Source: Methanomassiliicoccus luminyensis B10
GTDB taxonomy: Archaea; Thermoplasmatota; Thermoplasmata; Methanomassiliicoccales; Methanomassiliicoccaceae
Direction: 5' to 3'
Assembly: GCF_000308215.1 (NCBI RefSeq)
Contig: NZ_CAJE01000012.1
Location: forward strand, 186,001-250,000
Length of the DNA: 64,000 bases
Positions 1-64,000 of the stretch are shown piece after piece; position 1 is the first letter of the stretch; every line of letters starts with the position of its first letter. A program made the position numbers and the translations under genes. The notes beneath the pieces were generated by a model. The model was not told where the DNA came from. It searched no databases and worked only from the letters and a program-made list of their open reading frames with translations.

Positions 1-1280
<1,280 letters not shown>

Positions 1281-1281
1281 G

Positions 1282-1297
1282 ACTGACGGTCGGTCAG
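1282..1297 (-). promoter_or_regulatory. Putative TetR operator overlapping the transcript start
   Basis: An inverted repeat CTGAC-N5-GTCAG (core TGACCGACCGTCA on the minus strand) resembles classical TetR-family operators. It sits between the TATA-like element and the preferred GTG start, where a bound repressor would block initiation. Autoregulation is inferred from position and family habit. Confidence 0.55.
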
Positions 1298-1307
1298 CAT
1301 ATTTCAC

Positions 1308-1332
1308 TATATATTATTTGTGCTAGTACAAA
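1308..1332 (-). promoter_or_regulatory. tetR promoter TATA region and adjoining 16-bp palindrome
   Basis: On the minus strand the AT-rich AATATATAGTG (1308-1318) is a good archaeal TATA box for the tetR gene. Just upstream, 1317-1332 forms the near-perfect palindrome TTTGTxCTAGxACAAA, in the position of the BRE or an upstream activator site. Confidence 0.45.
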
Positions 1333-1622
1333 CTGATTGCATAAATAGATGGTAACGGCTGGCGAGATCCCATGCTCCGGCGGTCAGGAACCTGTCTCGG
1401 GCCCCGAAGGGGGATGGAGCGTAAGAATCAATCCGGCCAATTTCAAATCCTCAAAAGCAAGTAGTGCCAACTATCAGGCGATCTCATCAAGTACGCTCTC
1501 GTGAAGGCATTCCGTGAGATCGTTTGAAGGCGCTTCCGCACCCCTTTAGCCAAGGGGGAGAGCTACTACGGCGCGTGTCGCCACTGCTCATGTCGACCAG
1601 TTGATCCCCTCAGCTTTTTCTA
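1333..1622. other. Intergenic region without a recognisable gene
   Basis: About 290 bases between the tetR promoter and the end of the ribbon-helix-helix pair. No reading frame with protein-like composition, tRNA or clear repeat was found. Confidence 0.5.
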
Positions 1623-2219
1623 TTATACAGACACGATCAGTCGTTCGTTGGTACATTCCAGGATTATCATCCCAGTCATGATGTCCTTCTTCTCGATGCT
1701 GTGGTCCATACCATTAAGGGCGCCCTCGATGAACTTGCTCAACATCTCGGTCTCTTTCGAAGATATGGTCCCTGAAATGCATATCAGCATTATGCTGCCT
1801 TTCTCTTCTTTGACCTCGACTTCGTTCAGGTCCCATCCCATCGATTCCAGAAATAGCTTGAATACGGTCAAGGGGTCGTCGAAAGTCCTGTTTATGTACG
1901 TTCCGTGCCATCTTCCGCACTCATACCATTGCTCCAGCAGTTTCTCCCTTTCTTGATCGTCCACGACCAAGTCCATAAACTGTACAAAGATGGATCTAGG
2001 GACGATCACTTCTCCAAAATTTCTCTGTGTCTGAAGGATCTGAAGCATCTCTTTTAGCTTACTCGGAGTGCATCCTAGATCGTTCGCTTTGATGATCCCG
2101 GTCAATGCTTCTTGCAGAAACCGGCCGACCGACATGCCCTCTTTCTTCGCCGCAGTCTCCATTTTTTGAAGAATATCTTCCGAAACGTAGATGAGCCTTT
2201 TCCCCTTGCTGCTGTCCAT
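1623..2219 (-). CDS. Ribbon-helix-helix N-terminal protein with conserved C-terminal domain (paralogue B)
   Basis: About 198 residues. Residues 8-45 (KRLIYVSEDILQKMETAAKK...MSVGRFLQEAL) look like a ribbon-helix-helix (CopG/Arc-type) DNA-binding or dimerisation module: a short strand then two helices. The rest is a mixed alpha/beta domain that aligns along its length with the gene just upstream: W-E-G, DP, E/W, an IS-T strand, K-F-(I/L)-E-G-LN, then IE-DI-G-I-L. The fold recalls small-ligand V4R-like domains, but I cannot assign it. The start is uncertain: ATG 2219 lies one base after the upstream stop and follows a GGGG stretch; ATG 2246 would overlap the upstream gene by 26 nt. Either way the pair is translationally coupled, which suggests a heteromeric regulator. 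Confidence 0.7.
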   Translation of the reverse strand: MDSSKGKRLIYVSEDILQKMETAAKKEGMSVGRFLQEALTGIIKANDLGCTPSKLKEMLQILQTQRNFGEVIVPRSIFVQFMDLVVDDQEREKLLEQWYECGRWHGTYINRTFDDPLTVFKLFLESMGWDLNEVEVKEEKGSIMLICISGTISSKETEMLSKFIEGALNGMDHSIEKKDIMTGMIILECTNERLIVSV

Positions 2220-2220
2220 A

Positions 2221-2826
2221 TTATTCCCCATCTTCCCCCTCTTCAATCGCTCTCAGGCATATATTACCTGCCGTGATATCGCTCTCTATCTTATTATATC
2301 CATAGGCGTTCAGGATTCCCTCCAAAAACTTCCCGTACAGGATGGTATGGCTCTCGGAAATTTTTGACACCGACACATTCACGGACAATTCTCCAGACGT
2401 CCTCTCCGCGATCATGGGGGGAACGTGCCAAGCGAAGTCCTCATAGTCCGCTATTATCGACATTATGGGGTCGGCAGCGCCATTGGATGCATAACGCTTG
2501 GCCAATAGTGTCCCCGCTTCGGACCAGCGTTCGATGGCTTTGTTCTTATTGCTGCTATATCCGAGCTCAATCATGTCATACCATAGGCGCTCCGGACAAA
2601 GTATGAACCCAGCCTTTTTGGCCCTGCTCACCAGCTCCCGCTTCTCGATAAGGATTTGGAGGTTCATACCATCCTCTTCTGCTTGAATGGCTGCCTTGAA
2701 CAGATCGTTGACGTAATCATACAGCGTGAATCCCCTTTGTTTCGCGATCCTGCTCATCTGATCGATCAGGTCTTCGCGCGCTGCGAAAGTCTTCCTTCTA
2801 ATCTTCCCTTCTGTCAGTCCAATCAC
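2221..2826 (-). CDS. Ribbon-helix-helix N-terminal protein with conserved C-terminal domain (paralogue A)
   Basis: 201 residues starting at GTG. An N-terminal RHH-like segment (IRRKTFAAREDLIDQMSRIAK...FTLYDYVNDLFKAA, residues 9-47) is followed by a linker helix and a C-terminal domain sharing with paralogue B the pattern W-x-E-A-G, ADP, a W in the middle, SGELSVNVSVSKIS, KFLEGILNAYGY and IESDITAGNICL. The product is probably a small DNA-binding sensor, but no characterised family is recognised with confidence. It has its own TATA box (2889-2900), so it need not be transcribed with the surface-protein gene that ends 103 nt upstream on the same strand. Confidence 0.7.
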   Translation of the reverse strand: MIGLTEGKIRRKTFAAREDLIDQMSRIAKQRGFTLYDYVNDLFKAAIQAEEDGMNLQILIEKRELVSRAKKAGFILCPERLWYDMIELGYSSNKNKAIERWSEAGTLLAKRYASNGAADPIMSIIADYEDFAWHVPPMIAERTSGELSVNVSVSKISESHTILYGKFLEGILNAYGYNKIESDITAGNICLRAIEEGEDGE

Positions 2827-2888
2827 CCGGTCAATAGTGTAGTGTATGATTTCCGCGTTCTTGTTCAGTCTGGATATGAAAAAAATAC

Positions 2889-2900
2889 TTTTATAAAAAG
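2889..2900 (-). promoter_or_regulatory. TATA box for the ribbon-helix-helix gene pair
   Basis: The minus-strand sequence CTTTTTATAAAAG is a strong archaeal TATA element about 65 nt upstream of the GTG at 2826. This predicts a short leader of roughly 40 nt. Confidence 0.5.
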
Positions 2901-2928
2901 AAAATAGGGGGCGGTCCCCCCAAGTGTT

Positions 2929-5394
2929 TCATCCAGCCAGCTTTCTGGTAAAGATCACTACGCAAACGATGGATGATATGGCTGCGATCACGGCCATGAT
3001 CGCGGCGATCCATGCAGGCGTAGCGTCTATGGTGACCTCTGTCTCTCCAGCAGCTATGTCGGATGTCTGGCCATAGATGGTCGAAATGTTAGTCTTCATC
3101 GTGCCGATGTCGGTCTTGATGGTCGCGACACCGTTCTCGATGGAACTTATCTCTCCGTCTATTGTGCCGATGGCGGTCTTGATCTCCACCAGCTTACCGT
3201 CAACAGCAACGATCTTGGCGTCAAGGTCCTCAAGGCTGCTCTCAATCGGTCCCAGAGCGGTCTGGATGGTCGCCTCCAGGCCGTTGATGTCAACGATCTT
3301 GGCGTCAAGGTCCTCGAAGCTCATCTCGATAGTTCCCAAGATGGTCTCGACAGAGAGCTCCAGATTATCGTTGACACCGACGATCTTGGCGTCAAGGTCC
3401 TCAAGGCTGCTCTCAATCGGTCCCAGGGCGGTCTGGATGGTCGCCTCCAGGCCGTTGATGTCAACGATCTTGGCGTCCAGTGCTTCCAGTAGCGCGGTCA
3501 GATCGGTCCCGAGGTCACCTATCATCTTACCCAGGTCGGCAAGGTTGTTCAAGACGATGACGTCCTGCGATGCGCTGAGCCCTCCGGCAACCAGTTCTAT
3601 ATTGTACGTGCCGGTCTCCAGGATTGGCAGTACGAAACCTGGCTTGGCCACTACATTCCATTGCGAGACCAGTGTACCATTGCTGTCGAAACTCCAAACC
3701 GTAAAATGATTGTTCGTCCCGAATAATGCATCGGTACCGTCGATCAAGAGGGCATCTACCCCATATGTTTGCTGGGGATATCCGGTCGCCACGATGGTTT
3801 CCACGGAGGGACCGATCACTATTGACGGAGCTATAGCAATGCCCGGCATTACCGTGAACTCCGAGGTCGACACCGCTATCGAGTCATCGGCAGTTATAGT
3901 GTATGTACCGTTGGGCGCGGTGGGGAATATAAACGACACTACGAACGCGCCCTCATCGCTCACCGAGAAGTTATGCACGACACGGTACGGCCCCCATGAT
4001 ATGCCTGGGGTGGAGGCGGAGACCGTCACATTCACCTTCGAGTTCGCGGCGAAACCGTTTCCACTAACAGTCACCTGCGTTCCGAGGGAGCCATAGGTGC
4101 TACCCTGGGCCACGATCACATTGTCAATGGTCTCAAAGGTGGTCGTCGGACCAACGGTGCCGCTGGTTTGATCGATCGAGATGTATGAGCCAACGGTAAT
4201 TGTGGTCGATGCGCTATCGCCAGACGCAGCGGTCGCTGTTATGGTATGTTGACCAACCTCCGCATTCCCCATAGTGAAAGTCGCTATGAAGGATCCAGAA
4301 GCACCAGTGACGACCGTTTTCTGAAGCACCCCATCGAGCTTAATGTCTACACTAACGCCTCTATCAAAGCCGTGCCCGGTCACCGTTACGTCCGCTCCGA
4401 CATTGACGGATATGGGGGTCGCCTCTATCCAGAGACCTACATAATATGTGCCAACGCATTCATATTTCAGCTCCGATGTGCCGGAAGGTAGGTCTTTGTT
4501 GTATTTGATCCATACTTCATACACTCCTCCGACAGGGAACCCTGCCACACTCACGTCTTCGATAGTAAAGTTGCCAAACTGGGGGTTGATGTCGGTGCGC
4601 TCATGAATTGTATTGACCACAGTAGTGCCGTTCCTGAACTCGATAGAGTTCGCTAGGACCTCTCCGTTCTGTGTAAAGCCGGCACCGTTTACCGTCAAAA
4701 TTCCTGCCTTACCGGCCTTGAACGTACCTGGCTCTATGCTGACACCGGGTTTTACATCGAACGAAGCCGTGGCGCTAATGGTACTTCCCTGAATGTTCTG
4801 AGTACCATTCAATTCATAGGTGCCCTCCCAGATGTCTGGGACTTCAAAGGTTATTGAAACACTCCCCTTGTCGTTGGGCTGAGGGGTGGCCGAACCGATT
4901 GAAGTTGAGCCATCGGCACGTGTAAGCTTAAAGTCAACCCTTTCACCGATCTTGTACCCAGTACCGGTGAGTGTAACGGTTTTTTCGCTTACCGAATAAG
5001 GCGCTCCCTCCGTCGGCTCGACGGTGAGATGCGGTACGACCGTCCCATCCCATTGTTCCAAAATCGCTCCACTGCCCGCATCCGCAACTATGAACGAAAT
5101 CGGCCCATATTCGCGAATTGGAACCTCGATCGAGTAGGTGTAGCGCCCGTTCACATCTGCCTTTATGGTCGCAACATAGTTTTCATCAGACGGACCTACT
5201 TGATCTATATAGACATTCAGGGTTTCGCCGCTCTGGGCAGTATTGTCGGAAAGGGTCACGACCTCCCCTACATTCACATTTCCTAACTGATTCTGAATAG
5301 GAGCTGCGCTAATACCAGGTGCGAAAATGGTGAACGCCGCGCCCACCATCATGCACGCCATTAGGAAGCTCAATATTCTGTTTCCATTTTTCAT
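2929..5394 (-). CDS. Large secreted, C-terminally membrane-anchored surface protein with Ig-like and coiled-coil repeats
   Basis: 821 residues. A signal peptide (basic start, hydrophobic ILSFLMACMMVGAAF, cleavage probably after the alanines near residue 30) precedes a beta-rich ectodomain with several IPT/TIG-like repeats, each marked by a G-x-GF/GY turn (LTGTGYKIGERV, VNGAGFTQNG, VTGHGFDRGV, VSGNGFAANS). Residues about 630-770 form a heptad-patterned, Leu/Ile-rich stalk built of near-identical units (LDAKIVDINGLEATIQTALG...). The C-terminus has one transmembrane helix (about 794-816) and a short basic tail, RKLAG. It is likely a cell-envelope or S-layer-associated stalked protein. Start ATG 5394 is preceded by CAGGAG at a 9-nt spacing. 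No PGF-CTERM-like sorting motif is seen. Function is unknown. Confidence 0.85.
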   Translation of the reverse strand: MKNGNRILSFLMACMMVGAAFTIFAPGISAAPIQNQLGNVNVGEVVTLSDNTAQSGETLNVYIDQVGPSDENYVATIKADVNGRYTYSIEVPIREYGPISFIVADAGSGAILEQWDGTVVPHLTVEPTEGAPYSVSEKTVTLTGTGYKIGERVDFKLTRADGSTSIGSATPQPNDKGSVSITFEVPDIWEGTYELNGTQNIQGSTISATASFDVKPGVSIEPGTFKAGKAGILTVNGAGFTQNGEVLANSIEFRNGTTVVNTIHERTDINPQFGNFTIEDVSVAGFPVGGVYEVWIKYNKDLPSGTSELKYECVGTYYVGLWIEATPISVNVGADVTVTGHGFDRGVSVDIKLDGVLQKTVVTGASGSFIATFTMGNAEVGQHTITATAASGDSASTTITVGSYISIDQTSGTVGPTTTFETIDNVIVAQGSTYGSLGTQVTVSGNGFAANSKVNVTVSASTPGISWGPYRVVHNFSVSDEGAFVVSFIFPTAPNGTYTITADDSIAVSTSEFTVMPGIAIAPSIVIGPSVETIVATGYPQQTYGVDALLIDGTDALFGTNNHFTVWSFDSNGTLVSQWNVVAKPGFVLPILETGTYNIELVAGGLSASQDVIVLNNLADLGKMIGDLGTDLTALLEALDAKIVDINGLEATIQTALGPIESSLEDLDAKIVGVNDNLELSVETILGTIEMSFEDLDAKIVDINGLEATIQTALGPIESSLEDLDAKIVAVDGKLVEIKTAIGTIDGEISSIENGVATIKTDIGTMKTNISTIYGQTSDIAAGETEVTIDATPAWIAAIMAVIAAISSIVCVVIFTRKLAG
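3211..3480 (-). repeat. 171-bp tandem repeat inside the surface-protein stalk
   Basis: The block starting at 3211 recurs at 3382 (period 171 bp, 57 codons). The first ~95 bp of the two copies are almost identical at DNA level (differences such as agagcgg versus agggcgg), pointing to recent duplication or gene conversion within the coiled-coil stalk. Confidence 0.8.
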
Positions 5395-5403
5395 TCATTC
5401 ATT

Positions 5404-5457
5404 CTCCTGATTTTTATTAAATGATTTGAAGAGATGAACCTCTGGCGCATTATATAT
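5404..5457 (-). promoter_or_regulatory. Promoter and ribosome-binding site of the surface protein
   Basis: A minus-strand TATA box ATATATAA (5450-5457) predicts a transcript start near 5427. CAGGAG (5404-5409) then serves as Shine-Dalgarno sequence before ATG 5394. Confidence 0.5.
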
Positions 5458-5949
5458 CTGGTGTACACAATAAATATGATTATATGCACAGCCGCTTCGA
5501 GCAGCGCATACGGTGTGCACAGAATGCGGAGGTTGTGCACAGCGGTTCCAATCAGCGATGCTGCTTCTGATCGAGCTAGCGACAGGTCCTTGGCCAGGCC
5601 CGTTCGGATATGCGCGTGCTATTTGACAATGGCCAGCCCTGCGGTTCGTAATCATCATCCTGATGCTCGGTTCACGGCGGCTCAGGGCGCCACTCGCTGC
5701 AGCACCGGCAGCGATGGTCCGGGGAGGACGATACATGGATAGGGTTTTGACCGCATTCGTGCGCCTCTCACGGGCGTCATTTCGAGACGCATCGTCGAAT
5801 TGGCTCATGGACCTCCTCAGCCCTTTTAATTATATATTTATAATAACGTTATATCAGTTATTATAGTTCAATATGTTACAAATATATTTTGTCTTACTGT
5901 GCCCGCACGGGCAGATGCTCTGCGCTCTGTCGACGCCAGCAACGATGTT
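5458..5949. other. Intergenic region between divergent genes
   Basis: About 490 bases without a convincing gene; open frames here have arginine/serine-rich composition typical of shadow frames. It holds a very AT-rich block (5826-5890, including palindromic ATAACGTTAT) and a small hairpin GCCCG-CA-CGGGC at 5901-5912. Confidence 0.5.
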
Positions 5950-5965
5950 CCGAGAGCGCTCTCGG
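5950..5965. promoter_or_regulatory. Perfect 16-bp palindrome upstream of the aconitase-X gene
   Basis: CCGAGAGCGCTCTCGG is a perfect dyad lying 7 bp upstream of the TATA-like TATTTATC at 5973-5980, in the place of an upstream activator or BRE-proximal site. A regulatory role is inferred. Confidence 0.45.
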
Positions 5966-6006
5966 GAAAGGGTATTTATCGAACGATGGTGTAAGTGGCC
6001 GCGTCC

Positions 6007-7170
6007 ATGTACCTGACCAAGGATGAGGAAGCGCTGCTCTCGGGCGAGAAGGGAGAGGGGTCCAGGAAAGCGATGGAGCTGCTGGTCGCACTGGGCGACA
6101 TATTCGAGGCCCCAAGGCTCATCCCGATATCCTCTGCCCACTTGTCAGGGGTCTCGTACAAGACCATCGCCGAGGGCGGCATTTCCTTCCTGGAAGAGCT
6201 GGCCGTCGACGCCAAGGTCAAGGTCCCTACTACTCTCAACCCTGCGGGCATGGACCGCGAGAAGTGGAAGGAGATGGGCATCTCCCCCCGGTTCGCCGAC
6301 CGCCAACAGCACATCATAGAGTGCTACGAGGCCCTGGGCGTTACCGCGGACTGTTCATGCACCCCCTTCCTCAGCACTAACATCCCCAGGAAGGGGGATA
6401 CGCTGGCGTGGGCGGAATCGAGCGCGTTGTCGTTCGCCAACTCCATGGTGGGGGCGAGGACCAACCGCGAAGGCGGTCCCGGGGCGCTCGCGGCGGCCAT
6501 CGTCGGCAAGACCCCCGAGTACGGCCTGCACCTGGACGAGAACAGGAAGCCGTCGGTGGTCATCGACGTGGAGGTGGAGGACCCGGACCACTCGCTGCTC
6601 GGCCAGGCCGTCGGTTCGGTGGTGGGGAGCCGCATCCCGTACTTCAGGGGGATCCGCCCCGACACGGACCGGGCTAAGATGCTAGCCGCCGCAATGGCTG
6701 CGGCCGGCTCGGTGGCGCTGTTCCACATCGAAGGGGTGACCCCGGAAGCGGACCCCCGATCCATAAAGGGCCTGGAACACATCGCCATCGGAAAGAGGGA
6801 GCTGGAAGCGGCGCGCAACAAGCTCAACACCGGCAACGATCCTGAACTAATAGCTCTGGGATGCCCTCATCTCTCGGTGGAGGAGATGCGCTCCTTGGCG
6901 TCCAAGCTCAAGGGCCGGAAGCGCCGCGGGGACGCCGAGGTGTGGTTCTGCACCTCCCGGTGCACCGCTGCGAAGTGCCCGAAGGAGGTGGAGGTGCTGT
7001 CCCGCTTCGGCAACATCGTGTGCGATACCTGTATGATCGTCGCCCCGATAGAGGAGAGGTTCAAGACCACCGCCACCAACTCGGCGAAGGCCTGCAACTA
7101 CCTGCCCACTCTATGCTCGCAGAAGGTTGTGTTCCGGGACACCGACGGCCTGCTGGAGCTGATATCATGA
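6007..7170 (+). CDS. Phosphomevalonate dehydratase large subunit (aconitase X catalytic domain)
   Basis: 387 residues matching the AcnX family throughout: MYLTKDEEALLSGEKGEG at the start, AMELLVALGD, AHLSG, the cysteine motif ADCSCTP (115-120), a GARTNREGG loop (149-157), GCPHLS (285-290), CDTCMIVAP (339-347) and NSAKACNYLP. In archaea this enzyme, with the small swivel subunit, dehydrates mevalonate 5-phosphate to trans-anhydromevalonate 5-phosphate in the modified mevalonate pathway. The cysteines are expected Fe-S ligands. The start is chosen at ATG 6007 because a TATA box at 5973-5980 puts the transcript start near 6002; the in-frame GTG 5995 would lie upstream of that. It overlaps the small-subunit gene by ATGA (4 nt), so translation is coupled. 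Confidence 0.92.
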   Translation: MYLTKDEEALLSGEKGEGSRKAMELLVALGDIFEAPRLIPISSAHLSGVSYKTIAEGGISFLEELAVDAKVKVPTTLNPAGMDREKWKEMGISPRFADRQQHIIECYEALGVTADCSCTPFLSTNIPRKGDTLAWAESSALSFANSMVGARTNREGGPGALAAAIVGKTPEYGLHLDENRKPSVVIDVEVEDPDHSLLGQAVGSVVGSRIPYFRGIRPDTDRAKMLAAAMAAAGSVALFHIEGVTPEADPRSIKGLEHIAIGKRELEAARNKLNTGNDPELIALGCPHLSVEEMRSLASKLKGRKRRGDAEVWFCTSRCTAAKCPKEVEVLSRFGNIVCDTCMIVAPIEERFKTTATNSAKACNYLPTLCSQKVVFRDTDGLLELIS

Positions 7171-7940
7171 TCTTCAAGGGGCGCGGGATATCCAAGGGCC
7201 GGGGCGAGGGGACGCTGGTCCTCAGCCATGATCCGGTGAGCTTCCTCGGCGGGGTGAACCCGGCGAGCGGGGCCCTCAGCGACCCGTCCATGGGCGGAAG
7301 GTCCGTCAAGGACCGGGTATTCGCCTTCCCGCGGGGGAAGGGCAGCACCGTGGGCTCCTACGTTTTCATGGAGATGAAGAGGCAGGGCACGCTGCCGAAG
7401 GCGATCATCAACTCGCTGGCGGAGCCCATCGTGGCCACCGGGGCGGTGATGTCGGGCGTTCCCCTGGTCGACAGGATCGATCTCTCCCTCCTCCGCGACG
7501 GCGACGAGGTCGTGGTGGACGGCAGCGAGGGCACCGTGGAGGTGCCAAAGGTCAAGGAGACCCATGTGGTCAGCTGCATAGTCAGGGATCGGGAGAAGAT
7601 ACTCATCCTTAAGCGGAGCGCCAAGGTCGGCACCTTCCGGGGCTTCTGGTCCGGCGTTAGCGGCTATGTCGAGGATGGCGAGACCCCCGACATCACGTCC
7701 AAGAAGGAGCTGTCCGAGGAGATAGGGTATCGCGCCGAGCCGGTGCGGCGGGGCGATCGTATCACCGTCCGCGATGGGGACATCATCTGGCACGTCCACC
7801 CCTATCTGTTCGAGGCCCATGATCTCGATGTCGAGATAGACTGGGAGCACACCGAGTACCGGTGGGTACTGCCGTGCGACATAAAAGAATACGAGACGGT
7901 CCCAGGGCTCGACAGGGTGCTGCGCGCCCTGGGGCTTTAA
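7167..7940 (+). CDS. Phosphomevalonate dehydratase small (swivel) subunit fused to a Nudix hydrolase domain
   Basis: 257 residues in one uninterrupted frame. Residues 1-128 are the AcnX swivel subunit (FKGRGISKGRGEG, FLGGVNPASG, SVKDRVFAFPRGKGST, AIINSLAEPIVATGAV, GVPLVD). Residues 133-257 are a Nudix domain with a near-complete Nudix box, G166-x5-E172-x7-K180-E-L-x-E184-E185-x-G187-Y188; the usual Arg is Lys. Swivel subunits normally end near residue 130, so the C-terminal half is a fusion. The large subunit overlaps by 4 nt upstream. The Nudix substrate is unknown; a diphosphate of the isoprenoid pathway is a natural guess but pure inference. The open frame extends upstream inside the large-subunit gene, but ATG 7167 is the family start. 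The gene ends 5 bp from the convergent ileS stop. Confidence 0.9.
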   Translation: MIFKGRGISKGRGEGTLVLSHDPVSFLGGVNPASGALSDPSMGGRSVKDRVFAFPRGKGSTVGSYVFMEMKRQGTLPKAIINSLAEPIVATGAVMSGVPLVDRIDLSLLRDGDEVVVDGSEGTVEVPKVKETHVVSCIVRDREKILILKRSAKVGTFRGFWSGVSGYVEDGETPDITSKKELSEEIGYRAEPVRRGDRITVRDGDIIWHVHPYLFEAHDLDVEIDWEHTEYRWVLPCDIKEYETVPGLDRVLRALGL

Positions 7941-7945
7941 AAAGT

Positions 7946-10900
7946 TCAAAGGGTTACGTCAGCCTCTTTCTCCAGCAGGTTCAGCTCGTGGGCGTCCAGT
8001 GTCGAGGGGTTCAGGGACATCAGCAGCACTGAGCCGTTGACGGCGGCCTGGTCCTTGAGCGACTGTACGAACCTCAGGACGGTGAGGAAGTTGTTGTTGG
8101 TGATCAAGTACTCCAGGCCGTCCAGGAGAACGACCCCACCCTCCTTGCTCACGAACTGCTCCAGCGCGAAGTTGAGCTTCTCCAGGTCCTTGGGGGGCAG
8201 ACTGTCCCCCTTGCCCACCGACGACAGCCAGATCATCGGCGTGTCGCCCAGGTTATATTTGGTCCTGATCTTGGCGGGATAGTCCCTGGTCACACAGAAG
8301 CCCTTCATGCCCTTGCTGAGAGCGTCGACGAACAGGGCGTAGGAGCGGTCATTCCTCTCTTCCTTGATCAGGTAGATCATGGACGGCTGCAGGCTCACGC
8401 CGTTCGCCGCCTTATTCCCTGCCTCCCGCCCCTCCTTGGGCGCAGGTTTGGGCGCTGCCGCCGGGGCGGGAGCGGGGGCCGCCTCCTGCCGGGTCGGCCC
8501 CTCACCGGAGAAAAAAACTACGATGCTCCGCGCGTCCGCCCGGGGCAGCCCCGGGATCGCCAGAAGATGCTGCTCTCCCATCTCCTTGAGGTCCTCGGGG
8601 CACTTCTTGCCCGCCTTCACCAAGGCGACGGCGCCCTCCTGAGAGACCCCCGGGATGGCGGTGAAGTTCTTCACGCGCTCTTTGAGGTGGAGCGAGGTCA
8701 GGGCGATGTCGACCTTCTGCTTCTCCACGTCCCAGCTGGCCGAGTGCTCTCCCTGGGGCTCCTCGACGAAGTCCATCTGCATGGTCCTGGTCTCCTTCAT
8801 GATGTGCTCCTTCCACACCTTGAAGTACTCCTGGAAGGTGGCGGGGGCGCAGACCTCCGCCCGCACGAACTCCTCCACGTCCAGCTTCATATCCTTCCTC
8901 ATCTGCTGGATGCGCCTGATCAGCTCGCGGGCGTAGCCCTCCGCCTCGATCTCCTCGTCCACGTTGAAGTCGATGTACATCTCGCCGCCGGGGAACTGCA
9001 CCCCGATGACATTGTCCGGAAGCGTCGTTCCGAACGACACCATGTTCGGTTCTATCTTGACGAGCTGCCCCTCGATCCCGAGGTTGTAGTCGCCCTTGGC
9101 GATGGCCGCCCTCACGTCCTCGGCGGGGCGGTTCCTGAGCATCAGAGCGATCTTGGAGGCCCATTGGCGATACACCTTTCCGATGGCATTGGGATTGGGC
9201 TGGACCTCCAGCACCATCTCGTCCCAGTCCGTTCCCACGGGGATGTACTCCACCCTCTTGACGTTGCCCTGGGAGAGCAGGACGTCCTCCATGGGCTTTA
9301 TGAGGTCCACGGCCTCGTGCGAATTGGCGCGGACCACGATGCGCTTCAGCGGCCATCTGAGCTTCACGTTCTTTTTCTGCCGCTCCTTGGTAATGTCCTC
9401 CACCAGCTCCTGCATCATCCTCATGGATGCTTCCAGCCGGTCGTCGATGAGGGAATGGTTTACCACCGGCCAGTCGGACATGTGCACCGTCTCCATCGAG
9501 CCGTCGAGGGCCTGATAGATCTCTTCGGTGATGTGCGGGCAGAAGGGAGCGAGCAGCTTGGTGGTGGTCATTATGGCGTCGTACAGCGTCTTGTACGCCG
9601 CGATCTTGTCCATGTCGGAGGATTCCGACCACATGCGATCGCGTATGAGCCTGACGTACCACCTGGACATGTCCTCCAAGATGAACTCCTCCAGGGCGCG
9701 GCAGGCCTTGTGCAGGTCGCAGGAGTTCAGGTTCCTGGTGACCTCTGACTTCAGCTTCTCGGTCCGCGACATCAGCCAGCGGTCCTCGGGGCGCAGGACG
9801 TCGCGGAGCGCGTTGGCGTCGACCGAGGACGGCTCGAACCGGTCAATGGACATGTACGTGGACGCGAAGTTGGCCACGTTCCACAGGATGTTGAGGGTCT
9901 TGCGGGCGTTCTTCACGCCCTCGTACTGGAAGGCAATGTCCTCCCACGGCGCGGACACCCGCATGAAGTAGAACCGCATGGCGTCGGCGCCGTACTCGGC
10001 GATGACCTTTCCCGGCTCGATGACATTGCCTTTGCTCTTGTGCATGGCCTGGCCCTGAGGGTCCAGCATCCACCCGTGCATGAGCACCGACTCGTAGGGG
10101 GCGCGGCCGAAGGCGATGGACGAAGAGCCGAGCTGCGAATAGAACCATCCCCTGGTCTGGTCATGGGCCTCGGTGATGAACCGGGCCGGCCACCAGCGCT
10201 GGAACTCCGCCTGGTTGCGCGGATAGCCCAGAGCGGCCCAGGAGGCCACCCCGGCGTCGAACCATACGTCCAGGACGTCGGGGACACGCTTCATGGCACC
10301 CCCGCACTTCTCGCACTTGAGGATGACGCCGTCGATCCAGGGCCGGTGCAGCTCCATGTCCTGGTGATACCCCTCGCAGCCCTGCAGCTCATCGGTCGAG
10401 CCGATAACCTTCATCTCGCCGCAGCTGCACTGCCACACTGGCAGGGGGATGCCCCAGTACCTCTGCCTGGAGATGCACCAGTCGCGGGCGTTGGAGGTCC
10501 AGTCGTACTCGCGGGACGAACCGGCCCAATCGGGGGTCCAGCGCACCTTGGAGATCTCGTCGAGCATGAGGTCCTTGACCTGGGTGACCCTGAGGTACCA
10601 CTGGTCGGTGTTGCGGTACAATATGCCGGAATTGCACCTCCAGCAGTGGCCGTAGCGGTGCTCGATGTGCCCGGAGTGGAACATCAGGCCCTTGTTCTGG
10701 AGGTCCTCGATGATCTTGGGGTTCGCTTTCTTAACGAATATCCCGGCGTAGCGCTCGCCCACGTCGTCGACGAACTTTCCGCCTTCGTCTATCGGCGAAT
10801 ACGGCTCCAGGCCGAACTTCCTGCCCAGCTCGAAGTCCTCGGGACCGTGGCCAGGAGCGATGTGCACCAGCCCGGTCATGTCCGCCTCCACTGTAGTGGA

Positions 10901-11851
10901 TGGGATGACCTTGTGCACGTTGGCGCCCTGCATCCGGCGCTGGGAGTCGACCTCCGCCTCCAGCGGCGGGAAGTATTCCTTGCCTACAAGATCGGCGCCC
11001 TCGAAGGTCTCCAGGACGTCGTATTCGTCCCAGTTGCCCAGCGAGCCTATGGCATCTATGAGGGACTCGAGGATGATGACGATGTCGGACTCCTTCCCCC
11101 CGTTCCGGAGGTAGCGCACCTTGGCATACTTTAGGTCGGGATGCGCCGCCACGGCCATGTTCGCCGGCAGCGTCCACGGGGTGGTGGTCCATACCAGGAG
11201 GGACACCCCCGCCTCCTGCTTCAAGGGGAACTTGACGTAGATGGAGGGATCTTTCTCCTCCCAGTATTCGATCTCCGCCTCGGCCAAAGCGGTCTCGCAG
11301 CGGGGGCACCAGGTGATGACCCGGTTCGATGATACCAGCAGTCCCTGGCCATGTGCCTTTTTGAGGGTCCACCACGCCGCCTCGATGTACGAGGGGGCGA
11401 TGGTCATGTACGGCCTCTCCCAATCCATCCACACTCCGAGTTCCTTGAACTGCTCGGTCATTTTCTTCTGCATGCCCAGGGCATAGTCCTTGCAGGTGGA
11501 GACGAACCGGTCGATGCCGTACGCCTCGATGTCCTTCTTGCTCTTGATCCCTATGCTCTGTTCGACCTTCACTTCGATGGGAAGGCCGTGCATGTCGTAG
11601 CCTGGCTGGTCGCGGACATTGTGCTTCTGCATCCTCTTGAAGCGCACAACAGTGTCCTTGATGGTCTTGTTCCAGGCCGTGCCCAGATGAATGTAGCCAG
11701 TGGTGTACGGCGGGCCGTCCACGAAGTAGTAGTCGTTCCCGCTGGCCCGTAGGTCCTTGGTCTTCTTGTAAGCGTCAGTCTCGTTCCAGAACTGCTGAAC
11801 CCTCTTTTCCAGTTCGGGAGGGCTATAGTTGGCTTGAACCTGCTTTATCAT
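7946..11851 (-). CDS. ileS: Isoleucyl-tRNA synthetase with C-terminal HhH and DUF835 extension
   Basis: 1301 residues from ATG 11851 (MIKQVQANYSPPELEKRVQQFW); the longer frame upstream is not supported by family alignment. The core (about 1-1063) is class I IleRS: DGPPYTTGYIHLGT with the HIGH-equivalent HLGT near 55-58, the editing domain (WTTTPWTLPANMA), CWRC and CEKC zinc-type cysteine pairs, and HKSKGN as the KMSKS motif near residue 605. It charges tRNA-Ile with isoleucine. Beyond the usual end come helix-hairpin-helix-like repeats (AIPGVSQEGA, AIPGLPRADA; about 1064-1114), an Ala/Pro linker and a DUF835-like domain (1153-1301: MIYLIKEERN, GFCVTRDYPAKI, GGVVLLDGLEYLITNNNF). Fusion of a synthetase to these domains is unusual; no frameshift separates them. 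Confidence 0.95.
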   Translation of the reverse strand: MIKQVQANYSPPELEKRVQQFWNETDAYKKTKDLRASGNDYYFVDGPPYTTGYIHLGTAWNKTIKDTVVRFKRMQKHNVRDQPGYDMHGLPIEVKVEQSIGIKSKKDIEAYGIDRFVSTCKDYALGMQKKMTEQFKELGVWMDWERPYMTIAPSYIEAAWWTLKKAHGQGLLVSSNRVITWCPRCETALAEAEIEYWEEKDPSIYVKFPLKQEAGVSLLVWTTTPWTLPANMAVAAHPDLKYAKVRYLRNGGKESDIVIILESLIDAIGSLGNWDEYDVLETFEGADLVGKEYFPPLEAEVDSQRRMQGANVHKVIPSTTVEADMTGLVHIAPGHGPEDFELGRKFGLEPYSPIDEGGKFVDDVGERYAGIFVKKANPKIIEDLQNKGLMFHSGHIEHRYGHCWRCNSGILYRNTDQWYLRVTQVKDLMLDEISKVRWTPDWAGSSREYDWTSNARDWCISRQRYWGIPLPVWQCSCGEMKVIGSTDELQGCEGYHQDMELHRPWIDGVILKCEKCGGAMKRVPDVLDVWFDAGVASWAALGYPRNQAEFQRWWPARFITEAHDQTRGWFYSQLGSSSIAFGRAPYESVLMHGWMLDPQGQAMHKSKGNVIEPGKVIAEYGADAMRFYFMRVSAPWEDIAFQYEGVKNARKTLNILWNVANFASTYMSIDRFEPSSVDANALRDVLRPEDRWLMSRTEKLKSEVTRNLNSCDLHKACRALEEFILEDMSRWYVRLIRDRMWSESSDMDKIAAYKTLYDAIMTTTKLLAPFCPHITEEIYQALDGSMETVHMSDWPVVNHSLIDDRLEASMRMMQELVEDITKERQKKNVKLRWPLKRIVVRANSHEAVDLIKPMEDVLLSQGNVKRVEYIPVGTDWDEMVLEVQPNPNAIGKVYRQWASKIALMLRNRPAEDVRAAIAKGDYNLGIEGQLVKIEPNMVSFGTTLPDNVIGVQFPGGEMYIDFNVDEEIEAEGYARELIRRIQQMRKDMKLDVEEFVRAEVCAPATFQEYFKVWKEHIMKETRTMQMDFVEEPQGEHSASWDVEKQKVDIALTSLHLKERVKNFTAIPGVSQEGAVALVKAGKKCPEDLKEMGEQHLLAIPGLPRADARSIVVFFSGEGPTRQEAAPAPAPAAAPKPAPKEGREAGNKAANGVSLQPSMIYLIKEERNDRSYALFVDALSKGMKGFCVTRDYPAKIRTKYNLGDTPMIWLSSVGKGDSLPPKDLEKLNFALEQFVSKEGGVVLLDGLEYLITNNNFLTVLRFVQSLKDQAAVNGSVLLMSLNPSTLDAHELNLLEKEADVTL

Positions 11852-11945
11852 CGCTTGGTCCCCAACGCAGGTAATATGGTCGCCCTTTAAATGCCTAATG
11901 GTGTGGGTGAACGTACTGGCCACTATCTGCGAAGGCCCGGACGCC

Positions 11946-12995
11946 TCAGCCCCATCGGTCCAGGCTCGACTGGGACTTGGGCATGGCCGCCTCGGCCTTC
12001 TTGGGCTGTTTCTTCTTTCCTTCCAGGCGGTCGAGGGCCGAGTTCACCCGATCCTCCGAGAACTCGTGCTCCCGGCACATGAAGTCGATGATCTTGTCGC
12101 GGTCGGGCGGACGCCATTCGATCTTGTAGCCGTCCATGCGCTCGGTGCGCAGGAAGATATCCTTGATGCACTCATGTTCCGGGACCGTTTGCCCGATGGA
12201 CTCCAGCGCTTTCTCCAGGGTGCCGTGCTCCTTGATCAGCTTGAGCCCCTTCTTCGGCCCGATGCCCCGGATGCCTTCGTTGTAGTCCGTGCCCATCAAT
12301 ATACACAGGTCGATGAGCTGCTCCCTGCTGACCAGTCCGTTGGCCTCCAGCACCTTTTCGAGTTCGACGATCTCGATGAAGATGTCCCGATACTCTTTGC
12401 TGCCGGGCATCTTCCTCCGCCCGGTGATGTTGAGGTTCCTGACGAGCCTGGGGGCGCCGAACAACAGGGAGTCGAAGTCCTGCGAGGACGCCGCCCACAC
12501 GTCCCCCTTGAGGGACATGTACGCCGCCTGCGCCTCCCCCTCCTCGGGAGCCTGCACCACCGGGATGCCCATGTAGGTTAGCAGGATGCGCGACGACTCC
12601 ACGATCTCGTTGCTGATCCGGGAGGACTGGGTGGCCTTGCATCGGGCCCTCTCGATGTCCCCCTCGCTCACCGCCCGCTTCCACTCCTCATGGGCCTGGC
12701 TCCTTCGTTCCGACCTCTCCGCCAGTGTCTGCGACTTCATCACGTGGGGCACCCCGTCGAACACGTAGGCCGGCTGGATACCTGCTTCCAGGAAGTTGAT
12801 GTTGCGGTACAGTAGCCCGGTGAGCTGGGAGGTCGTCCGGCCCCGGGAATCCTTCAGCGGGGTTCCGTCCGGTCCCCTGATGATCGAGAGGAATTGGTAT
12901 ATGGCATTGTACGCGTCGATGGCCAAGGTCTTCCCGGAGAGGTCCTCCAGGTTCTTCCGCTCCACCGGCACGATGTCGGACAGGTTCACTCCCAT
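11946..12995 (-). CDS. fen: Flap endonuclease 1 (FEN1/XPG family)
   Basis: 349 residues, normal for archaeal FEN1. It removes 5' flaps during Okazaki-fragment maturation and base-excision repair. Seen: the N-region with D27 (AIDAYNAIYQF), FDG with D80, EEGEAQAAY with two catalytic glutamates, SQDFDSLLFG, and GTDYNEGIRGIGPKKGLKLI (helix-2-turn-helix). The C-terminal PCNA-binding motif reads QSSLDRW then Gly and stop; the usual paired aromatics (WF/FF) are reduced to one Trp. It lies upstream of ileS on the same strand, 94 nt before its start. Confidence 0.96.
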   Translation of the reverse strand: MGVNLSDIVPVERKNLEDLSGKTLAIDAYNAIYQFLSIIRGPDGTPLKDSRGRTTSQLTGLLYRNINFLEAGIQPAYVFDGVPHVMKSQTLAERSERRSQAHEEWKRAVSEGDIERARCKATQSSRISNEIVESSRILLTYMGIPVVQAPEEGEAQAAYMSLKGDVWAASSQDFDSLLFGAPRLVRNLNITGRRKMPGSKEYRDIFIEIVELEKVLEANGLVSREQLIDLCILMGTDYNEGIRGIGPKKGLKLIKEHGTLEKALESIGQTVPEHECIKDIFLRTERMDGYKIEWRPPDRDKIIDFMCREHEFSEDRVNSALDRLEGKKKQPKKAEAAMPKSQSSLDRWG

Positions 12996-13048
12996 GGCAC
13001 GCTAACTAATAGCAGACATGGATTTAACATTATTTGAGACTGGGGCCG

Positions 13049-13246
13049 TCACTTCTTCTCTGGCTCATCCTGGAAGCGGGGCAGGTAGAACATCATGAGA
13101 GCGAGGAGCACCCAGACCAGGATCAGCATGACGATGCAGATGCTGGCGTGGAGCGCCAAGGCAATGGCCAGGAGGATGGCCGGGATGACGAACACTATCA
13201 GCAGGAGGAACCACCTGGTTCCCATGAATTTCAGGTTCAGCCTCAT
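13049..13246 (-). CDS. Small two-helix membrane protein
   Basis: 65 residues: a basic N-terminus (MRLNLKFMGTRW), two adjoining hydrophobic helices (about 12-32 and 35-53) and a charged tail ending EPEKK. A minus-strand TATA-like TTATTATAAAC at about 13277-13287 supports transcription. No characterised family is recognised. A short gap separates it from the fen start downstream. Confidence 0.6.
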   Translation of the reverse strand: MRLNLKFMGTRWFLLLIVFVIPAILLAIALALHASICIVMLILVWVLLALMMFYLPRFQDEPEKK

Positions 13247-13409
13247 GTTTATGCGACCACAGGGAATTATTGGACGTGTTTATAATAAGTATCGTTGAGC
13301 ATCGCCAGAAAACCCACCTTCTCAAAGGTGACAACGATGAGCGCAAGCAGCAGAATAGCGTTGCACAATAGGATGCTCCGCACCATCACGACACATTATG
13401 GAACGCGCC

Positions 13410-13600
13410 GCTGAGCTCGTTGAGACGGTCAGCGCGCCAGCGAGGCGCATCGGCGTGTCTTGGATCGATAGAATGGGACGGCATTCAGCTGCGTTCAGTG
13501 CGGGTTCATGCTCGATGCAGATCTGAACGCCAGCAGGAACATCGCCTCCTTCTCCACGCGAGCCGATGGCAGGCTCCGCGTCAGCGGGTCGAACGCGGTG
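13410..13600 (+). pseudogene. Decayed TnpB (IS200/IS605-type) C-terminal fragment
   Basis: The frame through 13484-13560 reads FSCVQCGFMLDADLNASRNIA, the diagnostic second half of the TnpB zinc finger and final catalytic Asp region (CxxCG...D-ADLNASRNI). A TAG lies in frame at 13469-13471. Upstream, a second frame gives ACLGSIEW and a third ETVSAPA, resembling the preceding 'V.P..TS..C..CG.I' segment. The gene is frameshifted, lacks its RuvC body and is dead. The rest of 13247-13684 shows no gene and no clear IS ends. Confidence 0.7.
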
Positions 13601-13684
13601 GATGATGGTCGAGCTCAGCTGCATGCTCACGAACGAGTTCGTGAGCGGCTACCTACTTTTCCAATACAATGGGGGCGCCGGCCT

Positions 13685-14341
13685 CTACGCACGATCCATG
13701 GCCTTCCACCGCTGCATTTCTCTGCCCATGTCGGGCGCCTTGAACAGCGCGCTGCCGGCGGCTAGGGCCGTGGCGCCCTCCTTCACGCACAGCTTGCCGG
13801 TGTCGTAGTTGATGCCCCCGTCTATCTCGATCTCCGCCTTGTTGCCTATCTCATCGAAGTACTCGCGGGCCAAGGCGATCTTGGGCACCACCTCGGGCAT
13901 GAACGATTGTCCCCCGAAGCCGGGGTGAACGGTCATTATCAGGAGGAGGTCGACCTTGTCAAGATAGGGGACCACATGATCGAACGGGGTCTCCGGGTTG
14001 AGGGAGAGGCCCGCCTTCTTCCCCAGCGCGTGTATGCGGTCCAGTGTTTCCGAGACATGACGCGACGCTTCCACATGGATGGTGATGTAGTCGGCCCCGG
14101 CCTTGGCAAAATCCTCCACGTACTTCTCCGGCTCCCTGATCATCAGGTGGACATCGAAGGGGAGCTTGGTATGCGGCCGGAGGTGCTGGACGACCATAGG
14201 TCCGATGGTGATGTTGGGGACGAAAACACCGTCCATGACGTCGACGTGCACCCAGTCTGCGCCTTCCCTCTCCACGCGGCGAACCTCCTCCCCCAGCCTG
14301 CTGAAGTCGGCCGACAGTATCGAAGGGGCGACTTTTATCAT
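13685..14341 (-). CDS. rpe: Ribulose-phosphate 3-epimerase
   Basis: 218 residues, the full family length. It interconverts ribulose 5-phosphate and xylulose 5-phosphate in the non-oxidative pentose phosphate branch. Motifs of the TIM barrel: APSILSADFSRLGEEV, DWVHVDVMDGVFVPNITIGP (metal-binding His and catalytic Asp), FDVHLMI, HVEA, TVHPGFGGQSF, EIDGGIN and AGSALFKA. It is divergently transcribed from the small Cys protein at 14453, sharing a TATA region. Confidence 0.95.
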   Translation of the reverse strand: MIKVAPSILSADFSRLGEEVRRVEREGADWVHVDVMDGVFVPNITIGPMVVQHLRPHTKLPFDVHLMIREPEKYVEDFAKAGADYITIHVEASRHVSETLDRIHALGKKAGLSLNPETPFDHVVPYLDKVDLLLIMTVHPGFGGQSFMPEVVPKIALAREYFDEIGNKAEIEIDGGINYDTGKLCVKEGATALAAGSALFKAPDMGREMQRWKAMDRA

Positions 14342-14377
14342 ATGCGGAAGGAAAAAGGTACATGCTAATTAATGTTC

Positions 14378-14386
14378 GTTTTATAG
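14378..14386. promoter_or_regulatory. Bidirectional TATA region between rpe and the 14453 gene
   Basis: GTTTTATAG can act on the minus strand as CTATAAAAC for rpe, about 40 nt from its ATG, and on the plus strand, predicting a start near 14410. A second plus-strand element, TCTTATAGG at 14421-14429, sits 28 nt before ATG 14453. Confidence 0.45.
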
Positions 14387-14452
14387 TGGCGCACGGTCGG
14401 TTGGGAAGGCATGCAGAAAAGTCTTATAGGAGAAAACAGGGATGGGGAGTCC

Positions 14453-14647
14453 ATGCCCGAGGACAAGTGTGGTATCGACGGGTGCAGCGCGCCTGCGGTG
14501 AGGTCCTACTCCAAGAAAGCCTGCGAGGGCGCCGGTCTGAAGCCCGCTGACGAGAACGCTAAAAGGGTGCACGTGTGCAAGGAACACAACAAGGCGTTCA
14601 AGAAGGCCACCAAGGTGGACCGCAAGCTGGAGTCCCTGGGGCGCTGA
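14453..14647 (+). CDS. Small cysteine-rich, probably zinc-binding protein
   Basis: 64 residues from ATG 14453; an in-frame ATG 14411 is possible but less likely, since GGGGAG and a second TATA box favour the inner start. It contains CGIDGC near the N-terminus, C after SYSKKA, and HVCKEHNKAF, a C-x4-C...C...HxC-xx-H arrangement suggesting one metal site. The C-terminal half is lysine-rich (KAFKKATKVDRKLESL). Such proteins often bind nucleic acid, but the family is not recognised. Confidence 0.65.
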   Translation: MPEDKCGIDGCSAPAVRSYSKKACEGAGLKPADENAKRVHVCKEHNKAFKKATKVDRKLESLGR

Positions 14648-14744
14648 GACCGCTCTTTCTGCTGGCCGAGAGCCTTTAAGTTCTTTTCTGGCAACTGACA
14701 AATAGTGCCCTCTCCAAGGCTCTCCCGGAGGGACAACGGTGCCC

Positions 14745-14906
14745 ATGAAAAGCGTTAGCGAGAAGAGGGAGCGCCAGTACGAGGAGATCAAGGTTTCGGA
14801 GATGGAGCGCGGGCGTTCGGAAGAGGACGCCGAGCGCATCGCTGCGGCCACCGTCAACAAACAGCGGAAAGAGAGCGGGGAGACCGAGGAGCAGAAGGGC
14901 CGCTGA
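14745..14906 (+). CDS. 53-residue conserved acidic/basic helical protein
   Basis: A short frame: MKSVSEKRERQYEEIK, then MERGRSEEDAERIAAATVNKQR and a GETEE tail. The pattern K-QYE-I...ERG-S---AE-IAA-TVNK-R is one I recall from a widespread small-protein family of bacteria and archaea with no firm function. The ribosome site GGAGGG lies 13 nt upstream of the ATG, and a TATA-like CTTTAAG near 14672. It is predicted soluble and highly charged. Confidence 0.65.
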   Translation: MKSVSEKRERQYEEIKVSEMERGRSEEDAERIAAATVNKQRKESGETEEQKGR

Positions 14907-14945
14907 AGCAGAAACCATTAATCGCCCGAAAATTATGGACCATAT

Positions 14946-15899
14946 GTGCAACTGACATTCCTGGGGACCGGAGGGGGGCTGCCCTCTCCGCAGAGGGGCG
15001 TTAGCGCCATCGCCCTGCAGATCGGCAGGGATGTGCTACTGTTCGATTGCGGAGAAGGGACCCAGAGGCAGTTCATGCTCTCCCCGGTCTCGTTCATGAA
15101 GGTGTCCAGCATCTTCATCTCTCACTTCCACGGGGACCACTTCCTTGGCCTCCCTGGGCTCATCCAATCGATGAACTTTTCCGGCCGGGACAGCGCCCTG
15201 GACATCTACGGGCCCCGGGGCATGATCGAGCTCGCCGCCACCGTAGCCACACTGGGTGATTTCACCCCCTCCTTCCCCATCCGCGCCGGGGAGATGCAGG
15301 GGGGCGACGCCGTGGACTTCGGACCGTACACGGTGACCGCGCTGGAGAGCGAGCACACCATCCCCTCCCTGTCCTTCGTAATCGAGGAGAAGCCCCGGAG
15401 GGGCAGGTTCCTCATCGACCGGGCCAAGGAGCTGGGCGTTCCCGAGGGCCCCATGTTCAGCCGGCTCCAGTCCGGCAATGCCGTCACGGTGAAGGGGAAG
15501 ACCATCGAGCCGAGCATGGTTCTCGGGCCTCCCAGGAAGGGGCGCAAGGTCGTGATCTCAGGGGACACCCGCCCCACCCAGGCCATCATCGAAGCGGCCA
15601 CGGGAGCGGAGGTGCTGGTGCATGAGGCCACCATGGACCACTCCCTTCAGGAGGGGGCGAGGGAGTACGGTCACTCCACCGCCCGGGAGGCTGCGGAGGT
15701 GGCCAAGGCCGCGGGGGTCGGCCTCCTTATCCTCACGCATATATCCAACCGCTATGACGACGCTTCGATACTGGAGAAGGAAGCTCAGGAGACCTTTCCC
15801 CATACCGTCGTGGCCACAGACCTGATGTCCCTGCCGGTGCGCATGGGCGGGAAGGGTCCCCCGGGTGTGAACCTCCCGGGCGGGCCGGGTCCGCGGTAA
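14946..15899 (+). CDS. rnz: Ribonuclease Z (tRNA 3'-end endonuclease)
   Basis: 317 residues. A metallo-beta-lactamase-fold nuclease that trims 3' trailers from pre-tRNA. Seen: MQLTFLGTGGGLPSPQRG, FDCGEGTQRQ, the zinc motif HFHGDH with FLGLPGL, SGDTRPT, a conserved HEAT with H, and LTHISNRY. The start is GTG 14946, with TATA-like CATTAATCG about 27 nt upstream, implying a leaderless transcript. The Gly/Pro-rich last ~15 residues look like a disordered tail. Confidence 0.95.
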   Translation: MQLTFLGTGGGLPSPQRGVSAIALQIGRDVLLFDCGEGTQRQFMLSPVSFMKVSSIFISHFHGDHFLGLPGLIQSMNFSGRDSALDIYGPRGMIELAATVATLGDFTPSFPIRAGEMQGGDAVDFGPYTVTALESEHTIPSLSFVIEEKPRRGRFLIDRAKELGVPEGPMFSRLQSGNAVTVKGKTIEPSMVLGPPRKGRKVVISGDTRPTQAIIEAATGAEVLVHEATMDHSLQEGAREYGHSTAREAAEVAKAAGVGLLILTHISNRYDDASILEKEAQETFPHTVVATDLMSLPVRMGGKGPPGVNLPGGPGPR

Positions 15900-15998
15900 C
15901 GAGATCGCGGATCGCATCCGCCGATCTGCATTAACGAGACGGCTCATCATCATCTTTATGTGACAGCACTAGGTTTAGGGTATCCGAAATAGTGGGGG

Positions 15999-16628
15999 GT
16001 GATGCACTTGGGCGTCGTAAGGGATCTCTATCAAAATACACGCAAGCCGCAAGGCATGAGCGGCAGGATGATGCTGTCCATGATGGGCATCGCGCACAAA
16101 AAGGTCTCCCTGTGGGGGCTCTCGCATATTCAAGTACCGTCCCGATCCGAGGTCCTGGACATAGGGTGCGGAGGGGGCAAGAACATCTCATACTTGCTGA
16201 GCATGTCTGAGGGCAGCAAGGTGTACGGCGCGGACTACTCTGCCGAAAGCGTCAGCAAATCCAAGAGGACGAACAAGAAAGCGATCCATCAGGGGCGCGT
16301 GGAGATCGTGCAGGCCAGCGTTTCCTCTCTCCCCTTCGATGGCGGAAAGTTCGATGTCGTTACCGCTTTCGAGACCGTCTACTTCTGGCCGGACCTTTTG
16401 AGCGATCTCAAAGAGGTGCGGCGGGTGATGAAGAGCGGCGGCACGATCCTCATCTGCAACGAAGCCTCCCGGCCGGAAGGCTTCGAGAATTGGACGGACC
16501 GGATCGACATGACGATATATACCGGGGCCGAGCTGTCCAGAACGCTGTCCGAGGCGGGTTTTCGTGACATCTCCGCCCGTGAGCACGAGAACGGGAAATG
16601 GCTCTGCGTGACCGCAACGGCCCGTTAG
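15999..16628 (+). CDS. SAM-dependent class I methyltransferase
   Basis: 209 residues. A Rossmann-fold methyltransferase with motif I EVLDIGCGGGKN (51-62), GADYSAESV (motif II acidic region), VQASVSSLPFDGGKFDVVTAFETVYFW (motif III/post-I) and a VMKSGGTILICNE strand. It belongs to the Methyltransf_11 superfamily; the substrate cannot be deduced. Start is GTG 15999 or ATG 16002, directly after a GGGGGG ribosome-binding stretch. Confidence 0.85.
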   Translation: MMHLGVVRDLYQNTRKPQGMSGRMMLSMMGIAHKKVSLWGLSHIQVPSRSEVLDIGCGGGKNISYLLSMSEGSKVYGADYSAESVSKSKRTNKKAIHQGRVEIVQASVSSLPFDGGKFDVVTAFETVYFWPDLLSDLKEVRRVMKSGGTILICNEASRPEGFENWTDRIDMTIYTGAELSRTLSEAGFRDISAREHENGKWLCVTATAR

Positions 16629-16716
16629 GCATGGCCCTTATCACGCCAAGCGATTTCCTGGCGGGGGTTATTTATCACATGCGCCCCCTAGTTCAAGGAG
16701 CGTTTCGGAGGGGCCC

Positions 16717-18009
16717 ATGGTAGAAAGGAACATCGCCGTGGACTGGTCGGACAGGGTGCCGGCCTCCAAAGGGCGGGTGGAGCTGGTGGAGAGGAAAGGT
16801 GTCGGCCACCCTGACAGCATCGCCGACGGGATCGCCGAGGCAGTGTCCCAGGAGCTGTGCAAGATGTATATGGCCGAGTGCGGCGGGAACATCCTGCACT
16901 TCAACGTGGACCAGAACGAGGTCTCCGGCGGGCAATCGGCCCCCTCCTGGGGCGGAGGGGACGTCCTCGAGCCCGCGTACGTTATGATCCTCGGCCGGGC
17001 CGTGGATGAAGTGGTGTATGAGGGATGCCAGCGGGTCCGGCTCCCGGTGCGCAGGACCGCGGTGGAGGCGGCCCGGAGGTACCTCCGCAAGAACTTCCAT
17101 GATCCCGAGCTGTCCCAGCTGCACGGCATCGACATCGACCTGGACACCATCATCGACTGCCGCGTCGGCAGGGGAAGCCAGGACCTGCTGAGGAACTTCG
17201 ACAAGGACGAGGCCGAGTGCCGGTCCGACGGGACATCGAGCACCTGCCGGCCGGCCAACGACACTTCCTTCGGGGTGGGATCCGCCCCCCGGACGGAGAC
17301 GGAAGAGCTGGTGCTCGGGATCGAGCATTTCATCAACGGGGAGATGAGGTCCAGAAGGGGGATGGCCGCCGCCGGCAAGGACGTCAAGGTGATGGCCGCG
17401 CGGGACGGGAACGATATCTCCCTGACCATCGCCTGCGCCATGATATCGTCGAGGGTGGCGAACGCGGCGGAGTACCGGAGCCTCATGGAGGAGATGAAGG
17501 CCCTCATAAGAGACCGTTGTTGCGAGCACACCGAGCACAATGTGGACATCACCCTCAACCATGCCGACCACCTCGAGAGCGAGGACGCCAGCGATTACTA
17601 CCTGACCGTGACCGGGCTGTCCATGGAGAACGGTGACGACGGCTCGGTGGGGAGGGGGAACAGGGTCAACGGCCTCATCACCCCCTTCCGGCCGATGAGC
17701 ATGGAGGCGGCTTCGGGAAAGAACCCGGTGACCCACGTGGGCAAGCTGTACAACGTGCTGGCGAACGAGATCGCCAACGCCATTGCCGATGAAGCGGGCG
17801 AGGAGCTGTCGGAGGTCAGGGTGCGGCTGATGTCGCAGATCGGCAGCCCCATCGACCAACCCGCCCTGGCGAGCATCGATCTCATAGTTCCAGACGAGAT
17901 GCTGTACCGGCGATGGGAGCGGCGGGCCAGGGAGATCACCGACGCCCAGCTGGCGGACATCGGAGGGCTCACTCGTCGTATGGTAAGCGGCGAGGTCCCC
18001 ACGTTCTGA
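16717..18009 (+). CDS. mat: Archaeal S-adenosylmethionine synthetase
   Basis: 430 residues of the archaeal MAT family (distinct from bacterial MetK). It makes S-adenosylmethionine from methionine and ATP. Conserved stretches: VELVERKGVGHPDSIADGIAE, FNVDQNEVSGGQS, NDTSFGVG, VMAARDGNDISLTIACAMI, GDDGSVGRGNRVNGLITPFRPMSMEAASGKNPV, HVGKLYN and QIGSPIDQPALASI. GGAGGGG precedes ATG 16717, and a TATA-like TTATTTATC lies at 16668-16676. Confidence 0.96.
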   Translation: MVERNIAVDWSDRVPASKGRVELVERKGVGHPDSIADGIAEAVSQELCKMYMAECGGNILHFNVDQNEVSGGQSAPSWGGGDVLEPAYVMILGRAVDEVVYEGCQRVRLPVRRTAVEAARRYLRKNFHDPELSQLHGIDIDLDTIIDCRVGRGSQDLLRNFDKDEAECRSDGTSSTCRPANDTSFGVGSAPRTETEELVLGIEHFINGEMRSRRGMAAAGKDVKVMAARDGNDISLTIACAMISSRVANAAEYRSLMEEMKALIRDRCCEHTEHNVDITLNHADHLESEDASDYYLTVTGLSMENGDDGSVGRGNRVNGLITPFRPMSMEAASGKNPVTHVGKLYNVLANEIANAIADEAGEELSEVRVRLMSQIGSPIDQPALASIDLIVPDEMLYRRWERRAREITDAQLADIGGLTRRMVSGEVPTF

Positions 18010-18138
18010 CGTCGAGCATTCGGACGACCATATTATAGTGATCGCATAAAATCGCCCAACGCGCAGCCGAGCACGGTCGGTCCCGCGCCATCAGCCAGTG
18101 AGGGACATGTTTAAATGGTGAAATGACGGTAATCTGAA

Positions 18139-18726
18139 GTGATGAAGCTCATCGAACGGCCCAAATATGGCCCCTTGTACCGTTTCAGCGACTATCACGT
18201 CTACAAGACGCTCTCCATGCTTTCGGACGGCCGCAGGAAGGGACGCAAGCAGCTCTCTGACCGCATCGGGGTGGGCGAGGGCAGCATGCGCACGATAATC
18301 GAGTACCTTCGGGAGGAAGACCTGGTCGACGTCAAGCAGACCGGGATCAAGATCAGCAAGAAGGGACAGGAGTTCTTCGGCAAGCTCCCCCTTCAGATAT
18401 ACACCTTGGACTCCGAGGACATGACCCTGGGCCAGAGCTCGGTGGCGGTGCAGGTCAAGGGGATGGGCTACAAGATCAAGTCGGGGATGGAGCAGCGCGA
18501 CCAGGCCATAATGGCGGGGGCCGAGGGGGCCACCACTGTGGTGGTAAAGGGCGACAAGCTGATCATCCCGGTGGATTTCGATCTGGATAAGGATCGGCCG
18601 GAGGCCGCGGGGTCCATCCGCAGGCTGTTCGACCTCAACGACGGGGACGTCATCATCATAGGCACCTCCGCCGACCTTCAGCGGGCCGAAGAGGGCGCGC
18701 TGGCCGCGGCCTTCGAGCTCCTGTAG
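18139..18726 (+). CDS. Winged-helix regulator with DUF4443 domain
   Basis: 195 residues. The N-terminal ~75 are a winged helix (YHVYKTLSMLSDG...GRKQLSDRIGVGEGSMRTIIEYLREEDLVDVKQTGIKIS). The C-terminal domain (about 90-195: SVAVQVKGMGYKIKSGMEQRD, GAEGATTVVVKGDKLIIP, LNDGDVIIIGTS) matches DUF4443, found in archaeal regulators and probably sensing a small ligand. The target is unknown. A TATA-like GTTTAAATGG near 18109-18118 puts the start at the GTG (18139) or the adjacent ATG (18142). It is convergent with the next gene, 2 bp apart. Confidence 0.82.
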   Translation: MMKLIERPKYGPLYRFSDYHVYKTLSMLSDGRRKGRKQLSDRIGVGEGSMRTIIEYLREEDLVDVKQTGIKISKKGQEFFGKLPLQIYTLDSEDMTLGQSSVAVQVKGMGYKIKSGMEQRDQAIMAGAEGATTVVVKGDKLIIPVDFDLDKDRPEAAGSIRRLFDLNDGDVIIIGTSADLQRAEEGALAAAFELL

Positions 18727-18728
18727 GT

Positions 18729-20813
18729 CTATTCCCCGTCAAAGAGCTTCCCGAGGATCTGGGGGTCGGAGGTCTCCTCCAGGCACTCCTTTTCCGTGCA
18801 TACCTGGACCACCGCCTTCCCGTTCTTCATCTCGTGCCCCCGCACCAGCGGCGAGATCTTGCGCACCAGCCCGTCCCCCGGCCGTGGCTCGTTCAGCAGC
18901 ACCACCTTGTTGGGCACGAACTTCGAATCGACCTCGCGCAGGAGCCTGCCGGTATCCTCCGCTCCCCTCTTGCCGGACACCACCACTGAGTAGGAGGGGC
19001 CTATGCGAAAGTCCACCGCGTTGAGGAAGGCGGTATGGGCCTCCGGCGCTCTGGCGACCCCCGCCGAGAACGCCCTGATGGTACTTTCCGCCTTGTCCCT
19101 CAGGTCGGCGGCCTCGGTGATCCTCGCCAGGACCAGGAGGTCCATGAGGGCCATGGAGTTCCCTGACGGGGTGGCGCCGTCGTAGAAGTCCTTCCTGCGG
19201 TGCACCACGTCGGGCGCGCCATCGGCGGTCATGAAGAACCCTCCCTTGGCGGGGTCCCAGAATCGGTCGATCATGCTCTTGGAAATGTCCAGCGCCGCCT
19301 CCAGCCATCCCTGGTCCAGGTCGGCCTGGTACAGCTCCAGCAGGCCCCATGCCAGGAAGGCGTGGTCCTCCAGGAACCCTCCCACGCCGCCGTTGCCTCT
19401 CTGCACGTGCAGGAGCGACCCGTCCGGGCGCCTCATGGTCGATAGGATATCGTCCGCCGCTTTGGCCGCCGCATCCACGTACCCGCGCTCTCCAAGCGCC
19501 GCCCCGGCCCGGGCGAACGCCCCGATCATCAGGCCGTTCCAGTCCGTCATCACCTTGTCGTCCTTGAACGGCCGTGCCCTTTCCCCTCTGGCGGCAAGGA
19601 GCTTGGACCTGACACCCTCCAGGCGCTGATCTCCCGGCGATGCGCCGGCGGACAGGCGCAGCACGTTCTTGCCCTGCTTGAGGCGCTTTTCTCCCTCCGC
19701 CATGTTGCCTTGCTCGCTGATGCCGAATAGCTTCCTGGCCAGATCCAACTCCCCGGGGCTGAGCACTCTGGCCGCTTCGTCCTCGCGCCAGACGTAGAAC
19801 TTTCCCTCCTCACCCTCGCTGTCGGCATCTTCCGCCGAGTAGAACGCCCCCCCGGGTGAGGTCATGTCCCGGAGGACATAGTCCAGCACTTCCCTGGCGG
19901 TGCGGGCATGGGCCTCTTTGCCGGTCGCTTGCCACGCCTCCACGTACGCCACCGCCAGCAGGGCCTGGTCGTACAGCATCTTCTCGAAGTGGGGGACCAG
20001 CCACTCCCGGTCCGTGGAATAACGGTGGAACCCCCCGCCCAGCTGGTCGAAGATGCCGCCCGCCCTCATCATCTCCAGGGTCTTGTCTGCCATGCTCAGC
20101 GACTTTTTATCCCCGGTGCGGCGCCAGTGCCGCAGCAGCAGGGTCATGGCATGCGGGGTGGGGAACTTGGGCGGGGGACCGAAGCCCCCGAAGGCGGGGT
20201 CGAACCCCGCCCCCAGCCGGGCGGCTGCGTTGGCCTGCACTTCGGCATCGATCACCCCGCCCTCGGCAGGGCCGCCTAGATCTTGCTGCATGATGTTCAT
20301 AACGTCCCGGGAGGCCTTGTCGATCTCGCTGCGACGGGTCTTCCAGAAATCGGACACCGTTCCCAGGACGTCCATGAGCCCGGGGATGCCGTGGCCGGCG
20401 TTCTTGGGGAGATAGGTGCCGGCGAAGAACGGCTTCTTGTCCGGGGTCATGATGATGGTGAGCGGCCATCCCCCTCTCCCAGTGAGGAGCTGGGCCGTCA
20501 TCATGTAAGTGTTGTCGATGTCCGGCCGCTCCTCCCGGTCCACCTTGACGGGGACGAAAGAGGCGTTGATGGCCTTGGCTACATCCTCGTCCTGGAACGA
20601 TTCCTCGGCCATGACATGGCACCAGTGGCAGGAGGAATAGCCGATGGAGAGGAAGATGGGCTTGTCCTCCCTCTCGGCCTTCTGGAAGGCTTCCTCGCCC
20701 CAAGGGTACCAGTCAACGGGGTTGTCGGAGTGCTGCCGGAGGTAGGGGCTCCGCTCCTCGGCCAGCCGGTTCTTGCGTCCGGCGGCCTTCTGGACCGTCT
20801 TATCCTCGTCCAT
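18729..20813 (-). CDS. DsbH/YyaL-type thioredoxin-domain protein (DUF255)
   Basis: 694 residues, the usual length of the YyaL/spermatogenesis-associated protein 20 family. The N-terminal thioredoxin-like domain has [23 protein letters not shown] and the CHWC motif (62-65: SSCHWCHVM). The rest is an alpha/alpha-barrel resembling N-acylglucosamine epimerases and glycosidases ([80 protein letters not shown]). The precise biochemical role is unsettled; it is cytoplasmic, without a signal peptide. A TATA-like TTGAAATACC about 35 nt upstream fits a near-leaderless ATG 20813. Confidence 0.92.
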
Positions 20814-21034
20814 GGCTGCTCACGATGATTAGCGCACCGACTGGTATTTCAAGGAAATGCTCGCTAGAGCTGCTAAAAATTAACGGGGGGAGGGAACTCC
20901 CCATCCCCCCAATTCTCTCCTCCTATAGCCTCCCCGAGAGGGAAAGCCTCTCGGACCCACATGCCATTATATTGGGCGGATTTTGTTATTCGAACCTGGA
21001 TTATATAACAGTACCTGACGGCCGTAGTCAGGGA
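20814..21034. other. Intergenic region with a hairpin
   Basis: No gene found. An 8-bp stem CCGAGAGG/CCTCTCGG (20934-20954) has no T-tract and is not an obvious terminator. It lies between the promoter of the DsbH-like gene and the terminator of the FMN protein. Confidence 0.45.
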
Positions 21035-21067
21035 AAAGGAAAAATGAAGGGGAGGCTCGAAAGCCTC
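21035..21067 (-). terminator. Intrinsic terminator of the glutamate-synthase-like gene
   Basis: On the minus strand, GAGGCT-TTCG-AGCCTC (21052-21067, a TTCG tetraloop) is followed by a C/T-rich tract ending CATTTTTCCTTTTCC. It begins 17 bp after the stop codon. Confidence 0.65.
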
Positions 21068-21083
21068 GTTGGTCCAGATGAGC

Positions 21084-22697
21084 TTACCAGTTCTCCAGGA
21101 TGCTGGGGATGGTCCGCTCGGCCATCTGGTCGAAGGTCTCTATCCCCGTGACCCTGGCGGCCTCGTCGCTCAGGGAGGCGATGTCGTCCCTCCCCAGGAG
21201 GTTCAGTTTGAACCTCCTCGATCCCGCCATCAGCTGCTTCAGACCCTCGCCGATGCGGTCGTTGAGGTAGGTGTTCAGCCCCACCGCTCCCCATGGGATG
21301 TCCCTCCCCACCTTCTTCTCGGGGAACCTGCTCTGGACCTCCGCCGCCTTGACGAAGAACTGGGCGGGGTCCGCGGAGTACTGATCGGAGAACGACCGGG
21401 GCAGCTTGCCGCTCTCGGCCAGCCGAGCGAAGTACTGGGACTTCATGACCGCGGTGATCGGTGCGCGCGCCATCGCCACAGCCTTCACCAGGGGGCCGTC
21501 GCCGATATTGCTCATGGCCATGGCCTTGAACATCTGGCTCTCGTTGGTGAAGCCGCCCGCGAAGCAAATGTCGGGGACGAACCGCCCCTGCTTCCTGAGT
21601 ATCTTGGCGGCCATGATCACCTGCGCTTCCAGGTGCACGGTGGGCGTAGACATCTCGTTCATCATGGGGACCGGGCTCATTCCGGTGCCTCCCCCTGCGC
21701 CGTCGAAGGTGAGGAGGTCGATCTTCGCCTCGGAGGCGGCCTTCATGGTGAACGCCACCACCTCGGGGCGGTACGCCCCGGTCTTGAGGAACACGTACTT
21801 GGCCCCCTGCTCACGAAGCTTCTCCACGTCCTCGACGAAGCCCCGGTGCTCCGGGAACCCTACCCTGCTGTGCCTCTCGAAGGTCTTGAACCCTCCGACC
21901 TTGAAGGAGGCCTGCACCGCGGGGTCCTCGGGGTCCGGGACCACCAGATAGCCGCGCTTCTTGAGCTCCAGGGCCCGCTCCAGGGTCTTAAGGCGAACCT
22001 CTCCTCCGATGGCCTTGGCGCCCTGTCCCCACTTCCGCTCGATAATGTTCACCTCGAGCTTGGACAGCGCGTACTGGTCGACCCCGGCCCGCTGGTCCTC
22101 CACGTTGGTCTGCACGGCGATATCCCCATGCTTCCCGTCCCAGAGCTCGCGGAAGAGGGCGATCCTCGATTCCATGTCCGGGGACCTGGTGACCTTGCCC
22201 TGGGAGTACGTCGACTCGTGGTCCATCCCACAGACGTTCTCTCCCACAGTCTCGATGATGCCCGAGAGGGCGGCCCCCTTAGCCAGCCCTTCCCAGTTCC
22301 TCTTGGCCACTTCAGTGGAGCCAAGCCCGGCAATGACCACGGGCACCTTCAGCTTGATGGGCTTCTTGGAGCGGGTGGCGACCTCCGTCGTCACGTCAGC
22401 GTTCTCGAAGAAGGCCTTGTCAGAGCTGGGCTCCACGCCTCTGGCGCCGATGAGCTCGGCCAGGATCTGGAAGTGCGACCAGTCTAGCAGAAAGTCCTTG
22501 TTGGACGCCGCCGTGCTTTGGCCGAAGTACTCGTTGCTGGGATACAGTACTTCCCTGCCGCGGAAGGCGGATTTCCCAACCTCACATACCACGGCGCATT
22601 CCTCTATGCAAAGAGGGCACATCCCGGATACCGGGCTGATGTCCTCCACCCTACATTTGGTTCCTGTCGTAGATCTCGCGTTCTCAATACATATCAT
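21084..22697 (-). CDS. FMN-binding glutamate-synthase-like protein (GltB2 central domain)
   Basis: About 537 residues. The C-terminal two thirds match the FMN/TIM-barrel glutamate-synthase domain: VPVVIAGLGSTEVAKRNWEGLAKGAAL, LDLLTFDGAGGGTGMSPVPMMNEMSTPTV, DICFAGGFTNESQMFKAMA, then a C-terminal GRDIPWGAVGLNTYLNDRIGEGLKQLMAGSRRF. The N-terminal region carries a cysteine cluster (KCRVEDISPVSGMCPLCIEECAVVC) suited to an Fe-S centre. There is no glutaminase domain, so it is either a partner-dependent glutamate synthase or another FMN oxidoreductase. The open frame extends to 22790, but a TATA-like TTATTATC at about 22762-22769 favours ATG 22697 (MICIENARSTTGTKC). Confidence 0.8.
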   Translation of the reverse strand: MICIENARSTTGTKCRVEDISPVSGMCPLCIEECAVVCEVGKSAFRGREVLYPSNEYFGQSTAASNKDFLLDWSHFQILAELIGARGVEPSSDKAFFENADVTTEVATRSKKPIKLKVPVVIAGLGSTEVAKRNWEGLAKGAALSGIIETVGENVCGMDHESTYSQGKVTRSPDMESRIALFRELWDGKHGDIAVQTNVEDQRAGVDQYALSKLEVNIIERKWGQGAKAIGGEVRLKTLERALELKKRGYLVVPDPEDPAVQASFKVGGFKTFERHSRVGFPEHRGFVEDVEKLREQGAKYVFLKTGAYRPEVVAFTMKAASEAKIDLLTFDGAGGGTGMSPVPMMNEMSTPTVHLEAQVIMAAKILRKQGRFVPDICFAGGFTNESQMFKAMAMSNIGDGPLVKAVAMARAPITAVMKSQYFARLAESGKLPRSFSDQYSADPAQFFVKAAEVQSRFPEKKVGRDIPWGAVGLNTYLNDRIGEGLKQLMAGSRRFKLNLLGRDDIASLSDEAARVTGIETFDQMAERTIPSILENW

Positions 22698-22849
22698 AGC
22701 ATCATCCTCGAATCCAAAAAATCCGTGACCTGCTATCGCCGGTGGGATATCGTGGACATATTGATAATAATTTGCCCCTATGGTGGCCATCTCGCTACTC
22801 GAACGGCCCCACAGAAACAGTTTTATCGCAGCAGACTTTCACTTGGTCC

Positions 22850-23041
22850 ATGGCTGTCGCTCAAAAGAAGCAATCCCTGACAGGGCTCGGACTGGCCTTA
22901 GGCATGGTCGCCGGCTTGTTCTTCGGAGCCGTCCTGTCCCTCATCACTCAGGACCCCATCAACTATGTCCTGGTGGCCGTCGGTGCGATGTTCGGCCTGG
23001 CCATAGGCGCCATGCTGGACAGGAAGGAAAGGAGCGGCTGA
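22850..23041 (+). CDS. Small two-helix membrane protein preceding an ABC transporter
   Basis: 63 residues: a short N-terminus (MAVAQKKQSLTG), two glycine-rich hydrophobic helices (about 13-33 and 38-56) and a charged DRKERSG tail. TTTTATC at 22821-22827 is centred 26 nt before the ATG, so the transcript is probably leaderless and the longer frame upstream is not used. The ABC ATPase starts 4 nt downstream, so it is likely the first gene of that operon and may be an accessory subunit. Confidence 0.7.
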   Translation: MAVAQKKQSLTGLGLALGMVAGLFFGAVLSLITQDPINYVLVAVGAMFGLAIGAMLDRKERSG

Positions 23042-23045
23042 GACC

Positions 23046-23975
23046 ATGAACGTCATCGAGATAAGTGGGCTGAGCAAGACCTTCGCCGGCCGCCCCGTCC
23101 TGAGGGATGTTTCTTTCTCGGTGCAGGAAGGCGAGGTGTTCGGCTACCTGGGCCCCAACGGTGCCGGCAAGACCACCACCATGCGCATACTCATCGGCCT
23201 GCTGAGGCCAACCTCGGGAAGCGCGCTGGTCCGGGGGGTCGATCTGGGGACCGACGATGCGGCGCGGAAGCAGGTGGGGGTGCTCATGGAGAACGACGGC
23301 CTGTACGACAGGATCTCGGCATGGCGGAACCTCGATTACTATGCCAAGCTGTATGGCGTCCCCGACCGCCAGAGGCGGGTCTCCGAGCTGCTGGAAACCT
23401 TCGGGCTGAAGGATCGCGGGGACGACAAGGTGTTCACTTTCTCTAAGGGCATGAGGCGCAAGCTGGGCATCGCCCGGGCCATCGTGCACGACCCGGGGAT
23501 CCTTCTGCTGGACGAGCCGACCTCGGGCCTCGACCCGGAGGCCCAGAGGATGGTGAGGGACATCCTCACCGGCCTGTCGCGCCGGGAGAGGATGACGGTG
23601 CTGCTCAGCTCCCACAATCTCGACGAGGTGCAGAGGGCCTGCTCCCGCGTTGCGGTGATCAAGGCCGGGGAGCTGCGGGCGTACGATTCGGTGGAGAACC
23701 TCCGGGACGCCAAGGGCGTTCACGTCATTACCCTGACGGCGTCCTCGGAGCATGACGCCATCAGCGCGGAGGGTATTATCGGGTCGCTGCCGACCGTGAC
23801 AGGGGCCCGGCGGGAGGGAACCTCCCTGATCGTCACCCACATCGACGAGAGCTCTCATGGGATAATCGCCGCCCTGATCGGCGCAGGGGTCCGTCTGGAG
23901 GAGGCTCGCAAGTCCTCACGGTCCCTTGAGGACGTGTACATCGACCTGGTCAGGGAGCAGGAGGCGAGGGCATGA
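23046..23975 (+). CDS. ABC transporter ATP-binding protein (ABC-2 export type)
   Basis: 309 residues. One nucleotide-binding domain: Walker A GPNGAGKTTT near residue 38, Q-loop region, signature FSKGMRRKLGIARAI, Walker B ILLLDEPTSGLDPEAQ and the H-loop SSHNLDEVQ. A C-terminal extension (~220-309) typical of drug/antibiotic (CcmA-like) exporters follows. It powers the permease encoded next, overlapping by 4 nt. The substrate is unknown. Confidence 0.93.
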   Translation: MNVIEISGLSKTFAGRPVLRDVSFSVQEGEVFGYLGPNGAGKTTTMRILIGLLRPTSGSALVRGVDLGTDDAARKQVGVLMENDGLYDRISAWRNLDYYAKLYGVPDRQRRVSELLETFGLKDRGDDKVFTFSKGMRRKLGIARAIVHDPGILLLDEPTSGLDPEAQRMVRDILTGLSRRERMTVLLSSHNLDEVQRACSRVAVIKAGELRAYDSVENLRDAKGVHVITLTASSEHDAISAEGIIGSLPTVTGARREGTSLIVTHIDESSHGIIAALIGAGVRLEEARKSSRSLEDVYIDLVREQEARA

Positions 23976-24676
23976 ACGGCGAACAGGTCATGTTCGTGGC
24001 GCGGAAGGAGCTGAACGAGATCGCCACCAACAAGGGCTCCTGGATATCCGCCCTGGGCTTCTCCTTCCTGTTCGCTTTGTCCAACATGGGAGGGTTCGGG
24101 GGCGTGGCCGGAGAAACGGTCTCCATCGACTGGTCCATCATGTACTTGTCCCTGTTCATCGGGGTGTTCTCGGGATTCGTCCTATGTGGCTCGGTGTTCT
24201 TCCGGGAGAAGCAGAGCGGCGTCATCGAGACGCTCTTGTGCACCCCCCTCAACCTGAGGACCATATGGCTCGGCAAGATGCTGGGCGTGGCGATACCGTC
24301 ATACTTGTTCGCCCTGCTCTCCTCCGGCCTGCTGGCGCTCTTCGCCTACTCGAGCTTCACCGTGGCGCCGCTGTCGCTCTTGGTGGTCCTGCACCTCCTG
24401 GTGGTGGCCCCGCTGTTCACCGCGGCAGCGATAGGCATCGTGGGGTACATACAGCTGGCCATGGGGATGAAGGAGAACCGCCTGGTGAGCATCGGAGTGT
24501 TCGCATTGCTGGTGGGAGGTCTGTCCGCCTCCACGGCCGCGGTGCAGCAGGACGCCTCCCTGGTCAGCGCCATAGTGCCTGTCCTGTTGCTTGCGTCGGT
24601 CGCCCTGATCGCCATCTCCTATGCGCTATCTACGAGGCTGAACAAGGAGAAGATCGTGACCTCCATCCCTGACTAA
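23972..24676 (+). CDS. ABC-2 type transporter permease
   Basis: 234 residues with about six hydrophobic helices (ALGFSFLFALSNMGGFG, IMYLSLFIGVFSGFVLCGSVFF, LGVAIPSYLFALLSSGLLALFAY, LSLLVVLHLLVVAPLFTAAAIG, LVSIGVFALLVGGLSAS, IVPVLLLASVALIAISYAL). A cytoplasmic loop, FFREKQSGVIETLLCTPLNLRTIWLGK, is the coupling region typical of ABC-2 permeases. The ATGA overlap with the ATPase gene indicates a stoichiometric pair. Confidence 0.9.
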   Translation: MNGEQVMFVARKELNEIATNKGSWISALGFSFLFALSNMGGFGGVAGETVSIDWSIMYLSLFIGVFSGFVLCGSVFFREKQSGVIETLLCTPLNLRTIWLGKMLGVAIPSYLFALLSSGLLALFAYSSFTVAPLSLLVVLHLLVVAPLFTAAAIGIVGYIQLAMGMKENRLVSIGVFALLVGGLSASTAAVQQDASLVSAIVPVLLLASVALIAISYALSTRLNKEKIVTSIPD

Positions 24677-24687
24677 AAATCAGGGAT
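24665..24687 (+). terminator. Hairpin at the end of the ABC transporter operon
   Basis: ATCCCTGA-N7-TCAGGGAT spans the permease stop codon and is followed by AACGGTTTTATTATT. It is probably an intrinsic terminator, although the T-rich stretch also holds the TATA box of the next gene. Confidence 0.5.
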
Positions 24688-24732
24688 AACGGTTTTATTA
24701 TTCCGTGATGTTCCAGGAGGAGAGGAATATCG

Positions 24733-25017
24733 TTGACTGACGATGCTAAGCCCGAAGTCAAGAGCACCACTCTCCAGATAATCGAGACCATCGCCGCGCT
24801 GATGACCGCCGCGTTCGGTTTCGTGGCCGCGCTGGCATGGAACGAGGCCATTAAGGCCCTGATCGCCGAGTACTTCAGCTCCGACGGCACTCTGGTGGGT
24901 CAGCTCGTGTACGCTGTCATCGTGACCGTGGTCGCGGTCATCGCCATCGTGTGGATCGGCAGGGTCATGGCCAAGTACAAGTCCCTTGACCTTAGGTCCG
25001 CCGTCAAGAAGAAGTAA
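24733..25017 (+). CDS. DUF5654-family small membrane protein
   Basis: 94 residues beginning at TTG, with GGAGGAGAGG upstream. Two transmembrane helices: about 18-37 (IAALMTAAFGFVAALAWNEAI, with the characteristic ALAWNEAIKAL) and 56-78 (LVYAVIVTVVAVIAIVWIGRV), then a basic tail. The layout matches DUF5654, a common small archaeal membrane family of unknown function. It has its own promoter-like GTTTTATTATT and a strong terminator. Confidence 0.8.
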   Translation: MTDDAKPEVKSTTLQIIETIAALMTAAFGFVAALAWNEAIKALIAEYFSSDGTLVGQLVYAVIVTVVAVIAIVWIGRVMAKYKSLDLRSAVKKK

Positions 25018-25021
25018 AACC

Positions 25022-25045
25022 GGGGGCTTTGCCCCCTTTTATTTT
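25022..25045 (+). terminator. Intrinsic terminator after the DUF5654 gene
   Basis: GGGGGC-TTT-GCCCCC directly followed by TTTTATTTT, 5 nt after the stop codon. Confidence 0.8.
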
Positions 25046-25104
25046 AATAAGCCTTGGAAAGGGTTTGGCAGTCAGTCATGACGCCGATCGGCGCGCGGCC
25101 CCCT

Positions 25105-25281
25105 TCACCGCCTGATCTTCTCCTTTATCTTCTGTCCGGCGTTCTCCACGTTCTCCCGGACGTCCCCGCCCACGTTGCCGCTGTCGCGATTCATCTCGTC
25201 CTGGGCTTTCTGGCCCGCGTCGCCGGAAAGCTTGTCCTTCTCCTTCTGGGCTCTTGCTTTAAGATCGTCCTGCAATCCCAT
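25105..25281 (-). CDS. Small hydrophilic, stress-protein-like polypeptide
   Basis: 58 residues from ATG 25281 (MGLQDDLKARAQKEKDKLSGDAGQKAQDE), preceded by GGAGAG; the frame extends to a TTG at 25314. It is extremely charged, rich in Lys, Asp, Glu and Gln with no hydrophobic core, ending NAGQKIKEKIRR. The composition recalls CsbD-like or LEA-like desiccation/stress proteins, but homology is not established. Confidence 0.6.
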   Translation of the reverse strand: MGLQDDLKARAQKEKDKLSGDAGQKAQDEMNRDSGNVGGDVRENVENAGQKIKEKIRR

Positions 25282-25511
25282 GTCGATCTCTCCGCGTTCC
25301 GCTTCCATGTTCAACCTATATCCTTCTTTGGCGCCAAAACATCGGGAGGTCTATGACCTGCCCCGAGGTATCGAGGCCGCTCTTCCAAGGCCAGCTCCGG
25401 GCGGCGGCACGGCCCAAGTATGCTGCAACGAGCGGAGCGCCCCCTGTCGGAGAGGGCCTCGGGCTCCAGCGCCCGGTCCGCGATAGGGCGGAAGGCCGAA
25501 TGGTGCTTGGC

Positions 25512-26615
25512 TCAAACCCAATCGGTGTCGCCCAGGACCATATGGTATTTCAGATGCGGCCGGCCCATGATCTCTTTCAGGGCGGCGTCCTCCACCAGGG
25601 GCCGGACCATGAGGCGCATCAGCCTCTCTCCCTGCACCGGCTGCCGGAGAAAGAACCCCATCCTGCCCAGCTCGGTGGCGAACGGGTGGGTGGTGGGGAG
25701 CCACATCTGGAGCAGGTCGGAGCCGTGCTCCTGGCTGATCGCCACCGCCGTCCTGAGCATTGATCTCAGGGCGGGGACGTCCTCGGGCAGCGCCACGAGG
25801 TCTATGATGTCCATATAGGGCTTTCCGGAGATCGCGTACGGGCGCAGGACTGCATATCCAGCGGTCCTCTCGTCCCGCCTGGCGAACAGCAATATGAACT
25901 TACCGCCGACCGGATCCGCGTACCTCCATTCCAGGTACGCCCTGCTGCGGTGCAGGACCATGTCGAAGCGCCCTCCGAAGGCTGTGGTCAGGGCCTCGAT
26001 GTCCTCGGGGAAGTGGTCCGCCACCATGGTGGTCACGCCGCTCTCGTCCCCGCTTCTCACTCTGATCATGCGCAGGACCTCGTAGGCCACCCTCTTCATC
26101 TGCCCCATCCTGACGTTGGCGAAGAACCTCTCGGGATTGGTTATGAGCTCGTATTGCGCGAAGCGCACCGGCATCTCCCGGAACCCTCTGCCCTTGACGA
26201 CCTCGTACCCAGTCGCGGAGGGGAACGCGAAGTCGAGGTGGACCCCCCCATTCCTCTCCTGGTCCTCCAGGCACTTCACGGCGCGCTGGGCCATGCCCTG
26301 CCCTCGGTGGTCCGGATGGGTGTAGAGGTCCGACCACTGCGCGGCCCGGCGCACCGACCCCCCTATGGCAAGCTCGGTCCGCAGCCCTCCTGCGTTGGCG
26401 GTGATGTCCTCCCCCCTCCATACATGGCAGGTGAAAGCGGGGCCGAGGGGGTTCCTCTTATATCTCCACTCCCAGAAATCCTCATTGCTCCCGCCGTGCT
26501 CGAACCCCGGCCAACCCTCCACCGTTTCGAGAAGTCCCACGATCTTGCTCCTGTCCTCTCCGCCATCGGCCTTCATGGAAATGGCCTGCATGTCCTCTCC
26601 CCACGCGCTGCTCAT
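25512..26615 (-). CDS. GNAT-family N-acetyltransferase
   Basis: 367 residues. The first ~170 hold a GNAT fold with the acetyl-CoA pyrophosphate loop near YTHPDHRGQGMAQRAVKCLEDQ and a following LDFAFPSATGYEVVKGRGFREM. A second half (about 195-367: EDIEALTTAFGGRFDMVLHRSRAYLEWRYADPVGGK, GYAVLRPYAI, AVAISQEHGSDLLQMWLP) resembles another degenerate GNAT unit, so this looks like a tandem-GNAT protein. The substrate is unknown. About 200 bp downstream (25315-25511) hold no gene. Confidence 0.78.
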   Translation of the reverse strand: MSSAWGEDMQAISMKADGGEDRSKIVGLLETVEGWPGFEHGGSNEDFWEWRYKRNPLGPAFTCHVWRGEDITANAGGLRTELAIGGSVRRAAQWSDLYTHPDHRGQGMAQRAVKCLEDQERNGGVHLDFAFPSATGYEVVKGRGFREMPVRFAQYELITNPERFFANVRMGQMKRVAYEVLRMIRVRSGDESGVTTMVADHFPEDIEALTTAFGGRFDMVLHRSRAYLEWRYADPVGGKFILLFARRDERTAGYAVLRPYAISGKPYMDIIDLVALPEDVPALRSMLRTAVAISQEHGSDLLQMWLPTTHPFATELGRMGFFLRQPVQGERLMRLMVRPLVEDAALKEIMGRPHLKYHMVLGDTDWV

Positions 26616-26684
26616 AACGATTGCTTAAATACGGAGCTAGTCGATTAAAAATCTATGCAGTCATAATGCCAGGCAGGAGGGGAT

Positions 26685-27401
26685 ATGGGGCGGTACCACA
26701 TCGGTTGCAGCGGATGGAGCTACCGGGACTGGATGAGCAGCTTCTACCCTCCGGGCATCCCCGCTGGGGAGATGCTGCCCTGGTACGCGAGGCAGTTCGG
26801 CACAGTGGAGGTGGACATGACATTTTACCGCATTCCAGGCCCGGAGACCGTCGCGGCCTGGAAGGGGCGAACGCCGAGCGGGTTCGTGTTCGCGGCCAAG
26901 ATGAACCGGGCCATCACTCACTACAAGAAGTTGCGGGGCGCCGACAGCCTGGTGAGGTCGTTCATGAGTTCGCTCGAGCCACTGGATGCCCGCCTCGGCC
27001 CGGTCCTGGTGCAGCTCCCGCCCTCACTGGCGCCGGACCAACAGCTCCTGGACGACTTTCTGTCCTCCCTTCCCCGGGACCGCAAGTACGCAGTGGAGCC
27101 GCGGCATTCTGGCTGGTACTCCCCGCGCATCTACCGCATACTGGAGAGGCACGGCGCCGCACTATGCATCGCCGACCGCGCCCGGGGAGGTGCCGAGCAC
27201 GTGCCCACCGCTCCGTTCGCGTACGTGCGCTGGCACGGTCGCTCCGCCTCCTATAGCTACACCGCCGACGAGCTCGAGAACTGGGCCAGGCTCCTGGCGT
27301 CATTGAATGTCGACGATGTGTACGGATACTTCAACAACGATGCGGGGGCACGGGCGCCCCGGAACGCTGCCACCCTCATCGGCATGCTGGACGGCATCTG
27401 A
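26685..27401 (+). CDS. DUF72 family TIM-barrel protein
   Basis: 238 residues of the DUF72/YecE family: YHIGCSGWSYRDW at the start, FGTVEVDMTFYRIPGPETVAAWKGRTPSGFVFAAKMN, LGPVLVQLPPS, KYAVEPRHSGWY and YVRWHGRS. The fold is a TIM barrel; the reaction is not established for the family. GGAGGGG precedes ATG 26685. Confidence 0.92.
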   Translation: MGRYHIGCSGWSYRDWMSSFYPPGIPAGEMLPWYARQFGTVEVDMTFYRIPGPETVAAWKGRTPSGFVFAAKMNRAITHYKKLRGADSLVRSFMSSLEPLDARLGPVLVQLPPSLAPDQQLLDDFLSSLPRDRKYAVEPRHSGWYSPRIYRILERHGAALCIADRARGGAEHVPTAPFAYVRWHGRSASYSYTADELENWARLLASLNVDDVYGYFNNDAGARAPRNAATLIGMLDGI

Positions 27402-27540
27402 GGGACGCGGTCCGGCGGCATGCATCTCACAATGAGGAAAAGAGGTCGCTGTTCTTTCATAAATATGCAAAGAGCGCGACCTCGGGCGATATGTTTTTAA
27501 TTCGAGACCGAAATGTGCCCCCAAATTGGAGAAAACCCAA

Positions 27541-28071
27541 ATGCCAGACATACGCCAGAGGGTAGAAGAGGAACAGGGAATACTGAAAAAGATACAGATG
27601 TTCGTTCCCGGGTTCCGGGGATACCGGCGCCGGGACGACCTTAGGGATGCGGACCGGATGCTCCGGGACCAGCTGGCGGTCAAGCTGGGTGATCTGCGCA
27701 GGCAGGTCGAGGACTCCCGCGCTCTCGTGGTAAACACCTACAGGTCGAAGGAGCTGGAGCTGATGGGGGGCCTCATCAACGAGTACAAGAAGCTCGAGGG
27801 GCTGGTCAAGCACTCCACTCCCGGATGGTCCGGCATTTCCGCGGACATACAGTTCAAGGAGGACAAAATCTTCAACCTCTACGATTATGACGCCTCCATG
27901 ATCGAGGCCCTCGGCGGCATGCAGAAAGGCATCGACCAGCTTAGATGCGACCTCACCGCGCAGGACAGCGCCGCCGCCCAGAGGACGACGCTCCAGCTCA
28001 AATCCCAGCTCACTGGCTTTGAGCAGCAGTTCAAGCGGCGCATCGACGTCATCCAGGGCACGGAGGCCTGA
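27541..28071 (+). CDS. Coiled-coil protein heading the zinc-ribbon/SPFH cassette
   Basis: 176 residues from ATG 27541 (MPDIRQRVEEEQGILKK); an in-frame ATG at 27526 lies too close to the TATA-like TTTTTAATTC at 27490-27500. It is almost entirely helical: a short motif VPGFRGYRRRDDLRDADRMLRDQL, then long amphipathic helices (LGDLRRQVEDSRALVVN, LMGGLINEYKKLEGLVK) and a C-terminal coiled coil (LQLKSQLTGFEQQFKRRIDV). I do not assign a named family, though the 'GYRRRDxLRDADxxLR' motif appears family-defining. The stop is 2 nt before the SPFH gene, so it probably partners that protein. Confidence 0.75.
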   Translation: MPDIRQRVEEEQGILKKIQMFVPGFRGYRRRDDLRDADRMLRDQLAVKLGDLRRQVEDSRALVVNTYRSKELELMGGLINEYKKLEGLVKHSTPGWSGISADIQFKEDKIFNLYDYDASMIEALGGMQKGIDQLRCDLTAQDSAAAQRTTLQLKSQLTGFEQQFKRRIDVIQGTEA

Positions 28072-28073
28072 AC

Positions 28074-29210
28074 ATGTCGGTGATAGGCGCGACGACCCTG
28101 AACTGGGAGGACCAGAACAAGCGGTTCAACATCATGTACCGCGTTCCCAGGAACATCAAGCTCAACGACAACATCGTGGTGAGGGAGGACGAGATCGCGG
28201 TGTTCTACCGCGACGGCAAGGCCCTCACTTACTTCGACCGGCCGGACCGTTATGCCCTGACGTCCATGAACATGCCCATCGTGGGCAAGCTCGTGGAGGC
28301 CCTGTCGGGCGTGAAGCAGCAGGCTGAGGTCATCTACCTTCAGAAGCGCGTCTTCGACGGGAAGTTCGGTTCGAAGCAGCCCTACCAGTTCCGCGACCCC
28401 GAGTTCGGCATGGTGAACCTCAGGGTGTTCGGGGAGTTCCGCTACAAGATATCCCAGCCGGAGAACTTCGTGAACCAGTTCGTGGGCACCTTCAACTACA
28501 GCTCCTCCGCCGAGGTGGAGGAGCGCATCAAGGAACAGATGGTGATCCTGATCTACAATGTGGTCGGGGACATGAAGAACCAGGGAATGGGCGTGGCGGA
28601 CCTGGGCGCCAGCCTGCTCAACATCGAGCAGGGTGTGCTCTCCAAGGCCAAGGACCACTTCGATCTCTACGGTCTCGCCGTGGACAAGGTGTCCGGATTA
28701 TACATCTCCCTGCCCGAAGAGGTCCAGAAGGCCGTGGACACCAGAGCCTCCATGCAGATCCTGGGCACCAACTACATGGGCTACCAGGCCGGCCAGTCCA
28801 TGAGGGATGCCGCCAACAACCCCGCCGGCGGCGCGGCCGCGGCGGGGGTCGGCGTGGGAGCGGGCCTGGGCATGGGATGGACCATGGTCGACGCCATGAA
28901 GCAGCAGCCGGCAGCGTCGGCGCCGCCCCAGCCCGTAACGGCGCCTGCGGCCGCCAGTGGCGCGGGCGCGACGGTGAAGTGCTCCAAGTGCGGGTCCACC
29001 AGCCCCGCGGGCACCAAGTTCTGCCCGGAGTGCGGCTCCAAGTTCGAGGCGGACAAGAAGTGCTCCAAGTGCGGGGCCAACGTGCCAGGATCGTCGAAGT
29101 TCTGTCCCGAGTGCGGCACCCCCATGGGCAACAAGAAGTGCGCCAGCTGCGGCGCCGAGGTGCCTGCGAGCACCAAGTTCTGCCCGGAGTGCGGAAAGCC
29201 CACGCAGTGA
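28074..29210 (+). CDS. SPFH (YdjI/virion-core-like) protein with three C-terminal zinc ribbons
   Basis: 378 residues. About 1-235 form a band-7/SPFH-like domain of the YdjI type (MYRVPRNIKLNDNIVVREDEIAVFYRDGKAL, FGEFRYKISQPENFVNQFVGT, LYISLPEEVQKAVDTRASMQILG). A Gly/Ala-rich segment (NNPAGGAAAAGVGVGAGLGMG) follows. The tail (about 302-378) has three consecutive CxxCG...CPECG zinc ribbons (CSKCG, CSKCG, CASCG). SPFH proteins oligomerise on membranes; the ribbons probably bind partners or zinc. It is gene two of a five-gene cassette in which the next three products each begin with a zinc ribbon. Confidence 0.85.
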   Translation: MSVIGATTLNWEDQNKRFNIMYRVPRNIKLNDNIVVREDEIAVFYRDGKALTYFDRPDRYALTSMNMPIVGKLVEALSGVKQQAEVIYLQKRVFDGKFGSKQPYQFRDPEFGMVNLRVFGEFRYKISQPENFVNQFVGTFNYSSSAEVEERIKEQMVILIYNVVGDMKNQGMGVADLGASLLNIEQGVLSKAKDHFDLYGLAVDKVSGLYISLPEEVQKAVDTRASMQILGTNYMGYQAGQSMRDAANNPAGGAAAAGVGVGAGLGMGWTMVDAMKQQPAASAPPQPVTAPAAASGAGATVKCSKCGSTSPAGTKFCPECGSKFEADKKCSKCGANVPGSSKFCPECGTPMGNKKCASCGAEVPASTKFCPECGKPTQ

Positions 29211-29221
29211 GGTGATCGGAC

Positions 29222-29965
29222 ATGGCCCACATAAATTGCCCGAAATGCGCCGCCCCGGTGGAGTTCGATGCGGGGACCAAGCTGACCAAGTGCCCGTACT
29301 GCAGCTCCCAGATATTCATAGACCGGTCCGGCGCGGGCTTCTACTATGCCATACCGTTCAAGCTGACCGAGCAGGACGCCGTGGGCACGTTCCGCCGGTG
29401 GGCCGGGGGGTCCACCAAGGCCAAGGACCTCGACCGCCTGGCCCAGGTCGACTCCGTGAAGCGCCAATACTTCCCGGTATACCTGTTCAGGCGGGAAGTG
29501 GACGGCCGCGAGGTCGTCACGATCGAACCTGCCGGCTCCACCATACTTCCCGGCCTCCACCAGCTCAAGGTGCCCGGAGGGGACCTGCAGATCTTCGACG
29601 CCAAGTTCGATACGAACGGAGCGGAGATGATCAAGCCTGACATCGAGATGCTCCATTACCTCGACAAGCTGCCGGGGCAGGGCAAGGAGCAGGCTTTAGT
29701 GTACTTCCCCATCTGGACCATCGGGTACACCTTCAACGGGAACAAGTACCAGGTGGTGGTGGACGCCTCCTCGTCGGAAGTGTTCTCCACTGCTTTCCCC
29801 ACCCGGAGCTCGGCCGCGTACATCCTGGTCGCGGCGGTGGGCTTCATCGCCTTCGCGGCCGAAGGGATATTGGCGACAGTGGCCGCGGTCCCCGCGGCCG
29901 TGCTCATGGGCGCGACGGTGGGGGCGGTGTTCCTTTCTTCCCTTCAAGTAGCTAAGAGGTTGTAA
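29222..29965 (+). CDS. Zinc-ribbon membrane protein, cassette paralogue 1
   Basis: 247 residues. A zinc ribbon at 5-29 (CPKCAAPVEFDAG...CPYC), then a soluble domain and two C-terminal transmembrane helices (about 200-245). The soluble part includes KRQYFPVYLFRREVDG and YFPIWTIGYTFNGNKYQVVVDASSSEV, a 'YxPxW...Y...Y...VDxxxxxV' pattern repeated in the two following products. Orientation is presumably cytoplasmic ribbon with a membrane-embedded tail. It starts 11 nt after the SPFH stop and ends 2 nt before the next gene. The function is unknown. Confidence 0.78.
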   Translation: MAHINCPKCAAPVEFDAGTKLTKCPYCSSQIFIDRSGAGFYYAIPFKLTEQDAVGTFRRWAGGSTKAKDLDRLAQVDSVKRQYFPVYLFRREVDGREVVTIEPAGSTILPGLHQLKVPGGDLQIFDAKFDTNGAEMIKPDIEMLHYLDKLPGQGKEQALVYFPIWTIGYTFNGNKYQVVVDASSSEVFSTAFPTRSSAAYILVAAVGFIAFAAEGILATVAAVPAAVLMGATVGAVFLSSLQVAKRL

Positions 29966-29967
29966 CA

Positions 29968-30963
29968 ATGAGCGACCTTTCCGTAGGGCTCAACTGCCCC
30001 GCCTGCGGCGGGGCCATCAGCATTCAGGAGGGCGATGACACTGTCAACTGCAAGTACTGCGACTCCACGCTGTACGTTGAAGGGGACCAGGGCGTCCAGA
30101 CCATCGCCATGAGGAACAAGCTGGACCAGAACGCGGCCATCTCCTCCGCCCAGAAGTGGTGGGGGAAGGGCCTCAAGGCCAGGGACCTCAAGACTGCCGG
30201 CACCGTGGTGGAATGCTACCCCATCTATCTCCCGTTCTGGAGCGTGGGCACTCGGGTGGCCGGATGGGTGTGCGGCTACGAGGAAAGGACCCACACCGAT
30301 TCCAAGGGGAACACCCGCACCGAGCGGATCTACAAGGAGGAGATGGTGCTGCAGGACCTGGGCTTCTCGGAGATCGCCTGCGATCCCGGCGACCTTGGCA
30401 TAAGGTCCATGCGCAGCTTCGCCGGCGAATCCTCCTTCGAGGATTTCTCCATGATCCCCACGTTCGAGTCCACCACCAGCAGGGACACGGCCATAGACCG
30501 GGCCAAGGCCGACGCCCTCAGGCGGGGCAGGGCCAGCGCCCGTGTGCCCCACGTCACCTTCGAGAAGCTGCACGTGCTGCTGAAACGGACATCCATGATC
30601 TACTATCCCGTATGGGTGGTCCGATACACCTATCATGAGAGGATGTATCTCCTGACCGTGGACGGCGTCACCGGACAGGTGCTGTCCGGGCGCGCTCCCG
30701 GCGACCCGCTGTACCAGAGCCTCGCCGCCACCGCGGGCACTTCCGCCGGGGGGCTCGCCACCGCGGGCGGGATCTGGGCACTGGGCGCGGGCTCCGAGCT
30801 GGGCTTTGCCGGCGTGGCCATCGGGCTGATAATCATGGCGTTCACATACATGTTCTTCCGCCACGGTTCCGAGAGGACCGAGGGCGACTTCGACGACAAG
30901 AAGAAGCTGGACCTCAAGCAGCTCGGCGACCTCGGCAAGGTCATCGGGGGTGCGTACAGATGA
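29968..30963 (+). CDS. Zinc-ribbon membrane protein, cassette paralogue 2
   Basis: 331 residues. A zinc ribbon at 9-31 (CPACGGAISIQEGDDTVNCKYC) is followed by KLDQNAAISSAQKWWGKGLKARDL, CYPIYLPFWSVGTRVAGWVCGYEER, a long middle insertion, and MIYYPVWVVRYTYHERMYLLTVDGVTGQVLSGRAPGD. Two C-terminal helices (about 255-300) precede a charged tail, DDKKKLDLKQLGDLGK. The 'YYPVW...YxxxxYxxxVDGxTGxV' unit is clearly homologous to paralogue 1. The ATGA overlap with the next gene suggests coupled translation. Confidence 0.8.
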   Translation: MSDLSVGLNCPACGGAISIQEGDDTVNCKYCDSTLYVEGDQGVQTIAMRNKLDQNAAISSAQKWWGKGLKARDLKTAGTVVECYPIYLPFWSVGTRVAGWVCGYEERTHTDSKGNTRTERIYKEEMVLQDLGFSEIACDPGDLGIRSMRSFAGESSFEDFSMIPTFESTTSRDTAIDRAKADALRRGRASARVPHVTFEKLHVLLKRTSMIYYPVWVVRYTYHERMYLLTVDGVTGQVLSGRAPGDPLYQSLAATAGTSAGGLATAGGIWALGAGSELGFAGVAIGLIIMAFTYMFFRHGSERTEGDFDDKKKLDLKQLGDLGKVIGGAYR

Positions 30964-31550
30964 AGGTAGCTCAGGTGAAGTGCCCCCAGTGCTCCGAGCC
31001 CATCTATATGAAGCAAAAGGACGAGATGTTCTACTGCAAGAACTGCGGCACCATTCACAACCGCGATGTTCACGGCATCCACCGGGTGCCGTACGAGATC
31101 GCCGATGCCAGGGCCCCCGCCAACGGAAAGCTGTACTACATGCCCTTCTGGAGGTTGTACTGCAATATCAGCATCCGCTCCCGGAACGTTCAGGGCGGGG
31201 CCCTGTACAAGCTGGCCGCCGCGTTCACCGGCGGGGACAAGGGGGGCAGGGTACCCATCTACGTCCCCGCGTCGGACCTCGACGTGAGCACATTCCGCCA
31301 GTGGGCGGTCCAGCTGACCACCGATCCGCCGAGGTACAACACTCGGACGGACTTCGCCGAGGTCGAGCGGGTCCCCGCTACCGTCCTGCAGGAGGACGCC
31401 CTCGAGCTCGCTGACTTCGTGGTGGTGACGCTGGAGGCGGAGAAGCCGGGCACCCTGCAGTATCTGGACTACGAGCTGAAGGTACTGGAATCAAAGCTGG
31501 TGTACCTGCCGTTCGCCCACGGAGGGGGCGGGCTATCGCTGTTCCTGTGA
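30960..31550 (+). CDS. Zinc-ribbon protein, cassette paralogue 3
   Basis: 196 residues. A zinc ribbon at 8-29 (CPQCSEPIYMKQKDEMFYCKNC) is followed by YYMPFWRLYCNISIRSRNV, a GRVPIYVPASDLDVSTFRQWAVQLT segment and ELKVLESKLVYLPFAHGGGGLSLFL at the very end. Compared with its paralogues it lacks the C-terminal transmembrane helices and stops just after the 'YLPF' strand, so it may be a soluble member recruited by the other two. It is last in the five-gene run. Confidence 0.75.
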   Translation: MKVAQVKCPQCSEPIYMKQKDEMFYCKNCGTIHNRDVHGIHRVPYEIADARAPANGKLYYMPFWRLYCNISIRSRNVQGGALYKLAAAFTGGDKGGRVPIYVPASDLDVSTFRQWAVQLTTDPPRYNTRTDFAEVERVPATVLQEDALELADFVVVTLEAEKPGTLQYLDYELKVLESKLVYLPFAHGGGGLSLFL

Positions 31551-31661
31551 TGGCCGGAATGGGTAATATCGTCCTATATTGGAAGAGAGGGCCCCCTCGT
31601 TGCCTGCAAAGGCGACCCCTGTGGGGATAGCTATTAAAGCCAGCATGCGTATAATCCGCTC

Positions 31662-32144
31662 ATGCCATTAGAACAGATGCTCGCACTGGCGATGATCATC
31701 ATCGGCATAATCATGCTGCTGATCGAGGCTTCCGCGCCAGGTAACTTCGTCGTCGTCCCAGCAACAGTGCTGGTCATAGTGGGCTTCTTTGGCCTGGTGG
31801 TCCCGGACCTGTTCTTCAGCTGGTATTCTCCGCTGATCGCGCTCCTGGTGCTCATCCCCGCAACCCTGCTGACAGTAAGGTTCTACCAGAAAATGTCACC
31901 GATAGCGCCGCCGGAGACGGTGGTAGCGACCTCCCTGATCGGAAGGACCGGCGTCGTGACGACAATGGTGAAGCCTGGGAATATCAGGGGAAAGGTCCGG
32001 ATCGAGGGCGACGACTGGAGCGCCACCGCCGATGAGTGCATCGAGCCGGGCACCAGAGTGCAGGTCGTTTCCAGCGAGGGAGTGCACGTGCATGTCGCAG
32101 CCGTCGCCGACCAGGGCGCCGCGGGTGCCGACTGCACAGAGTAA
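31662..32144 (+). CDS. NfeD-family membrane protein
   Basis: 160 residues. Two or three transmembrane helices (about 7-30, 33-50, 55-73) then a C-terminal OB-fold (about 88-150: LIGRTGVVTTMVKPGNIRGKVRIEGDDWSATADE, IEPGTRVQVVSSEGVHVHV). This is the short NfeD form without a ClpP-like protease domain. NfeD proteins pair with stomatin/slipin SPFH proteins, which is what follows 13 nt downstream. CTATTAAAG at 31631-31639 is centred about 27 nt before ATG 31662, so the mRNA is probably leaderless and the pair is transcribed separately from the upstream cassette. Confidence 0.9.
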   Translation: MPLEQMLALAMIIIGIIMLLIEASAPGNFVVVPATVLVIVGFFGLVVPDLFFSWYSPLIALLVLIPATLLTVRFYQKMSPIAPPETVVATSLIGRTGVVTTMVKPGNIRGKVRIEGDDWSATADECIEPGTRVQVVSSEGVHVHVAAVADQGAAGADCTE

Positions 32145-32157
32145 AGGAGGTAATCAA

Positions 32158-33249
32158 ATGACAACAGAACTTTGGTTCATCGCTTTGGCCATTTTCGTGA
32201 TCGTGGCCGTATTGCTCCTTGTTTACAATTCGGTCAAGATCATCAGTCCCTATGAGCAAGGCCTATACATCCGCCTGGGTACCTTCATCAAGGTCCTGGA
32301 CCCCGGCCTGAACGTCGTGACCCCCATCGTCAGCCAGGTCGTCAAGATGGACCTGCGTACCCAGGTCCTCGATGTGCCGAGGCAGGAGGTCATCACCAAG
32401 GACAACTCGCCGACCAACGTCGATGCCATAATCTATGTCAAGGTCATCGATCCGAGCAAGGCCTATTTCCAAGTCACCAACTACCGCGCGGCCACCGTAT
32501 ACCTGGCCCAGACCACCCTTCGTTCCGTGGTGGGCGACATGGAGCTTGACGAGATCCTCTCCAGCCGCGAGAAGATCAACCTGAAGCTGCGCGACATTCT
32601 GGATGAGGCTACCGACAAGTGGGGCGTCAAGGTCGAGGCGGTGGAGATCCGTGAGGTCGACCCCGCTCCTAAGGTCAAGACCGCCATGGAGGAGCAGACC
32701 TCCGCGGAGAGGATGAGGAGGGCCACCATCCTCCGCGCCGACGGCGAGAAGACCGGGGCCATCCTGAGCGCGGAAGGGCAGAAGAGAGCGCGCATCCTCC
32801 AGGCCGAGGGTGTGAGGCAGTCCAAGGTCCTGGAGGCAGAGGGCGAGAGGCTCGCCATCATCCTGCAGTCGCAGGGTGAGGCCCAGAAGCTGCGCATCCT
32901 GTCGGTGGGCGCCAGCCCGCTGGACTCCAAGGCGCTGACGGTGCTGTCGCTGCAGACCATGCAAGCGCTGGGCGAGGGGCAGTCGACCAAGTGGATCGTG
33001 CCCTTCGAACTGTCCCGCGTGATGGAAGGCGTGTCCGAATACTTGGGCACGGGCCGGCAGACCCCCGCGAGGGATGTGACGTCCCAGGAGGACATCGAGC
33101 GGGCCGTAGGGAGGCCCGAGGACATCCTTGGCCCCATCCCCACCGCCGAGGAGCTCCGCGCCGAGCTGAAGAACCTCGAGGAATCGATGGAACTGGAGAA
33201 GGCCAAGGCCGAGGCCATCGCCAAGGATAAGGACAAGCACTCCGTCTAA
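32158..33249 (+). CDS. Stomatin/slipin-like SPFH membrane protein
   Basis: 363 residues from ATG 32158, with AAAGGAGG upstream; the open frame reaching back to 32032 is not used. An N-terminal membrane helix (8-27), then an SPFH/PHB domain (IISPYEQGLYIRLGTFIKVLDPGLNVVTP, DVPRQEVITKDNSPTNVDAIIYVKV, LRSVVGDMELDEILSSREKIN), an Ala/Glu-rich coiled coil (EGQKRARILQAEGVRQSKVLEAEGERLAIILQSQGEAQ) and a charged C-terminal tail. It likely forms oligomeric membrane microdomain scaffolds with the NfeD partner encoded directly upstream. Confidence 0.93.
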   Translation: MTTELWFIALAIFVIVAVLLLVYNSVKIISPYEQGLYIRLGTFIKVLDPGLNVVTPIVSQVVKMDLRTQVLDVPRQEVITKDNSPTNVDAIIYVKVIDPSKAYFQVTNYRAATVYLAQTTLRSVVGDMELDEILSSREKINLKLRDILDEATDKWGVKVEAVEIREVDPAPKVKTAMEEQTSAERMRRATILRADGEKTGAILSAEGQKRARILQAEGVRQSKVLEAEGERLAIILQSQGEAQKLRILSVGASPLDSKALTVLSLQTMQALGEGQSTKWIVPFELSRVMEGVSEYLGTGRQTPARDVTSQEDIERAVGRPEDILGPIPTAEELRAELKNLEESMELEKAKAEAIAKDKDKHSV

Positions 33250-33261
33250 ACCACTTCCCCA

Positions 33262-33311
33262 ATCCTTTTCATTTTTCTCCACATGTGCTGTGACCTCGGT
33301 CTCTTTTTTCG
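33262..33311 (+). terminator. T-rich transcript end after the NfeD-stomatin operon
   Basis: Two pyrimidine tracts, CCTTTTCATTTTTCTCC and CTCTTTTTTC, follow the stop without a strong hairpin, as is common for archaeal oligo-T termination. Confidence 0.5.
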
Positions 33312-33450
33312 GGCCTAATATCTCGACGCCCGAGATGGAGGCGGTGGAAGGAGCCTGCCCTTTGCTGTTCCAGCAAGAAAGAAGGCAAAAGGATTAAACG
33401 AGGGGCGATGCCAATCCTAGCGTCTAGGTGGTGGTGTCCTGAACCCGGAG

Positions 33451-33942
33451 ATGGCAAGTCCCCGCGATGCGGCCAAGAGGGATTCCCGTCGGAGGATCGC
33501 CGAGCTCAGTAACTCCATGCTCAAGGGCATGGACCAGGGGCCGGCCTCCCACGCGATGAGGGAGGCGAGGTCGCTGCTCGACTACGCCGAAGAGATTATA
33601 GCCCCAGATCTCCCAGAGGCGGAGGACCTGTACGCCCGCCTGGTCATATCCCGGACCATTCCCTTCATCGCCGAGGCGGCATACCCCGCTCAAAAGCACC
33701 TGAGGTTGATGGCATCGGCGCACATTCTCACCAACATCCTGCGCTCGGAGATCGAGTCCACCGACGAGGAGTACGCCACCGCTCAGTTCGAGGAGCTGGA
33801 GTCCGATCTCGCCAACCTCGAGGGTGTGGACATCACTAACCCCTCTATTGACAACCGCCTGCTGGCCATATTCGAGGGCCTGATGGAGCTGGCCTCGGCC
33901 TTCGGGCTCACCGACGTCGATGATCTGGACATCCGCAGGTAG
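33451..33942 (+). CDS. Helical protein of unknown function
   Basis: 163 residues, predicted all-alpha: RDAAKRDSRRRIAELSNSMLKGMDQ, AMREARSLLDYAEEI, LYARLVISRTIPFIAEAAYPAQKHLRLMASAHILTNIL, AQFEELESDLANLE, LLAIFEGLMELASAF. The acidic C-terminus reads TDVDDLDIRR. There is no signal peptide, membrane helix or recognisable motif. Codon usage matches neighbouring genes, which supports a real CDS. A GGAG lies immediately before the ATG. Confidence 0.6.
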   Translation: MASPRDAAKRDSRRRIAELSNSMLKGMDQGPASHAMREARSLLDYAEEIIAPDLPEAEDLYARLVISRTIPFIAEAAYPAQKHLRLMASAHILTNILRSEIESTDEEYATAQFEELESDLANLEGVDITNPSIDNRLLAIFEGLMELASAFGLTDVDDLDIRR

Positions 33943-34245
33943 GCATGGCCCGGCGCCGCCACGGCACCATATAGGCGGACCAGTCTGGTGCATCGATGTT
34001 CCATCATCGTGCGGTACGATGCGTGAACTATTCTGGTTCTGACCTCACCAGCGGACGTTCCGGTCGGTCCGGCCCGGAGGCTGCGCAGAAATCTCGGTTT
34101 TACGGTCAATAATGGACAGCTATGTCCGGGGCTTCATGACTTTCCGCCCATTCCTCAGCGAATAACTAAATAGTGCGGGTTGGACAGCCAAAAAAATCAG
34201 CTGGGCGGCCGAGTGCGAACGTGCTCGAGCGCGCTCAATTGAAGG
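33943..34245. other. Intergenic region upstream of the CHRD gene
   Basis: No gene seen. A TATA-like AATAACTAAATAG at 34161-34173 predicts a transcript start near 34195 and thus a leader of about 100 nt before the CHRD gene. The leader contains GAGCGCGCTC, a short palindrome at about 34227-34236. Confidence 0.45.
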
Positions 34246-34302
34246 ATGGAGACAAAAGAACGGAGAAAAATGAAAAACCCTGAGAATGGAGATAGATCAT
34301 GA
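34246..34302 (+). other. Possible 18-codon upstream ORF overlapping the CHRD start codon
   Basis: ATG 34246 opens METKERRKMKNPENGDRS and stops at TGA 34300-34302, which overlaps the ATG (34299) of the CHRD gene as ATGA. It lies inside the predicted leader, so it could couple or attenuate translation. Being only 18 codons, it may also be chance. Confidence 0.35.
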
Positions 34303-35375
34303 AAAAAGCAAATATCTTGGTCGTATTCGGCATCGCCCTGGCCATAGTATTGTCCGTAGCGGCGGTCTCGTACTCCGCTCAAGGTCCTTCCAACAATACC
34401 GCGGGCTCCGGCTCGGGCACCTGGCAGGACACAGCGGTGGTGCCGTTGAGCATGAACTCGCAGCTGAGCCTGGATGGCCAGGTGGACCGGAACGCGCCTT
34501 CCGGCGTCGTCATCCTGCAGATGAGCGAAGACACCGATGCGGTCAACTATCAAGTATGGGTAGCGAACATCGCTCCTCCCGACGAGGTCACCATTGACCT
34601 TGGGTCGGGGACAGCGGTCCAGCTTTACCCCGCTGGAGTCGGCCCCATTGATGATGCCTCGGGAACATTCACCGGCCTTTTGGCGATGGGCACGTTCATC
34701 AGTTCGGACCTCATAGGGCCGATGCAGGGTCAGAGCATCTCTGACTTCGTGTCAGCCCTGAAGGATGGGCGGATGAGCATAACCGCTCAAACCGCCAGCG
34801 TCCCTGATGGCGTGATAAGCGGACAGATCGACGCGAGCACCATCTGGGAGAACGCAAAGCTGGTGCCCATGCTGCCGGTGCAGAAACTGACCCCGAACTT
34901 GTTCAGTCAGTTTCTGGACCGTGTTGGGCTGGATTCGCCGCTGACCAATCCCGCCGTTACCGACGCGGTCCTCTCGAACCTCGTGGGAAAGGATATCGGC
35001 TCCATCCTGTGGAACATTCCCTGGGGTGGGGCGATGATCTCCAATGAGAACGGCGCGCTCCATTATGGCGTCTGGGCGTTCAATGTGGCCAGCGAGACAA
35101 AGGTGACCCTGAACTACGGAGACGCAAAACTGGAGGGGCCGAGCGTGGCATCGCTGTGCTCCGGTGCAGGTCCTGCCGCTGACGGCGTCGTCAGAGGGAT
35201 GGTGGCCGAAGGCTACCTGGCCGAGAGCGATCTGGTCGGACCCCTGCAGGGCCATGGCATCTCTGACCTTGTCAAGGCCATAGACTCAGGGAACATATTC
35301 ATCACCCTGGACCCGGCCCAGAGCAACGTCAAGGCGCTCAAGGCGCAGCCGTACTCCCTGGCCGAAGTGGCGTAA
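34299..35375 (+). CDS. Secreted protein with two CHRD-like domains
   Basis: 358 residues. A signal peptide (MKKANILVVFGIALAIVLSVAAVSYSA) is followed by two similar CHRD-type units. Unit 1 is about 50-175: VVPLSMNSQLSLDGQ, VNYQVWVANI, ASGTFTGLLAMGTFISSDLIGPMQGQSISDFVSALKDGRMSITAQT. Unit 2 is about 230-345: LHYGVWAFNVAS, VVRGMVAEGYLAESDLVGPLQGHGISDLVKAIDSGNIFITLD. Both share 'SDL(I/V)GP(M/L)QGxxISD(F/L)V'. The protein is exported and probably cell-surface or periplasm-like; no C-terminal anchor is seen. CHRD domains have no single established function in prokaryotes. Confidence 0.8.
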   Translation: MKKANILVVFGIALAIVLSVAAVSYSAQGPSNNTAGSGSGTWQDTAVVPLSMNSQLSLDGQVDRNAPSGVVILQMSEDTDAVNYQVWVANIAPPDEVTIDLGSGTAVQLYPAGVGPIDDASGTFTGLLAMGTFISSDLIGPMQGQSISDFVSALKDGRMSITAQTASVPDGVISGQIDASTIWENAKLVPMLPVQKLTPNLFSQFLDRVGLDSPLTNPAVTDAVLSNLVGKDIGSILWNIPWGGAMISNENGALHYGVWAFNVASETKVTLNYGDAKLEGPSVASLCSGAGPAADGVVRGMVAEGYLAESDLVGPLQGHGISDLVKAIDSGNIFITLDPAQSNVKALKAQPYSLAEVA

Positions 35376-35713
35376 ATGATCTTCCCGTGGGAACGGTCAA
35401 ACCCTTTCCCCTCTTTCTTTAATACAACGCCTTGTTAGCTGCGCCGGACCGGCGGGACCGCGTCGCATCCCGCTTATCGATCCGATGGACGGTCCATCCA
35501 GGCACAGCGTGCCCGATGAAGGGGACGCCCCCTGGATCGAGGCTCGGCCGTCTGGAAGCAAGGGCCGGCAAGCACGCCCCTCCGCCAAGGATCGCGAAGA
35601 TGATGGCCCAACGTCCAAGCACATTGTCCACGTCCATTTTTATTTGTAAGAGCGAAGCCTCTGAGAGGGGACAAGCGTAAGAGCGATATGGCCCCTGCTC
35701 CAATAGTAACGTC
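35376..35713. other. Intergenic region before the hemerythrin-PAS gene
   Basis: A pyrimidine tract at 35400-35423 probably ends the CHRD transcript. A TATA-like ATTTTTATTTG lies at about 35635-35645. On the minus strand a 72-codon frame (35419-35637) with a hydrophobic start is open, but its arginine-rich tail and lack of a properly spaced promoter make it doubtful. Confidence 0.4.
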
Positions 35714-36934
35714 ATGTACCAGGACCTGATGAGATTGGATGACGACCCCAAAGTGCGGGTCAAGGCCATTCTGGGCTCGCTTGATAAACGAAAAAGCCCA
35801 GATGAGATGGAGGGCCCGCTGCGCGAGCTCCTTGAAAATATCGACCCCTTCGAGCTCGACAGGGCCGAGGAGGAGCTCATTGATGATGGCGTCACCCTCG
35901 ATGACATCAAGCATATTTGCGACGCCCACTCCCGGGCCATTACCGAGGTGACGGAGGCCCAGGAGAACTTCCTCGAGCTGCCCGGGCACCCCATCTACAC
36001 GCTGATGGAGGAGCATCTCAACATCCTCCGGTTCGTGGAGGGCCTCCGGGCCTCGGCCCGCGCCATCAGGGAGGACGACGGGGACATGGGTGACAACACG
36101 ACACTGTCGGAGTTCGGGCCGTTCATGAAGGAATCGCAGAAGCACTTCCAGAGGGAAGAGGACGTCCTGTTCCCGCTGCTCGAAAGGCACAGGATGATGA
36201 GGGCGCCGGCGGCGCTGTGGTCCGAGCACGACGTGCTGAGGTCCAAGGAAAAGGAGATCAGCCAGCTCATAGCCAAGCGGGGCTCCATGAGGAGCGAGGA
36301 CTTCGCTCCCGCCTTCGAGTGCAGGGTAGCCCAGCTCCTCAGCCTCCTCAACGCCCACTTCTACAAGGAGAACCATGAGCTGTTCCCCATGGCCATCAAG
36401 TCCCTGGACGCCCACGAGTGGAACGATGCCAAGAAGCAGTTCGACGAGATCGGATGCGGCGGACCCGTCCCCCGGCACGGCACCGTAGGGTTTACTAGCG
36501 CGGAAGTCCCAACCTCTCAGATAGTAGAGGAGATATCCATGCCGACCGGGAACTTGACCTCTGAGGAGCTGGAAATGATAATGGACCGACTGCCGATGGA
36601 CCTGACCTACGTGGACAAGGACGACAAGGTAAGGTTCTTCACCACGTCCCCGGACCGCATATTCGGGAGGACGCCCGCCGTCATAGGACGTAAGGTCCAG
36701 GACTGCCATCCCCAGAAGAGCGTGCACGTGGTACAGCAGATACTCGACGACTTCAAGGCCGGGAAGCGCGACCAGGCGGAGTTCTGGATCGACATGGGCG
36801 GGAAGACCGTCTACATCCGGTACCTCGCGCTCAAGGACAAGCAGGGGAAGTACCAGGGCGTTCTTGAGGTCACTCAGGACATCACCCGTCCGCGGGAGCT
36901 GCAGGGCGAGAGGCGTCTGTTGGGCGAGAAATAG
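35714..36934 (+). CDS. DUF438-hemerythrin-PAS sensor protein
   Basis: 406 residues with three parts. About 15-80 is DUF438 (LLENIDPFELDRAEEELIDDGVTLDDIKHICDAHS). About 92-235 is a hemerythrin HHE domain with histidines and acids spaced as ligands (HPIYTLMEEHLNIL, HFQREEDVLFPLLERH, SEHDVLRSKEKEI, HFYKENHELFPMA). About 275-395 is a PAS domain (MDRLPMDLTYVDKDDKVRFFTTSPDRIFGRTPAVIGRKVQDCHPQKS, FWIDMGGKTVYIRYLALKD). The combination is a recurring soluble sensor, probably for oxygen, NO or redox through the di-iron site. No kinase or DNA-binding output is attached, so its partner is unknown. Confidence 0.9.
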   Translation: MYQDLMRLDDDPKVRVKAILGSLDKRKSPDEMEGPLRELLENIDPFELDRAEEELIDDGVTLDDIKHICDAHSRAITEVTEAQENFLELPGHPIYTLMEEHLNILRFVEGLRASARAIREDDGDMGDNTTLSEFGPFMKESQKHFQREEDVLFPLLERHRMMRAPAALWSEHDVLRSKEKEISQLIAKRGSMRSEDFAPAFECRVAQLLSLLNAHFYKENHELFPMAIKSLDAHEWNDAKKQFDEIGCGGPVPRHGTVGFTSAEVPTSQIVEEISMPTGNLTSEELEMIMDRLPMDLTYVDKDDKVRFFTTSPDRIFGRTPAVIGRKVQDCHPQKSVHVVQQILDDFKAGKRDQAEFWIDMGGKTVYIRYLALKDKQGKYQGVLEVTQDITRPRELQGERRLLGEK

Positions 36935-36993
36935 AAGGGTGGTTCGGGCCTCCCAGGGGAGGCTTTTTATCGCTCCTCGGCATTGTAAACGGC

Positions 36994-38406
36994 GTGAGCG
37001 AGGATTGGACCGAGGTCTACCGCCCCCGCGACCTCAGCGAAGTGGTGGGCAACCCCAAAGCGGTCGAGCAGCTGAAGGCCTGGGCGGACGCCTGGGAGGG
37101 CGGTCGCCCTGCCAGGAAGGCCGCGGTCCTCATCGGCACCCCGGGGACGGGGAAGACCAGCGCCGCGCTCGCCCTGGCGGCCGAATACAAATGGGACGTG
37201 GTGGAGATGAACGCCTCGGACCAGCGCAATGCCGACGCCATCAGGGGCATCGCGCTGAGGGGCGCTCTCGGTCAGACCTTCTCGAGCACCGGTGAGTTCC
37301 TCTCCACCAAGGAAGGCAAGCTCAAGCTCATCATACTCGACGAAGCGGACAACATCAGCGGCCAGGAGGATAGGGGCGGGGTTCCGGCAATGGCCGAGCT
37401 GATACGCTCCACCAAGCAGCCGGTGATACTCATAGTCAACGACTGGTACTCCCTGTCCCGGAAGAGCTCGGCACTGAAGACCGAAACGGAGCAGATCAAG
37501 TTCGCCACCATTCGGTCCGTTACCGTGCGCGGGGTGCTCCGAAAGATCGCCCGGGACCGGGGGGTCCGCATCTCCGACCGCGCGCTGGAGCTGCTGGCCG
37601 AAAAGTCCAAGGGGGACCTCCGCTCGGCCATCCGGGACCTGCAGGCCGTCGCCACGGGGGTGGAGGAGGTGAACGAGAGCAGCGTCATGGCGGTGGACTC
37701 CCGCGACGTGGAGAAGAACATGAACTCGGCCCTGGACGACGTCCTGAAGCACCGGGACCCCGCCCAGGCCCGCCGGTCCCTCGGACTGGTGGACGAGACC
37801 CCCGACACCAAGCTCCTGTGGATCGAGGAGAACCTGCCGCTGGTATACCGGGATCGCCTGGACCTCTACCACGGCATGGACCGGGCGGCCAGGGCCAGCT
37901 CGTTCCTGGGGCGGGTGTACCGCCGCCAGTACTTTGGGTTCTGGTCCTATGCCAGCGACCTGATGTCGTACGGAGTGTGCGCCGCCAAGCAGAGGGAGTA
38001 CCACGGGTTCATGAGGTACAGCTTCCCCCAGTACCTGATGAGGATGTCCCGCAGCAAGAGCAACAGGACGCTTCAGACCAACATCGCCCTGAAGCTGGGG
38101 GCGGAAACGCACCTGAGCGCGCACCAGGTGCGCCAGGATGTCCTCCCGTACTTCCGGGCAATATATCAGAACGACAAGGACTTCCGGCTGAGGATGACCA
38201 TCGACCTTCAGCTGGAAGAGGATGAGGTCTCCTACCTGATGGGGGACAAGGTGGACTCCGCCGTGGTGAAGCTGGTGATGAACGAGGTGAAGAAGGCCCT
38301 GGAGCCGAAGGAAGCTCCCAAGCAGGGGACGGCCAAGGCCGAGCGATCCCCGGAGCAGAAGGCGGCGAAGCCGCAGCCGGCGCCGTCCCAGCGCACCTTG
38401 TTCTAG
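36994..38406 (+). CDS. rfcL: Replication factor C large subunit
   Basis: 470 residues. The AAA+ clamp-loader large subunit that opens PCNA on primed DNA: WTEVYRPRDLSEVVGN, Walker A IGTPGTGKTSAALALA (47-61), NASDQRN, Walker B LIILDEADNI, sensor regions, and a C-terminal collar with a lysine-rich tail ending QRTLF, a short PCNA-binding motif. Start GTG 36994 has TTTTTAT centred about 26 nt upstream (leaderless). The stop is one base before the TYW1 start, suggesting co-transcription. Confidence 0.95.
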   Translation: MSEDWTEVYRPRDLSEVVGNPKAVEQLKAWADAWEGGRPARKAAVLIGTPGTGKTSAALALAAEYKWDVVEMNASDQRNADAIRGIALRGALGQTFSSTGEFLSTKEGKLKLIILDEADNISGQEDRGGVPAMAELIRSTKQPVILIVNDWYSLSRKSSALKTETEQIKFATIRSVTVRGVLRKIARDRGVRISDRALELLAEKSKGDLRSAIRDLQAVATGVEEVNESSVMAVDSRDVEKNMNSALDDVLKHRDPAQARRSLGLVDETPDTKLLWIEENLPLVYRDRLDLYHGMDRAARASSFLGRVYRRQYFGFWSYASDLMSYGVCAAKQREYHGFMRYSFPQYLMRMSRSKSNRTLQTNIALKLGAETHLSAHQVRQDVLPYFRAIYQNDKDFRLRMTIDLQLEEDEVSYLMGDKVDSAVVKLVMNEVKKALEPKEAPKQGTAKAERSPEQKAAKPQPAPSQRTLF

Positions 38407-38407
38407 G

Positions 38408-39364
38408 ATGTTGATCATGGCCTCTGACCCCTCTTCCGATGTCTCCAGGGTGCTGGAAAGGCAGCAGTACAAGATGCACGGATCCCACTCCGCGGTCAAG
38501 CTGTGCCACTGGGTGCAGCAGAGCCTGCTGAAGGGGCGGCCCTGCTACAAGCAGGAGTTCTACGGCATCAGGTCGCACCGCTGCCTGCAGATGACCCCGG
38601 TGGTCAATCAGTGCACGCACAACTGCCTGTTCTGCTGGCGGGTGCAGGGCTTCGAGGCCCAGAATGTGGAATGGAAGGGCCCGGAGGAGATACTGGACGC
38701 CTGCATGGCCGAGCAGAGGAAGCTGGTGTCCGGCTTCGGCGGGGACCCCCGTTGCTCCAAGGAGCAATGGAAGGAGTCCCGGGAGCCCAAGCATGTCGCC
38801 ATCTCGCTATCGGGCGAGCCGACCATGTATCCCCGCTTGGGGGAGTTCATCGAGATCTGCCATCGCAGGGGCATGACCACCTTCCTGGTCACGAATGGCA
38901 CTCTGCCGGAGGTTTTGGAGAAGCTCGACCCTCTGCCGACGCAGCTGTACGTAACGGTGGCGGCGCCCAACGAGGAGGTGTACAAGAGGCTTTGCGTTCC
39001 TCGCATCCCCGACGGCTGGGAGAAGCTGCGCAGGACGCTGGAGCTGTTCCCCTCACTGGGGACCAGAACGGTCGTCCGCCACACCCTGGTCAACGGGTGG
39101 AACGTGGGCTGGGAGGATGAGTACGCCAAGCTCGACGCCATTGCCGACCCCATGTTCATCGAGCCGAAGGGCTACGTGTTCGTCGGGGATTCCAGACGCC
39201 GAATGACCATCGACAACATGCCCTCCCCCGCCATGGTGGCGGAGTTCGGACGGAGATTGGGCGACCGCCTGGGGATGGAGCTCCTGATGGAAAGACCGGA
39301 CAGCCGGGTGGCTTTGCTCGGAGGGAAGGGCGCCCAGGTGAAGATCCCCGGCCTGGACGAATGA
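38408..39364 (+). CDS. taw1: tRNA 4-demethylwyosine synthase (radical SAM TYW1/Taw1)
   Basis: 318 residues. A radical SAM enzyme that condenses N1-methylguanosine-37 of tRNA-Phe with pyruvate to give 4-demethylwyosine, the first tricyclic step to wyosine. Seen: KLCHWVQQSL, CYKQEFYGIRSHRCLQMTP, the SAM cluster motif CTHNCLFCWR, ISLSGEPTMYPRLGEFIEICHRRGMTTFLVTNGT, and IEPKGYVFVGDSRRRM. It lacks the flavodoxin domain of eukaryotic TYW1, as in other archaea. It sits one base after rfcL. Confidence 0.94.
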   Translation: MLIMASDPSSDVSRVLERQQYKMHGSHSAVKLCHWVQQSLLKGRPCYKQEFYGIRSHRCLQMTPVVNQCTHNCLFCWRVQGFEAQNVEWKGPEEILDACMAEQRKLVSGFGGDPRCSKEQWKESREPKHVAISLSGEPTMYPRLGEFIEICHRRGMTTFLVTNGTLPEVLEKLDPLPTQLYVTVAAPNEEVYKRLCVPRIPDGWEKLRRTLELFPSLGTRTVVRHTLVNGWNVGWEDEYAKLDAIADPMFIEPKGYVFVGDSRRRMTIDNMPSPAMVAEFGRRLGDRLGMELLMERPDSRVALLGGKGAQVKIPGLDE

Positions 39365-39383
39365 TCCCGTCAGCTCGTCAGAT

Positions 39384-39400
39384 ATTAAAAGAAAAAGATG
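39384..39400 (-). terminator. Oligo-T transcript end of aCPSF1
   Basis: Read on the minus strand, CATCTTTTTCTTTTAATATC lies about 45 nt after the aCPSF1 stop; no strong stem precedes it. Confidence 0.45.
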
Positions 39401-39445
39401 AAGCAGCGGGCTCGCGCCCGCCGTTGGCCCTCGGTCCCGGCCGGA

Positions 39446-41356
39446 TCACTTCATCCGGATGGTCTCGAGGTTCATGGGGGCCCTGGTCTCCACGTTGAAC
39501 TTCTTGTAGATGGAGGACGCCAGGTCGGAGCACTTGTGCTCCTCCCCGTGGCCGATGACGATCCTTTCCGGCTTGGGATCTAGGGAGGCGATGTACGCCA
39601 TGAGCTGGCGGCGGTCGGAGTGGCCCGAGAAACCTTCCGCGGTCTCCACGTCCATCTTCATCTTGACCGTCACGGGCTTGCCGCGCTCGCTGAGAGTAAG
39701 CTCGGACCAGCCCCTCTGGATCTTGCTGCCCAGGGTCCCCTCGGCATTGTAGCCGACGAACACCAGGCAGTTCTTGGGGTCGTCCGCCCAGGCCTTCAGA
39801 TACTCAAGAACGGGTCCGCCGTTCATCATGCCGCTGGTCGACAGGACGATGCACGGCTCCACGTCATGGCAGATGCGTTCCCTCATGTCCTGGGTCTCCA
39901 CCCTCTTGAAGTTCTGTGACAAGAAAGGATTCTGCCCCATCTGGAAGATCTGGGTGCGCAGCTGGGAGTTGAGGTACTCCGGGTACGCGGTGTGAATGGC
40001 GGTGGCCTCCCATATCATGCCGTCAAGGTAGATGGGCACATTGGGCAGCTTGCCCGTCCGGATCAGCTCCTCGAGAACGAGCATGACCTCCTGGGAACGC
40101 CCGACCGCGAACACCGGGATGAGGATCTTGCCGTTGCGGGCGAGAACGCGCTCGCAGACGGCCTTCAGGGTATTGCCCGCGTCGATACGGGACGGCTGAA
40201 CGTCCCTGTACCCGCCGTACGTCGCCTCCATCACCAGGGTCTCCAGCCTGGGGAACTTGTTGACGGTGGCGTTGAACAGCCAGGTCCGCTCGAACTTCAT
40301 ATCGCCGGTGAAGGCGATGTTGTACAGCCCATCCCCGATGTGGAAGTGGCAGACCGCCGAGCCGAGGATGTGGCCGGCGTTCTGGAACGTCAGCCTCATG
40401 TCCGGCGCGATGTCGGTGGTCTCTCCATATTTCAGGGGTATGCAGTGCGCCACCACCTCGCGGACGTGCGAGGACTCGTACGGAGCTTTCTTCCCTTCGC
40501 CGTAGGACACCTTGATCCCGTCCAGCTGCATCAGGGACATCAGGTCCCTGGTGGGCGGGGTGCAGTACACCGGGCCGTCGTAGCCGTACTTGTAAAGCGC
40601 GGGCAGGAGGGCACAGTGATCCATATGGGCGTGGGTGATGACCACCGCGTCCAGCGCGTCCAGCGGCTGGATCTCGGGGGCGTTGAAGTATGGGGTGCCG
40701 CCGTCCTTGTCGGAGGGGTCGATCCCGCAGTCGATGAGCACCTTGGACTCCCTGGTGGACAGCAGCGTGGCGCTCCTGCCCACCTCCCTGTACCCGCCCA
40801 GGGCGGTCATGCGGATCCACGACTCGCCCTCGATGCGCGGCCTTGCCAGCCTGCGCCCGACCTTCTTCAGGAACACCTTCCTGTCATCGGATATCGTCCG
40901 CAGGTAGGCGCGGATGTCCGAGACGGTCTTGGACGGCAGAGGGGGAGCGCGAACGACCTTCGGCGCCCAGCCCACCTCTTTCTTGATCTCGTTGAGGATG
41001 CTGCCGTGCTTGCCTATGACCAGGCCGGGAGCGATCGCCTCGATGGTCACCTCCCCGGTGTCGTCCTCGAAGTAGATATCGGTGATCTGCGCTTCCTCGG
41101 GAATTATCTCCCTGATGCGCTTCTCCACCGTCTCCGGGTTGGCCAGCATGGACGGGTCAGGGCGGATCGCCACTCTCCGGCGAAGTCCCTGAGCCAGCTG
41201 CCTCACTATGTCGTTGTTGGAGGCGAACTTCTCCATGTCCTTAGTATAAATGACGACGACGGGGCCCTCGAACTCGATGGCCGCGATGTTCACATCGGAA
41301 GGCGCGATCTTCCGGATCTGTTCCCTTGCATCCTCTAGAACTCTCTCTGCGCTCAT
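39446..41356 (-). CDS. aCPSF1/FttA KH-domain beta-CASP ribonuclease (transcription termination factor)
   Basis: 636 residues from ATG 41356 (MSAERVLEDAREQIRKIAP). Two N-terminal KH-type domains (about 1-135, with VIGKHGSILNEIKKEVGW) precede a metallo-beta-lactamase core with ITHAHMDHCALLP, NAGHILGSAVCHF, TGDMKFERTWL and the beta-CASP motifs (MEATYGGYRD, VFAVGRSQEVMLVLEEL, STSGMMNGGP, GFSGHSDRRQLMAYI, VIGHGEEHKC). This family cleaves nascent RNA and terminates transcription in archaea. Minus-strand TTAAAATATA at 41371-41380 fits a near-leaderless transcript. The Val start further upstream is unlikely. Confidence 0.95.
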   Translation of the reverse strand: MSAERVLEDAREQIRKIAPSDVNIAAIEFEGPVVVIYTKDMEKFASNNDIVRQLAQGLRRRVAIRPDPSMLANPETVEKRIREIIPEEAQITDIYFEDDTGEVTIEAIAPGLVIGKHGSILNEIKKEVGWAPKVVRAPPLPSKTVSDIRAYLRTISDDRKVFLKKVGRRLARPRIEGESWIRMTALGGYREVGRSATLLSTRESKVLIDCGIDPSDKDGGTPYFNAPEIQPLDALDAVVITHAHMDHCALLPALYKYGYDGPVYCTPPTRDLMSLMQLDGIKVSYGEGKKAPYESSHVREVVAHCIPLKYGETTDIAPDMRLTFQNAGHILGSAVCHFHIGDGLYNIAFTGDMKFERTWLFNATVNKFPRLETLVMEATYGGYRDVQPSRIDAGNTLKAVCERVLARNGKILIPVFAVGRSQEVMLVLEELIRTGKLPNVPIYLDGMIWEATAIHTAYPEYLNSQLRTQIFQMGQNPFLSQNFKRVETQDMRERICHDVEPCIVLSTSGMMNGGPVLEYLKAWADDPKNCLVFVGYNAEGTLGSKIQRGWSELTLSERGKPVTVKMKMDVETAEGFSGHSDRRQLMAYIASLDPKPERIVIGHGEEHKCSDLASSIYKKFNVETRAPMNLETIRMK

Positions 41357-41430
41357 TACAATTCCCACGTTATATTTTAAACCAGATTATTGGATAATAG
41401 GAAAGATGGATTGGGAAGGGGTTTGAAGGA

Positions 41431-42093
41431 TCAGTGGTGTTTGGCGAACCCTATCAGAAGGCCTATTTCCTGGGCCTTCTCCAGAGCTTCCTCGGGGGTC
41501 AGCTCCCTGAACCCGTCCTTGTTGATGACCGAGACAGCGTAGCCGTCGCCACTGGCGGAGTCCCTCCTCATGGCGGCGTTCAGGGCACGGATGGCCAGGT
41601 TCACGGCCTCGTCCTCGCCCATCTCCCTCTTGAACCCGTCCTCCAGGACACCGTAGGCGAACGATGAGCCGGAGCCGATGGAGACATACTCGTCCCTGAT
41701 GGAGCCGCCTGCGGAGTCCAGGGCGAACACGTGCCCGCCGGCGTTGTCGAGGCCTCCCATGATCAGGCCTACATAGTAGAACCCGTAGGATCCGCCCCCG
41801 CCCCTCATGATGTTGGCCAGCAAAGTAGCTGCGGAGTTGACGGTCATGGGGGTGCCCTTCTTGAGCTTGTACAGTTCCACCTCCGCCTTGAAGTAGCGGG
41901 CGAGGATCTGGGCGTCACCAACCAGGCCAGCGACGGTAAGCCCAAGGTTCTTGTCGATCTTGAACAGTTTCTGTACTTCCTTGTGGGCGATGACGTTGCC
42001 CATAGTGGCACGATGCTCGGTCGCCATCACGACGCCGTCCTTGTATACAACGCCGATGGTGGTGGTTCCCGTCTTAAGTTCATTATTTGCCAT
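41431..42093 (-). CDS. psmB: 20S proteasome beta subunit
   Basis: 220 residues from ATG 42093. The short propeptide MANNELKTG precedes the catalytic threonine in TTTIGVVYKDGVVMATEHRATMG; autocleavage falls between Gly and Thr. Further motifs: LTVAGLVGDAQILAR, GSGSSFAYGVLEDGF, RDSASGDGYAVSVINKDG. It forms the proteolytic inner rings with alpha subunits, which are not encoded here. GAGGTTGATC is the ribosome site, and minus-strand AAATTTATA near 42160-42168 is the TATA box. Confidence 0.96.
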   Translation of the reverse strand: MANNELKTGTTTIGVVYKDGVVMATEHRATMGNVIAHKEVQKLFKIDKNLGLTVAGLVGDAQILARYFKAEVELYKLKKGTPMTVNSAATLLANIMRGGGGSYGFYYVGLIMGGLDNAGGHVFALDSAGGSIRDEYVSIGSGSSFAYGVLEDGFKREMGEDEAVNLAIRALNAAMRRDSASGDGYAVSVINKDGFRELTPEEALEKAQEIGLLIGFAKHH

Positions 42094-42180
42094 AGTGATC
42101 AACCTCAAAAGCGGTTAAAAGGGGGTTTCTTCTCCATCCTCTCTAATGAGGGCGGCCGTATATAAATTTTAGCTTAAGAC

Positions 42181-42525
42181 TGGCCCTGAATTATATTAGA
42201 AATATTGAGCCAGATTATATGATTATCGCTCTGGACATCGTTCCGTGATAACGTCCCTGGCGGCCCGGGGCGCTGCGGAAAACGCGCCCTGCAGGTGCCT
42301 TCCGTAATAGATGTCGCCAGGTACGACCAGTTGCCATGTCGATGTCGGATTTCTTAACAATAGATTTATGTGCTTTCCTGTCGATTATGCTCAACGGGAC
42401 AGGTAGCGTGTAAGACCACTCCAGATACACGCACTCACTACATACCGTGTGCTCCTAAATGGAAATACGGGTGGCCTCGCGTCAGGACCTACCGTGCCTG
42501 CCTGTCTCGCCTTTTTCTCTATTCC
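42181..42525. other. Intergenic region of mixed composition
   Basis: About 345 bases, less GC-rich than its surroundings, upstream of psmB. A 71-codon minus-strand frame (42215-42430) is open but shows no protein-like pattern. No tRNA or other structured RNA was recognised. Confidence 0.4.
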
Positions 42526-43047
42526 TCATTGACCATCGGTCTCGACGCTCAGGAACGCGTCGGCCACGTGGGCCAGGAAGTAGGAGGCGGCCCCGCCTCC
42601 CAGCATGCCCGTGAGCAGCCTCACTATGTTGCTCGACTCGTAGTCCGTCACCAGCTGCACCCCTCCATCCAGCAGGATCGGCGCCGCCAGGAGGATCAGG
42701 GCGAGCCAGCTGAAGCGCGGCCTCAGTGCGATGATCAGGGCCATTCCTGCGGCCAGGCCGATGAACAGGCCGATGTCCCGGGCGCAGAACGGCATCTCGT
42801 TGCCGTTCAGGAAGAACGACCTCTCTGCGATCTGGTGGCAGTTGAGGTCCCCAAAGAGGTACACGCCTGCGGCCAGGGGGTTCATGTTCGCGATCTGGTC
42901 GCCGTTGTCCTCCTTGCCGACAACCCCGGAGAGGTCGGTGACGCTGCCGTGCGGCAGAGTGAACGGGGCGATCAGGACCACCAGGAGCAGGGCTGAGAAC
43001 AATATCAGCATGCCGACCTTGGTCTTCAACGCCAGGTCCCGGACCAC
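42526..43047 (-). CDS. DUF2085 membrane protein
   Basis: About 173 residues. The first helix (LKTKVGMLILFSALLLVVLIAPF) is followed by the family signature GDLNCHQIAERSFFLNGNEMPFCARDIGLFIGLAAGM, whose Cys/His residues suggest metal or haem binding, and two further helix groups (RFSWLALILLAAPILLDGGVQL; LLTGMLGGGAASYFLAHV). The frame is open to 43281, but that extension antisenses fmdE. A shared TATA at 43106-43113 predicts a minus-strand start near 43083, making GTG 43047 the first usable codon; ATG 43011 is possible. Confidence 0.8.
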   Translation of the reverse strand: MVRDLALKTKVGMLILFSALLLVVLIAPFTLPHGSVTDLSGVVGKEDNGDQIANMNPLAAGVYLFGDLNCHQIAERSFFLNGNEMPFCARDIGLFIGLAAGMALIIALRPRFSWLALILLAAPILLDGGVQLVTDYESSNIVRLLTGMLGGGAASYFLAHVADAFLSVETDGQ

Positions 43048-43105
43048 AATGCAGGGACGCCGCCCTGCTACATAACGGTTTCCGACAATGGGCGATGGGA
43101 AACGA

Positions 43106-43113
43106 CTTAATTC
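43106..43113. promoter_or_regulatory. Shared TATA region between divergent DUF2085 and fmdE genes
   Basis: CTTAATTC is centred 26 nt upstream of ATG 43135 on the plus strand and reads GAATTAAG on the minus strand toward DUF2085. The fmdE transcript is predicted leaderless. Confidence 0.5.
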
Positions 43114-43134
43114 AAGAAGCGCTGTCGCCGGAGC

Positions 43135-43557
43135 ATGGTCACCCTTCCCAAGGAAATGGAGGAGCTTAAGAGGTTCCACGGCCACCTGGGCCCCTACGCC
43201 GTAATCGGCTACCGCATGGGCGAGATCGCCCGAAAGAGGTTCCCCCAGCGCATCTACGCCATCGTGCACAGCGGCACCCAAAGGCCCCTGTCCTGCCTCG
43301 CCGACGGCGTGCAGATGTCCTCATGCTGCACCCTGGGCAAGAGCAACATCTCCGTTCGGGAGGACAACGAGGTCCGCGCGGAGTTCTCCGATGGGACATC
43401 GCACCTCGAGATCTCGGCCCGCCCCGAGGTCCGGCCCGGCATCGACGGCAAGTGCACCCATGGCAACGAAGAGGAGATGGCCATGGCTTTCTACGACCTG
43501 CCGGAGGCCGATCTCTTCGTCATCACAGAAGGGATCTCAGCCCCGTTCGGCAGATGA
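43135..43557 (+). CDS. FmdE-family protein (formylmethanofuran dehydrogenase subunit E-like)
   Basis: 140 residues. The conserved FmdE core is present: FHGHLGPYAVIGYRMGEIARKRF, then SCLADGVQMSSCCTLGKSNI and a C-terminal DLFVITEGISAPFGR. The protein consists only of this domain, without the C-terminal zinc finger of some homologues. FmdE proteins associate with tungsten/molybdenum formylmethanofuran dehydrogenase in many methanogens, but stand-alone copies exist in organisms lacking that complex, so the actual role is open. The 3' end overlaps the convergent pilus gene by 35 bp. Confidence 0.85.
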   Translation: MVTLPKEMEELKRFHGHLGPYAVIGYRMGEIARKRFPQRIYAIVHSGTQRPLSCLADGVQMSSCCTLGKSNISVREDNEVRAEFSDGTSHLEISARPEVRPGIDGKCTHGNEEEMAMAFYDLPEADLFVITEGISAPFGR

Positions 43558-45286
43558 GGGAGACCGCCACGAACACCGCGAACGCCACCGGCGTCCGGGA
43601 GCCGAACTGGTAGGCAACCTCCTTCCATGACCTGTCGCCCATGAGGAACACCGTGAAATAGGAGATGACGAAGCTCAGCTGGGCGATGTACAGCCCGGTG
43701 ATGGTCAGGATGCCGGCGGAGCCCCCGGAGGACGCCCCGCCGATAAGTCCGAACAGCGCTCCGGTAACGCCGAGCACTATGGGGGCGAAGAACAGGCCGG
43801 TGGAACGCATCATGTCCACCACGCCCCTCAGTTTCTCCTCTACCTTCCCCTGGCATGCCTTCAGGTCCGACAGCATCTGGGCGAGGTTAAGCGCTACCTG
43901 CCCAGCGAAGCGGGGGTCCCGGTCCGCGCACTCTCCCACGGTGACGAAGGCGTTCTCCAGGAGCGGGGAGATCAAGCGAAAGGAGCCATCCTCCACGATA
44001 GCATCCCCGAGTTCCTTGCCGGTGATGCGGCTGCGGTGCAGAACGGCGCGCGAGATATCGTTGAACCTTGAGCCGGGGCGGGAGCTGGCAGCGTCCTCGA
44101 ACGCTCTCTCGAAGGTGTCGCCGGAGGTCATGCGGTTCCCTATCTGGAACAGGCAGGCGATCGACTCCCTTTCCCACAGCTCCCTCCTCTTTCCGGCGCC
44201 ACGGTGCTTCCGGGCGCTCCACGCCAGGAACAGGGACGGGGGGAGGACCGCCGCCCCGGACAGGACGTACGGCGTCATATCCCCGGAGGCGCACAGGACC
44301 GCGGCGACCACCGCGGCCGCCCACGCCGCCAGGAACTTGACGGCAGTGGCATTGATCTTGACAGCGTCCGAAGAGGGTGCCCCGACGGGGTTCCCCTGCA
44401 GGATCTGGCGGGAGTACAGGAATGACGCGGAAGGGAACACTGCCAGCAGGAGGAATGCGATGTGCCCGGAGGATATCGGCTCCGTAGCCTCGGTGCCTAT
44501 CGAAGTGCCCAGGGTCATCAGCGGGAGGATGGAGAACATCATGATGGGGAGAAGGGTGCCCAGCGCGAACAGGACCATGGTCGGGACCGATAACGACGCC
44601 ACGTATCGGTCCACGCTGTCCCTCACGCCCGCCAGAGCGATGGAGTTGGCCTTGTCCAGCAGGCGGTCCATGCCCTCCCTTGTGCGCTCGCAAGTGGCCG
44701 ACATGACCAGGTGCATGCTCTGGCGCAGCGAGTCGTTCACCTCGGAGAGCGATGAGGTCATGTCCAGGACCGCTTCCGACAGGGAGCCCTTTACCCGGGT
44801 CAGAGAAGCCCACATCGCTTCTTTCAATCGGGAGGCCAGCACGCCCTCGCCCCGGTCCGCGGCGAATGCCACCGCCGATTCCAGGGATGGGCGGAGCTGC
44901 ATGCTCATGGCGAGGCAGCCGATGATCCCGGGGCTCTCCCTGAGGATGGTCCTCTCCTCATCCTTGGCGAAGGAATCCGGCGCGTTCATCACCGCGGTGG
45001 CGGCGATGAGGGGCACCAGGAGCACCGGGAGCACTGCGTACATGGCGTTCTGCGGTCCCGACAGCATGACGAGGGCGGCCGCGCAGACGACCGCCGCGGC
45101 GAGACTGGCCAGCAGCATGCACCAGGAAGCCCTCAGCACCGCATCATGATGGACCTCGTGGCGGCGCATCCATTCCTCTCCCAGGGAGGTGCGCTTGACC
45201 TTCATGGAACCGGCGTACCAGGAGGGGGCCCGGACCTTCGGCAGGAACGAAAGGGAACGAAGGAAGGCAGCCTCAGTCCAGCTCAT
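43523..45286 (-). CDS. Tad/archaellum-type pilus membrane platform protein (TadC/GspF-like)
   Basis: 587 residues. Duplicated GspF-type architecture: helix pair about 50-95, a cytoplasmic helical bundle (DEERTILRESPGIIGCLAMSMQLRPSLESAVAFAADRGEG, about 105-245), helices about 235-330, a second bundle (ACLFQIGNRMTSGDTFERAFEDAASSRPGS, about 400-500) and C-terminal helices (about 505-585). This is the inner-membrane scaffold on which the ATPase assembles pilins. The gene overlaps the ATPase gene by 14 nt, so they are co-translated. Its 3' end overlaps fmdE on the other strand. Confidence 0.85.
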   Translation of the reverse strand: MSWTEAAFLRSLSFLPKVRAPSWYAGSMKVKRTSLGEEWMRRHEVHHDAVLRASWCMLLASLAAAVVCAAALVMLSGPQNAMYAVLPVLLVPLIAATAVMNAPDSFAKDEERTILRESPGIIGCLAMSMQLRPSLESAVAFAADRGEGVLASRLKEAMWASLTRVKGSLSEAVLDMTSSLSEVNDSLRQSMHLVMSATCERTREGMDRLLDKANSIALAGVRDSVDRYVASLSVPTMVLFALGTLLPIMMFSILPLMTLGTSIGTEATEPISSGHIAFLLLAVFPSASFLYSRQILQGNPVGAPSSDAVKINATAVKFLAAWAAAVVAAVLCASGDMTPYVLSGAAVLPPSLFLAWSARKHRGAGKRRELWERESIACLFQIGNRMTSGDTFERAFEDAASSRPGSRFNDISRAVLHRSRITGKELGDAIVEDGSFRLISPLLENAFVTVGECADRDPRFAGQVALNLAQMLSDLKACQGKVEEKLRGVVDMMRSTGLFFAPIVLGVTGALFGLIGGASSGGSAGILTITGLYIAQLSFVISYFTVFLMGDRSWKEVAYQFGSRTPVAFAVFVAVSLICRTGLRSLL

Positions 45287-47027
45287 GCCCGCACCTCCTT
45301 TCCACCAGCCGCCTGAAGTCGTTCACCAGCCCGTCGTAGTCGCCGTCCCCTTCGTCCATCCAGTGCCAGAAATGCTCGTTGCACCGGCACACCCAGGCGG
45401 GCTCCAGGTACTCCCTGCCCCCTCGGCTCGCCGCGGCCAGAAGGATGTCCCTCATGGCCGACCGGGCCTCGATGTTAAGGAGCGCCTCGTCGTAGGACAT
45501 GTTCCAGGACCCGGCGATCCGCTCTATCGTTTCCGAGCGCACCTCGGGATCGATGGCAAAGCCGCCGGAGGCGGGGTCCAGGCGGACCAGCTGGTTGAAC
45601 TCCCCCGGGCCGCGCTCCCGGGATACCTCGGCGAGTTCGATGAGCCTGCGGACCTGGCGGGAGGAGCCGCCCGGGCGGGACAGGCCCATGGTCACGACCA
45701 CGTCGGTGGCCATGAACGCTTCCTTGGCGATGCCCATGTCGTGAACGACCCTCTCGTACACCGAGCGGGCCGAATCCCCATGAATGGTGCCCAGGACGGA
45801 GGATCCCGCCTTGCCGGCGCGCATGCTCTGGTACAGGGTCTGCGCTTCCTTGCCCCGCACCTCCCCCAGCACGATGGCCGACTCCCCCAGCCTCAAGGAC
45901 ACCCTTAGGGCGCCGTCGGTGCTCTCCTCGGCGTTCTGCTCCATCCTCCTCTCCACGAACAGCGATTGGACCTTGTACCCCAGCTGCTGCATCTGCTTTA
46001 CCGGGAGTTCTAGGGTATCCTCGATGGTGAGGATGCGCTGGGAGACCGGGAACTCGAACATGACCGCGGAAAGAAGGGAAGACTTGCCCGCTCCCCTGGC
46101 GCCGCTGATGAGCATGGTGCTCTTGCCGTCGATCAGGAACGACAGCAGGGCGGCGGTGTAGGTGTCGATAGCCCCGCTGTAGGCAAGCTTGAGCAGGGTC
46201 CAGGGGGTCCGGGAATGCCTCCTCAGCGCCACGGCCGTCCCGCTGGGCGAGAGAGGCGGACCGATCACGGTGGCCCTGGTGTCGTACCCGTGGACATCGG
46301 TCTCCATCACCGGGAACGCTTCCGAGAACGGCCTGCCGCTGTACTGCTTGAATCTCGAGGCCATCCTTTCCACTTCCTCCCCGGACGCGGTGATGTTGGT
46401 CCCGCACCGGCATACCGTATTGAAGCCGCTGACCCCGTTGACGGTGACATGCACAGGGTTCTCCCATGAAGGGGCATCGACGAACACATCCTCGATGCGG
46501 TCATCGCTCAGGAGCACTTCGAACACTCCCAGGCCGACAGTGTATCTTGACACCGCCTCGGAGAGCCGGGATATGTTGTCCTCCCTCTCCCCGATGTCCC
46601 GGCCCAGGTCCACCTGGTCGGCGGTAGCGACGGCGCGTAGCAGCCTGGCCGCGGTCCTGGTCACATGCCCTCTAAGGTCGGTGTACTGGGCACCGATGTC
46701 CTCGGGGGGACAGAGCGACACCTTTTCTATCACCTTCCCCAGCAGGGAGATCCAGCTGTCCGGCAGGAGGTACTCCCACGGGGTGACGTGGTACAGGTGC
46801 CTGGCCCCGTCGTCCACCGAGATGATCGATACCTTGCTGCCGATGACCTCGTACCTCTCCAGCTCGACCGAGCGGGAAGGAGGGCACGGCGATGTCCAGC
46901 ACCCCGAGAAGCACGGCCGCTTCCTCGCTCGCTCATTGAGCAGGTGGACCAGCCCCTTGCTCATCTGGCCGCCGTCCGCTCCCAGGCGCGGTCTCGCCGA
47001 GCGCAGCACCACCTTATTGGATGACAT
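45273..47027 (-). CDS. Tad/GspE-type pilus assembly ATPase with Cys-rich N-terminus
   Basis: 584 residues from ATG 47027, overlapping the preceding gene by 14 nt. The N-terminal region (1-60) contains RPCFSGCWTSPCPP, three cysteines that may bind a metal. The secretion ATPase core follows: Walker A SGARGAGKSS (308-317), TIEDTLELP (Asp box), VLGEVRGKEAQTLYQSMRAGKAGSSVLGTIHGDSA (Walker B and His box). A C-terminal helical part ends with WVCRCNEHFWHWMDE. It powers pilin assembly by the adjacent TadC-like platform. Confidence 0.87.
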   Translation of the reverse strand: MSSNKVVLRSARPRLGADGGQMSKGLVHLLNERARKRPCFSGCWTSPCPPSRSVELERYEVIGSKVSIISVDDGARHLYHVTPWEYLLPDSWISLLGKVIEKVSLCPPEDIGAQYTDLRGHVTRTAARLLRAVATADQVDLGRDIGEREDNISRLSEAVSRYTVGLGVFEVLLSDDRIEDVFVDAPSWENPVHVTVNGVSGFNTVCRCGTNITASGEEVERMASRFKQYSGRPFSEAFPVMETDVHGYDTRATVIGPPLSPSGTAVALRRHSRTPWTLLKLAYSGAIDTYTAALLSFLIDGKSTMLISGARGAGKSSLLSAVMFEFPVSQRILTIEDTLELPVKQMQQLGYKVQSLFVERRMEQNAEESTDGALRVSLRLGESAIVLGEVRGKEAQTLYQSMRAGKAGSSVLGTIHGDSARSVYERVVHDMGIAKEAFMATDVVVTMGLSRPGGSSRQVRRLIELAEVSRERGPGEFNQLVRLDPASGGFAIDPEVRSETIERIAGSWNMSYDEALLNIEARSAMRDILLAAASRGGREYLEPAWVCRCNEHFWHWMDEGDGDYDGLVNDFRRLVERRCGHELD

Positions 47028-47577
47028 CGTTCGACACCACCCTGAACGCGGTCCTGGCAACCTTCCTCTCCGCCTCGCTCAGCAGCTGCTCGATGTGCAC
47101 CAGGTTCAAGCGCAGGGACCTCACGCACTGCTCGCATGCCGTGCCGTGCGTTCCTATCCTCAGCGACGACGCTGCGGCGGGGACGTAGGATTGGGGAAGC
47201 ATCTCCAGCACCCTGCTCACGATGGTGCGGGGGTTCGACGGACAGGACGCGCAGTCCTCGAAGGCCTGGTAGAATGAGATCCCGGAGCAGAATTTGGTCA
47301 CCTCGGCCAGGCTCTCCATCACCACCACGCAGTCCCGGTCGTACACGATCTCCCAGTCCCGGGACAGTAGTATCTCCCGCACCCCCGTCTCATTGGAAAG
47401 GGCCTTGAGCACGCCCTTGAAGCAGGCAGTGCTCTCCAAACTTTGCTCATGGGGGCAGCCCTTGCAGTTCACCACCAGGGTCCCGTTGCTCTTGCGGCTC
47501 TCGCAGCTCCGTCTGGCCGAGGGCCTCCCGACAGGAGCGGCGGTGCGTTTTCTGAACAGTCCGAGGTCAAGCTTCAT
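47014..47577 (-). CDS. Cysteine-rich protein, first gene of the pilus operon
   Basis: 187 residues with ten cysteines, including three CxxC pairs: C38/C41 (NCKGCPHE), C109/C112 (CASCPSN) and C148/C151 (CEQC), plus C25, C52, C83 and C97. There is no signal peptide or membrane helix. It is the 5' gene of a minus-strand operon with the ATPase (14-nt overlap) and the platform protein. Cysteines in both this product and the ATPase N-terminus suggest a shared metal- or Fe-S-dependent interaction. It is not recognised as any characterised pilus component. Confidence 0.7.
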   Translation of the reverse strand: MKLDLGLFRKRTAAPVGRPSARRSCESRKSNGTLVVNCKGCPHEQSLESTACFKGVLKALSNETGVREILLSRDWEIVYDRDCVVVMESLAEVTKFCSGISFYQAFEDCASCPSNPRTIVSRVLEMLPQSYVPAAASSLRIGTHGTACEQCVRSLRLNLVHIEQLLSEAERKVARTAFRVVSNDVIQ

Positions 47578-47698
47578 CTGCCCGTTGGACCGGCGGCCGA
47601 GGTAGTCTTACTTGAGGCTACATTCAAGCTACGTCGGGGGCAGCGTTCCGGCTGCGCCTCGCATCACTTAAATCGGGGAGCTGACATAGGCCCTCCTC

Positions 47699-49618
47699 AT
47701 GGAGGTCCTGTCACCAGCCGGTTCAAAGGACGCGTTCAAGGCCGCATTGGAGGGAGGGGCCGACGCGGTGTACCTCGGCGGCAAGACCTTCGGGGCCAGA
47801 AAATTCGCCCCCAATTTCTCGGACGCTGAGTTGAAGTGCGCGATAAAGCTCGCCCATTCCAGGAACGCCAAGGTCTACGTCACCGTCAACACTCTGGTGA
47901 AGGACCGCGAGCTGGGCCAGGCGTTCTCTTATCTCGACCTTCTCAACTCCATAGAGACGGATGCGGTCATCGTGCAGGACCGCGGGTTGCTGCGCATGAT
48001 CAGGGACAGCTTCAAGATCCCCGTTCACGGCTCCACGCAGATGGGGATACATTCTCCCGACGACGCGCGGTGGGCGAAGGAGAACGGCCTGGAGCGGGCC
48101 ATATTGTCGAGGGAGCTCAGCCTGGATGAGGTCGAGAGGGTGAGAAAGGCCTCGGACATAGGCATAGAGGTGTTCATTCACGGGGCGCTGTGCTACTGCT
48201 TCTCCGGCCAGTGCCTGTTCTCGTCCATCCTGGGCGGGCGGTCGGGGAACCGGGGCATGTGCGCCCAGCCCTGCCGGAAGCGGTACGCCCTCGGAAGGGA
48301 GCAGGGATACATGCTCTCCACTGCCGACCTGTTCTCGGTGCAGGCCCTCCCCCGCCTGATGGAGATGGGCGTGGACGCGATCAAGATCGAGGGGCGGCTG
48401 CGCTCTCCCGCATACGTGTACCTGGCCACCAGGACCTACAAGAGCGCGGTGGAGCGGGCGGCGCGGGGCGAGGAGGAACTGATCACCCCACGGGAGAGGG
48501 AGATGCTGGAGGTGGCGTTCAACCGGGGCTTCTCTCCTGGCTACCTGATGACCAATGATGTCATGCAGCGCGACTACGCCGAGTCGAGGGGGCTGTCTCT
48601 TGGCAAAGCTACCGTCCGAGGGAAGGAGGTCACCATTCGCTCGGCCCTGCTGGAGGCAGGCGACGGCATCACCTTCTACCGCGGCGCCGAGAAGGTGGGG
48701 GGCTTCGAGGTCAAGGACCCCCAGAAGGCGAACGGCACCACCGTGGTGAAGTCCCCATTCCGCTTGGAGATAGGGGAGTACTCTGTTTACAAGACCAAGG
48801 ACCGGGAGTTCCCGGGGATCGAGAGAACGCTGTCGTCCGTGGAGTTCCCGACCTGTCAGGCCCAGCGCCGTTCCTTGCCGTTCGATCTGCCCAGGGTGAG
48901 CAGGGGGAGGAGAAGGGAGGAGCTGTCATTCTATGTGTCATCGCTCAAGACCCTGGACGCGGTGCTCCGCTACGCCGACCGGGTGTACTACGACGGCCCC
49001 GAGTTCGAGGGCGCGCTGTCCAGATGCGATGCCTCGAAGGTCGAGTGCGTGCTCATGATGCCGCGGGTGACGCCGGAAGTGCCCGAGGCGGAGGCGAGCT
49101 CGATCATGGTGAACTCGGTAGGCCAGTACCAGAATTACAAGGACCGCCGTCTGTACGGCTCATACTTCATGAACCTCTTCAACTCCCTGGCGATGCCGGA
49201 CCTGTACCAGTACACGCTGTCGGTGGAGCTGTCCAGGGAGGAGATGAGGGAGCTTTGCTCTCACTACCGGGGCCGCCTGGAGGCGCTGGTGTTCGGACGC
49301 ATCGAGCTCATGGTGACCAGGGACCCCTCGCTGAACGAGGGGACGCTCATCGACGAGAGGGGAAAGAGGTTCCCGGTGTCCCGGGACCGCTGCGGGTACG
49401 CGCACATCATGAACTCTTCCGACCTGTTCCTGCTGGACTTCATGGAGGAGATGGACTCCATGGGCATCGATTCGTACGGCATCGACCTCCGGGGGCGGCC
49501 GACCGAGCTGTGCTCTCTAGTGGCCAAGGCCTTCCGGGAGAGGGACCCCCGGGCCAAGGACCGCATCAGGAGGCGCGGGAGCATCACCGCCGGCCATTAC
49601 CTCCGCGGGGTGGAATAA
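47699..49618 (+). CDS. Peptidase U32 family protein
   Basis: 639 residues: the U32 domain (MEVLSPAGSKDAFKAALEGGADAVYLGGKTFGARKFAPNF, VYVTVNTLVKDREL, PVHGSTQMGIHSPDDA, VFIHGALCYCFSGQCLFSSILGGRSGNRGMCAQPCRKRY, IKIEGRLRSPAYVY) and a long C-terminal part with further conserved helices. The cysteines around 161-195 probably bind an Fe-S cluster. Relatives include collagenase-like proteins and RlhA, an rRNA hydroxylase, so an RNA-modification role is as likely as proteolysis. TATA-like CACTTAAATC near 47666-47674 implies a leaderless ATG 47699. It lies between the two arms of the pilus locus. Confidence 0.9.
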   Translation: MEVLSPAGSKDAFKAALEGGADAVYLGGKTFGARKFAPNFSDAELKCAIKLAHSRNAKVYVTVNTLVKDRELGQAFSYLDLLNSIETDAVIVQDRGLLRMIRDSFKIPVHGSTQMGIHSPDDARWAKENGLERAILSRELSLDEVERVRKASDIGIEVFIHGALCYCFSGQCLFSSILGGRSGNRGMCAQPCRKRYALGREQGYMLSTADLFSVQALPRLMEMGVDAIKIEGRLRSPAYVYLATRTYKSAVERAARGEEELITPREREMLEVAFNRGFSPGYLMTNDVMQRDYAESRGLSLGKATVRGKEVTIRSALLEAGDGITFYRGAEKVGGFEVKDPQKANGTTVVKSPFRLEIGEYSVYKTKDREFPGIERTLSSVEFPTCQAQRRSLPFDLPRVSRGRRREELSFYVSSLKTLDAVLRYADRVYYDGPEFEGALSRCDASKVECVLMMPRVTPEVPEAEASSIMVNSVGQYQNYKDRRLYGSYFMNLFNSLAMPDLYQYTLSVELSREEMRELCSHYRGRLEALVFGRIELMVTRDPSLNEGTLIDERGKRFPVSRDRCGYAHIMNSSDLFLLDFMEEMDSMGIDSYGIDLRGRPTELCSLVAKAFRERDPRAKDRIRRRGSITAGHYLRGVE

Positions 49619-49675
49619 GCTAACTGTAGCCGAACCCGGCATAACGCCTTAACGTTCTCTTCGTCCGGGATATCG

Positions 49676-50146
49676 ATGCGCGGAGCTGTATCGGGCGTTC
49701 GGCGTAAGAGGCTGCCAGGCGACACTGGGGGCATGGGAGGGTTCTACGAGGCTATCCTGTCTCTCATGGTGGTGACGCTGGGAGTGGTTCTCCTCACGCT
49801 GTCGTTCACTTTCCTGTCCTTCGGCGGCGCGTCCTCCGGTGACGATCTCGACGCCGAGGCCAGGGAGATCATGGATGGACTGCTGTCATCCCCTTCCCTC
49901 TTTGACGGGGACCGCGTGGCGGAACGGTCCGACATCGTCCGCCTGCCCCATGGCGCCATTTCGTCAGAACCTTCGTTGGGAGTGAGGATAATGATCACAG
50001 AGGTCAACGGCGCCACCGAGATACTGTACCAGAACGGCGGGCCGGAGGGGATGAAGGAGCGCGCTTCCCTGAGCGAGCCGGTGAACGTCCGGCATTCCAT
50101 GGGGGACGTGCGCGCGGCGTCCCTCACCGTATGGGTGTGGCGATGA
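49676..50146 (+). CDS. Pilin-like / minor pseudopilin protein 1
   Basis: 156 residues. A basic N-terminal stretch (VRRKRLPGDTGG) precedes a long hydrophobic helix (FYEAILSLMVVTLGVVLLTLSFTFLSFGG), as in type IV pilins and pseudopilins, where a prepilin peptidase cleaves after the glycine; the remaining ~100 residues are a beta-rich extracellular domain. It faces the pilus assembly genes across the U32 gene and overlaps the second pilin-like gene by ATGA. The exact role is inferred. Confidence 0.65.
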   Translation: MRGAVSGVRRKRLPGDTGGMGGFYEAILSLMVVTLGVVLLTLSFTFLSFGGASSGDDLDAEAREIMDGLLSSPSLFDGDRVAERSDIVRLPHGAISSEPSLGVRIMITEVNGATEILYQNGGPEGMKERASLSEPVNVRHSMGDVRAASLTVWVWR

Positions 50147-50592
50147 GGCGGGACCGCCGCGGGATGGCGGCGATGTTCGATGCCGTGATGTTCCTGGCAG
50201 TGGCTTCGGTGGTCTCCGTCGCGTTGCTGGGGGTTTTCTCCGCCGTGGACGCCCCTCAGGACCCGGCAGTGATGGAACGGGTGGAAGCGGCCCACCAGGT
50301 GCTGCTTCGCTCGACCCTGTCCAGCAGCACGGGCAACAACCTCACGGTCATGGAGATGGCTGCGACCGAGGTAATGTACGGGACCTCCCAAAGCTCCCTG
50401 GACATGGCGTCGGAGGCCCTGCCCACGCTGATCCCGGGGATGGAGTTCCGATGGGAGGCGTGGTGCGGCGAGAGGTCCATGACCACGTCGCCGGCGAGCC
50501 TTCCCGGCGGCAGCGATGTCTATTGCTCTATGGCCGATGTGGATATGCCCTGGGGCAAGGTGACCTTTCGGCTGAGGGCCTGGTTCGCGTAG
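50143..50592 (+). CDS. Pilin-like / minor pseudopilin protein 2
   Basis: 149 residues from ATG 50143 (ATGA overlap with the upstream gene). MRRDRRGMAAMFDAVMFLAVASVVSVALLGVF is a short basic leader, a glycine cleavage point and a hydrophobic helix, the class III signal architecture of pilins. The external part has two cysteines (WCGERS and VYCSM) able to form a disulfide. Together with protein 1 it probably forms pilus tip or minor subunits. It is convergent with apgM, one base apart. Confidence 0.65.
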   Translation: MRRDRRGMAAMFDAVMFLAVASVVSVALLGVFSAVDAPQDPAVMERVEAAHQVLLRSTLSSSTGNNLTVMEMAATEVMYGTSQSSLDMASEALPTLIPGMEFRWEAWCGERSMTTSPASLPGGSDVYCSMADVDMPWGKVTFRLRAWFA

Positions 50593-50593
50593 T

Positions 50594-51823
50594 TCAGGCC
50601 CCGAACTTCTCGGAGCGGTCGGTCTTGTCGATGAGGATGGGCATGAGGTCCTTGCCCCTGATCCTTCCCAGCCCGCCGACGTAGCAGGCCGCCTCATCAT
50701 ACCCTTTGCTGCCGTCCTTGACGGTGCTGTCGGAGTAGATGCACAGCGGCACCGGGTCGCCGGAGTGGTCGCCCCTCTCCACGGGAGTGCAGTGGTCAGC
50801 GGTCAGCACGACCACGGTGCCCGGCGGGATGCCTTCCCTGATCACCTTGGCCATCTTGTCAAGGCGCTCGATGACCTCCACCTTCGTCCGGGCGTCGCCG
50901 TCGTGCGACGCCACGTCGGTGGCCTTCACGTTCATGAGCACGAAGTCCTTCTTCTCCAGCTCCCTCAGCGCGACCCGGGCCTTTGCCTCCATATTCGTGT
51001 CCAACCCGCCCGTTCCGCCGGACGGCTCCACTACTTCCAGGCCGCACATCTTGCAGATGCCCTTGATGAGCGATACCCCAGCCACGCAGGAAGCGGTGAG
51101 GCCCCAGCGCTCCTCGAAGGGGACGATGTCGGGGAACGGCCCCGCGCCCCGGGGCAGCAGGATGTTGGCCGGCGGCTTCCCCTCTTTCTTGCGGCGAACG
51201 TTGACGGGGTGATCCTTTAGCAGCTCATACGAGCGTTTTACGAACTCATTAACGGCGTCGGCGGTCCTCTTCGCCTCGGGCACCAGGGGCCTGGACACGT
51301 GGACCCTGGCGACCTCGTGGGGATCGGCATCGGTGACGTGGGCATCAAGGCCATCGCCTCTCAGCAGCAGGACCGCCCGGTGCTCCGTGGCATCCTTCAC
51401 TATGGCCCTGATGCCGTTGATCTCCAGCCCCTCCAGCGCCTTCACCAGCTCGGAGGTGTCCGGCTCCTTGATGCGGCCGGCCCGGCGGTCCAGGACATTG
51501 AAGTCATCGTCGACGGTGGCGAAGTTGCAGCGGAAGGCCACGTCGCCCTTCTTGCCGATAAGCCCGACCCCGGCCGCCTCGAACGGCCCGCGGCCGGTGT
51601 AGACCTCATAGGGATCGTAGCCGAGAATGGCCAGGTGAGAAGTGTCGGAGCCCGGCCGGACCCCCGGGCCGATGACGTCCATGGCCCCGGTGGACCCGTT
51701 CTGGGCGAACCAGTCCAGATTAGGCTTCTTGGCCGCCTGCAAGGGGGTCTTGTAGCCCAGCTCCTTGACCGCGCGGTCCCCGAGCCCGTCCATCACAATG
51801 ATCAGAATCTTCTTACCAGCCAT
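50594..51823 (-). CDS. apgM: Archaeal 2,3-bisphosphoglycerate-independent phosphoglycerate mutase
   Basis: 409 residues. Interconverts 3- and 2-phosphoglycerate in glycolysis/gluconeogenesis. Alkaline-phosphatase-fold motifs: ILIIVMDGLGDRAVKELG, NGSTGAMDVIGPGVRPGSDTSHLAILGYDP, GRGPFEAAGVG, LLPRGAGPFPDI, GLDTNMEAK, VNVKATDVASHDGDA and LTADHCTPVERGDHSGDPVP. It is the usual length for the family. Confidence 0.96.
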   Translation of the reverse strand: MAGKKILIIVMDGLGDRAVKELGYKTPLQAAKKPNLDWFAQNGSTGAMDVIGPGVRPGSDTSHLAILGYDPYEVYTGRGPFEAAGVGLIGKKGDVAFRCNFATVDDDFNVLDRRAGRIKEPDTSELVKALEGLEINGIRAIVKDATEHRAVLLLRGDGLDAHVTDADPHEVARVHVSRPLVPEAKRTADAVNEFVKRSYELLKDHPVNVRRKKEGKPPANILLPRGAGPFPDIVPFEERWGLTASCVAGVSLIKGICKMCGLEVVEPSGGTGGLDTNMEAKARVALRELEKKDFVLMNVKATDVASHDGDARTKVEVIERLDKMAKVIREGIPPGTVVVLTADHCTPVERGDHSGDPVPLCIYSDSTVKDGSKGYDEAACYVGGLGRIRGKDLMPILIDKTDRSEKFGA

Positions 51824-51916
51824 CTTATCAGAACGGTATTATTGAGCGCACTATAAAAAACCACATCGGTTAGAAAGGGCAGGGTTGAAATTGTTTTTGA
51901 AATGGTTTCGGCCCGC

Positions 51917-52297
51917 TCAGGCCGCGGACCTGGACCACACGTCCTCGGGCAGAGAGTCGTAGAGGCCCAGCTCGATCTGCTCTTCTTCCCCTTTGCGGGG
52001 AGCGGCGGCCCTCAGGATGTTGTCGGTGTTCAGCATCCAGTAGAACACCCTCCAGGTCCTGCCGTTGGGGAGGACGGCTTCCTCCCAGCGGGTCTGGAGC
52101 ATCTGGACATCCTGCAGGAAGTAGAACATCCTGCGGTCGTCCTGGTCGAGGACGTTGTCTATGATCTCGTCCTTGAAACCGAAGTAGCTCAGGACCCTGA
52201 ACGCGATGTCATTGGATATGTCCTCGGTCACCTCCATCTTGTTCTGGACGGCCTTGGACAGGTCCTCGTAAGTTATGATGGGATTTATGTTGCTCAT
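51917..52297 (-). CDS. DUF6015-family protein
   Basis: 126 residues from ATG 52297. The sequence MSNINPIITYEDLSKAVQNKM, DISNDIAFRVLSYFGFKDEIIDNVLDQDDRRMFYFLQDVQML and TRWEEAVLPNGRTWRVFYWML matches my recollection of DUF6015, a family of Thermoplasmatota with unknown function. It looks like a winged-helix-type fold (three helices then WRVFYW hairpin), so a regulatory DNA-binding role is possible. GAGGTGTGAG precedes the ATG and ACTATAAAAG (52331-52340) is the TATA box. Confidence 0.78.
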   Translation of the reverse strand: MSNINPIITYEDLSKAVQNKMEVTEDISNDIAFRVLSYFGFKDEIIDNVLDQDDRRMFYFLQDVQMLQTRWEEAVLPNGRTWRVFYWMLNTDNILRAAAPRKGEEEQIELGLYDSLPEDVWSRSAA

Positions 52298-52420
52298 CTC
52301 ACACCTCGAAACCCATAATCTGTTTACACTACTATAAAAGAATATGGGAAAAACCACCGGAATTACGGAGGTTTTCATTATGCGACTGGATGCGCTTCGG
52401 CACCTCCTCCTGACGAGGCC

Positions 52421-53476
52421 TTACACGATGATGTCCCCGTCATTCAGGATCTGCCGCCCGTCCACCCATATCGAGGGGTTCTTCACCAGGCAGTCCTGGT
52501 GTATGAGCGCGGGAGCGTCGCTGTCGTAATTCATGCCGATGGCGAAGTGGCAGGTCTTCCCGACCTTCTCGTCCTCCAGCATGTTGTTGATCATCCTGGC
52601 GTTGTAGTTGAGCCCGATGCCGAGCTCGCCAAGGTGGCGGGCGTTCCTCTCCTCCACCTTGAGGCCGGCCTCGCGGGCCTTCTGCTCGCCCTTCCCGATG
52701 ACCTCGAGCAGCCAATCCGCCTCCTCTCCGCCGGTGACGGAGGACACGTACCCGTCCTTGAACTCCACCCTCACCGGGGTCTTCGGCTGGACGCATCGGG
52801 TCATCAGGTCCAGAGTGCCGTCGTAGCAGATGACCCCCCTGGTGGATGCTACTACGGGGGAAACGTACACCTCCCCGGCCGGAAGGTTGCCTCCAGTGCC
52901 GGGGAAGCGAAAGTCCCCGTCGTCGGCGAAGGGCTCCCTCCCCCCGATGGAGATCGTCACGTCCGTCCCGCCGGGCGCGGTCACGTGGACCTCCTTCCCA
53001 CCCTTCATGGCCGCTTTCAGCCTGGCGGCGTTGGCGCGCATCTTATTATAGTCCACGGTCACCGCGCGCTCGAAGGTGTCCCTGGTGACCGAGGGCGACC
53101 ACACGCTCCTGATCCGGCGATCCCCGGTCATCAGCTTGTAGTGGATGTGATCGTACCTCTTGCCGTCGCGGCCCACATATCCGATCTTCTGGCCATAGGG
53201 GTCCTTCCCGGTCTTGTAGAAGGGGACGGAGATGAATATGTCCGGATTGGCCTTGATGGCCGCCAGCACGGCGTTCTCCGCGAACTGGAGGATGGTCTTG
53301 GGCTCCTGGACCATCATGACCGGCTTTCCGCCGAGCTTCTTCGTTTCATCGTACAGCGCCTTGGAGATGTCGAAGGCGTCGCCCTCGAAGTTGGTCAGAA
53401 TCAATACCTCTTCGCCCTGCCGGAGGCCGAGCACGTCCTGCATGGCCACATGGGCCGCTTCTTCGAGCTTGGACAT
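52421..53476 (-). CDS. M29-type (thermophilic metallo) aminopeptidase-like protein
   Basis: 351 residues. The N-terminal region binds as in the M29 family (LGLRQGEEVLILTNFEGDAFDISKALYDETKKLGGKPVMM). C-terminal segments hold likely metal ligands (GGNLPAGEVYVSPV, GEEADWLLEVIGKGEQKA, RHLGELGIGLNYNARM, EDEKVGKTCHFAIGMNY, HQDCLVKNPSIWVDG). It probably releases N-terminal residues from peptides in the cytoplasm. A TATA-like TCTATTATAGG lies at about 53516-53527 on the minus strand. Confidence 0.88.
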   Translation of the reverse strand: MSKLEEAAHVAMQDVLGLRQGEEVLILTNFEGDAFDISKALYDETKKLGGKPVMMVQEPKTILQFAENAVLAAIKANPDIFISVPFYKTGKDPYGQKIGYVGRDGKRYDHIHYKLMTGDRRIRSVWSPSVTRDTFERAVTVDYNKMRANAARLKAAMKGGKEVHVTAPGGTDVTISIGGREPFADDGDFRFPGTGGNLPAGEVYVSPVVASTRGVICYDGTLDLMTRCVQPKTPVRVEFKDGYVSSVTGGEEADWLLEVIGKGEQKAREAGLKVEERNARHLGELGIGLNYNARMINNMLEDEKVGKTCHFAIGMNYDSDAPALIHQDCLVKNPSIWVDGRQILNDGDIIV

Positions 53477-53596
53477 GGCTGCACCCTGTATATCGGCGAT
53501 CGGACCGGGTTCACGCCTATAATAGACTTGCGCAACGCGTAGCTGGATGGTGAGAGGCCGCTCCAGCGAGAATAGTCATGAAAAACCGATTATGAG

Positions 53597-53617
53597 AAAA
53601 AGAGGGAAGAAATTAAG
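53597..53617 (-). terminator. Oligo-T transcript end of the zinc-ribbon gene
   Basis: Read on the minus strand, CCTTAATTTCTTCCCTCTTTTTCTC follows the stop of the zinc-ribbon gene. Confidence 0.45.
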
Positions 53618-53631
53618 GAAAGGTGGTCGGT

Positions 53632-53808
53632 TTAGAACCGCCTCTCGCTGCGTGCCGGCTTGTGCTTCTGGTAGCACTCCCTGCAGTAGACCGGCCTTCC
53701 CTCAGTCGGCTTGAAAGGAACCTGGGTCTCCGCTCCACAGTCGGAGCACTTGGCATTATGCATCTCACGGGGCTCGTCGCGCCTGTATCCGCCTCTTCTG
53801 TCGTTCAT
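53632..53808 (-). CDS. 58-residue CxxC zinc-ribbon protein
   Basis: A short frame starting at ATG 53808: basic N-terminus MNDRRGGYRRDEPREMHN, then AKCSDCGAETQVPFKPTEGRPVYCRECYQKHKPARSERRF. CSDCG and CRECY form a treble-clef/zinc-ribbon pair typical of a small archaeal-bacterial family (CxxC...CREC-Y) rich in Arg/Lys. Probably a nucleic-acid-associated protein; the function is unknown. It lies downstream of the aminopeptidase promoter region on the same strand. Confidence 0.8.
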   Translation of the reverse strand: MNDRRGGYRRDEPREMHNAKCSDCGAETQVPFKPTEGRPVYCRECYQKHKPARSERRF

Positions 53809-54063
53809 TCGAATTACCTATTTTTGGTTCCACACACCTTGGCCAAGCCTAGACATGTGTATGGTTCTCCAATTCATATTCTGGTATAAAATAACCACTA
53901 TTAGACGAATGCTTTTTGCACTAGGACTTGCTGGCCTCAAGACATCGGCGGCTTTCTCCCTCGACCCAAGCGGCCCCGAGGGGCCTTCTCCGCATCTAGA
54001 GCGGGGATGGGTTCAACGCTGCCCGCGTACCGCTGAGCCGAGACCCCCGAACGTTCAACAAGC
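53809..54063. other. Intergenic region between divergent small genes
   Basis: It contains AT-rich promoter-like DNA (TATAAAATAA at about 53884-53893) serving the zinc-ribbon gene on the minus strand, and a tight stem GGCCCC-GA-GGGGCC at 53972-53985. No further gene is seen. Confidence 0.4.
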
Positions 54064-54071
54064 TTTATATC
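54064..54071 (+). promoter_or_regulatory. TATA box of the single-helix microprotein
   Basis: TTTATATC is centred about 28 nt before ATG 54096, the classic spacing for a leaderless archaeal mRNA. Confidence 0.5.
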
Positions 54072-54095
54072 GGATTCTCGTCATCCCTCCCTCCC

Positions 54096-54191
54096 ATGGA
54101 AAGGAAGAACGTCCTGCTGGTCCTAGTGATCATTCTTACTCCCATCATCATAATGGGCACTCTCGCGGTCCTCGGCGCTCATAACACCTAA
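54096..54191 (+). CDS. 31-residue single-helix membrane microprotein
   Basis: MERKNVLLVLVIILTPIIIMGTLAVLGAHNT: a positively charged N-terminus then one hydrophobic helix that fills the protein. It is below usual gene-calling limits, but a TATA box at the correct distance for a leaderless start and normal codon use support it. The following 260 bases (54192-54452) contain no clear gene; one frame there ends DVPAPIALALLGALV and may be a relic of a membrane anchor. Confidence 0.5.
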   Translation: MERKNVLLVLVIILTPIIIMGTLAVLGAHNT

Positions 54192-54452
54192 AAAGCCCGA
54201 CTATGCGGATCGAAACGGTGGGAATGGGGGTCGGCCCCATGACGCCACCGCCTTTGGTCCATTCATCGTCGATGTTCCGGCCCCCATCGCTCTCGCCCTG
54301 TTAGGCGCGCTGGTCTGACGGTCCCGGAAGGGGCATCGCAGGCTCGATCAGATCCGGCCGCAACGCCACGCGTCCGCATCATGATTTTCACTTTTCATTT
54401 GATACTTCACATTTTTATGTGCTGATGCGCATACTCTGGAAGAGGGACCATC

Positions 54453-55040
54453 ATGGCCGCAGCAGAAACGAGCATATGGTATCAGAACTACTATCGCACC
54501 AGGAAGAAAGTGCTGGCAGTGGCATCCCAATACTGGATCGAGGACGCCAACGGCAAATGCCTGGGGTACGCCAAGCAGAAGATGCTGAGGATGAAAGAGG
54601 ACATCCGCATCTATTCCGACGAAAGCATGGCCACCGAACTGTTCAGGATCAAGCAGGAGCAGATCATGGACGTCTGGGGGACCTATTCGGTCATAGATTC
54701 ATTCACCAATGCCGTGGTAGGCAAGGTCAGGAGAAGCGTCATGTCCGGCATCGGGGCGGACGAGTGGCAGATCCTTGACCCCGCCGGCCAGCAGATCGGC
54801 AGGATCGTGGAGATGTCCGGGAGGGGCCTGGCGAGGAAGTACATACCACTGGGAAACCTCGTACCGGAACAGGTGAAGGTGGAGTTCTACGGCCAGGAGG
54901 TCGGACAGATCAAGCAACAGTTCAAGATCGTCGGCGACACCTGGGAAGTGGACTGCTGCAGGATGCCGCCCCAGCTCGACCGCAGGGTCCTGCTGGCGGG
55001 CATGGTGATGATGGGGATGGTGGAAAGGGAGAGGAAGTAA
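54453..55040 (+). CDS. LURP-one/scramblase-like (tubby-fold) protein
   Basis: 195 residues. Beta-rich pattern of the LURP-one-related/DUF567 family: YWIEDANGKCLGYAKQKMLRMKEDIRIYSDESMATELFRIKQEQIMDVWGTYSVID, KVRRSV, EWQILDPAGQQIGRIVE, KVEFYGQEVGQIKQQFKIVGDTWEVDC, and a final helix LDRRVLLAGMVMMGMVERERK resembling the core helix of the tubby barrel. The prokaryotic role is unclear. ATTTTTATG near 54413-54421 is a plausible TATA box. Confidence 0.75.
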   Translation: MAAAETSIWYQNYYRTRKKVLAVASQYWIEDANGKCLGYAKQKMLRMKEDIRIYSDESMATELFRIKQEQIMDVWGTYSVIDSFTNAVVGKVRRSVMSGIGADEWQILDPAGQQIGRIVEMSGRGLARKYIPLGNLVPEQVKVEFYGQEVGQIKQQFKIVGDTWEVDCCRMPPQLDRRVLLAGMVMMGMVERERK

Positions 55041-55127
55041 GCTCCTCTGGCCCCTTGTCAGTCCATCGGCCTCGGGCGGGCACCTCGCGGGGAGCGGATA
55101 AATATGCCGGACGGCCATGTCCCACTT

Positions 55128-55532
55128 ATGGTAGCGCTCACCCCCGAGTTTGAGGAGCTGTTCAAGGCAGCGAAGTACTATCCCCTGGCCACCGCGTCGA
55201 AGGCCGGGGACCCCAACGTGGTCCCCGTCGGCTCCGTCTTTCTGATGGATCCCCAGACCATTTGGATCGGCAATCAGTTCATGAACGCAACAGTGGCGAA
55301 TCTCAAGGAGAACCCCCGAGCGTGCTTGTACGCATGGGGTCCTGACACCAAGGGCTGCCTGAAGATAAAGGCTGACGTCACCGTGCTGGAGTCCGGCGCG
55401 GACTTCGAGAAGATGAAAGAGATGGTCAAGGCCCGCCGCGCCGACCTGGTTTGCAAGGCCCTCCTGGCCCTCAAGGTCACCGAGGTCTACAACTGCAAGT
55501 CCGGCGGGGATGCGGGAAAGCGGCTGCTGTGA
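55128..55532 (+). CDS. Pyridoxamine 5'-phosphate oxidase-family flavin-binding protein
   Basis: 134 residues from ATG 55128, chosen because ATAAATA at 55098-55104 is centred about 27 nt upstream; the frame is open to 55104. Split-barrel flavin fold: YYPLATASKAGDPNVVPVGSVFLMDPQTIWIGNQFMNATVANLKENPRACLYAW, then KIKADVTVLESGADFEKMKEMV and a C-terminal TEVYNC. It probably binds FMN or F420; the substrate is unknown. Confidence 0.85.
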   Translation: MVALTPEFEELFKAAKYYPLATASKAGDPNVVPVGSVFLMDPQTIWIGNQFMNATVANLKENPRACLYAWGPDTKGCLKIKADVTVLESGADFEKMKEMVKARRADLVCKALLALKVTEVYNCKSGGDAGKRLL

Positions 55533-55648
55533 GGTCCGCGCAACGCCCGGCCCCGGCCGGCCTTTTTCCCCTTTCGATATTTTGATTAGCTAATGGGAAC
55601 CGTCTATACTGACGGGATGATCGCTTAAGGCTCCCGGGAGGCGGCTTC

Positions 55649-56746
55649 ATGACGCACCACGACATCGCTATAGTGGGCAGCGGCCCATCCGGAATGGTGG
55701 CCGGCGTTCACGCCCTGAAGCATGGGTACCGGACCATAATCCTTGAGCAGGGGGCCACGGTGGACCCGTCCCCGCCTCGGTTCGAGGCCACCCCGTCGAA
55801 CGGGATCCTGAGGCTCGTCGACAGGATGAAGATCCCGTATGAGTCGCTGTCATACCGTACCATGTGGGTCTCCCCCTCTGAGTTCATGTACCTCGAATCA
55901 TCCAATACGCCGGACCTCATCATCAGAAGGGGGGGCATGCCCGACTCCCTGTGCGAAGTGCTGAAGGAACGCTTCCTGGACGCAGGCGGGGAGATAATGT
56001 TCCGACAGAGGGTGCACAGCGTGGAGGTCTCCGGAGGAGCGGTCCGGCAGCTGAACGGCGGCGACTTGGACGTATCGTTCGACTGGCTCATCTGGGCCGG
56101 CGGCGAGACGGTGCCGACGCTGGAAAAGTTCTGCCTCGCCCCCAAGGTGATGAGGACCATGCACGGCGCCGGCACCATATTCGACAGCGAGGGGGTGCCG
56201 GACCGGGTGACGGTGTACCTGGACCCGCGAAGGTCGCCCGGCGGCTACCTGTATGAGGTCACTTCAGGGGGGAGGACTTCCATCTACAACGTCACCGTGG
56301 GCGGGGACCCCGACCGGCTGTTCCGCGATACGCATGAGTACTTGGCATCGCGGGGCATACCGGGGGCCGCCCTTACCTACGGGCACGCGCATACTTCTCC
56401 CTGGGGCAAGAGGTGCATCCTGGAGAACGTCCTGCTGGCGGGGGATGCCGGGGCGATGAACGATTATGGGTTCGGATACGGCACCAGGAGCGCGATTTTG
56501 TCGGGGCACCACGCCGCGGAGTCGATAGCGAAGGATTACAACTACGATCTGATAGCGAAGAAGCCTAGCAGAGAAGCATGGAAGTCCAGGCTGGTGCGGA
56601 GGTGCCTCGACCGGTTCGAGCCCCAGGATTGGGACGCCGTGATCGGCCTGATGGACAACACCACCTCGTTCGGTCCGAACGTGGGGTGGAAGGCGAGGAT
56701 GAGGCGGGCGGGGGGAGTATGCCGGGCGGTGTGGAGACTGTTATAG
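55649..56746 (+). CDS. FAD-dependent oxidoreductase, geranylgeranyl-reductase-like (divergent)
   Basis: 365 residues. N-terminal FAD motif DIAIVGSGPSGMVAGVHAL (5-23), a middle region SPGGYLYEVTSGGRTSIYNVTVGG aligning with the substrate segment of GGR-type enzymes, and the second FAD motif NVLLAGDAGAMNDYGFGYGTRSAILSGHHAAE. The Y/W-FP-G signature of active geranylgeranyl reductases is not clearly present, so it may be a different or diverged reductase. It overlaps the following GGR gene by 28 nt, which suggests the two flavoproteins act together. Confidence 0.8.
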   Translation: MTHHDIAIVGSGPSGMVAGVHALKHGYRTIILEQGATVDPSPPRFEATPSNGILRLVDRMKIPYESLSYRTMWVSPSEFMYLESSNTPDLIIRRGGMPDSLCEVLKERFLDAGGEIMFRQRVHSVEVSGGAVRQLNGGDLDVSFDWLIWAGGETVPTLEKFCLAPKVMRTMHGAGTIFDSEGVPDRVTVYLDPRRSPGGYLYEVTSGGRTSIYNVTVGGDPDRLFRDTHEYLASRGIPGAALTYGHAHTSPWGKRCILENVLLAGDAGAMNDYGFGYGTRSAILSGHHAAESIAKDYNYDLIAKKPSREAWKSRLVRRCLDRFEPQDWDAVIGLMDNTTSFGPNVGWKARMRRAGGVCRAVWRLL

Positions 56747-57933
56747 TCGGCGGGGGGCCGGCCGGCGCGTCCGCGGCCATCGCCTGCTCGGTCCACGGGG
56801 CGAGGGCGATCATCGTGGACAGGCGCGAGGTCATCGGCAGGCCGGTGCAGTGCGCGGAGGGCTATACCCCCCTTCTGGGGGAGATGAGCATCGTTGACCT
56901 CCCGGACCGCCTGACGGTGTGGAGGACCGAGGGCACCATCTTCAGGTTCGACGGGGAGGAGAGGAAGGTCGACGGGAGGATGTGGTCGACCAATATGATC
57001 GACAGGGCCGAGCTCGACTCCTGCCTGTACAATTCCGCGATGGGGTTGGGGGCCCGCCGGATCACGGGTGAAGTGTCGGACTTCGATGACGCCTCTCTGC
57101 ATCTTTCGGACGGGCGAGAGGTCCCGTACGGGCGGCTGATCATCGCTGACGGGGCCGACTCGGTGTTCCTCGACCCTCAGGACAAGAAGCGGTCCGTTGC
57201 GTACGTCAGGTCGTACGAGGTACGCGGGGGCGAGGTCCCGGACCCCCGCAGAAGCACGATGTTCATCGGTGACTACTGCGAGAAGGGTTACGGGTACATC
57301 TTTCCCCGAGGGAAGAGGAGTGCGAATATCGGCCTGGGCGGTCTGGTCGACCGGGACGAGCTGGAGCGGCGGTTCGAGGAGTTCTGCGAGGAGCCGGAGG
57401 TGAAGGGCATTCTGAAGCGATCCGAGGTGGTTGCCGACAAGTCAGGATGCGCGCCGCTGTTCGGATCCAGGATGAGAAAGGAGCTGAGCGGCGCCATCAT
57501 GGTCGGCGACGCCGCCAACCACAACCTTAAGCCGTTCGTAGAGGGGTTCATAATCAGCTCGATATGCGGCTATCTGGCCGGAGCGGCCTTGAGCCTCCGC
57601 CCCGCAGAGGATGCGAAGCGCTTCTTCGACACGCTGTCGCGCCGGTACCTCGGCGACCTGCTGGAAGAAGGACAACGAAGCTTCGATAAACTGTGCGGCG
57701 CCTGGGATGCCTTGAGCGCCGGGGAGATCGTGAGGGAACTGATCGACACGGACCTCGAAGGCCTCATCCCGGCGGGGAGGGATCGATTCGCGTACTGGTA
57801 CGCCTCGATGATGATGCGCCGCCGCAAGAGGGAGCTAAGAAGGACGATACGCTTTCCCGGCACGGCCGGCGCTCCGGGGATCGGGGCGGGAGAATGCGCC
57901 TCACTTCCTGGGAAGAGCCCGGAACGACCGTAG
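56719..57933 (+). CDS. Geranylgeranyl reductase family protein
   Basis: 404 residues from ATG 56719 with GGGGGAG upstream. FAD motif TVIVGGGPAGASAAIACSVHG (7-27), DRREVIGRPVQCAEG, the substrate-binding signature KGYGYIFPRGKRSANIGLGG, and VGDAANHNLKPFVEGFIISSICGYLAG. Homologues saturate the geranylgeranyl chains of archaeal membrane lipids. The final ~30 residues are Gly/Pro/Arg-rich and probably disordered. Confidence 0.88.
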   Translation: MPGGVETVIVGGGPAGASAAIACSVHGARAIIVDRREVIGRPVQCAEGYTPLLGEMSIVDLPDRLTVWRTEGTIFRFDGEERKVDGRMWSTNMIDRAELDSCLYNSAMGLGARRITGEVSDFDDASLHLSDGREVPYGRLIIADGADSVFLDPQDKKRSVAYVRSYEVRGGEVPDPRRSTMFIGDYCEKGYGYIFPRGKRSANIGLGGLVDRDELERRFEEFCEEPEVKGILKRSEVVADKSGCAPLFGSRMRKELSGAIMVGDAANHNLKPFVEGFIISSICGYLAGAALSLRPAEDAKRFFDTLSRRYLGDLLEEGQRSFDKLCGAWDALSAGEIVRELIDTDLEGLIPAGRDRFAYWYASMMMRRRKRELRRTIRFPGTAGAPGIGAGECASLPGKSPERP

Positions 57934-58051
57934 GCCGCAGGAAAGCGCAGATAAGCGTCCCTTGAGTGGTGGGGCACGGCCGATCTACCTATACGCGTTC
58001 GAGCTCGTTACATGGCCGCCGTGACCGCCTATGCCTCGATGGCTTGGCCTC

Positions 58052-58080
58052 ACCAATAATTGAAAAAGAGAAAAAAAGGA
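58052..58080 (-). terminator. Oligo-T terminator of the TM_helix protein gene
   Basis: Read on the minus strand, CTTTCCTTTTTTTCTCTTTTTCAAT follows the stop codon by about 20 nt. Confidence 0.6.
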
Positions 58081-58098
58081 AAGAATAAGCCGTTAGGC

Positions 58099-58938
58099 TT
58101 AGTTGAACTGCTTCGCCAGCTTCTTGGCCATGGCGTACGCGATCGGGATCAGCATGATGGCGAGCGCGATGGCAAAGGCCCAGGAGATGTTGGCGATAAT
58201 CCCGGTAACGCCGGGGAAGGATGCGAAGAGGGCGCCGGTGCCGACGATCAGGAAGATCGCGTACAGGACGAACTTCGCGTAACCAGCGACCTCCGCGAAC
58301 TCAGGGTGGTCGGCCATTATGGACTTTATCAAGGCGTCGGTCAGGGAAATGCCCACACCGATGATGACAAATGCGAGTATCAGGGGGTAGATGAAGTCCC
58401 CGGGCAGGCGCATGGTGTCGAGGGCCAGCATCAGCACGAACGCCAGCAGGCCGATGAACAGCATGTTCTTCAGCCCATCGGCGACCCCGCACTTCTCGGC
58501 GGAGAACATCGGCCTGATGATCTTGCCGATGAACGAGGCCAGGAAGTCCGCTAGTATGGCGCCGAGGATCAGGATCAGGATGCCGGCAAGCAGCCAGGGC
58601 AGGTAGGTCGCAATGTCGTTCAGGTATGTGCCGAACACGCCGCCGAACGACAGCAGCTGTATGGCATAGATAACGGCTAGCACGATGATTATGGCCTTTA
58701 CGACAGTACCTATCAATTTCGACGGATTCGTTCCCGCGTTCCTGAGGGACTTCCCGACCGCGGTCTCGTCGACGGTCCTGTCAAAGCTGGTCTTTCTGAC
58801 CACCCAGTTGACAAGGTTCCCCACGAGGATCCCCGCGAGAACGCCCAGGGCGAGAACTACGATCGCCGCCAGGATGGATGGTACCGCATTCACTATGTCG
58901 TCCAATAATCCTTCCAACTGAGCACCCAAATCGGCCAT
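58099..58938 (-). CDS. Membrane protein with conserved TM_helix repeats (MscS-related)
   Basis: 279 residues, about six transmembrane helices. Two repeats of the 'conserved TM helix' family: IVNAVPSILAAIVVLALGVLAGILVGNLVNWVVRK and YLPWLLAGILILILGAILADFLASFIGKIIRP, each ending in a basic segment. Further helices: MLFIGLLAFVLMLALDTM, LILAFVIIGVGISLTDALI, FVLYAIFLIVGTGALFASFP, NISWAFAIALAIMLIPIAYAMAKKL. The family is related to mechanosensitive channel N-termini, but no MscS beta domain is present. AGAGGTAACAAC precedes ATG 58938. The next ~230 bases (58939-59165) contain its promoter and no gene. Confidence 0.82.
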   Translation of the reverse strand: MADLGAQLEGLLDDIVNAVPSILAAIVVLALGVLAGILVGNLVNWVVRKTSFDRTVDETAVGKSLRNAGTNPSKLIGTVVKAIIIVLAVIYAIQLLSFGGVFGTYLNDIATYLPWLLAGILILILGAILADFLASFIGKIIRPMFSAEKCGVADGLKNMLFIGLLAFVLMLALDTMRLPGDFIYPLILAFVIIGVGISLTDALIKSIMADHPEFAEVAGYAKFVLYAIFLIVGTGALFASFPGVTGIIANISWAFAIALAIMLIPIAYAMAKKLAKQFN

Positions 58939-59165
58939 GTTGTTACCTCTGAACTTTAAACTTAAATGAGATAATAATATTAATGTTGAATTTTCTAATT
59001 ATCAAGAAATAAAGGAACAATCCAGCGGCTCATTTGGCATGCTGATGGAACGCCAGGGCCAGGGGGTCGGGCCCAGGACCGCGGGGGATATAATGGCAGC
59101 CTACCAAGAACACGGCGAGGCCATGCCGAAATGGGTGGTGGATATCAGCATCACTTCTCCCGGGC

Positions 59166-59999
59166 TCATTTCCTTCCGAACCTGTACTTTGCCAGCGTCC
59201 TCGGCCCCCATAAGGATGCCGCCAGCACCGCCACGGCCGCTACAAGCATGGCGGTGACGGCCGGGGCGTAGTAGCCCGCCTTGGGGAACAGAGTGAAGAA
59301 GCTGACGTTGATCATGGCGTGGACGACGACCACGGAGAACACGCTGCGGCCGGCATTATTGTAGATCCACACCATGAGCACGCGCAGGAACACCGTGTTG
59401 CACCGTTCCCAGAGGATGTAGTCCCATGCCTGGCCGGCCTGGATGTCCGGGATGACGTGCCACGCCGCCCAGATGATACCTATGATGATGCCGGCCCCCA
59501 GAGCGGTCCACTTTGCCTGCAAGGGATCAGTGGCGTAGCCGGTCCACCCCGCCTCCTCGCATGCTGCGGCGATGAAGAAGATGATGAACAGGAGAGGCAG
59601 CAGCACGGGTGAAAGAGGATTGGGGAGCGGCGTCCCCATCAGGTACATTATGGCGTACGACAGGAGGTATATCGCCGGCAGCAGGAAGAAAATAGCTGCG
59701 TACCAGGCCTTCTTCCTGATCCTCTTGTGATCGAAGACCCTCTTGAGCAGGCGCTTTACGCCGTCACGTCCCTCTTCACGGTAAACGAGGATGGATGCTG
59801 CGATGAGGGGGCAGGGAAACATCAGCGCGGCGATGGGCAGGCCCAGGGGAAGGGCCAGGTCGGACATGGCTCCTACTGCCAGGAACGGGAGGGATAGGAT
59901 GAACACGAGGATGAAGAACGCCCCATACTCTCGCATCACCTTGCCGATGCGATAGGCAGCGTATCGGGCATCTCTCTCACATATCTCCTTGTCTACCAT
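59166..59999 (-). CDS. CPBP-family intramembrane metalloprotease
   Basis: 277 residues from ATG 59999; the frame is open to 60110, but the dyad elements and TATA-like ATATTAAG (60059-60066) just upstream favour the shorter start. About eight helices. Family motifs: ACEEAGWTGYA (glutamate pair), IIWAAWHVIPDI (first catalytic His) and VVHAMINVSFF (second His). Members are CAAX-type proteases or bacteriocin-processing/immunity proteins; the substrate is unknown. The N-terminal MVDKEICERDARYAAYRIGK is cytoplasmic and charged. Confidence 0.85.
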   Translation of the reverse strand: MVDKEICERDARYAAYRIGKVMREYGAFFILVFILSLPFLAVGAMSDLALPLGLPIAALMFPCPLIAASILVYREEGRDGVKRLLKRVFDHKRIRKKAWYAAIFFLLPAIYLLSYAIMYLMGTPLPNPLSPVLLPLLFIIFFIAAACEEAGWTGYATDPLQAKWTALGAGIIIGIIWAAWHVIPDIQAGQAWDYILWERCNTVFLRVLMVWIYNNAGRSVFSVVVVHAMINVSFFTLFPKAGYYAPAVTAMLVAAVAVLAASLWGPRTLAKYRFGRK

Positions 60000-60072
60000 G
60001 AGCCAAGTAGCGAACTTCACATCGTAGTTCTTCGACGGTTCTTGCTGGCTGTATCCTGCGCTTAATATGTCC

Positions 60073-60171
60073 TGTCCTAAAAGTAGGCCAAAATCTACTT
60101 GCTCTTTCATTGTCCAGTCTCCATGTGTGTGGAGGGACTTGTCCTGCGTATCCTGTCCTTACTGTAGGACA
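60073..60171. promoter_or_regulatory. Two copies of an 18-bp operator-like dyad upstream of the CPBP gene
   Basis: TGTCCT-N6-AGGCCA at 60073-60090 and TGTCCT-N6-AGGACA at 60154-60171 share arms, spacer length and flanking CC/CAAA bases; start-to-start spacing is 81 bp. The first also overlaps AAGTAG-N8-CTACTT (60081-60100). They sit just upstream of a TATA-like element, as expected for binding sites of a dimeric regulator. Confidence 0.5.
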
Positions 60172-60210
60172 AATTTTGCCCTAGTGCATCAAAATGGCGT
60201 GAGGGCCAGA

Positions 60211-60297
60211 TGGTGCAGGGGGTGCGATTTGAACGCACGGACCACTAAGGACAGGATCCTAAGTCCTGCGCCGTTGGCCAAGCTTGGCTACCCCTGC
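60211..60297 (-). tRNA. tRNA-Leu (anticodon UAG), with encoded CCA
   Basis: On the minus strand: acceptor GCAGGGG pairing with CCCCTGC, a D-arm starting TAGCCAAGCTTGGCC, anticodon stem-loop CAGGA-CTTAGGA-TCCTG (anticodon TAG), a long variable arm, a T arm with GTTCAAATC, discriminator A and a genomically encoded CCA (60211-60213). The extended variable arm and A73 fit a type II leucine tRNA. Confidence 0.92.
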
Positions 60298-60347
60298 GTT
60301 GCCAGGCGATAAACCCGAATGGTATTTGAGGGTTGCCACCGCACCCC

Positions 60348-60655
60348 TCAGCCGAGCAGGGTGGACCTACCGCGCCTCACGATCGGAAAGGCGCCCAGAA
60401 CGGCCATCCCGGCGAGGACCACAGGGCCGTCAGCAGGTAGGGGTTCAATAAGGAGGTTCTAAACACGGCCCAGTGCCCTCAGCGTCGATGGTGAAGCGCA
60501 GTTCGCCGATGACAGTGTTGCCAGCACCGTCGGCGATCCTTATGGCGCCGCCAATCTCGCCGTCCGCGATCTCGAACAGCTCGAACGAGAACGGCCGCTC
60601 TCATCGTTCTCGGGGGGTTCGGGCTTCACTTTCTGGATATGAATCCACGGATTCG
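60348..60655 (-). pseudogene. Decayed membrane-anchored surface protein fragment
   Basis: Three frames carry protein-like pieces in order on the minus strand: IHIQKVKPEPPENDE (about 60605-60645), then ERPFSFELFEIADGEIGGAI and RIADGAGNTVIGELRFTIDAEG, and finally a C-terminal anchor GPVVLAGMAVLGAFPIVRRG ending at TGA 60348. Frameshifts separate the pieces. A TATA box, TGTATTTATACC, remains at about 60656-60667. The rest of 60298-60790 has no gene. Confidence 0.5.
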
Positions 60656-60790
60656 GTATAAATACAGAGTATTTGTTTTCGTAGGCAAGGCGTTCCCCAA
60701 ATCGCTTGCCGTTCTGAACGCCCGCTCATCAGGACCGACCAGTGAACAGGGCCGCCGCACCCGTAGCCGGCAAAAATTGGGGTTGATGCC

Positions 60791-61213
60791 ATGACCTATG
60801 AACACGCCAGGAACAGTCTCGACGAAAACGGCCGGAAGCTGCTCGACACGCTGGACGCGTGGAGGGCGAAGCGCGGCGACATAGAGTTCGTGGACAACAA
60901 GGTAGGTTTCAACATCTGCCTGAAGACCGCCAGCGGGCCCGTGACCATACTGGTGTTCTGGGGCCACATGAACCAAAAGGAGAGCTTCGTCATGGAGAGC
61001 CGGCAGGATGGGTACCCATCTTTCGTGAAGGTGGACCGGGCCGACAAGATCAGGTTCGCCAGGCAGCTGCAGCAGTACTACTTCCAGGAGACCGCAGGGC
61101 CGCACATGAACTCCCGCCTGGAGTTCCGCCAGGTGCCCATGACCCCGGACCGGCTGAACAAGATCGTGGGGGCCATCGACGGTGCTGTCGACATAATCAA
61201 GGCCAAGGTATGA
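60791..61213 (+). CDS. Protein of unknown function
   Basis: 140 residues, soluble alpha/beta: EHARNSLDENGRKLLDTLDAWRAKRGDIEFVDNKVGFNICLKT, then PVTILVFWGHMNQKESFVMESRQDGYPSFVKVD and a C-terminal helix RLNKIVGAIDGAVDIIKAK. Neither signal peptide nor known motif is seen. Codon usage matches neighbouring genes. No Shine-Dalgarno is obvious, and the nearest strong TATA-like element (GTATAAATAC, about 60656-60665) is more than 100 nt upstream. Confidence 0.6.
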   Translation: MTYEHARNSLDENGRKLLDTLDAWRAKRGDIEFVDNKVGFNICLKTASGPVTILVFWGHMNQKESFVMESRQDGYPSFVKVDRADKIRFARQLQQYYFQETAGPHMNSRLEFRQVPMTPDRLNKIVGAIDGAVDIIKAKV

Positions 61214-61311
61214 TCCCGGCCCCGCGCGCCTTTGGATGGTGAGGCTCATGCCCGTTAATCCAATATCTATGAAGATAATATTTAATAATTAAACCTGCCA
61301 AATACAACCGA

Positions 61312-62073
61312 ATGAGCAGCGGGAACAAGCCTCGGTCAGTACCATCCTCCAGCCGGTCGGGGGGAAATATCATCCCGACCTCTGTGCTGGTCATAGTGTG
61401 CATTACTGCCATCACGCTTGCCCTCATCCTGTCCGCGGACCCGTCGAGGCAGAACATATCGGCCTCCCCCGACGCGGACGGGGATGGGTACGCCGACGCC
61501 AAGGACGTCTTTCCGTATGACCGCACTCAGCAGTTCGACCGGGACGGGGACGGCTACGGCGACAATCCCTCCGGCAACAACCCTGACAAGTTCCCGAACG
61601 ATCCCAGCGAGTGGGCCGACTCGGATTCGGACGGAATAGGCGACAACGCCGACTTCTACGACCGGGGCAACGGGAAGATAAGGATCGCCATCACCGGTTA
61701 CAAGGGCGACGGGACCGCCGATGCCGTCGGCGCGGGCGATCCCTACTTCATCATCAGGGTCGACACCAACAACGACGGCATCATGGACTTGACCTACACC
61801 AGCCAGGTCTTCACCGACAAAGAGAACCTGACAGGGCCGTACTCGGTGACGATCGACCTCCCGGACGATTCCAAGACCGTGCGGTTCTCCATCTCCGTTT
61901 TCGACGACAATAACGCGGCCGATCGCCCCATCGACTACGCGCCAGGTTCTGCCACCGTGCAGACCCACACCGTCAACGCCCCTTTCTTCGGTTCATGGAC
62001 GTATGACGGGGACGATGACAAGAGGAAAGAGATCGACTGCGAGCTGAGCTACACCATCTCTGCGGTAGGCTGA
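61312..62073 (+). CDS. Membrane-anchored protein with thrombospondin type 3 calcium-binding repeats
   Basis: 253 residues. One N-terminal membrane anchor (IIPTSVLVIVCITAITLALIL, about 22-42) is followed by three Asp-rich type 3 repeats (DADGDGYADAKDVFPYD, DRDGDGYGDNPSGNNPDKFP, DSDSDGIGDNADFYD; about 52-115). Then comes a beta-sandwich-like domain with its own calcium-type motif (RVDTNNDGIMDL) and a final VNAPFFGSWTYDGDDD segment. It is extracellular, held to the membrane, and probably Ca2+-stabilised. TTTAATAATT at 61281-61290 is centred 26 nt before the ATG, so the mRNA is leaderless. Confidence 0.85.
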   Translation: MSSGNKPRSVPSSSRSGGNIIPTSVLVIVCITAITLALILSADPSRQNISASPDADGDGYADAKDVFPYDRTQQFDRDGDGYGDNPSGNNPDKFPNDPSEWADSDSDGIGDNADFYDRGNGKIRIAITGYKGDGTADAVGAGDPYFIIRVDTNNDGIMDLTYTSQVFTDKENLTGPYSVTIDLPDDSKTVRFSISVFDDNNAADRPIDYAPGSATVQTHTVNAPFFGSWTYDGDDDKRKEIDCELSYTISAVG

Positions 62074-62082
62074 GCGCTCCTT

Positions 62083-62559
62083 TCAATCCTTCTTGTCCAT
62101 TCGGTCCGCGCGGTCGAGCACGGATTGAAGGAACTTGCTCATGGCCGCGACGGCGTTGTCCCTATTCTGCGGATAGGACTTCACCTTCCCGCGCACCGCG
62201 ATGACGTCCTCGTGGTCGGCGAGCTTCAGCCTGCCCTGGTACGCTTCCTGCTTGTCCAGGCGAAGAAAGAAGAACGATTCTTCGTCGACCCTCTTCTCAA
62301 GGGAGTCCAGCAGATCCTTGACATCTTCCTTGGGCAGTCCGCTGAAAAACGCCTTGATCCCCTTGGCGTCGGTGACCCTGGCCTCCAGTACGATGATGGG
62401 GTTCCCGTGATACCCGACAGTACTGCTCTTTTTGATCTCCTCCGCGCCGGAAGCGAATTTGAGCGCCTGCTCCACCTTGGCCTCGTCCTCGGTGGCATGG
62501 GCGAACGTCCTATAGGCCAGGCTGCCGATATCCATCGCGGGAAGATACGCTCGGGCCAT
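62083..62559 (-). CDS. RNA-binding domain protein (archaeal DUF54/PF01877-like)
   Basis: 158 residues from ATG 62559 (MARAYLPAMDIGSLAYRTFAHATEDEAKVEQALKFASG). The pattern TVGYHGNPIIVLEARVTDAKGIKAFFSGLPKEDVKDLL and SFFFLRLDKQEAYQGRLKLADHEDVIAVRGKVKSYP matches the archaeal RNA_binding family (about 140-160 residues), implicated by structure in RNA metabolism. It is convergent with the calcium-repeat gene, 9 bp apart. Confidence 0.85.
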   Translation of the reverse strand: MARAYLPAMDIGSLAYRTFAHATEDEAKVEQALKFASGAEEIKKSSTVGYHGNPIIVLEARVTDAKGIKAFFSGLPKEDVKDLLDSLEKRVDEESFFFLRLDKQEAYQGRLKLADHEDVIAVRGKVKSYPQNRDNAVAAMSKFLQSVLDRADRMDKKD

Positions 62560-62682
62560 AGTTATTGTTTTTCCCCTCGGTGTTCCCGAAGGCCATGTGC
62601 CCTCTACGAATATCGTGCTGCCCGGACGGCAGGGCTCGGAGGATGCAAGCTGCCCCCTCCGGAGAAGAGCGATCTGTTCCAT

Positions 62683-62941
62683 CCAGTCGGTTCGAGGCCG
62701 GCCCTTGATGGCCCCGAGGAGGTCCGTTCGTGCGTTCGATATTCGGCCTTTACGGTCGCAAATTCCGCGCCCTATCCCCGAACGCGCGCTTCAAATGGGG
62801 GCATGGCCGAGCTCGGTTTTTCGATTTCCCCAAAACATCTGGTGCGACCGCCGCTCGCTGGCAAAAATTAAAGAACAGAAAGCGGCTTGATGAACGATCC
62901 GCCCCTGCGAGGGGGGCCGACGCGTGCGGAAGGTGGACCGG
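62683..62941. other. Intergenic region upstream of iorA
   Basis: No gene or tRNA could be folded here. A TATA-like AAAAATTAAAG at about 62864-62874 probably serves iorA. Confidence 0.4.
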
Positions 62942-64000
62942 TTGGATAAATTATTGGCGGAAGGCGGAAGGCTCCTGTTACTGGGCAACGAAGCGATAGC
63001 AAGAGGCCTCATCGAGGCCGGGGCAGGCCTGGCGGCCACGTACCCCGGGACGCCGTCCTCCGAGGTCGGGGGCGTCCTCGACGACATCGCCAAGGACGCC
63101 GGCATGTACTTCGAGTACTCCGTGAACGAGAAGGTGGCCATGGAGGTCGCCGGGGCCGCCGCCGTGTCGGGGGTGAGGTCCTTTGTCTTCATGAAGCACG
63201 TCGGGCTGAACGTCGCCTCCGATGCCTTCATGTCCCTCTCCTACACCGGAGTGCGCGCTGGCATGGTGGTGATGACCGCCGACGATCCGTCCTGCCACTC
63301 CTCCCAGAACGAGCAGGACAACCGCTTCTACGCCAAGCTCGGCCTGGTGCCCATGCTGGAGCCGTCCACTCCCGCGGAGTGCAAGGACATGGTGATGGAG
63401 GCGTTCCGCGTCTCCGAGGCCCTGGGCACCCCGGTGCTGCTCAGAACGACCACCCGCGTGAACCACGCCCGGGGGGCCGTCGAGTTGGGGACCCCCGCCC
63501 TCGGCAAGAGGAAGAGCGTGTTCGAGAAGGACCCCCGGCGGTTCGTGACGGTGCCCGCCAACGCCCGCCTGGGCCGCGTGGAGCAGCTGAAGCGCATGGA
63601 AAAGGCGCTGGAGATGGCGGAAGCGTCGCCGCTCAACTTCGTGGACGGCAGCTCCGACATCGGGGTCATCGCCAGCGGCGTCGCCTACACCTACGCCAGG
63701 GAATGGCTCGACGGCGTGGCCGTGCTCAAGCTGGGATTCTCCTATCCGGTGCCGGAAAGGATGGTGCTGGACTTCCTGCGCGGCAAGAAGACGGTCGTGG
63801 TCCTGGAAGAGCTAGAGCCCATCCTGGAGGATGAGGTGCGCAGGATCGCGCAGCAGTCTGGCATCAACGTGGAGATACTGGGCAAGAGGACCGGGCATCT
63901 GCCCCGCGCGTTCGAATACTCGCCTGATCTCATTCTCGCTCTGAGATCGGTCCTGCCGGTCCGGAAGGAGAAGGAGCCGCTGCCGATGCCGGCGCTCAAG
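62942..64000 (+). CDS. iorA: Indolepyruvate:ferredoxin oxidoreductase alpha subunit (truncated by window end)
   Basis: 353 residues visible, starting at TTG 62942 (LDKLLAEGGRLLLLGNEAIARGLIEAG), with GTG 62933 and GTG 62924 as alternatives. The N-terminal pyruvate-ferredoxin-oxidoreductase-like TPP domain is clear: ATYPGTPSSEVGGVLDDIAK, FEYSVNEKVAMEVAGAAAVSGVRSFVFMKHVGLNVASDAF, VVMTADDPSCHSSQNEQDNRFYAKLGLVPMLEPSTPAE, LLRTTTRVNHARG. The enzyme oxidatively decarboxylates aryl pyruvates from aromatic amino acids to aryl-acetyl-CoA, reducing ferredoxin, as an alpha/beta complex. The C-terminal half, with the ferredoxin clusters, and any iorB lie beyond the window. Confidence 0.93.
   Translation, partial: MDKLLAEGGRLLLLGNEAIARGLIEAGAGLAATYPGTPSSEVGGVLDDIAKDAGMYFEYSVNEKVAMEVAGAAAVSGVRSFVFMKHVGLNVASDAFMSLSYTGVRAGMVVMTADDPSCHSSQNEQDNRFYAKLGLVPMLEPSTPAECKDMVMEAFRVSEALGTPVLLRTTTRVNHARGAVELGTPALGKRKSVFEKDPRRFVTVPANARLGRVEQLKRMEKALEMAEASPLNFVDGSSDIGVIASGVAYTYAREWLDGVAVLKLGFSYPVPERMVLDFLRGKKTVVVLEELEPILEDEVRRIAQQSGINVEILGKRTGHLPRAFEYSPDLILALRSVLPVRKEKEPLPMPALK

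Follow-up and report, generated by a model that had tools for sequence, protein, structure and literature searches.

Do the five adjacent genes g1 to g5 of Methanomassiliicoccus luminyensis B10, which encode an SPFH protein together with a helical protein and zinc-ribbon proteins, form one conserved unit, and what might such a unit do? We addressed this question in the genome of a human-gut methanogen in culture (PMC4153887), the assembly of which comprises 2,620,233 bp in 26 contigs, figures as in Table 1 of PMC4153887. The window (i.e., the whole stretch of DNA that was analyzed, 64,000 nt) represents positions 186001-250000 of contig 12. The coordinates of the open reading frames bore out the five genes, the order and the spacing given by a preliminary description made from the letters of the sequence: all five lie on the same strand; 2, 11, and 2 nt separate successive genes from g1 to g4, and g4 overlaps g5 by 4 nt.

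Table 1. Coordinates of the cassette genes and of the putative promoter in the window.
Feature	Position	Strand	Basis
g1, 176-aa soluble helical-bundle protein, LIMLP_15305-like superfamily (NF047596)	27541..28071	+	NF047596 E 3.2e-10, AF2 model
g2, 378 aa, YdjI-type SPFH, three C-terminal zinc ribbons	28074..29210	+	PF13421, DZR, Zn_Ribbon_1
g3, 247 aa, N-terminal zinc ribbon, g4-type domain, C-terminal TM-like pair	29222..29965	+	hhalign, hydropathy
g4, 331 aa, YdjG-like: N-terminal zinc ribbon, body, TM region	29968..30963	+	PF03413 (weak), plasmid-protein matches
g5, 196 aa, soluble, N-terminal zinc ribbon + YMPFW	30960..31550	+	hhalign, motif search
Putative archaeal promoter (CGATA, then TTTTTAA) before g1	27487..27500	+	by-eye comparison, no scored model

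By eye, the promoter-like element upstream of g1 seems to have similar counterparts at the same position in most of the eight relatives compared.

The five proteins

Profile searches reproduced the assignment of g2 as a YdjI-type SPFH protein whose C terminus carries three zinc ribbons: a Band_7_1 domain (PF13421, E 1.5e-34) occupies residues 23-228, three ribbon stretches (DZR, Zn_Ribbon_1) lie at about residues 300-376, and there is no TM segment, a combination that fits a YdjI-type SPFH protein. Likewise, g3, g4, and g5 each begin with a CxxC...CxxC zinc ribbon, and two of them have, by hydropathy, segments that fit the membrane anchors ascribed to them: g3 has two C-terminal TM-like segments (residues 201-238), and g4 has at least one within a TM region at about residues 247-302, while none was found in g1, g2, or g5. 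With an N-terminal zinc ribbon and C-terminal TM segment(s), g3 and g4 thus have the layout of YdjG-type proteins.

More specifically, the g4 profile matched zinc-ribbon proteins that adjoin SPFH genes on plasmids of Comamonas and Vibrio (E 2e-12 and 4e-13, respectively), and hhalign of g4 against the Comamonas protein gave 97%. PF03413 (PepSY/YPEB) matched residues 171-240 of g4 below the cut-off (E 0.0038), as well as 5 of 18 homologues. The putative homology of g4 to YdjG is an indirect one, reached via the plasmid proteins and this sub-threshold match. The AF2 model of g4, built from eight rows, is of low confidence (pLDDT 66.6, pTM 0.59), with a TM helix pair visible, and PDB sequence searches returned no credible match for either g4 or g1.

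The three ribbon proteins had been regarded as a paralogous triplet sharing a 'YxPxW ... VDxx(T/S)xxV' domain, which holds for g3 and g4 and fails for g5. The motif occurs in g3 (at 161 and 180) and in g4 (at 87, 212, and 231), whereas g5 has YMPFW at position 60 and lacks VDxx(T/S)xxV. Consistently, hhalign of g3 with g4 gave 99.2% at full length and 96.8% after removal of the ribbons, compared with 9% (g4-g5) and 4% (g3-g5) for the other trimmed pairs; the 96% obtained for g4-g5 with ribbons retained is a signal of the ribbon region, because it drops to 9% upon trimming. We therefore rejected a three-way paralogous family. The trimmed comparisons support a related pair, g3/g4, together with a third ribbon protein, g5, which shares with them the ribbon and the short YxPFW motif and has a body with no detectable relation to theirs.

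As the ribbons resemble those of transcription proteins, we considered whether the cassette is a regulatory module, whose zinc ribbons would attach to nucleic acid and link the state of the membrane to transcription. Such ribbons are widespread as modules for protein interaction, which counts against this reading, and no HTH or other DNA-binding domain was detected in the five proteins. The ribbon of YdjG has been called DNA-binding-like (PMC9239133); even so, we regard a regulatory module as quite improbable. An antiviral defence cassette has next to no chance of being correct, and we rejected this candidate: the PADLOC matches that prompt it are weak and lie mainly over the zinc ribbons, the proteins contain no nuclease or toxin domain, the genes are conserved across the order in one context, and a search with g4 gave no relatives in the viral contig collection.

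For g1, the preliminary description used the term "coiled-coil", but the confident AlphaFold model (49 sequences; pLDDT 87.7, pTM 0.83) is a bundle of five helices, predicted at residues 4-21, 31-64, 69-90, 107-139, and 143-172. The protein is marked by the motif PG[FY]xGYRxxxDxRxxDxxLR, and the sole family that it matched was NF047596 (LIMLP_15305), which was also matched by all 26 of the diverse homologues sampled. The match is nearly full length (residues 6-170), but its score of 40 bits is far under the equivalog cut-off of 210 bits. By this profile evidence, g1 is a distant LIMLP_15305 relative rather than a filed member, which places it near that uncharacterized family, for which no function is described; the one paper naming LIMLP_15305 yielded no link to SPFH proteins.

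The position of g1 relative to the SPFH gene is that of pspA in its operon, and g1 is all-helical and roughly similar in size to PspA. In addition, links between SPFH proteins and ESCRT-III are already known (PMC8581546, PMC11188069). Thus, g1 could be a highly diverged PspA/ESCRT-III protein and the cassette an ordinary PspA-YdjI system missed by sequence searches. Profile searches, however, detected neither PspA_IM30 (PF04012) nor Snf7 (PF03357) in g1, in its 26 homologues, or in the genome. A Foldseek comparison of the g1 model with the PDB gave no match at E<=0.001 (the best being IncA, 0.04), PspA and ESCRT-III were absent among the 50 listed matches, and a phage PspA aligned to the model with a TM of 0.23. 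Moreover, a PspA occurs alongside g1 in two genomes, G002 and G004. Identification of g1 as a recognizable PspA or Snf7 was rejected in light of the profile and listed fold matches; its predicted fold is unlike that of PspA, and the ESCRT-III monomer fold was not encountered in these model comparisons. A highly diverged PspA is accordingly an improbable account of g1.

Gene order and the g1-SPFH pairing

Among 61 near-relative genomes, g4 was found in 40 (E<=0.001), with strong full-length matches in families f1, f3, and f6 and weak or no matches in f2. For cassette genes on the contig, the order g1-g2-g3-g4-g5 was kept in 17/17 inspected loci, so that one gene order extends across three families of the order. 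Genomes of the Methanomethylophilaceae type (f2) have g1 and an SPFH gene, with other ribbon/TM genes replacing g3-g5. Such conservation of gene order, both within the order and outside it, shows that the arrangement is not due to chance.

Directly 3' of the cassette (window positions 31662-33249) lie genes for NfeD and a second SPFH/stomatin protein. This pair is found behind the cassette in the f1 loci other than L036 and in the inspected f6 locus that has a complete flank. Such proximity could point to membrane-protein quality control, in which the SPFH assembly would control a protease or act as a chaperone for membrane complexes, in the manner of HflK/C and NfeD-stomatin pairs; Band-7 proteins have been proposed as chaperones (PMC11237479). 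However, the cassette encodes no protease, and the pair was not beside it in the inspected f3 loci or in other loci of the phylum that were checked for it. NfeD and stomatin are therefore neighbors rather than members, since they are absent in f3, and we judge quality control to be unlikely, though not far-fetched. Like g2, the pair involves an SPFH protein, but it is a separate known pair, belonging to another SPFH subfamily and lying outside the conserved cassette.

Beyond the order, g1 was present in 77 of 293 Thermoplasmatota genomes, and PspA exceeded the cut-off in 3 of the 293. A search of named genomes for g1 returned 58 loci, including assemblies of Geothermarchaeota, Sulfolobales, Vicinamibacteria, and Chloroflexota, most of which are metagenome-assembled genomes with assignments that rest on binning. 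Collectively, g1-SPFH loci span Thermoplasmatota, Geothermarchaeota, Sulfolobales, Acidobacteriota, and Chloroflexota. An SPFH gene begins within 150 nt after g1 in 96 cases, and one ribbon gene intervenes in 2. The other g1 loci comprise four at contig ends and four without an SPFH gene by this count; among the latter, L145 and L155 contain an overlapping SPFH reading frame and L178 a divergent SPFH gene, leaving L154 as the only one of the four without any. Rare adjacency elsewhere, which would have spoken against a dedicated set, was thus not what we found: g1 and g2 adjoin in about 100 loci, a count that includes some genomes fetched twice and so represents fewer than 100 independent cases.

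The partners of this pair vary. The g3-g4-g5 set is present in the order and in f8, f11, f12, and f14, and it stays together even where unlinked from g1-g2, being located away from them in G065 and G076 and preceding them in f8 (L105 and L184; order g3-g4-g5-g1-g2). A strong g5 match was obtained in 24 genomes, and g1 is present in every one of them (hypergeometric P 5.6e-16, with no correction for kinship). A single YdjG-like gene adjoins g1-g2 in f7, f9, and f10; the partners are two ribbon-TM genes and a small TM protein at L136, and a 509-aa ribbon protein and a small TM protein at L123. At a Chloroflexi locus, a SHOCT domain replaces the ribbons at the C terminus of the SPFH protein. In bacteria without g1, g4-like proteins adjoin SPFH genes, and tblastn of g1 against plasmids gave no match.

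In the SPFH tree, g1-linked proteins make up two sets, between which lies a long internal branch (1.37 changes per column). SPFH proteins of bacterial plasmids that lack g1 cluster together (99/99), on the same side of this branch as the protein from the window; the Sulfolobales sequence has a very long row of unsure placement. As both sets are g1-linked, g1 accompanies two deeply different SPFH lineages, and this association either predates close kinship or does not depend on it. The pairing of g1 with SPFH genes across domains is the strongest of our results, and the biological role is the weakest.

A possible membrane scaffold

These data demonstrate that the five genes are one real, widely conserved unit, which is best regarded as a variant of SPFH/YdjI membrane systems. 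The fixed, dedicated set that had been proposed is conserved far outside this genome and is probably membrane-associated. In B. subtilis, both the arrival of YdjI at the membrane and its delivery of PspA there depend on YdjG and YdjH, and cells that lose YdjI have less fluid membranes (PMC8581546). By analogy, there is about an even chance that the cassette is a membrane-associated SPFH scaffold working like YdjGHI and doing so with no PspA. In such a scaffold, g3 and g4 would serve as membrane anchors, recruiting g2 as YdjG and YdjH recruit YdjI, and g2 would form large oligomers on the membrane in the manner of SPFH proteins. g1 would be the dedicated soluble partner of g2, acting as client or regulator of the scaffold in the place that PspA has in Bacillus, and g5 might be an adaptor specific to the version with g3 and g4. 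The likely job would be membrane maintenance or protection from envelope stress in cells mostly without PspA. SPFH proteins have many roles, of which a stress role is one possibility.

More tentatively, and with somewhat less confidence than in the scaffold itself, we suggest that g1 and its SPFH protein make up an ancient membrane unit of two proteins, independent of PspA and shared by archaea and bacteria, with g1 as a new class of SPFH partner and zinc-ribbon membrane proteins as anchors that can be swapped. If true, the machinery that protects membranes would have a third branch, next to PspA/ESCRT-III and NfeD-stomatin. Archaeal membrane protection without PspA is poorly known, and the cassette offers a named pair, interchangeable anchors, and a cultivated host. 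The uncharacterized LIMLP_15305-like family would gain a strong functional link to an SPFH scaffold, and it becomes testable, as a general question, whether such SPFH proteins require any ESCRT-III partner.

Comparison with known systems

We found no paper on the cassette, and no experiment on any of its members, in the open-access literature. Band-7 operons, some of them PspA-linked, are described for bacteria and archaea in the accessible part of PMC11237479, which describes no g1-type partner. Operons combining an SPFH gene with spermidine-synthase-like, DUF350, and DUF4178 genes resemble the cassette in their YdjI-type SPFH protein and in a neighbor weakly matched by the g4 profile (L059), but they have no g1 and have polyamine genes in place. 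The Meth_adaptin ESCRT loci of Methanobacteriales (PMC11188069) are likewise archaeal membrane-remodelling loci that encode a zinc-ribbon SPFH protein; they carry Vps4, ESCRT-III, and adaptin-like proteins, whereas neither Vps4 nor Snf7 was found in the genome bearing the cassette.

The nearest known system is pspA-ydjG-ydjH-ydjI of B. subtilis (PMC8581546, PMC9239133, PMC11237479). In that system, a zinc-ribbon membrane protein, YdjG, acts with YdjH to draw two proteins to the membrane, YdjI of the SPFH family and PspA of the ESCRT-III family (PMC8581546; PMC11237479). YdjG is described as combining zinc ribbons with a YpeB-related domain and a TM segment (PMC11237479), a layout that g4 fits, its PepSY/YPEB signal being weak. 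The cassette had been said to lack an assigned function, a statement tempered by this close functional analogue; the preliminary description named YdjI and missed the link. PspA (PF04012), Snf7 (PF03357), TPM/YdjH (PF04536), and Vps4_C (PF09336) were not found in the genome, and, in the absence of PspA and TPM, the B. subtilis system cannot be complete here. Common to both systems are a YdjI-type SPFH protein that has zinc ribbon(s) at its C terminus and lacks TM segments, a ribbon-TM partner from the same operon, and a soluble protein of helical structure, likewise from that operon. They differ in that the cassette has no PspA and no TPM protein, a helical bundle without detected PspA homology stands in the place of PspA, and two YdjG-like proteins plus g5, rather than one, accompany the SPFH protein in an archaeal host.

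Flanks of the cassette

In most loci of f1, and in the f6 locus with a complete flank (both families being near relatives in the host's order that carry the cassette), the five genes are linked to an NfeD gene and a stomatin-type SPFH gene. Upstream of g1, the gene for the predicted helical-bundle protein, we found a strong hairpin in M. luminyensis that might serve as an operator or mark where the upstream transcript ends; comparison by eye with relatives showed no counterpart in the corresponding position.

Coordinates of features (window-based for M. luminyensis, otherwise locus-based)
Feature	Location	Remarks
Hairpin	window 27442-27484	between DUF72 gene and g1; -24.1 kcal/mol, z -3.6
NfeD and stomatin-type SPFH genes	window 31662-33249	directly downstream of cassette
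g4-like ribbon proteins, additional	L097 11187-11978; L103 10336-11127	263 aa
Zinc-ribbon protein, related members	L107 7379-8917; L108 4554-6092; L123 2469-3998	509-512 aa
Chloroflexi SPFH partner of g1	L174 6478-7479	C-terminal SHOCT domain

Ribbon proteins and SPFH partners at other loci

Methanomethylophilaceae-type genomes and one bacterial assembly carry the large zinc-ribbon protein, together with a small TM protein, ahead of the g1-SPFH gene pair; its L123 member, the one tested, had no Pfam match. A few kb away from g1-SPFH, the additional g4-like proteins are encoded next to a gene recognised by eye as that of an M48-like protease. On Paracoccus and Vibrio plasmids (L058, L060), an SPFH gene with no g1 nearby is directly followed by a zinc-ribbon protein resembling g3/g4, the cassette's membrane ribbon proteins. 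In the Chloroflexi SPFH protein, the terminal SHOCT domain replaces the zinc ribbons.
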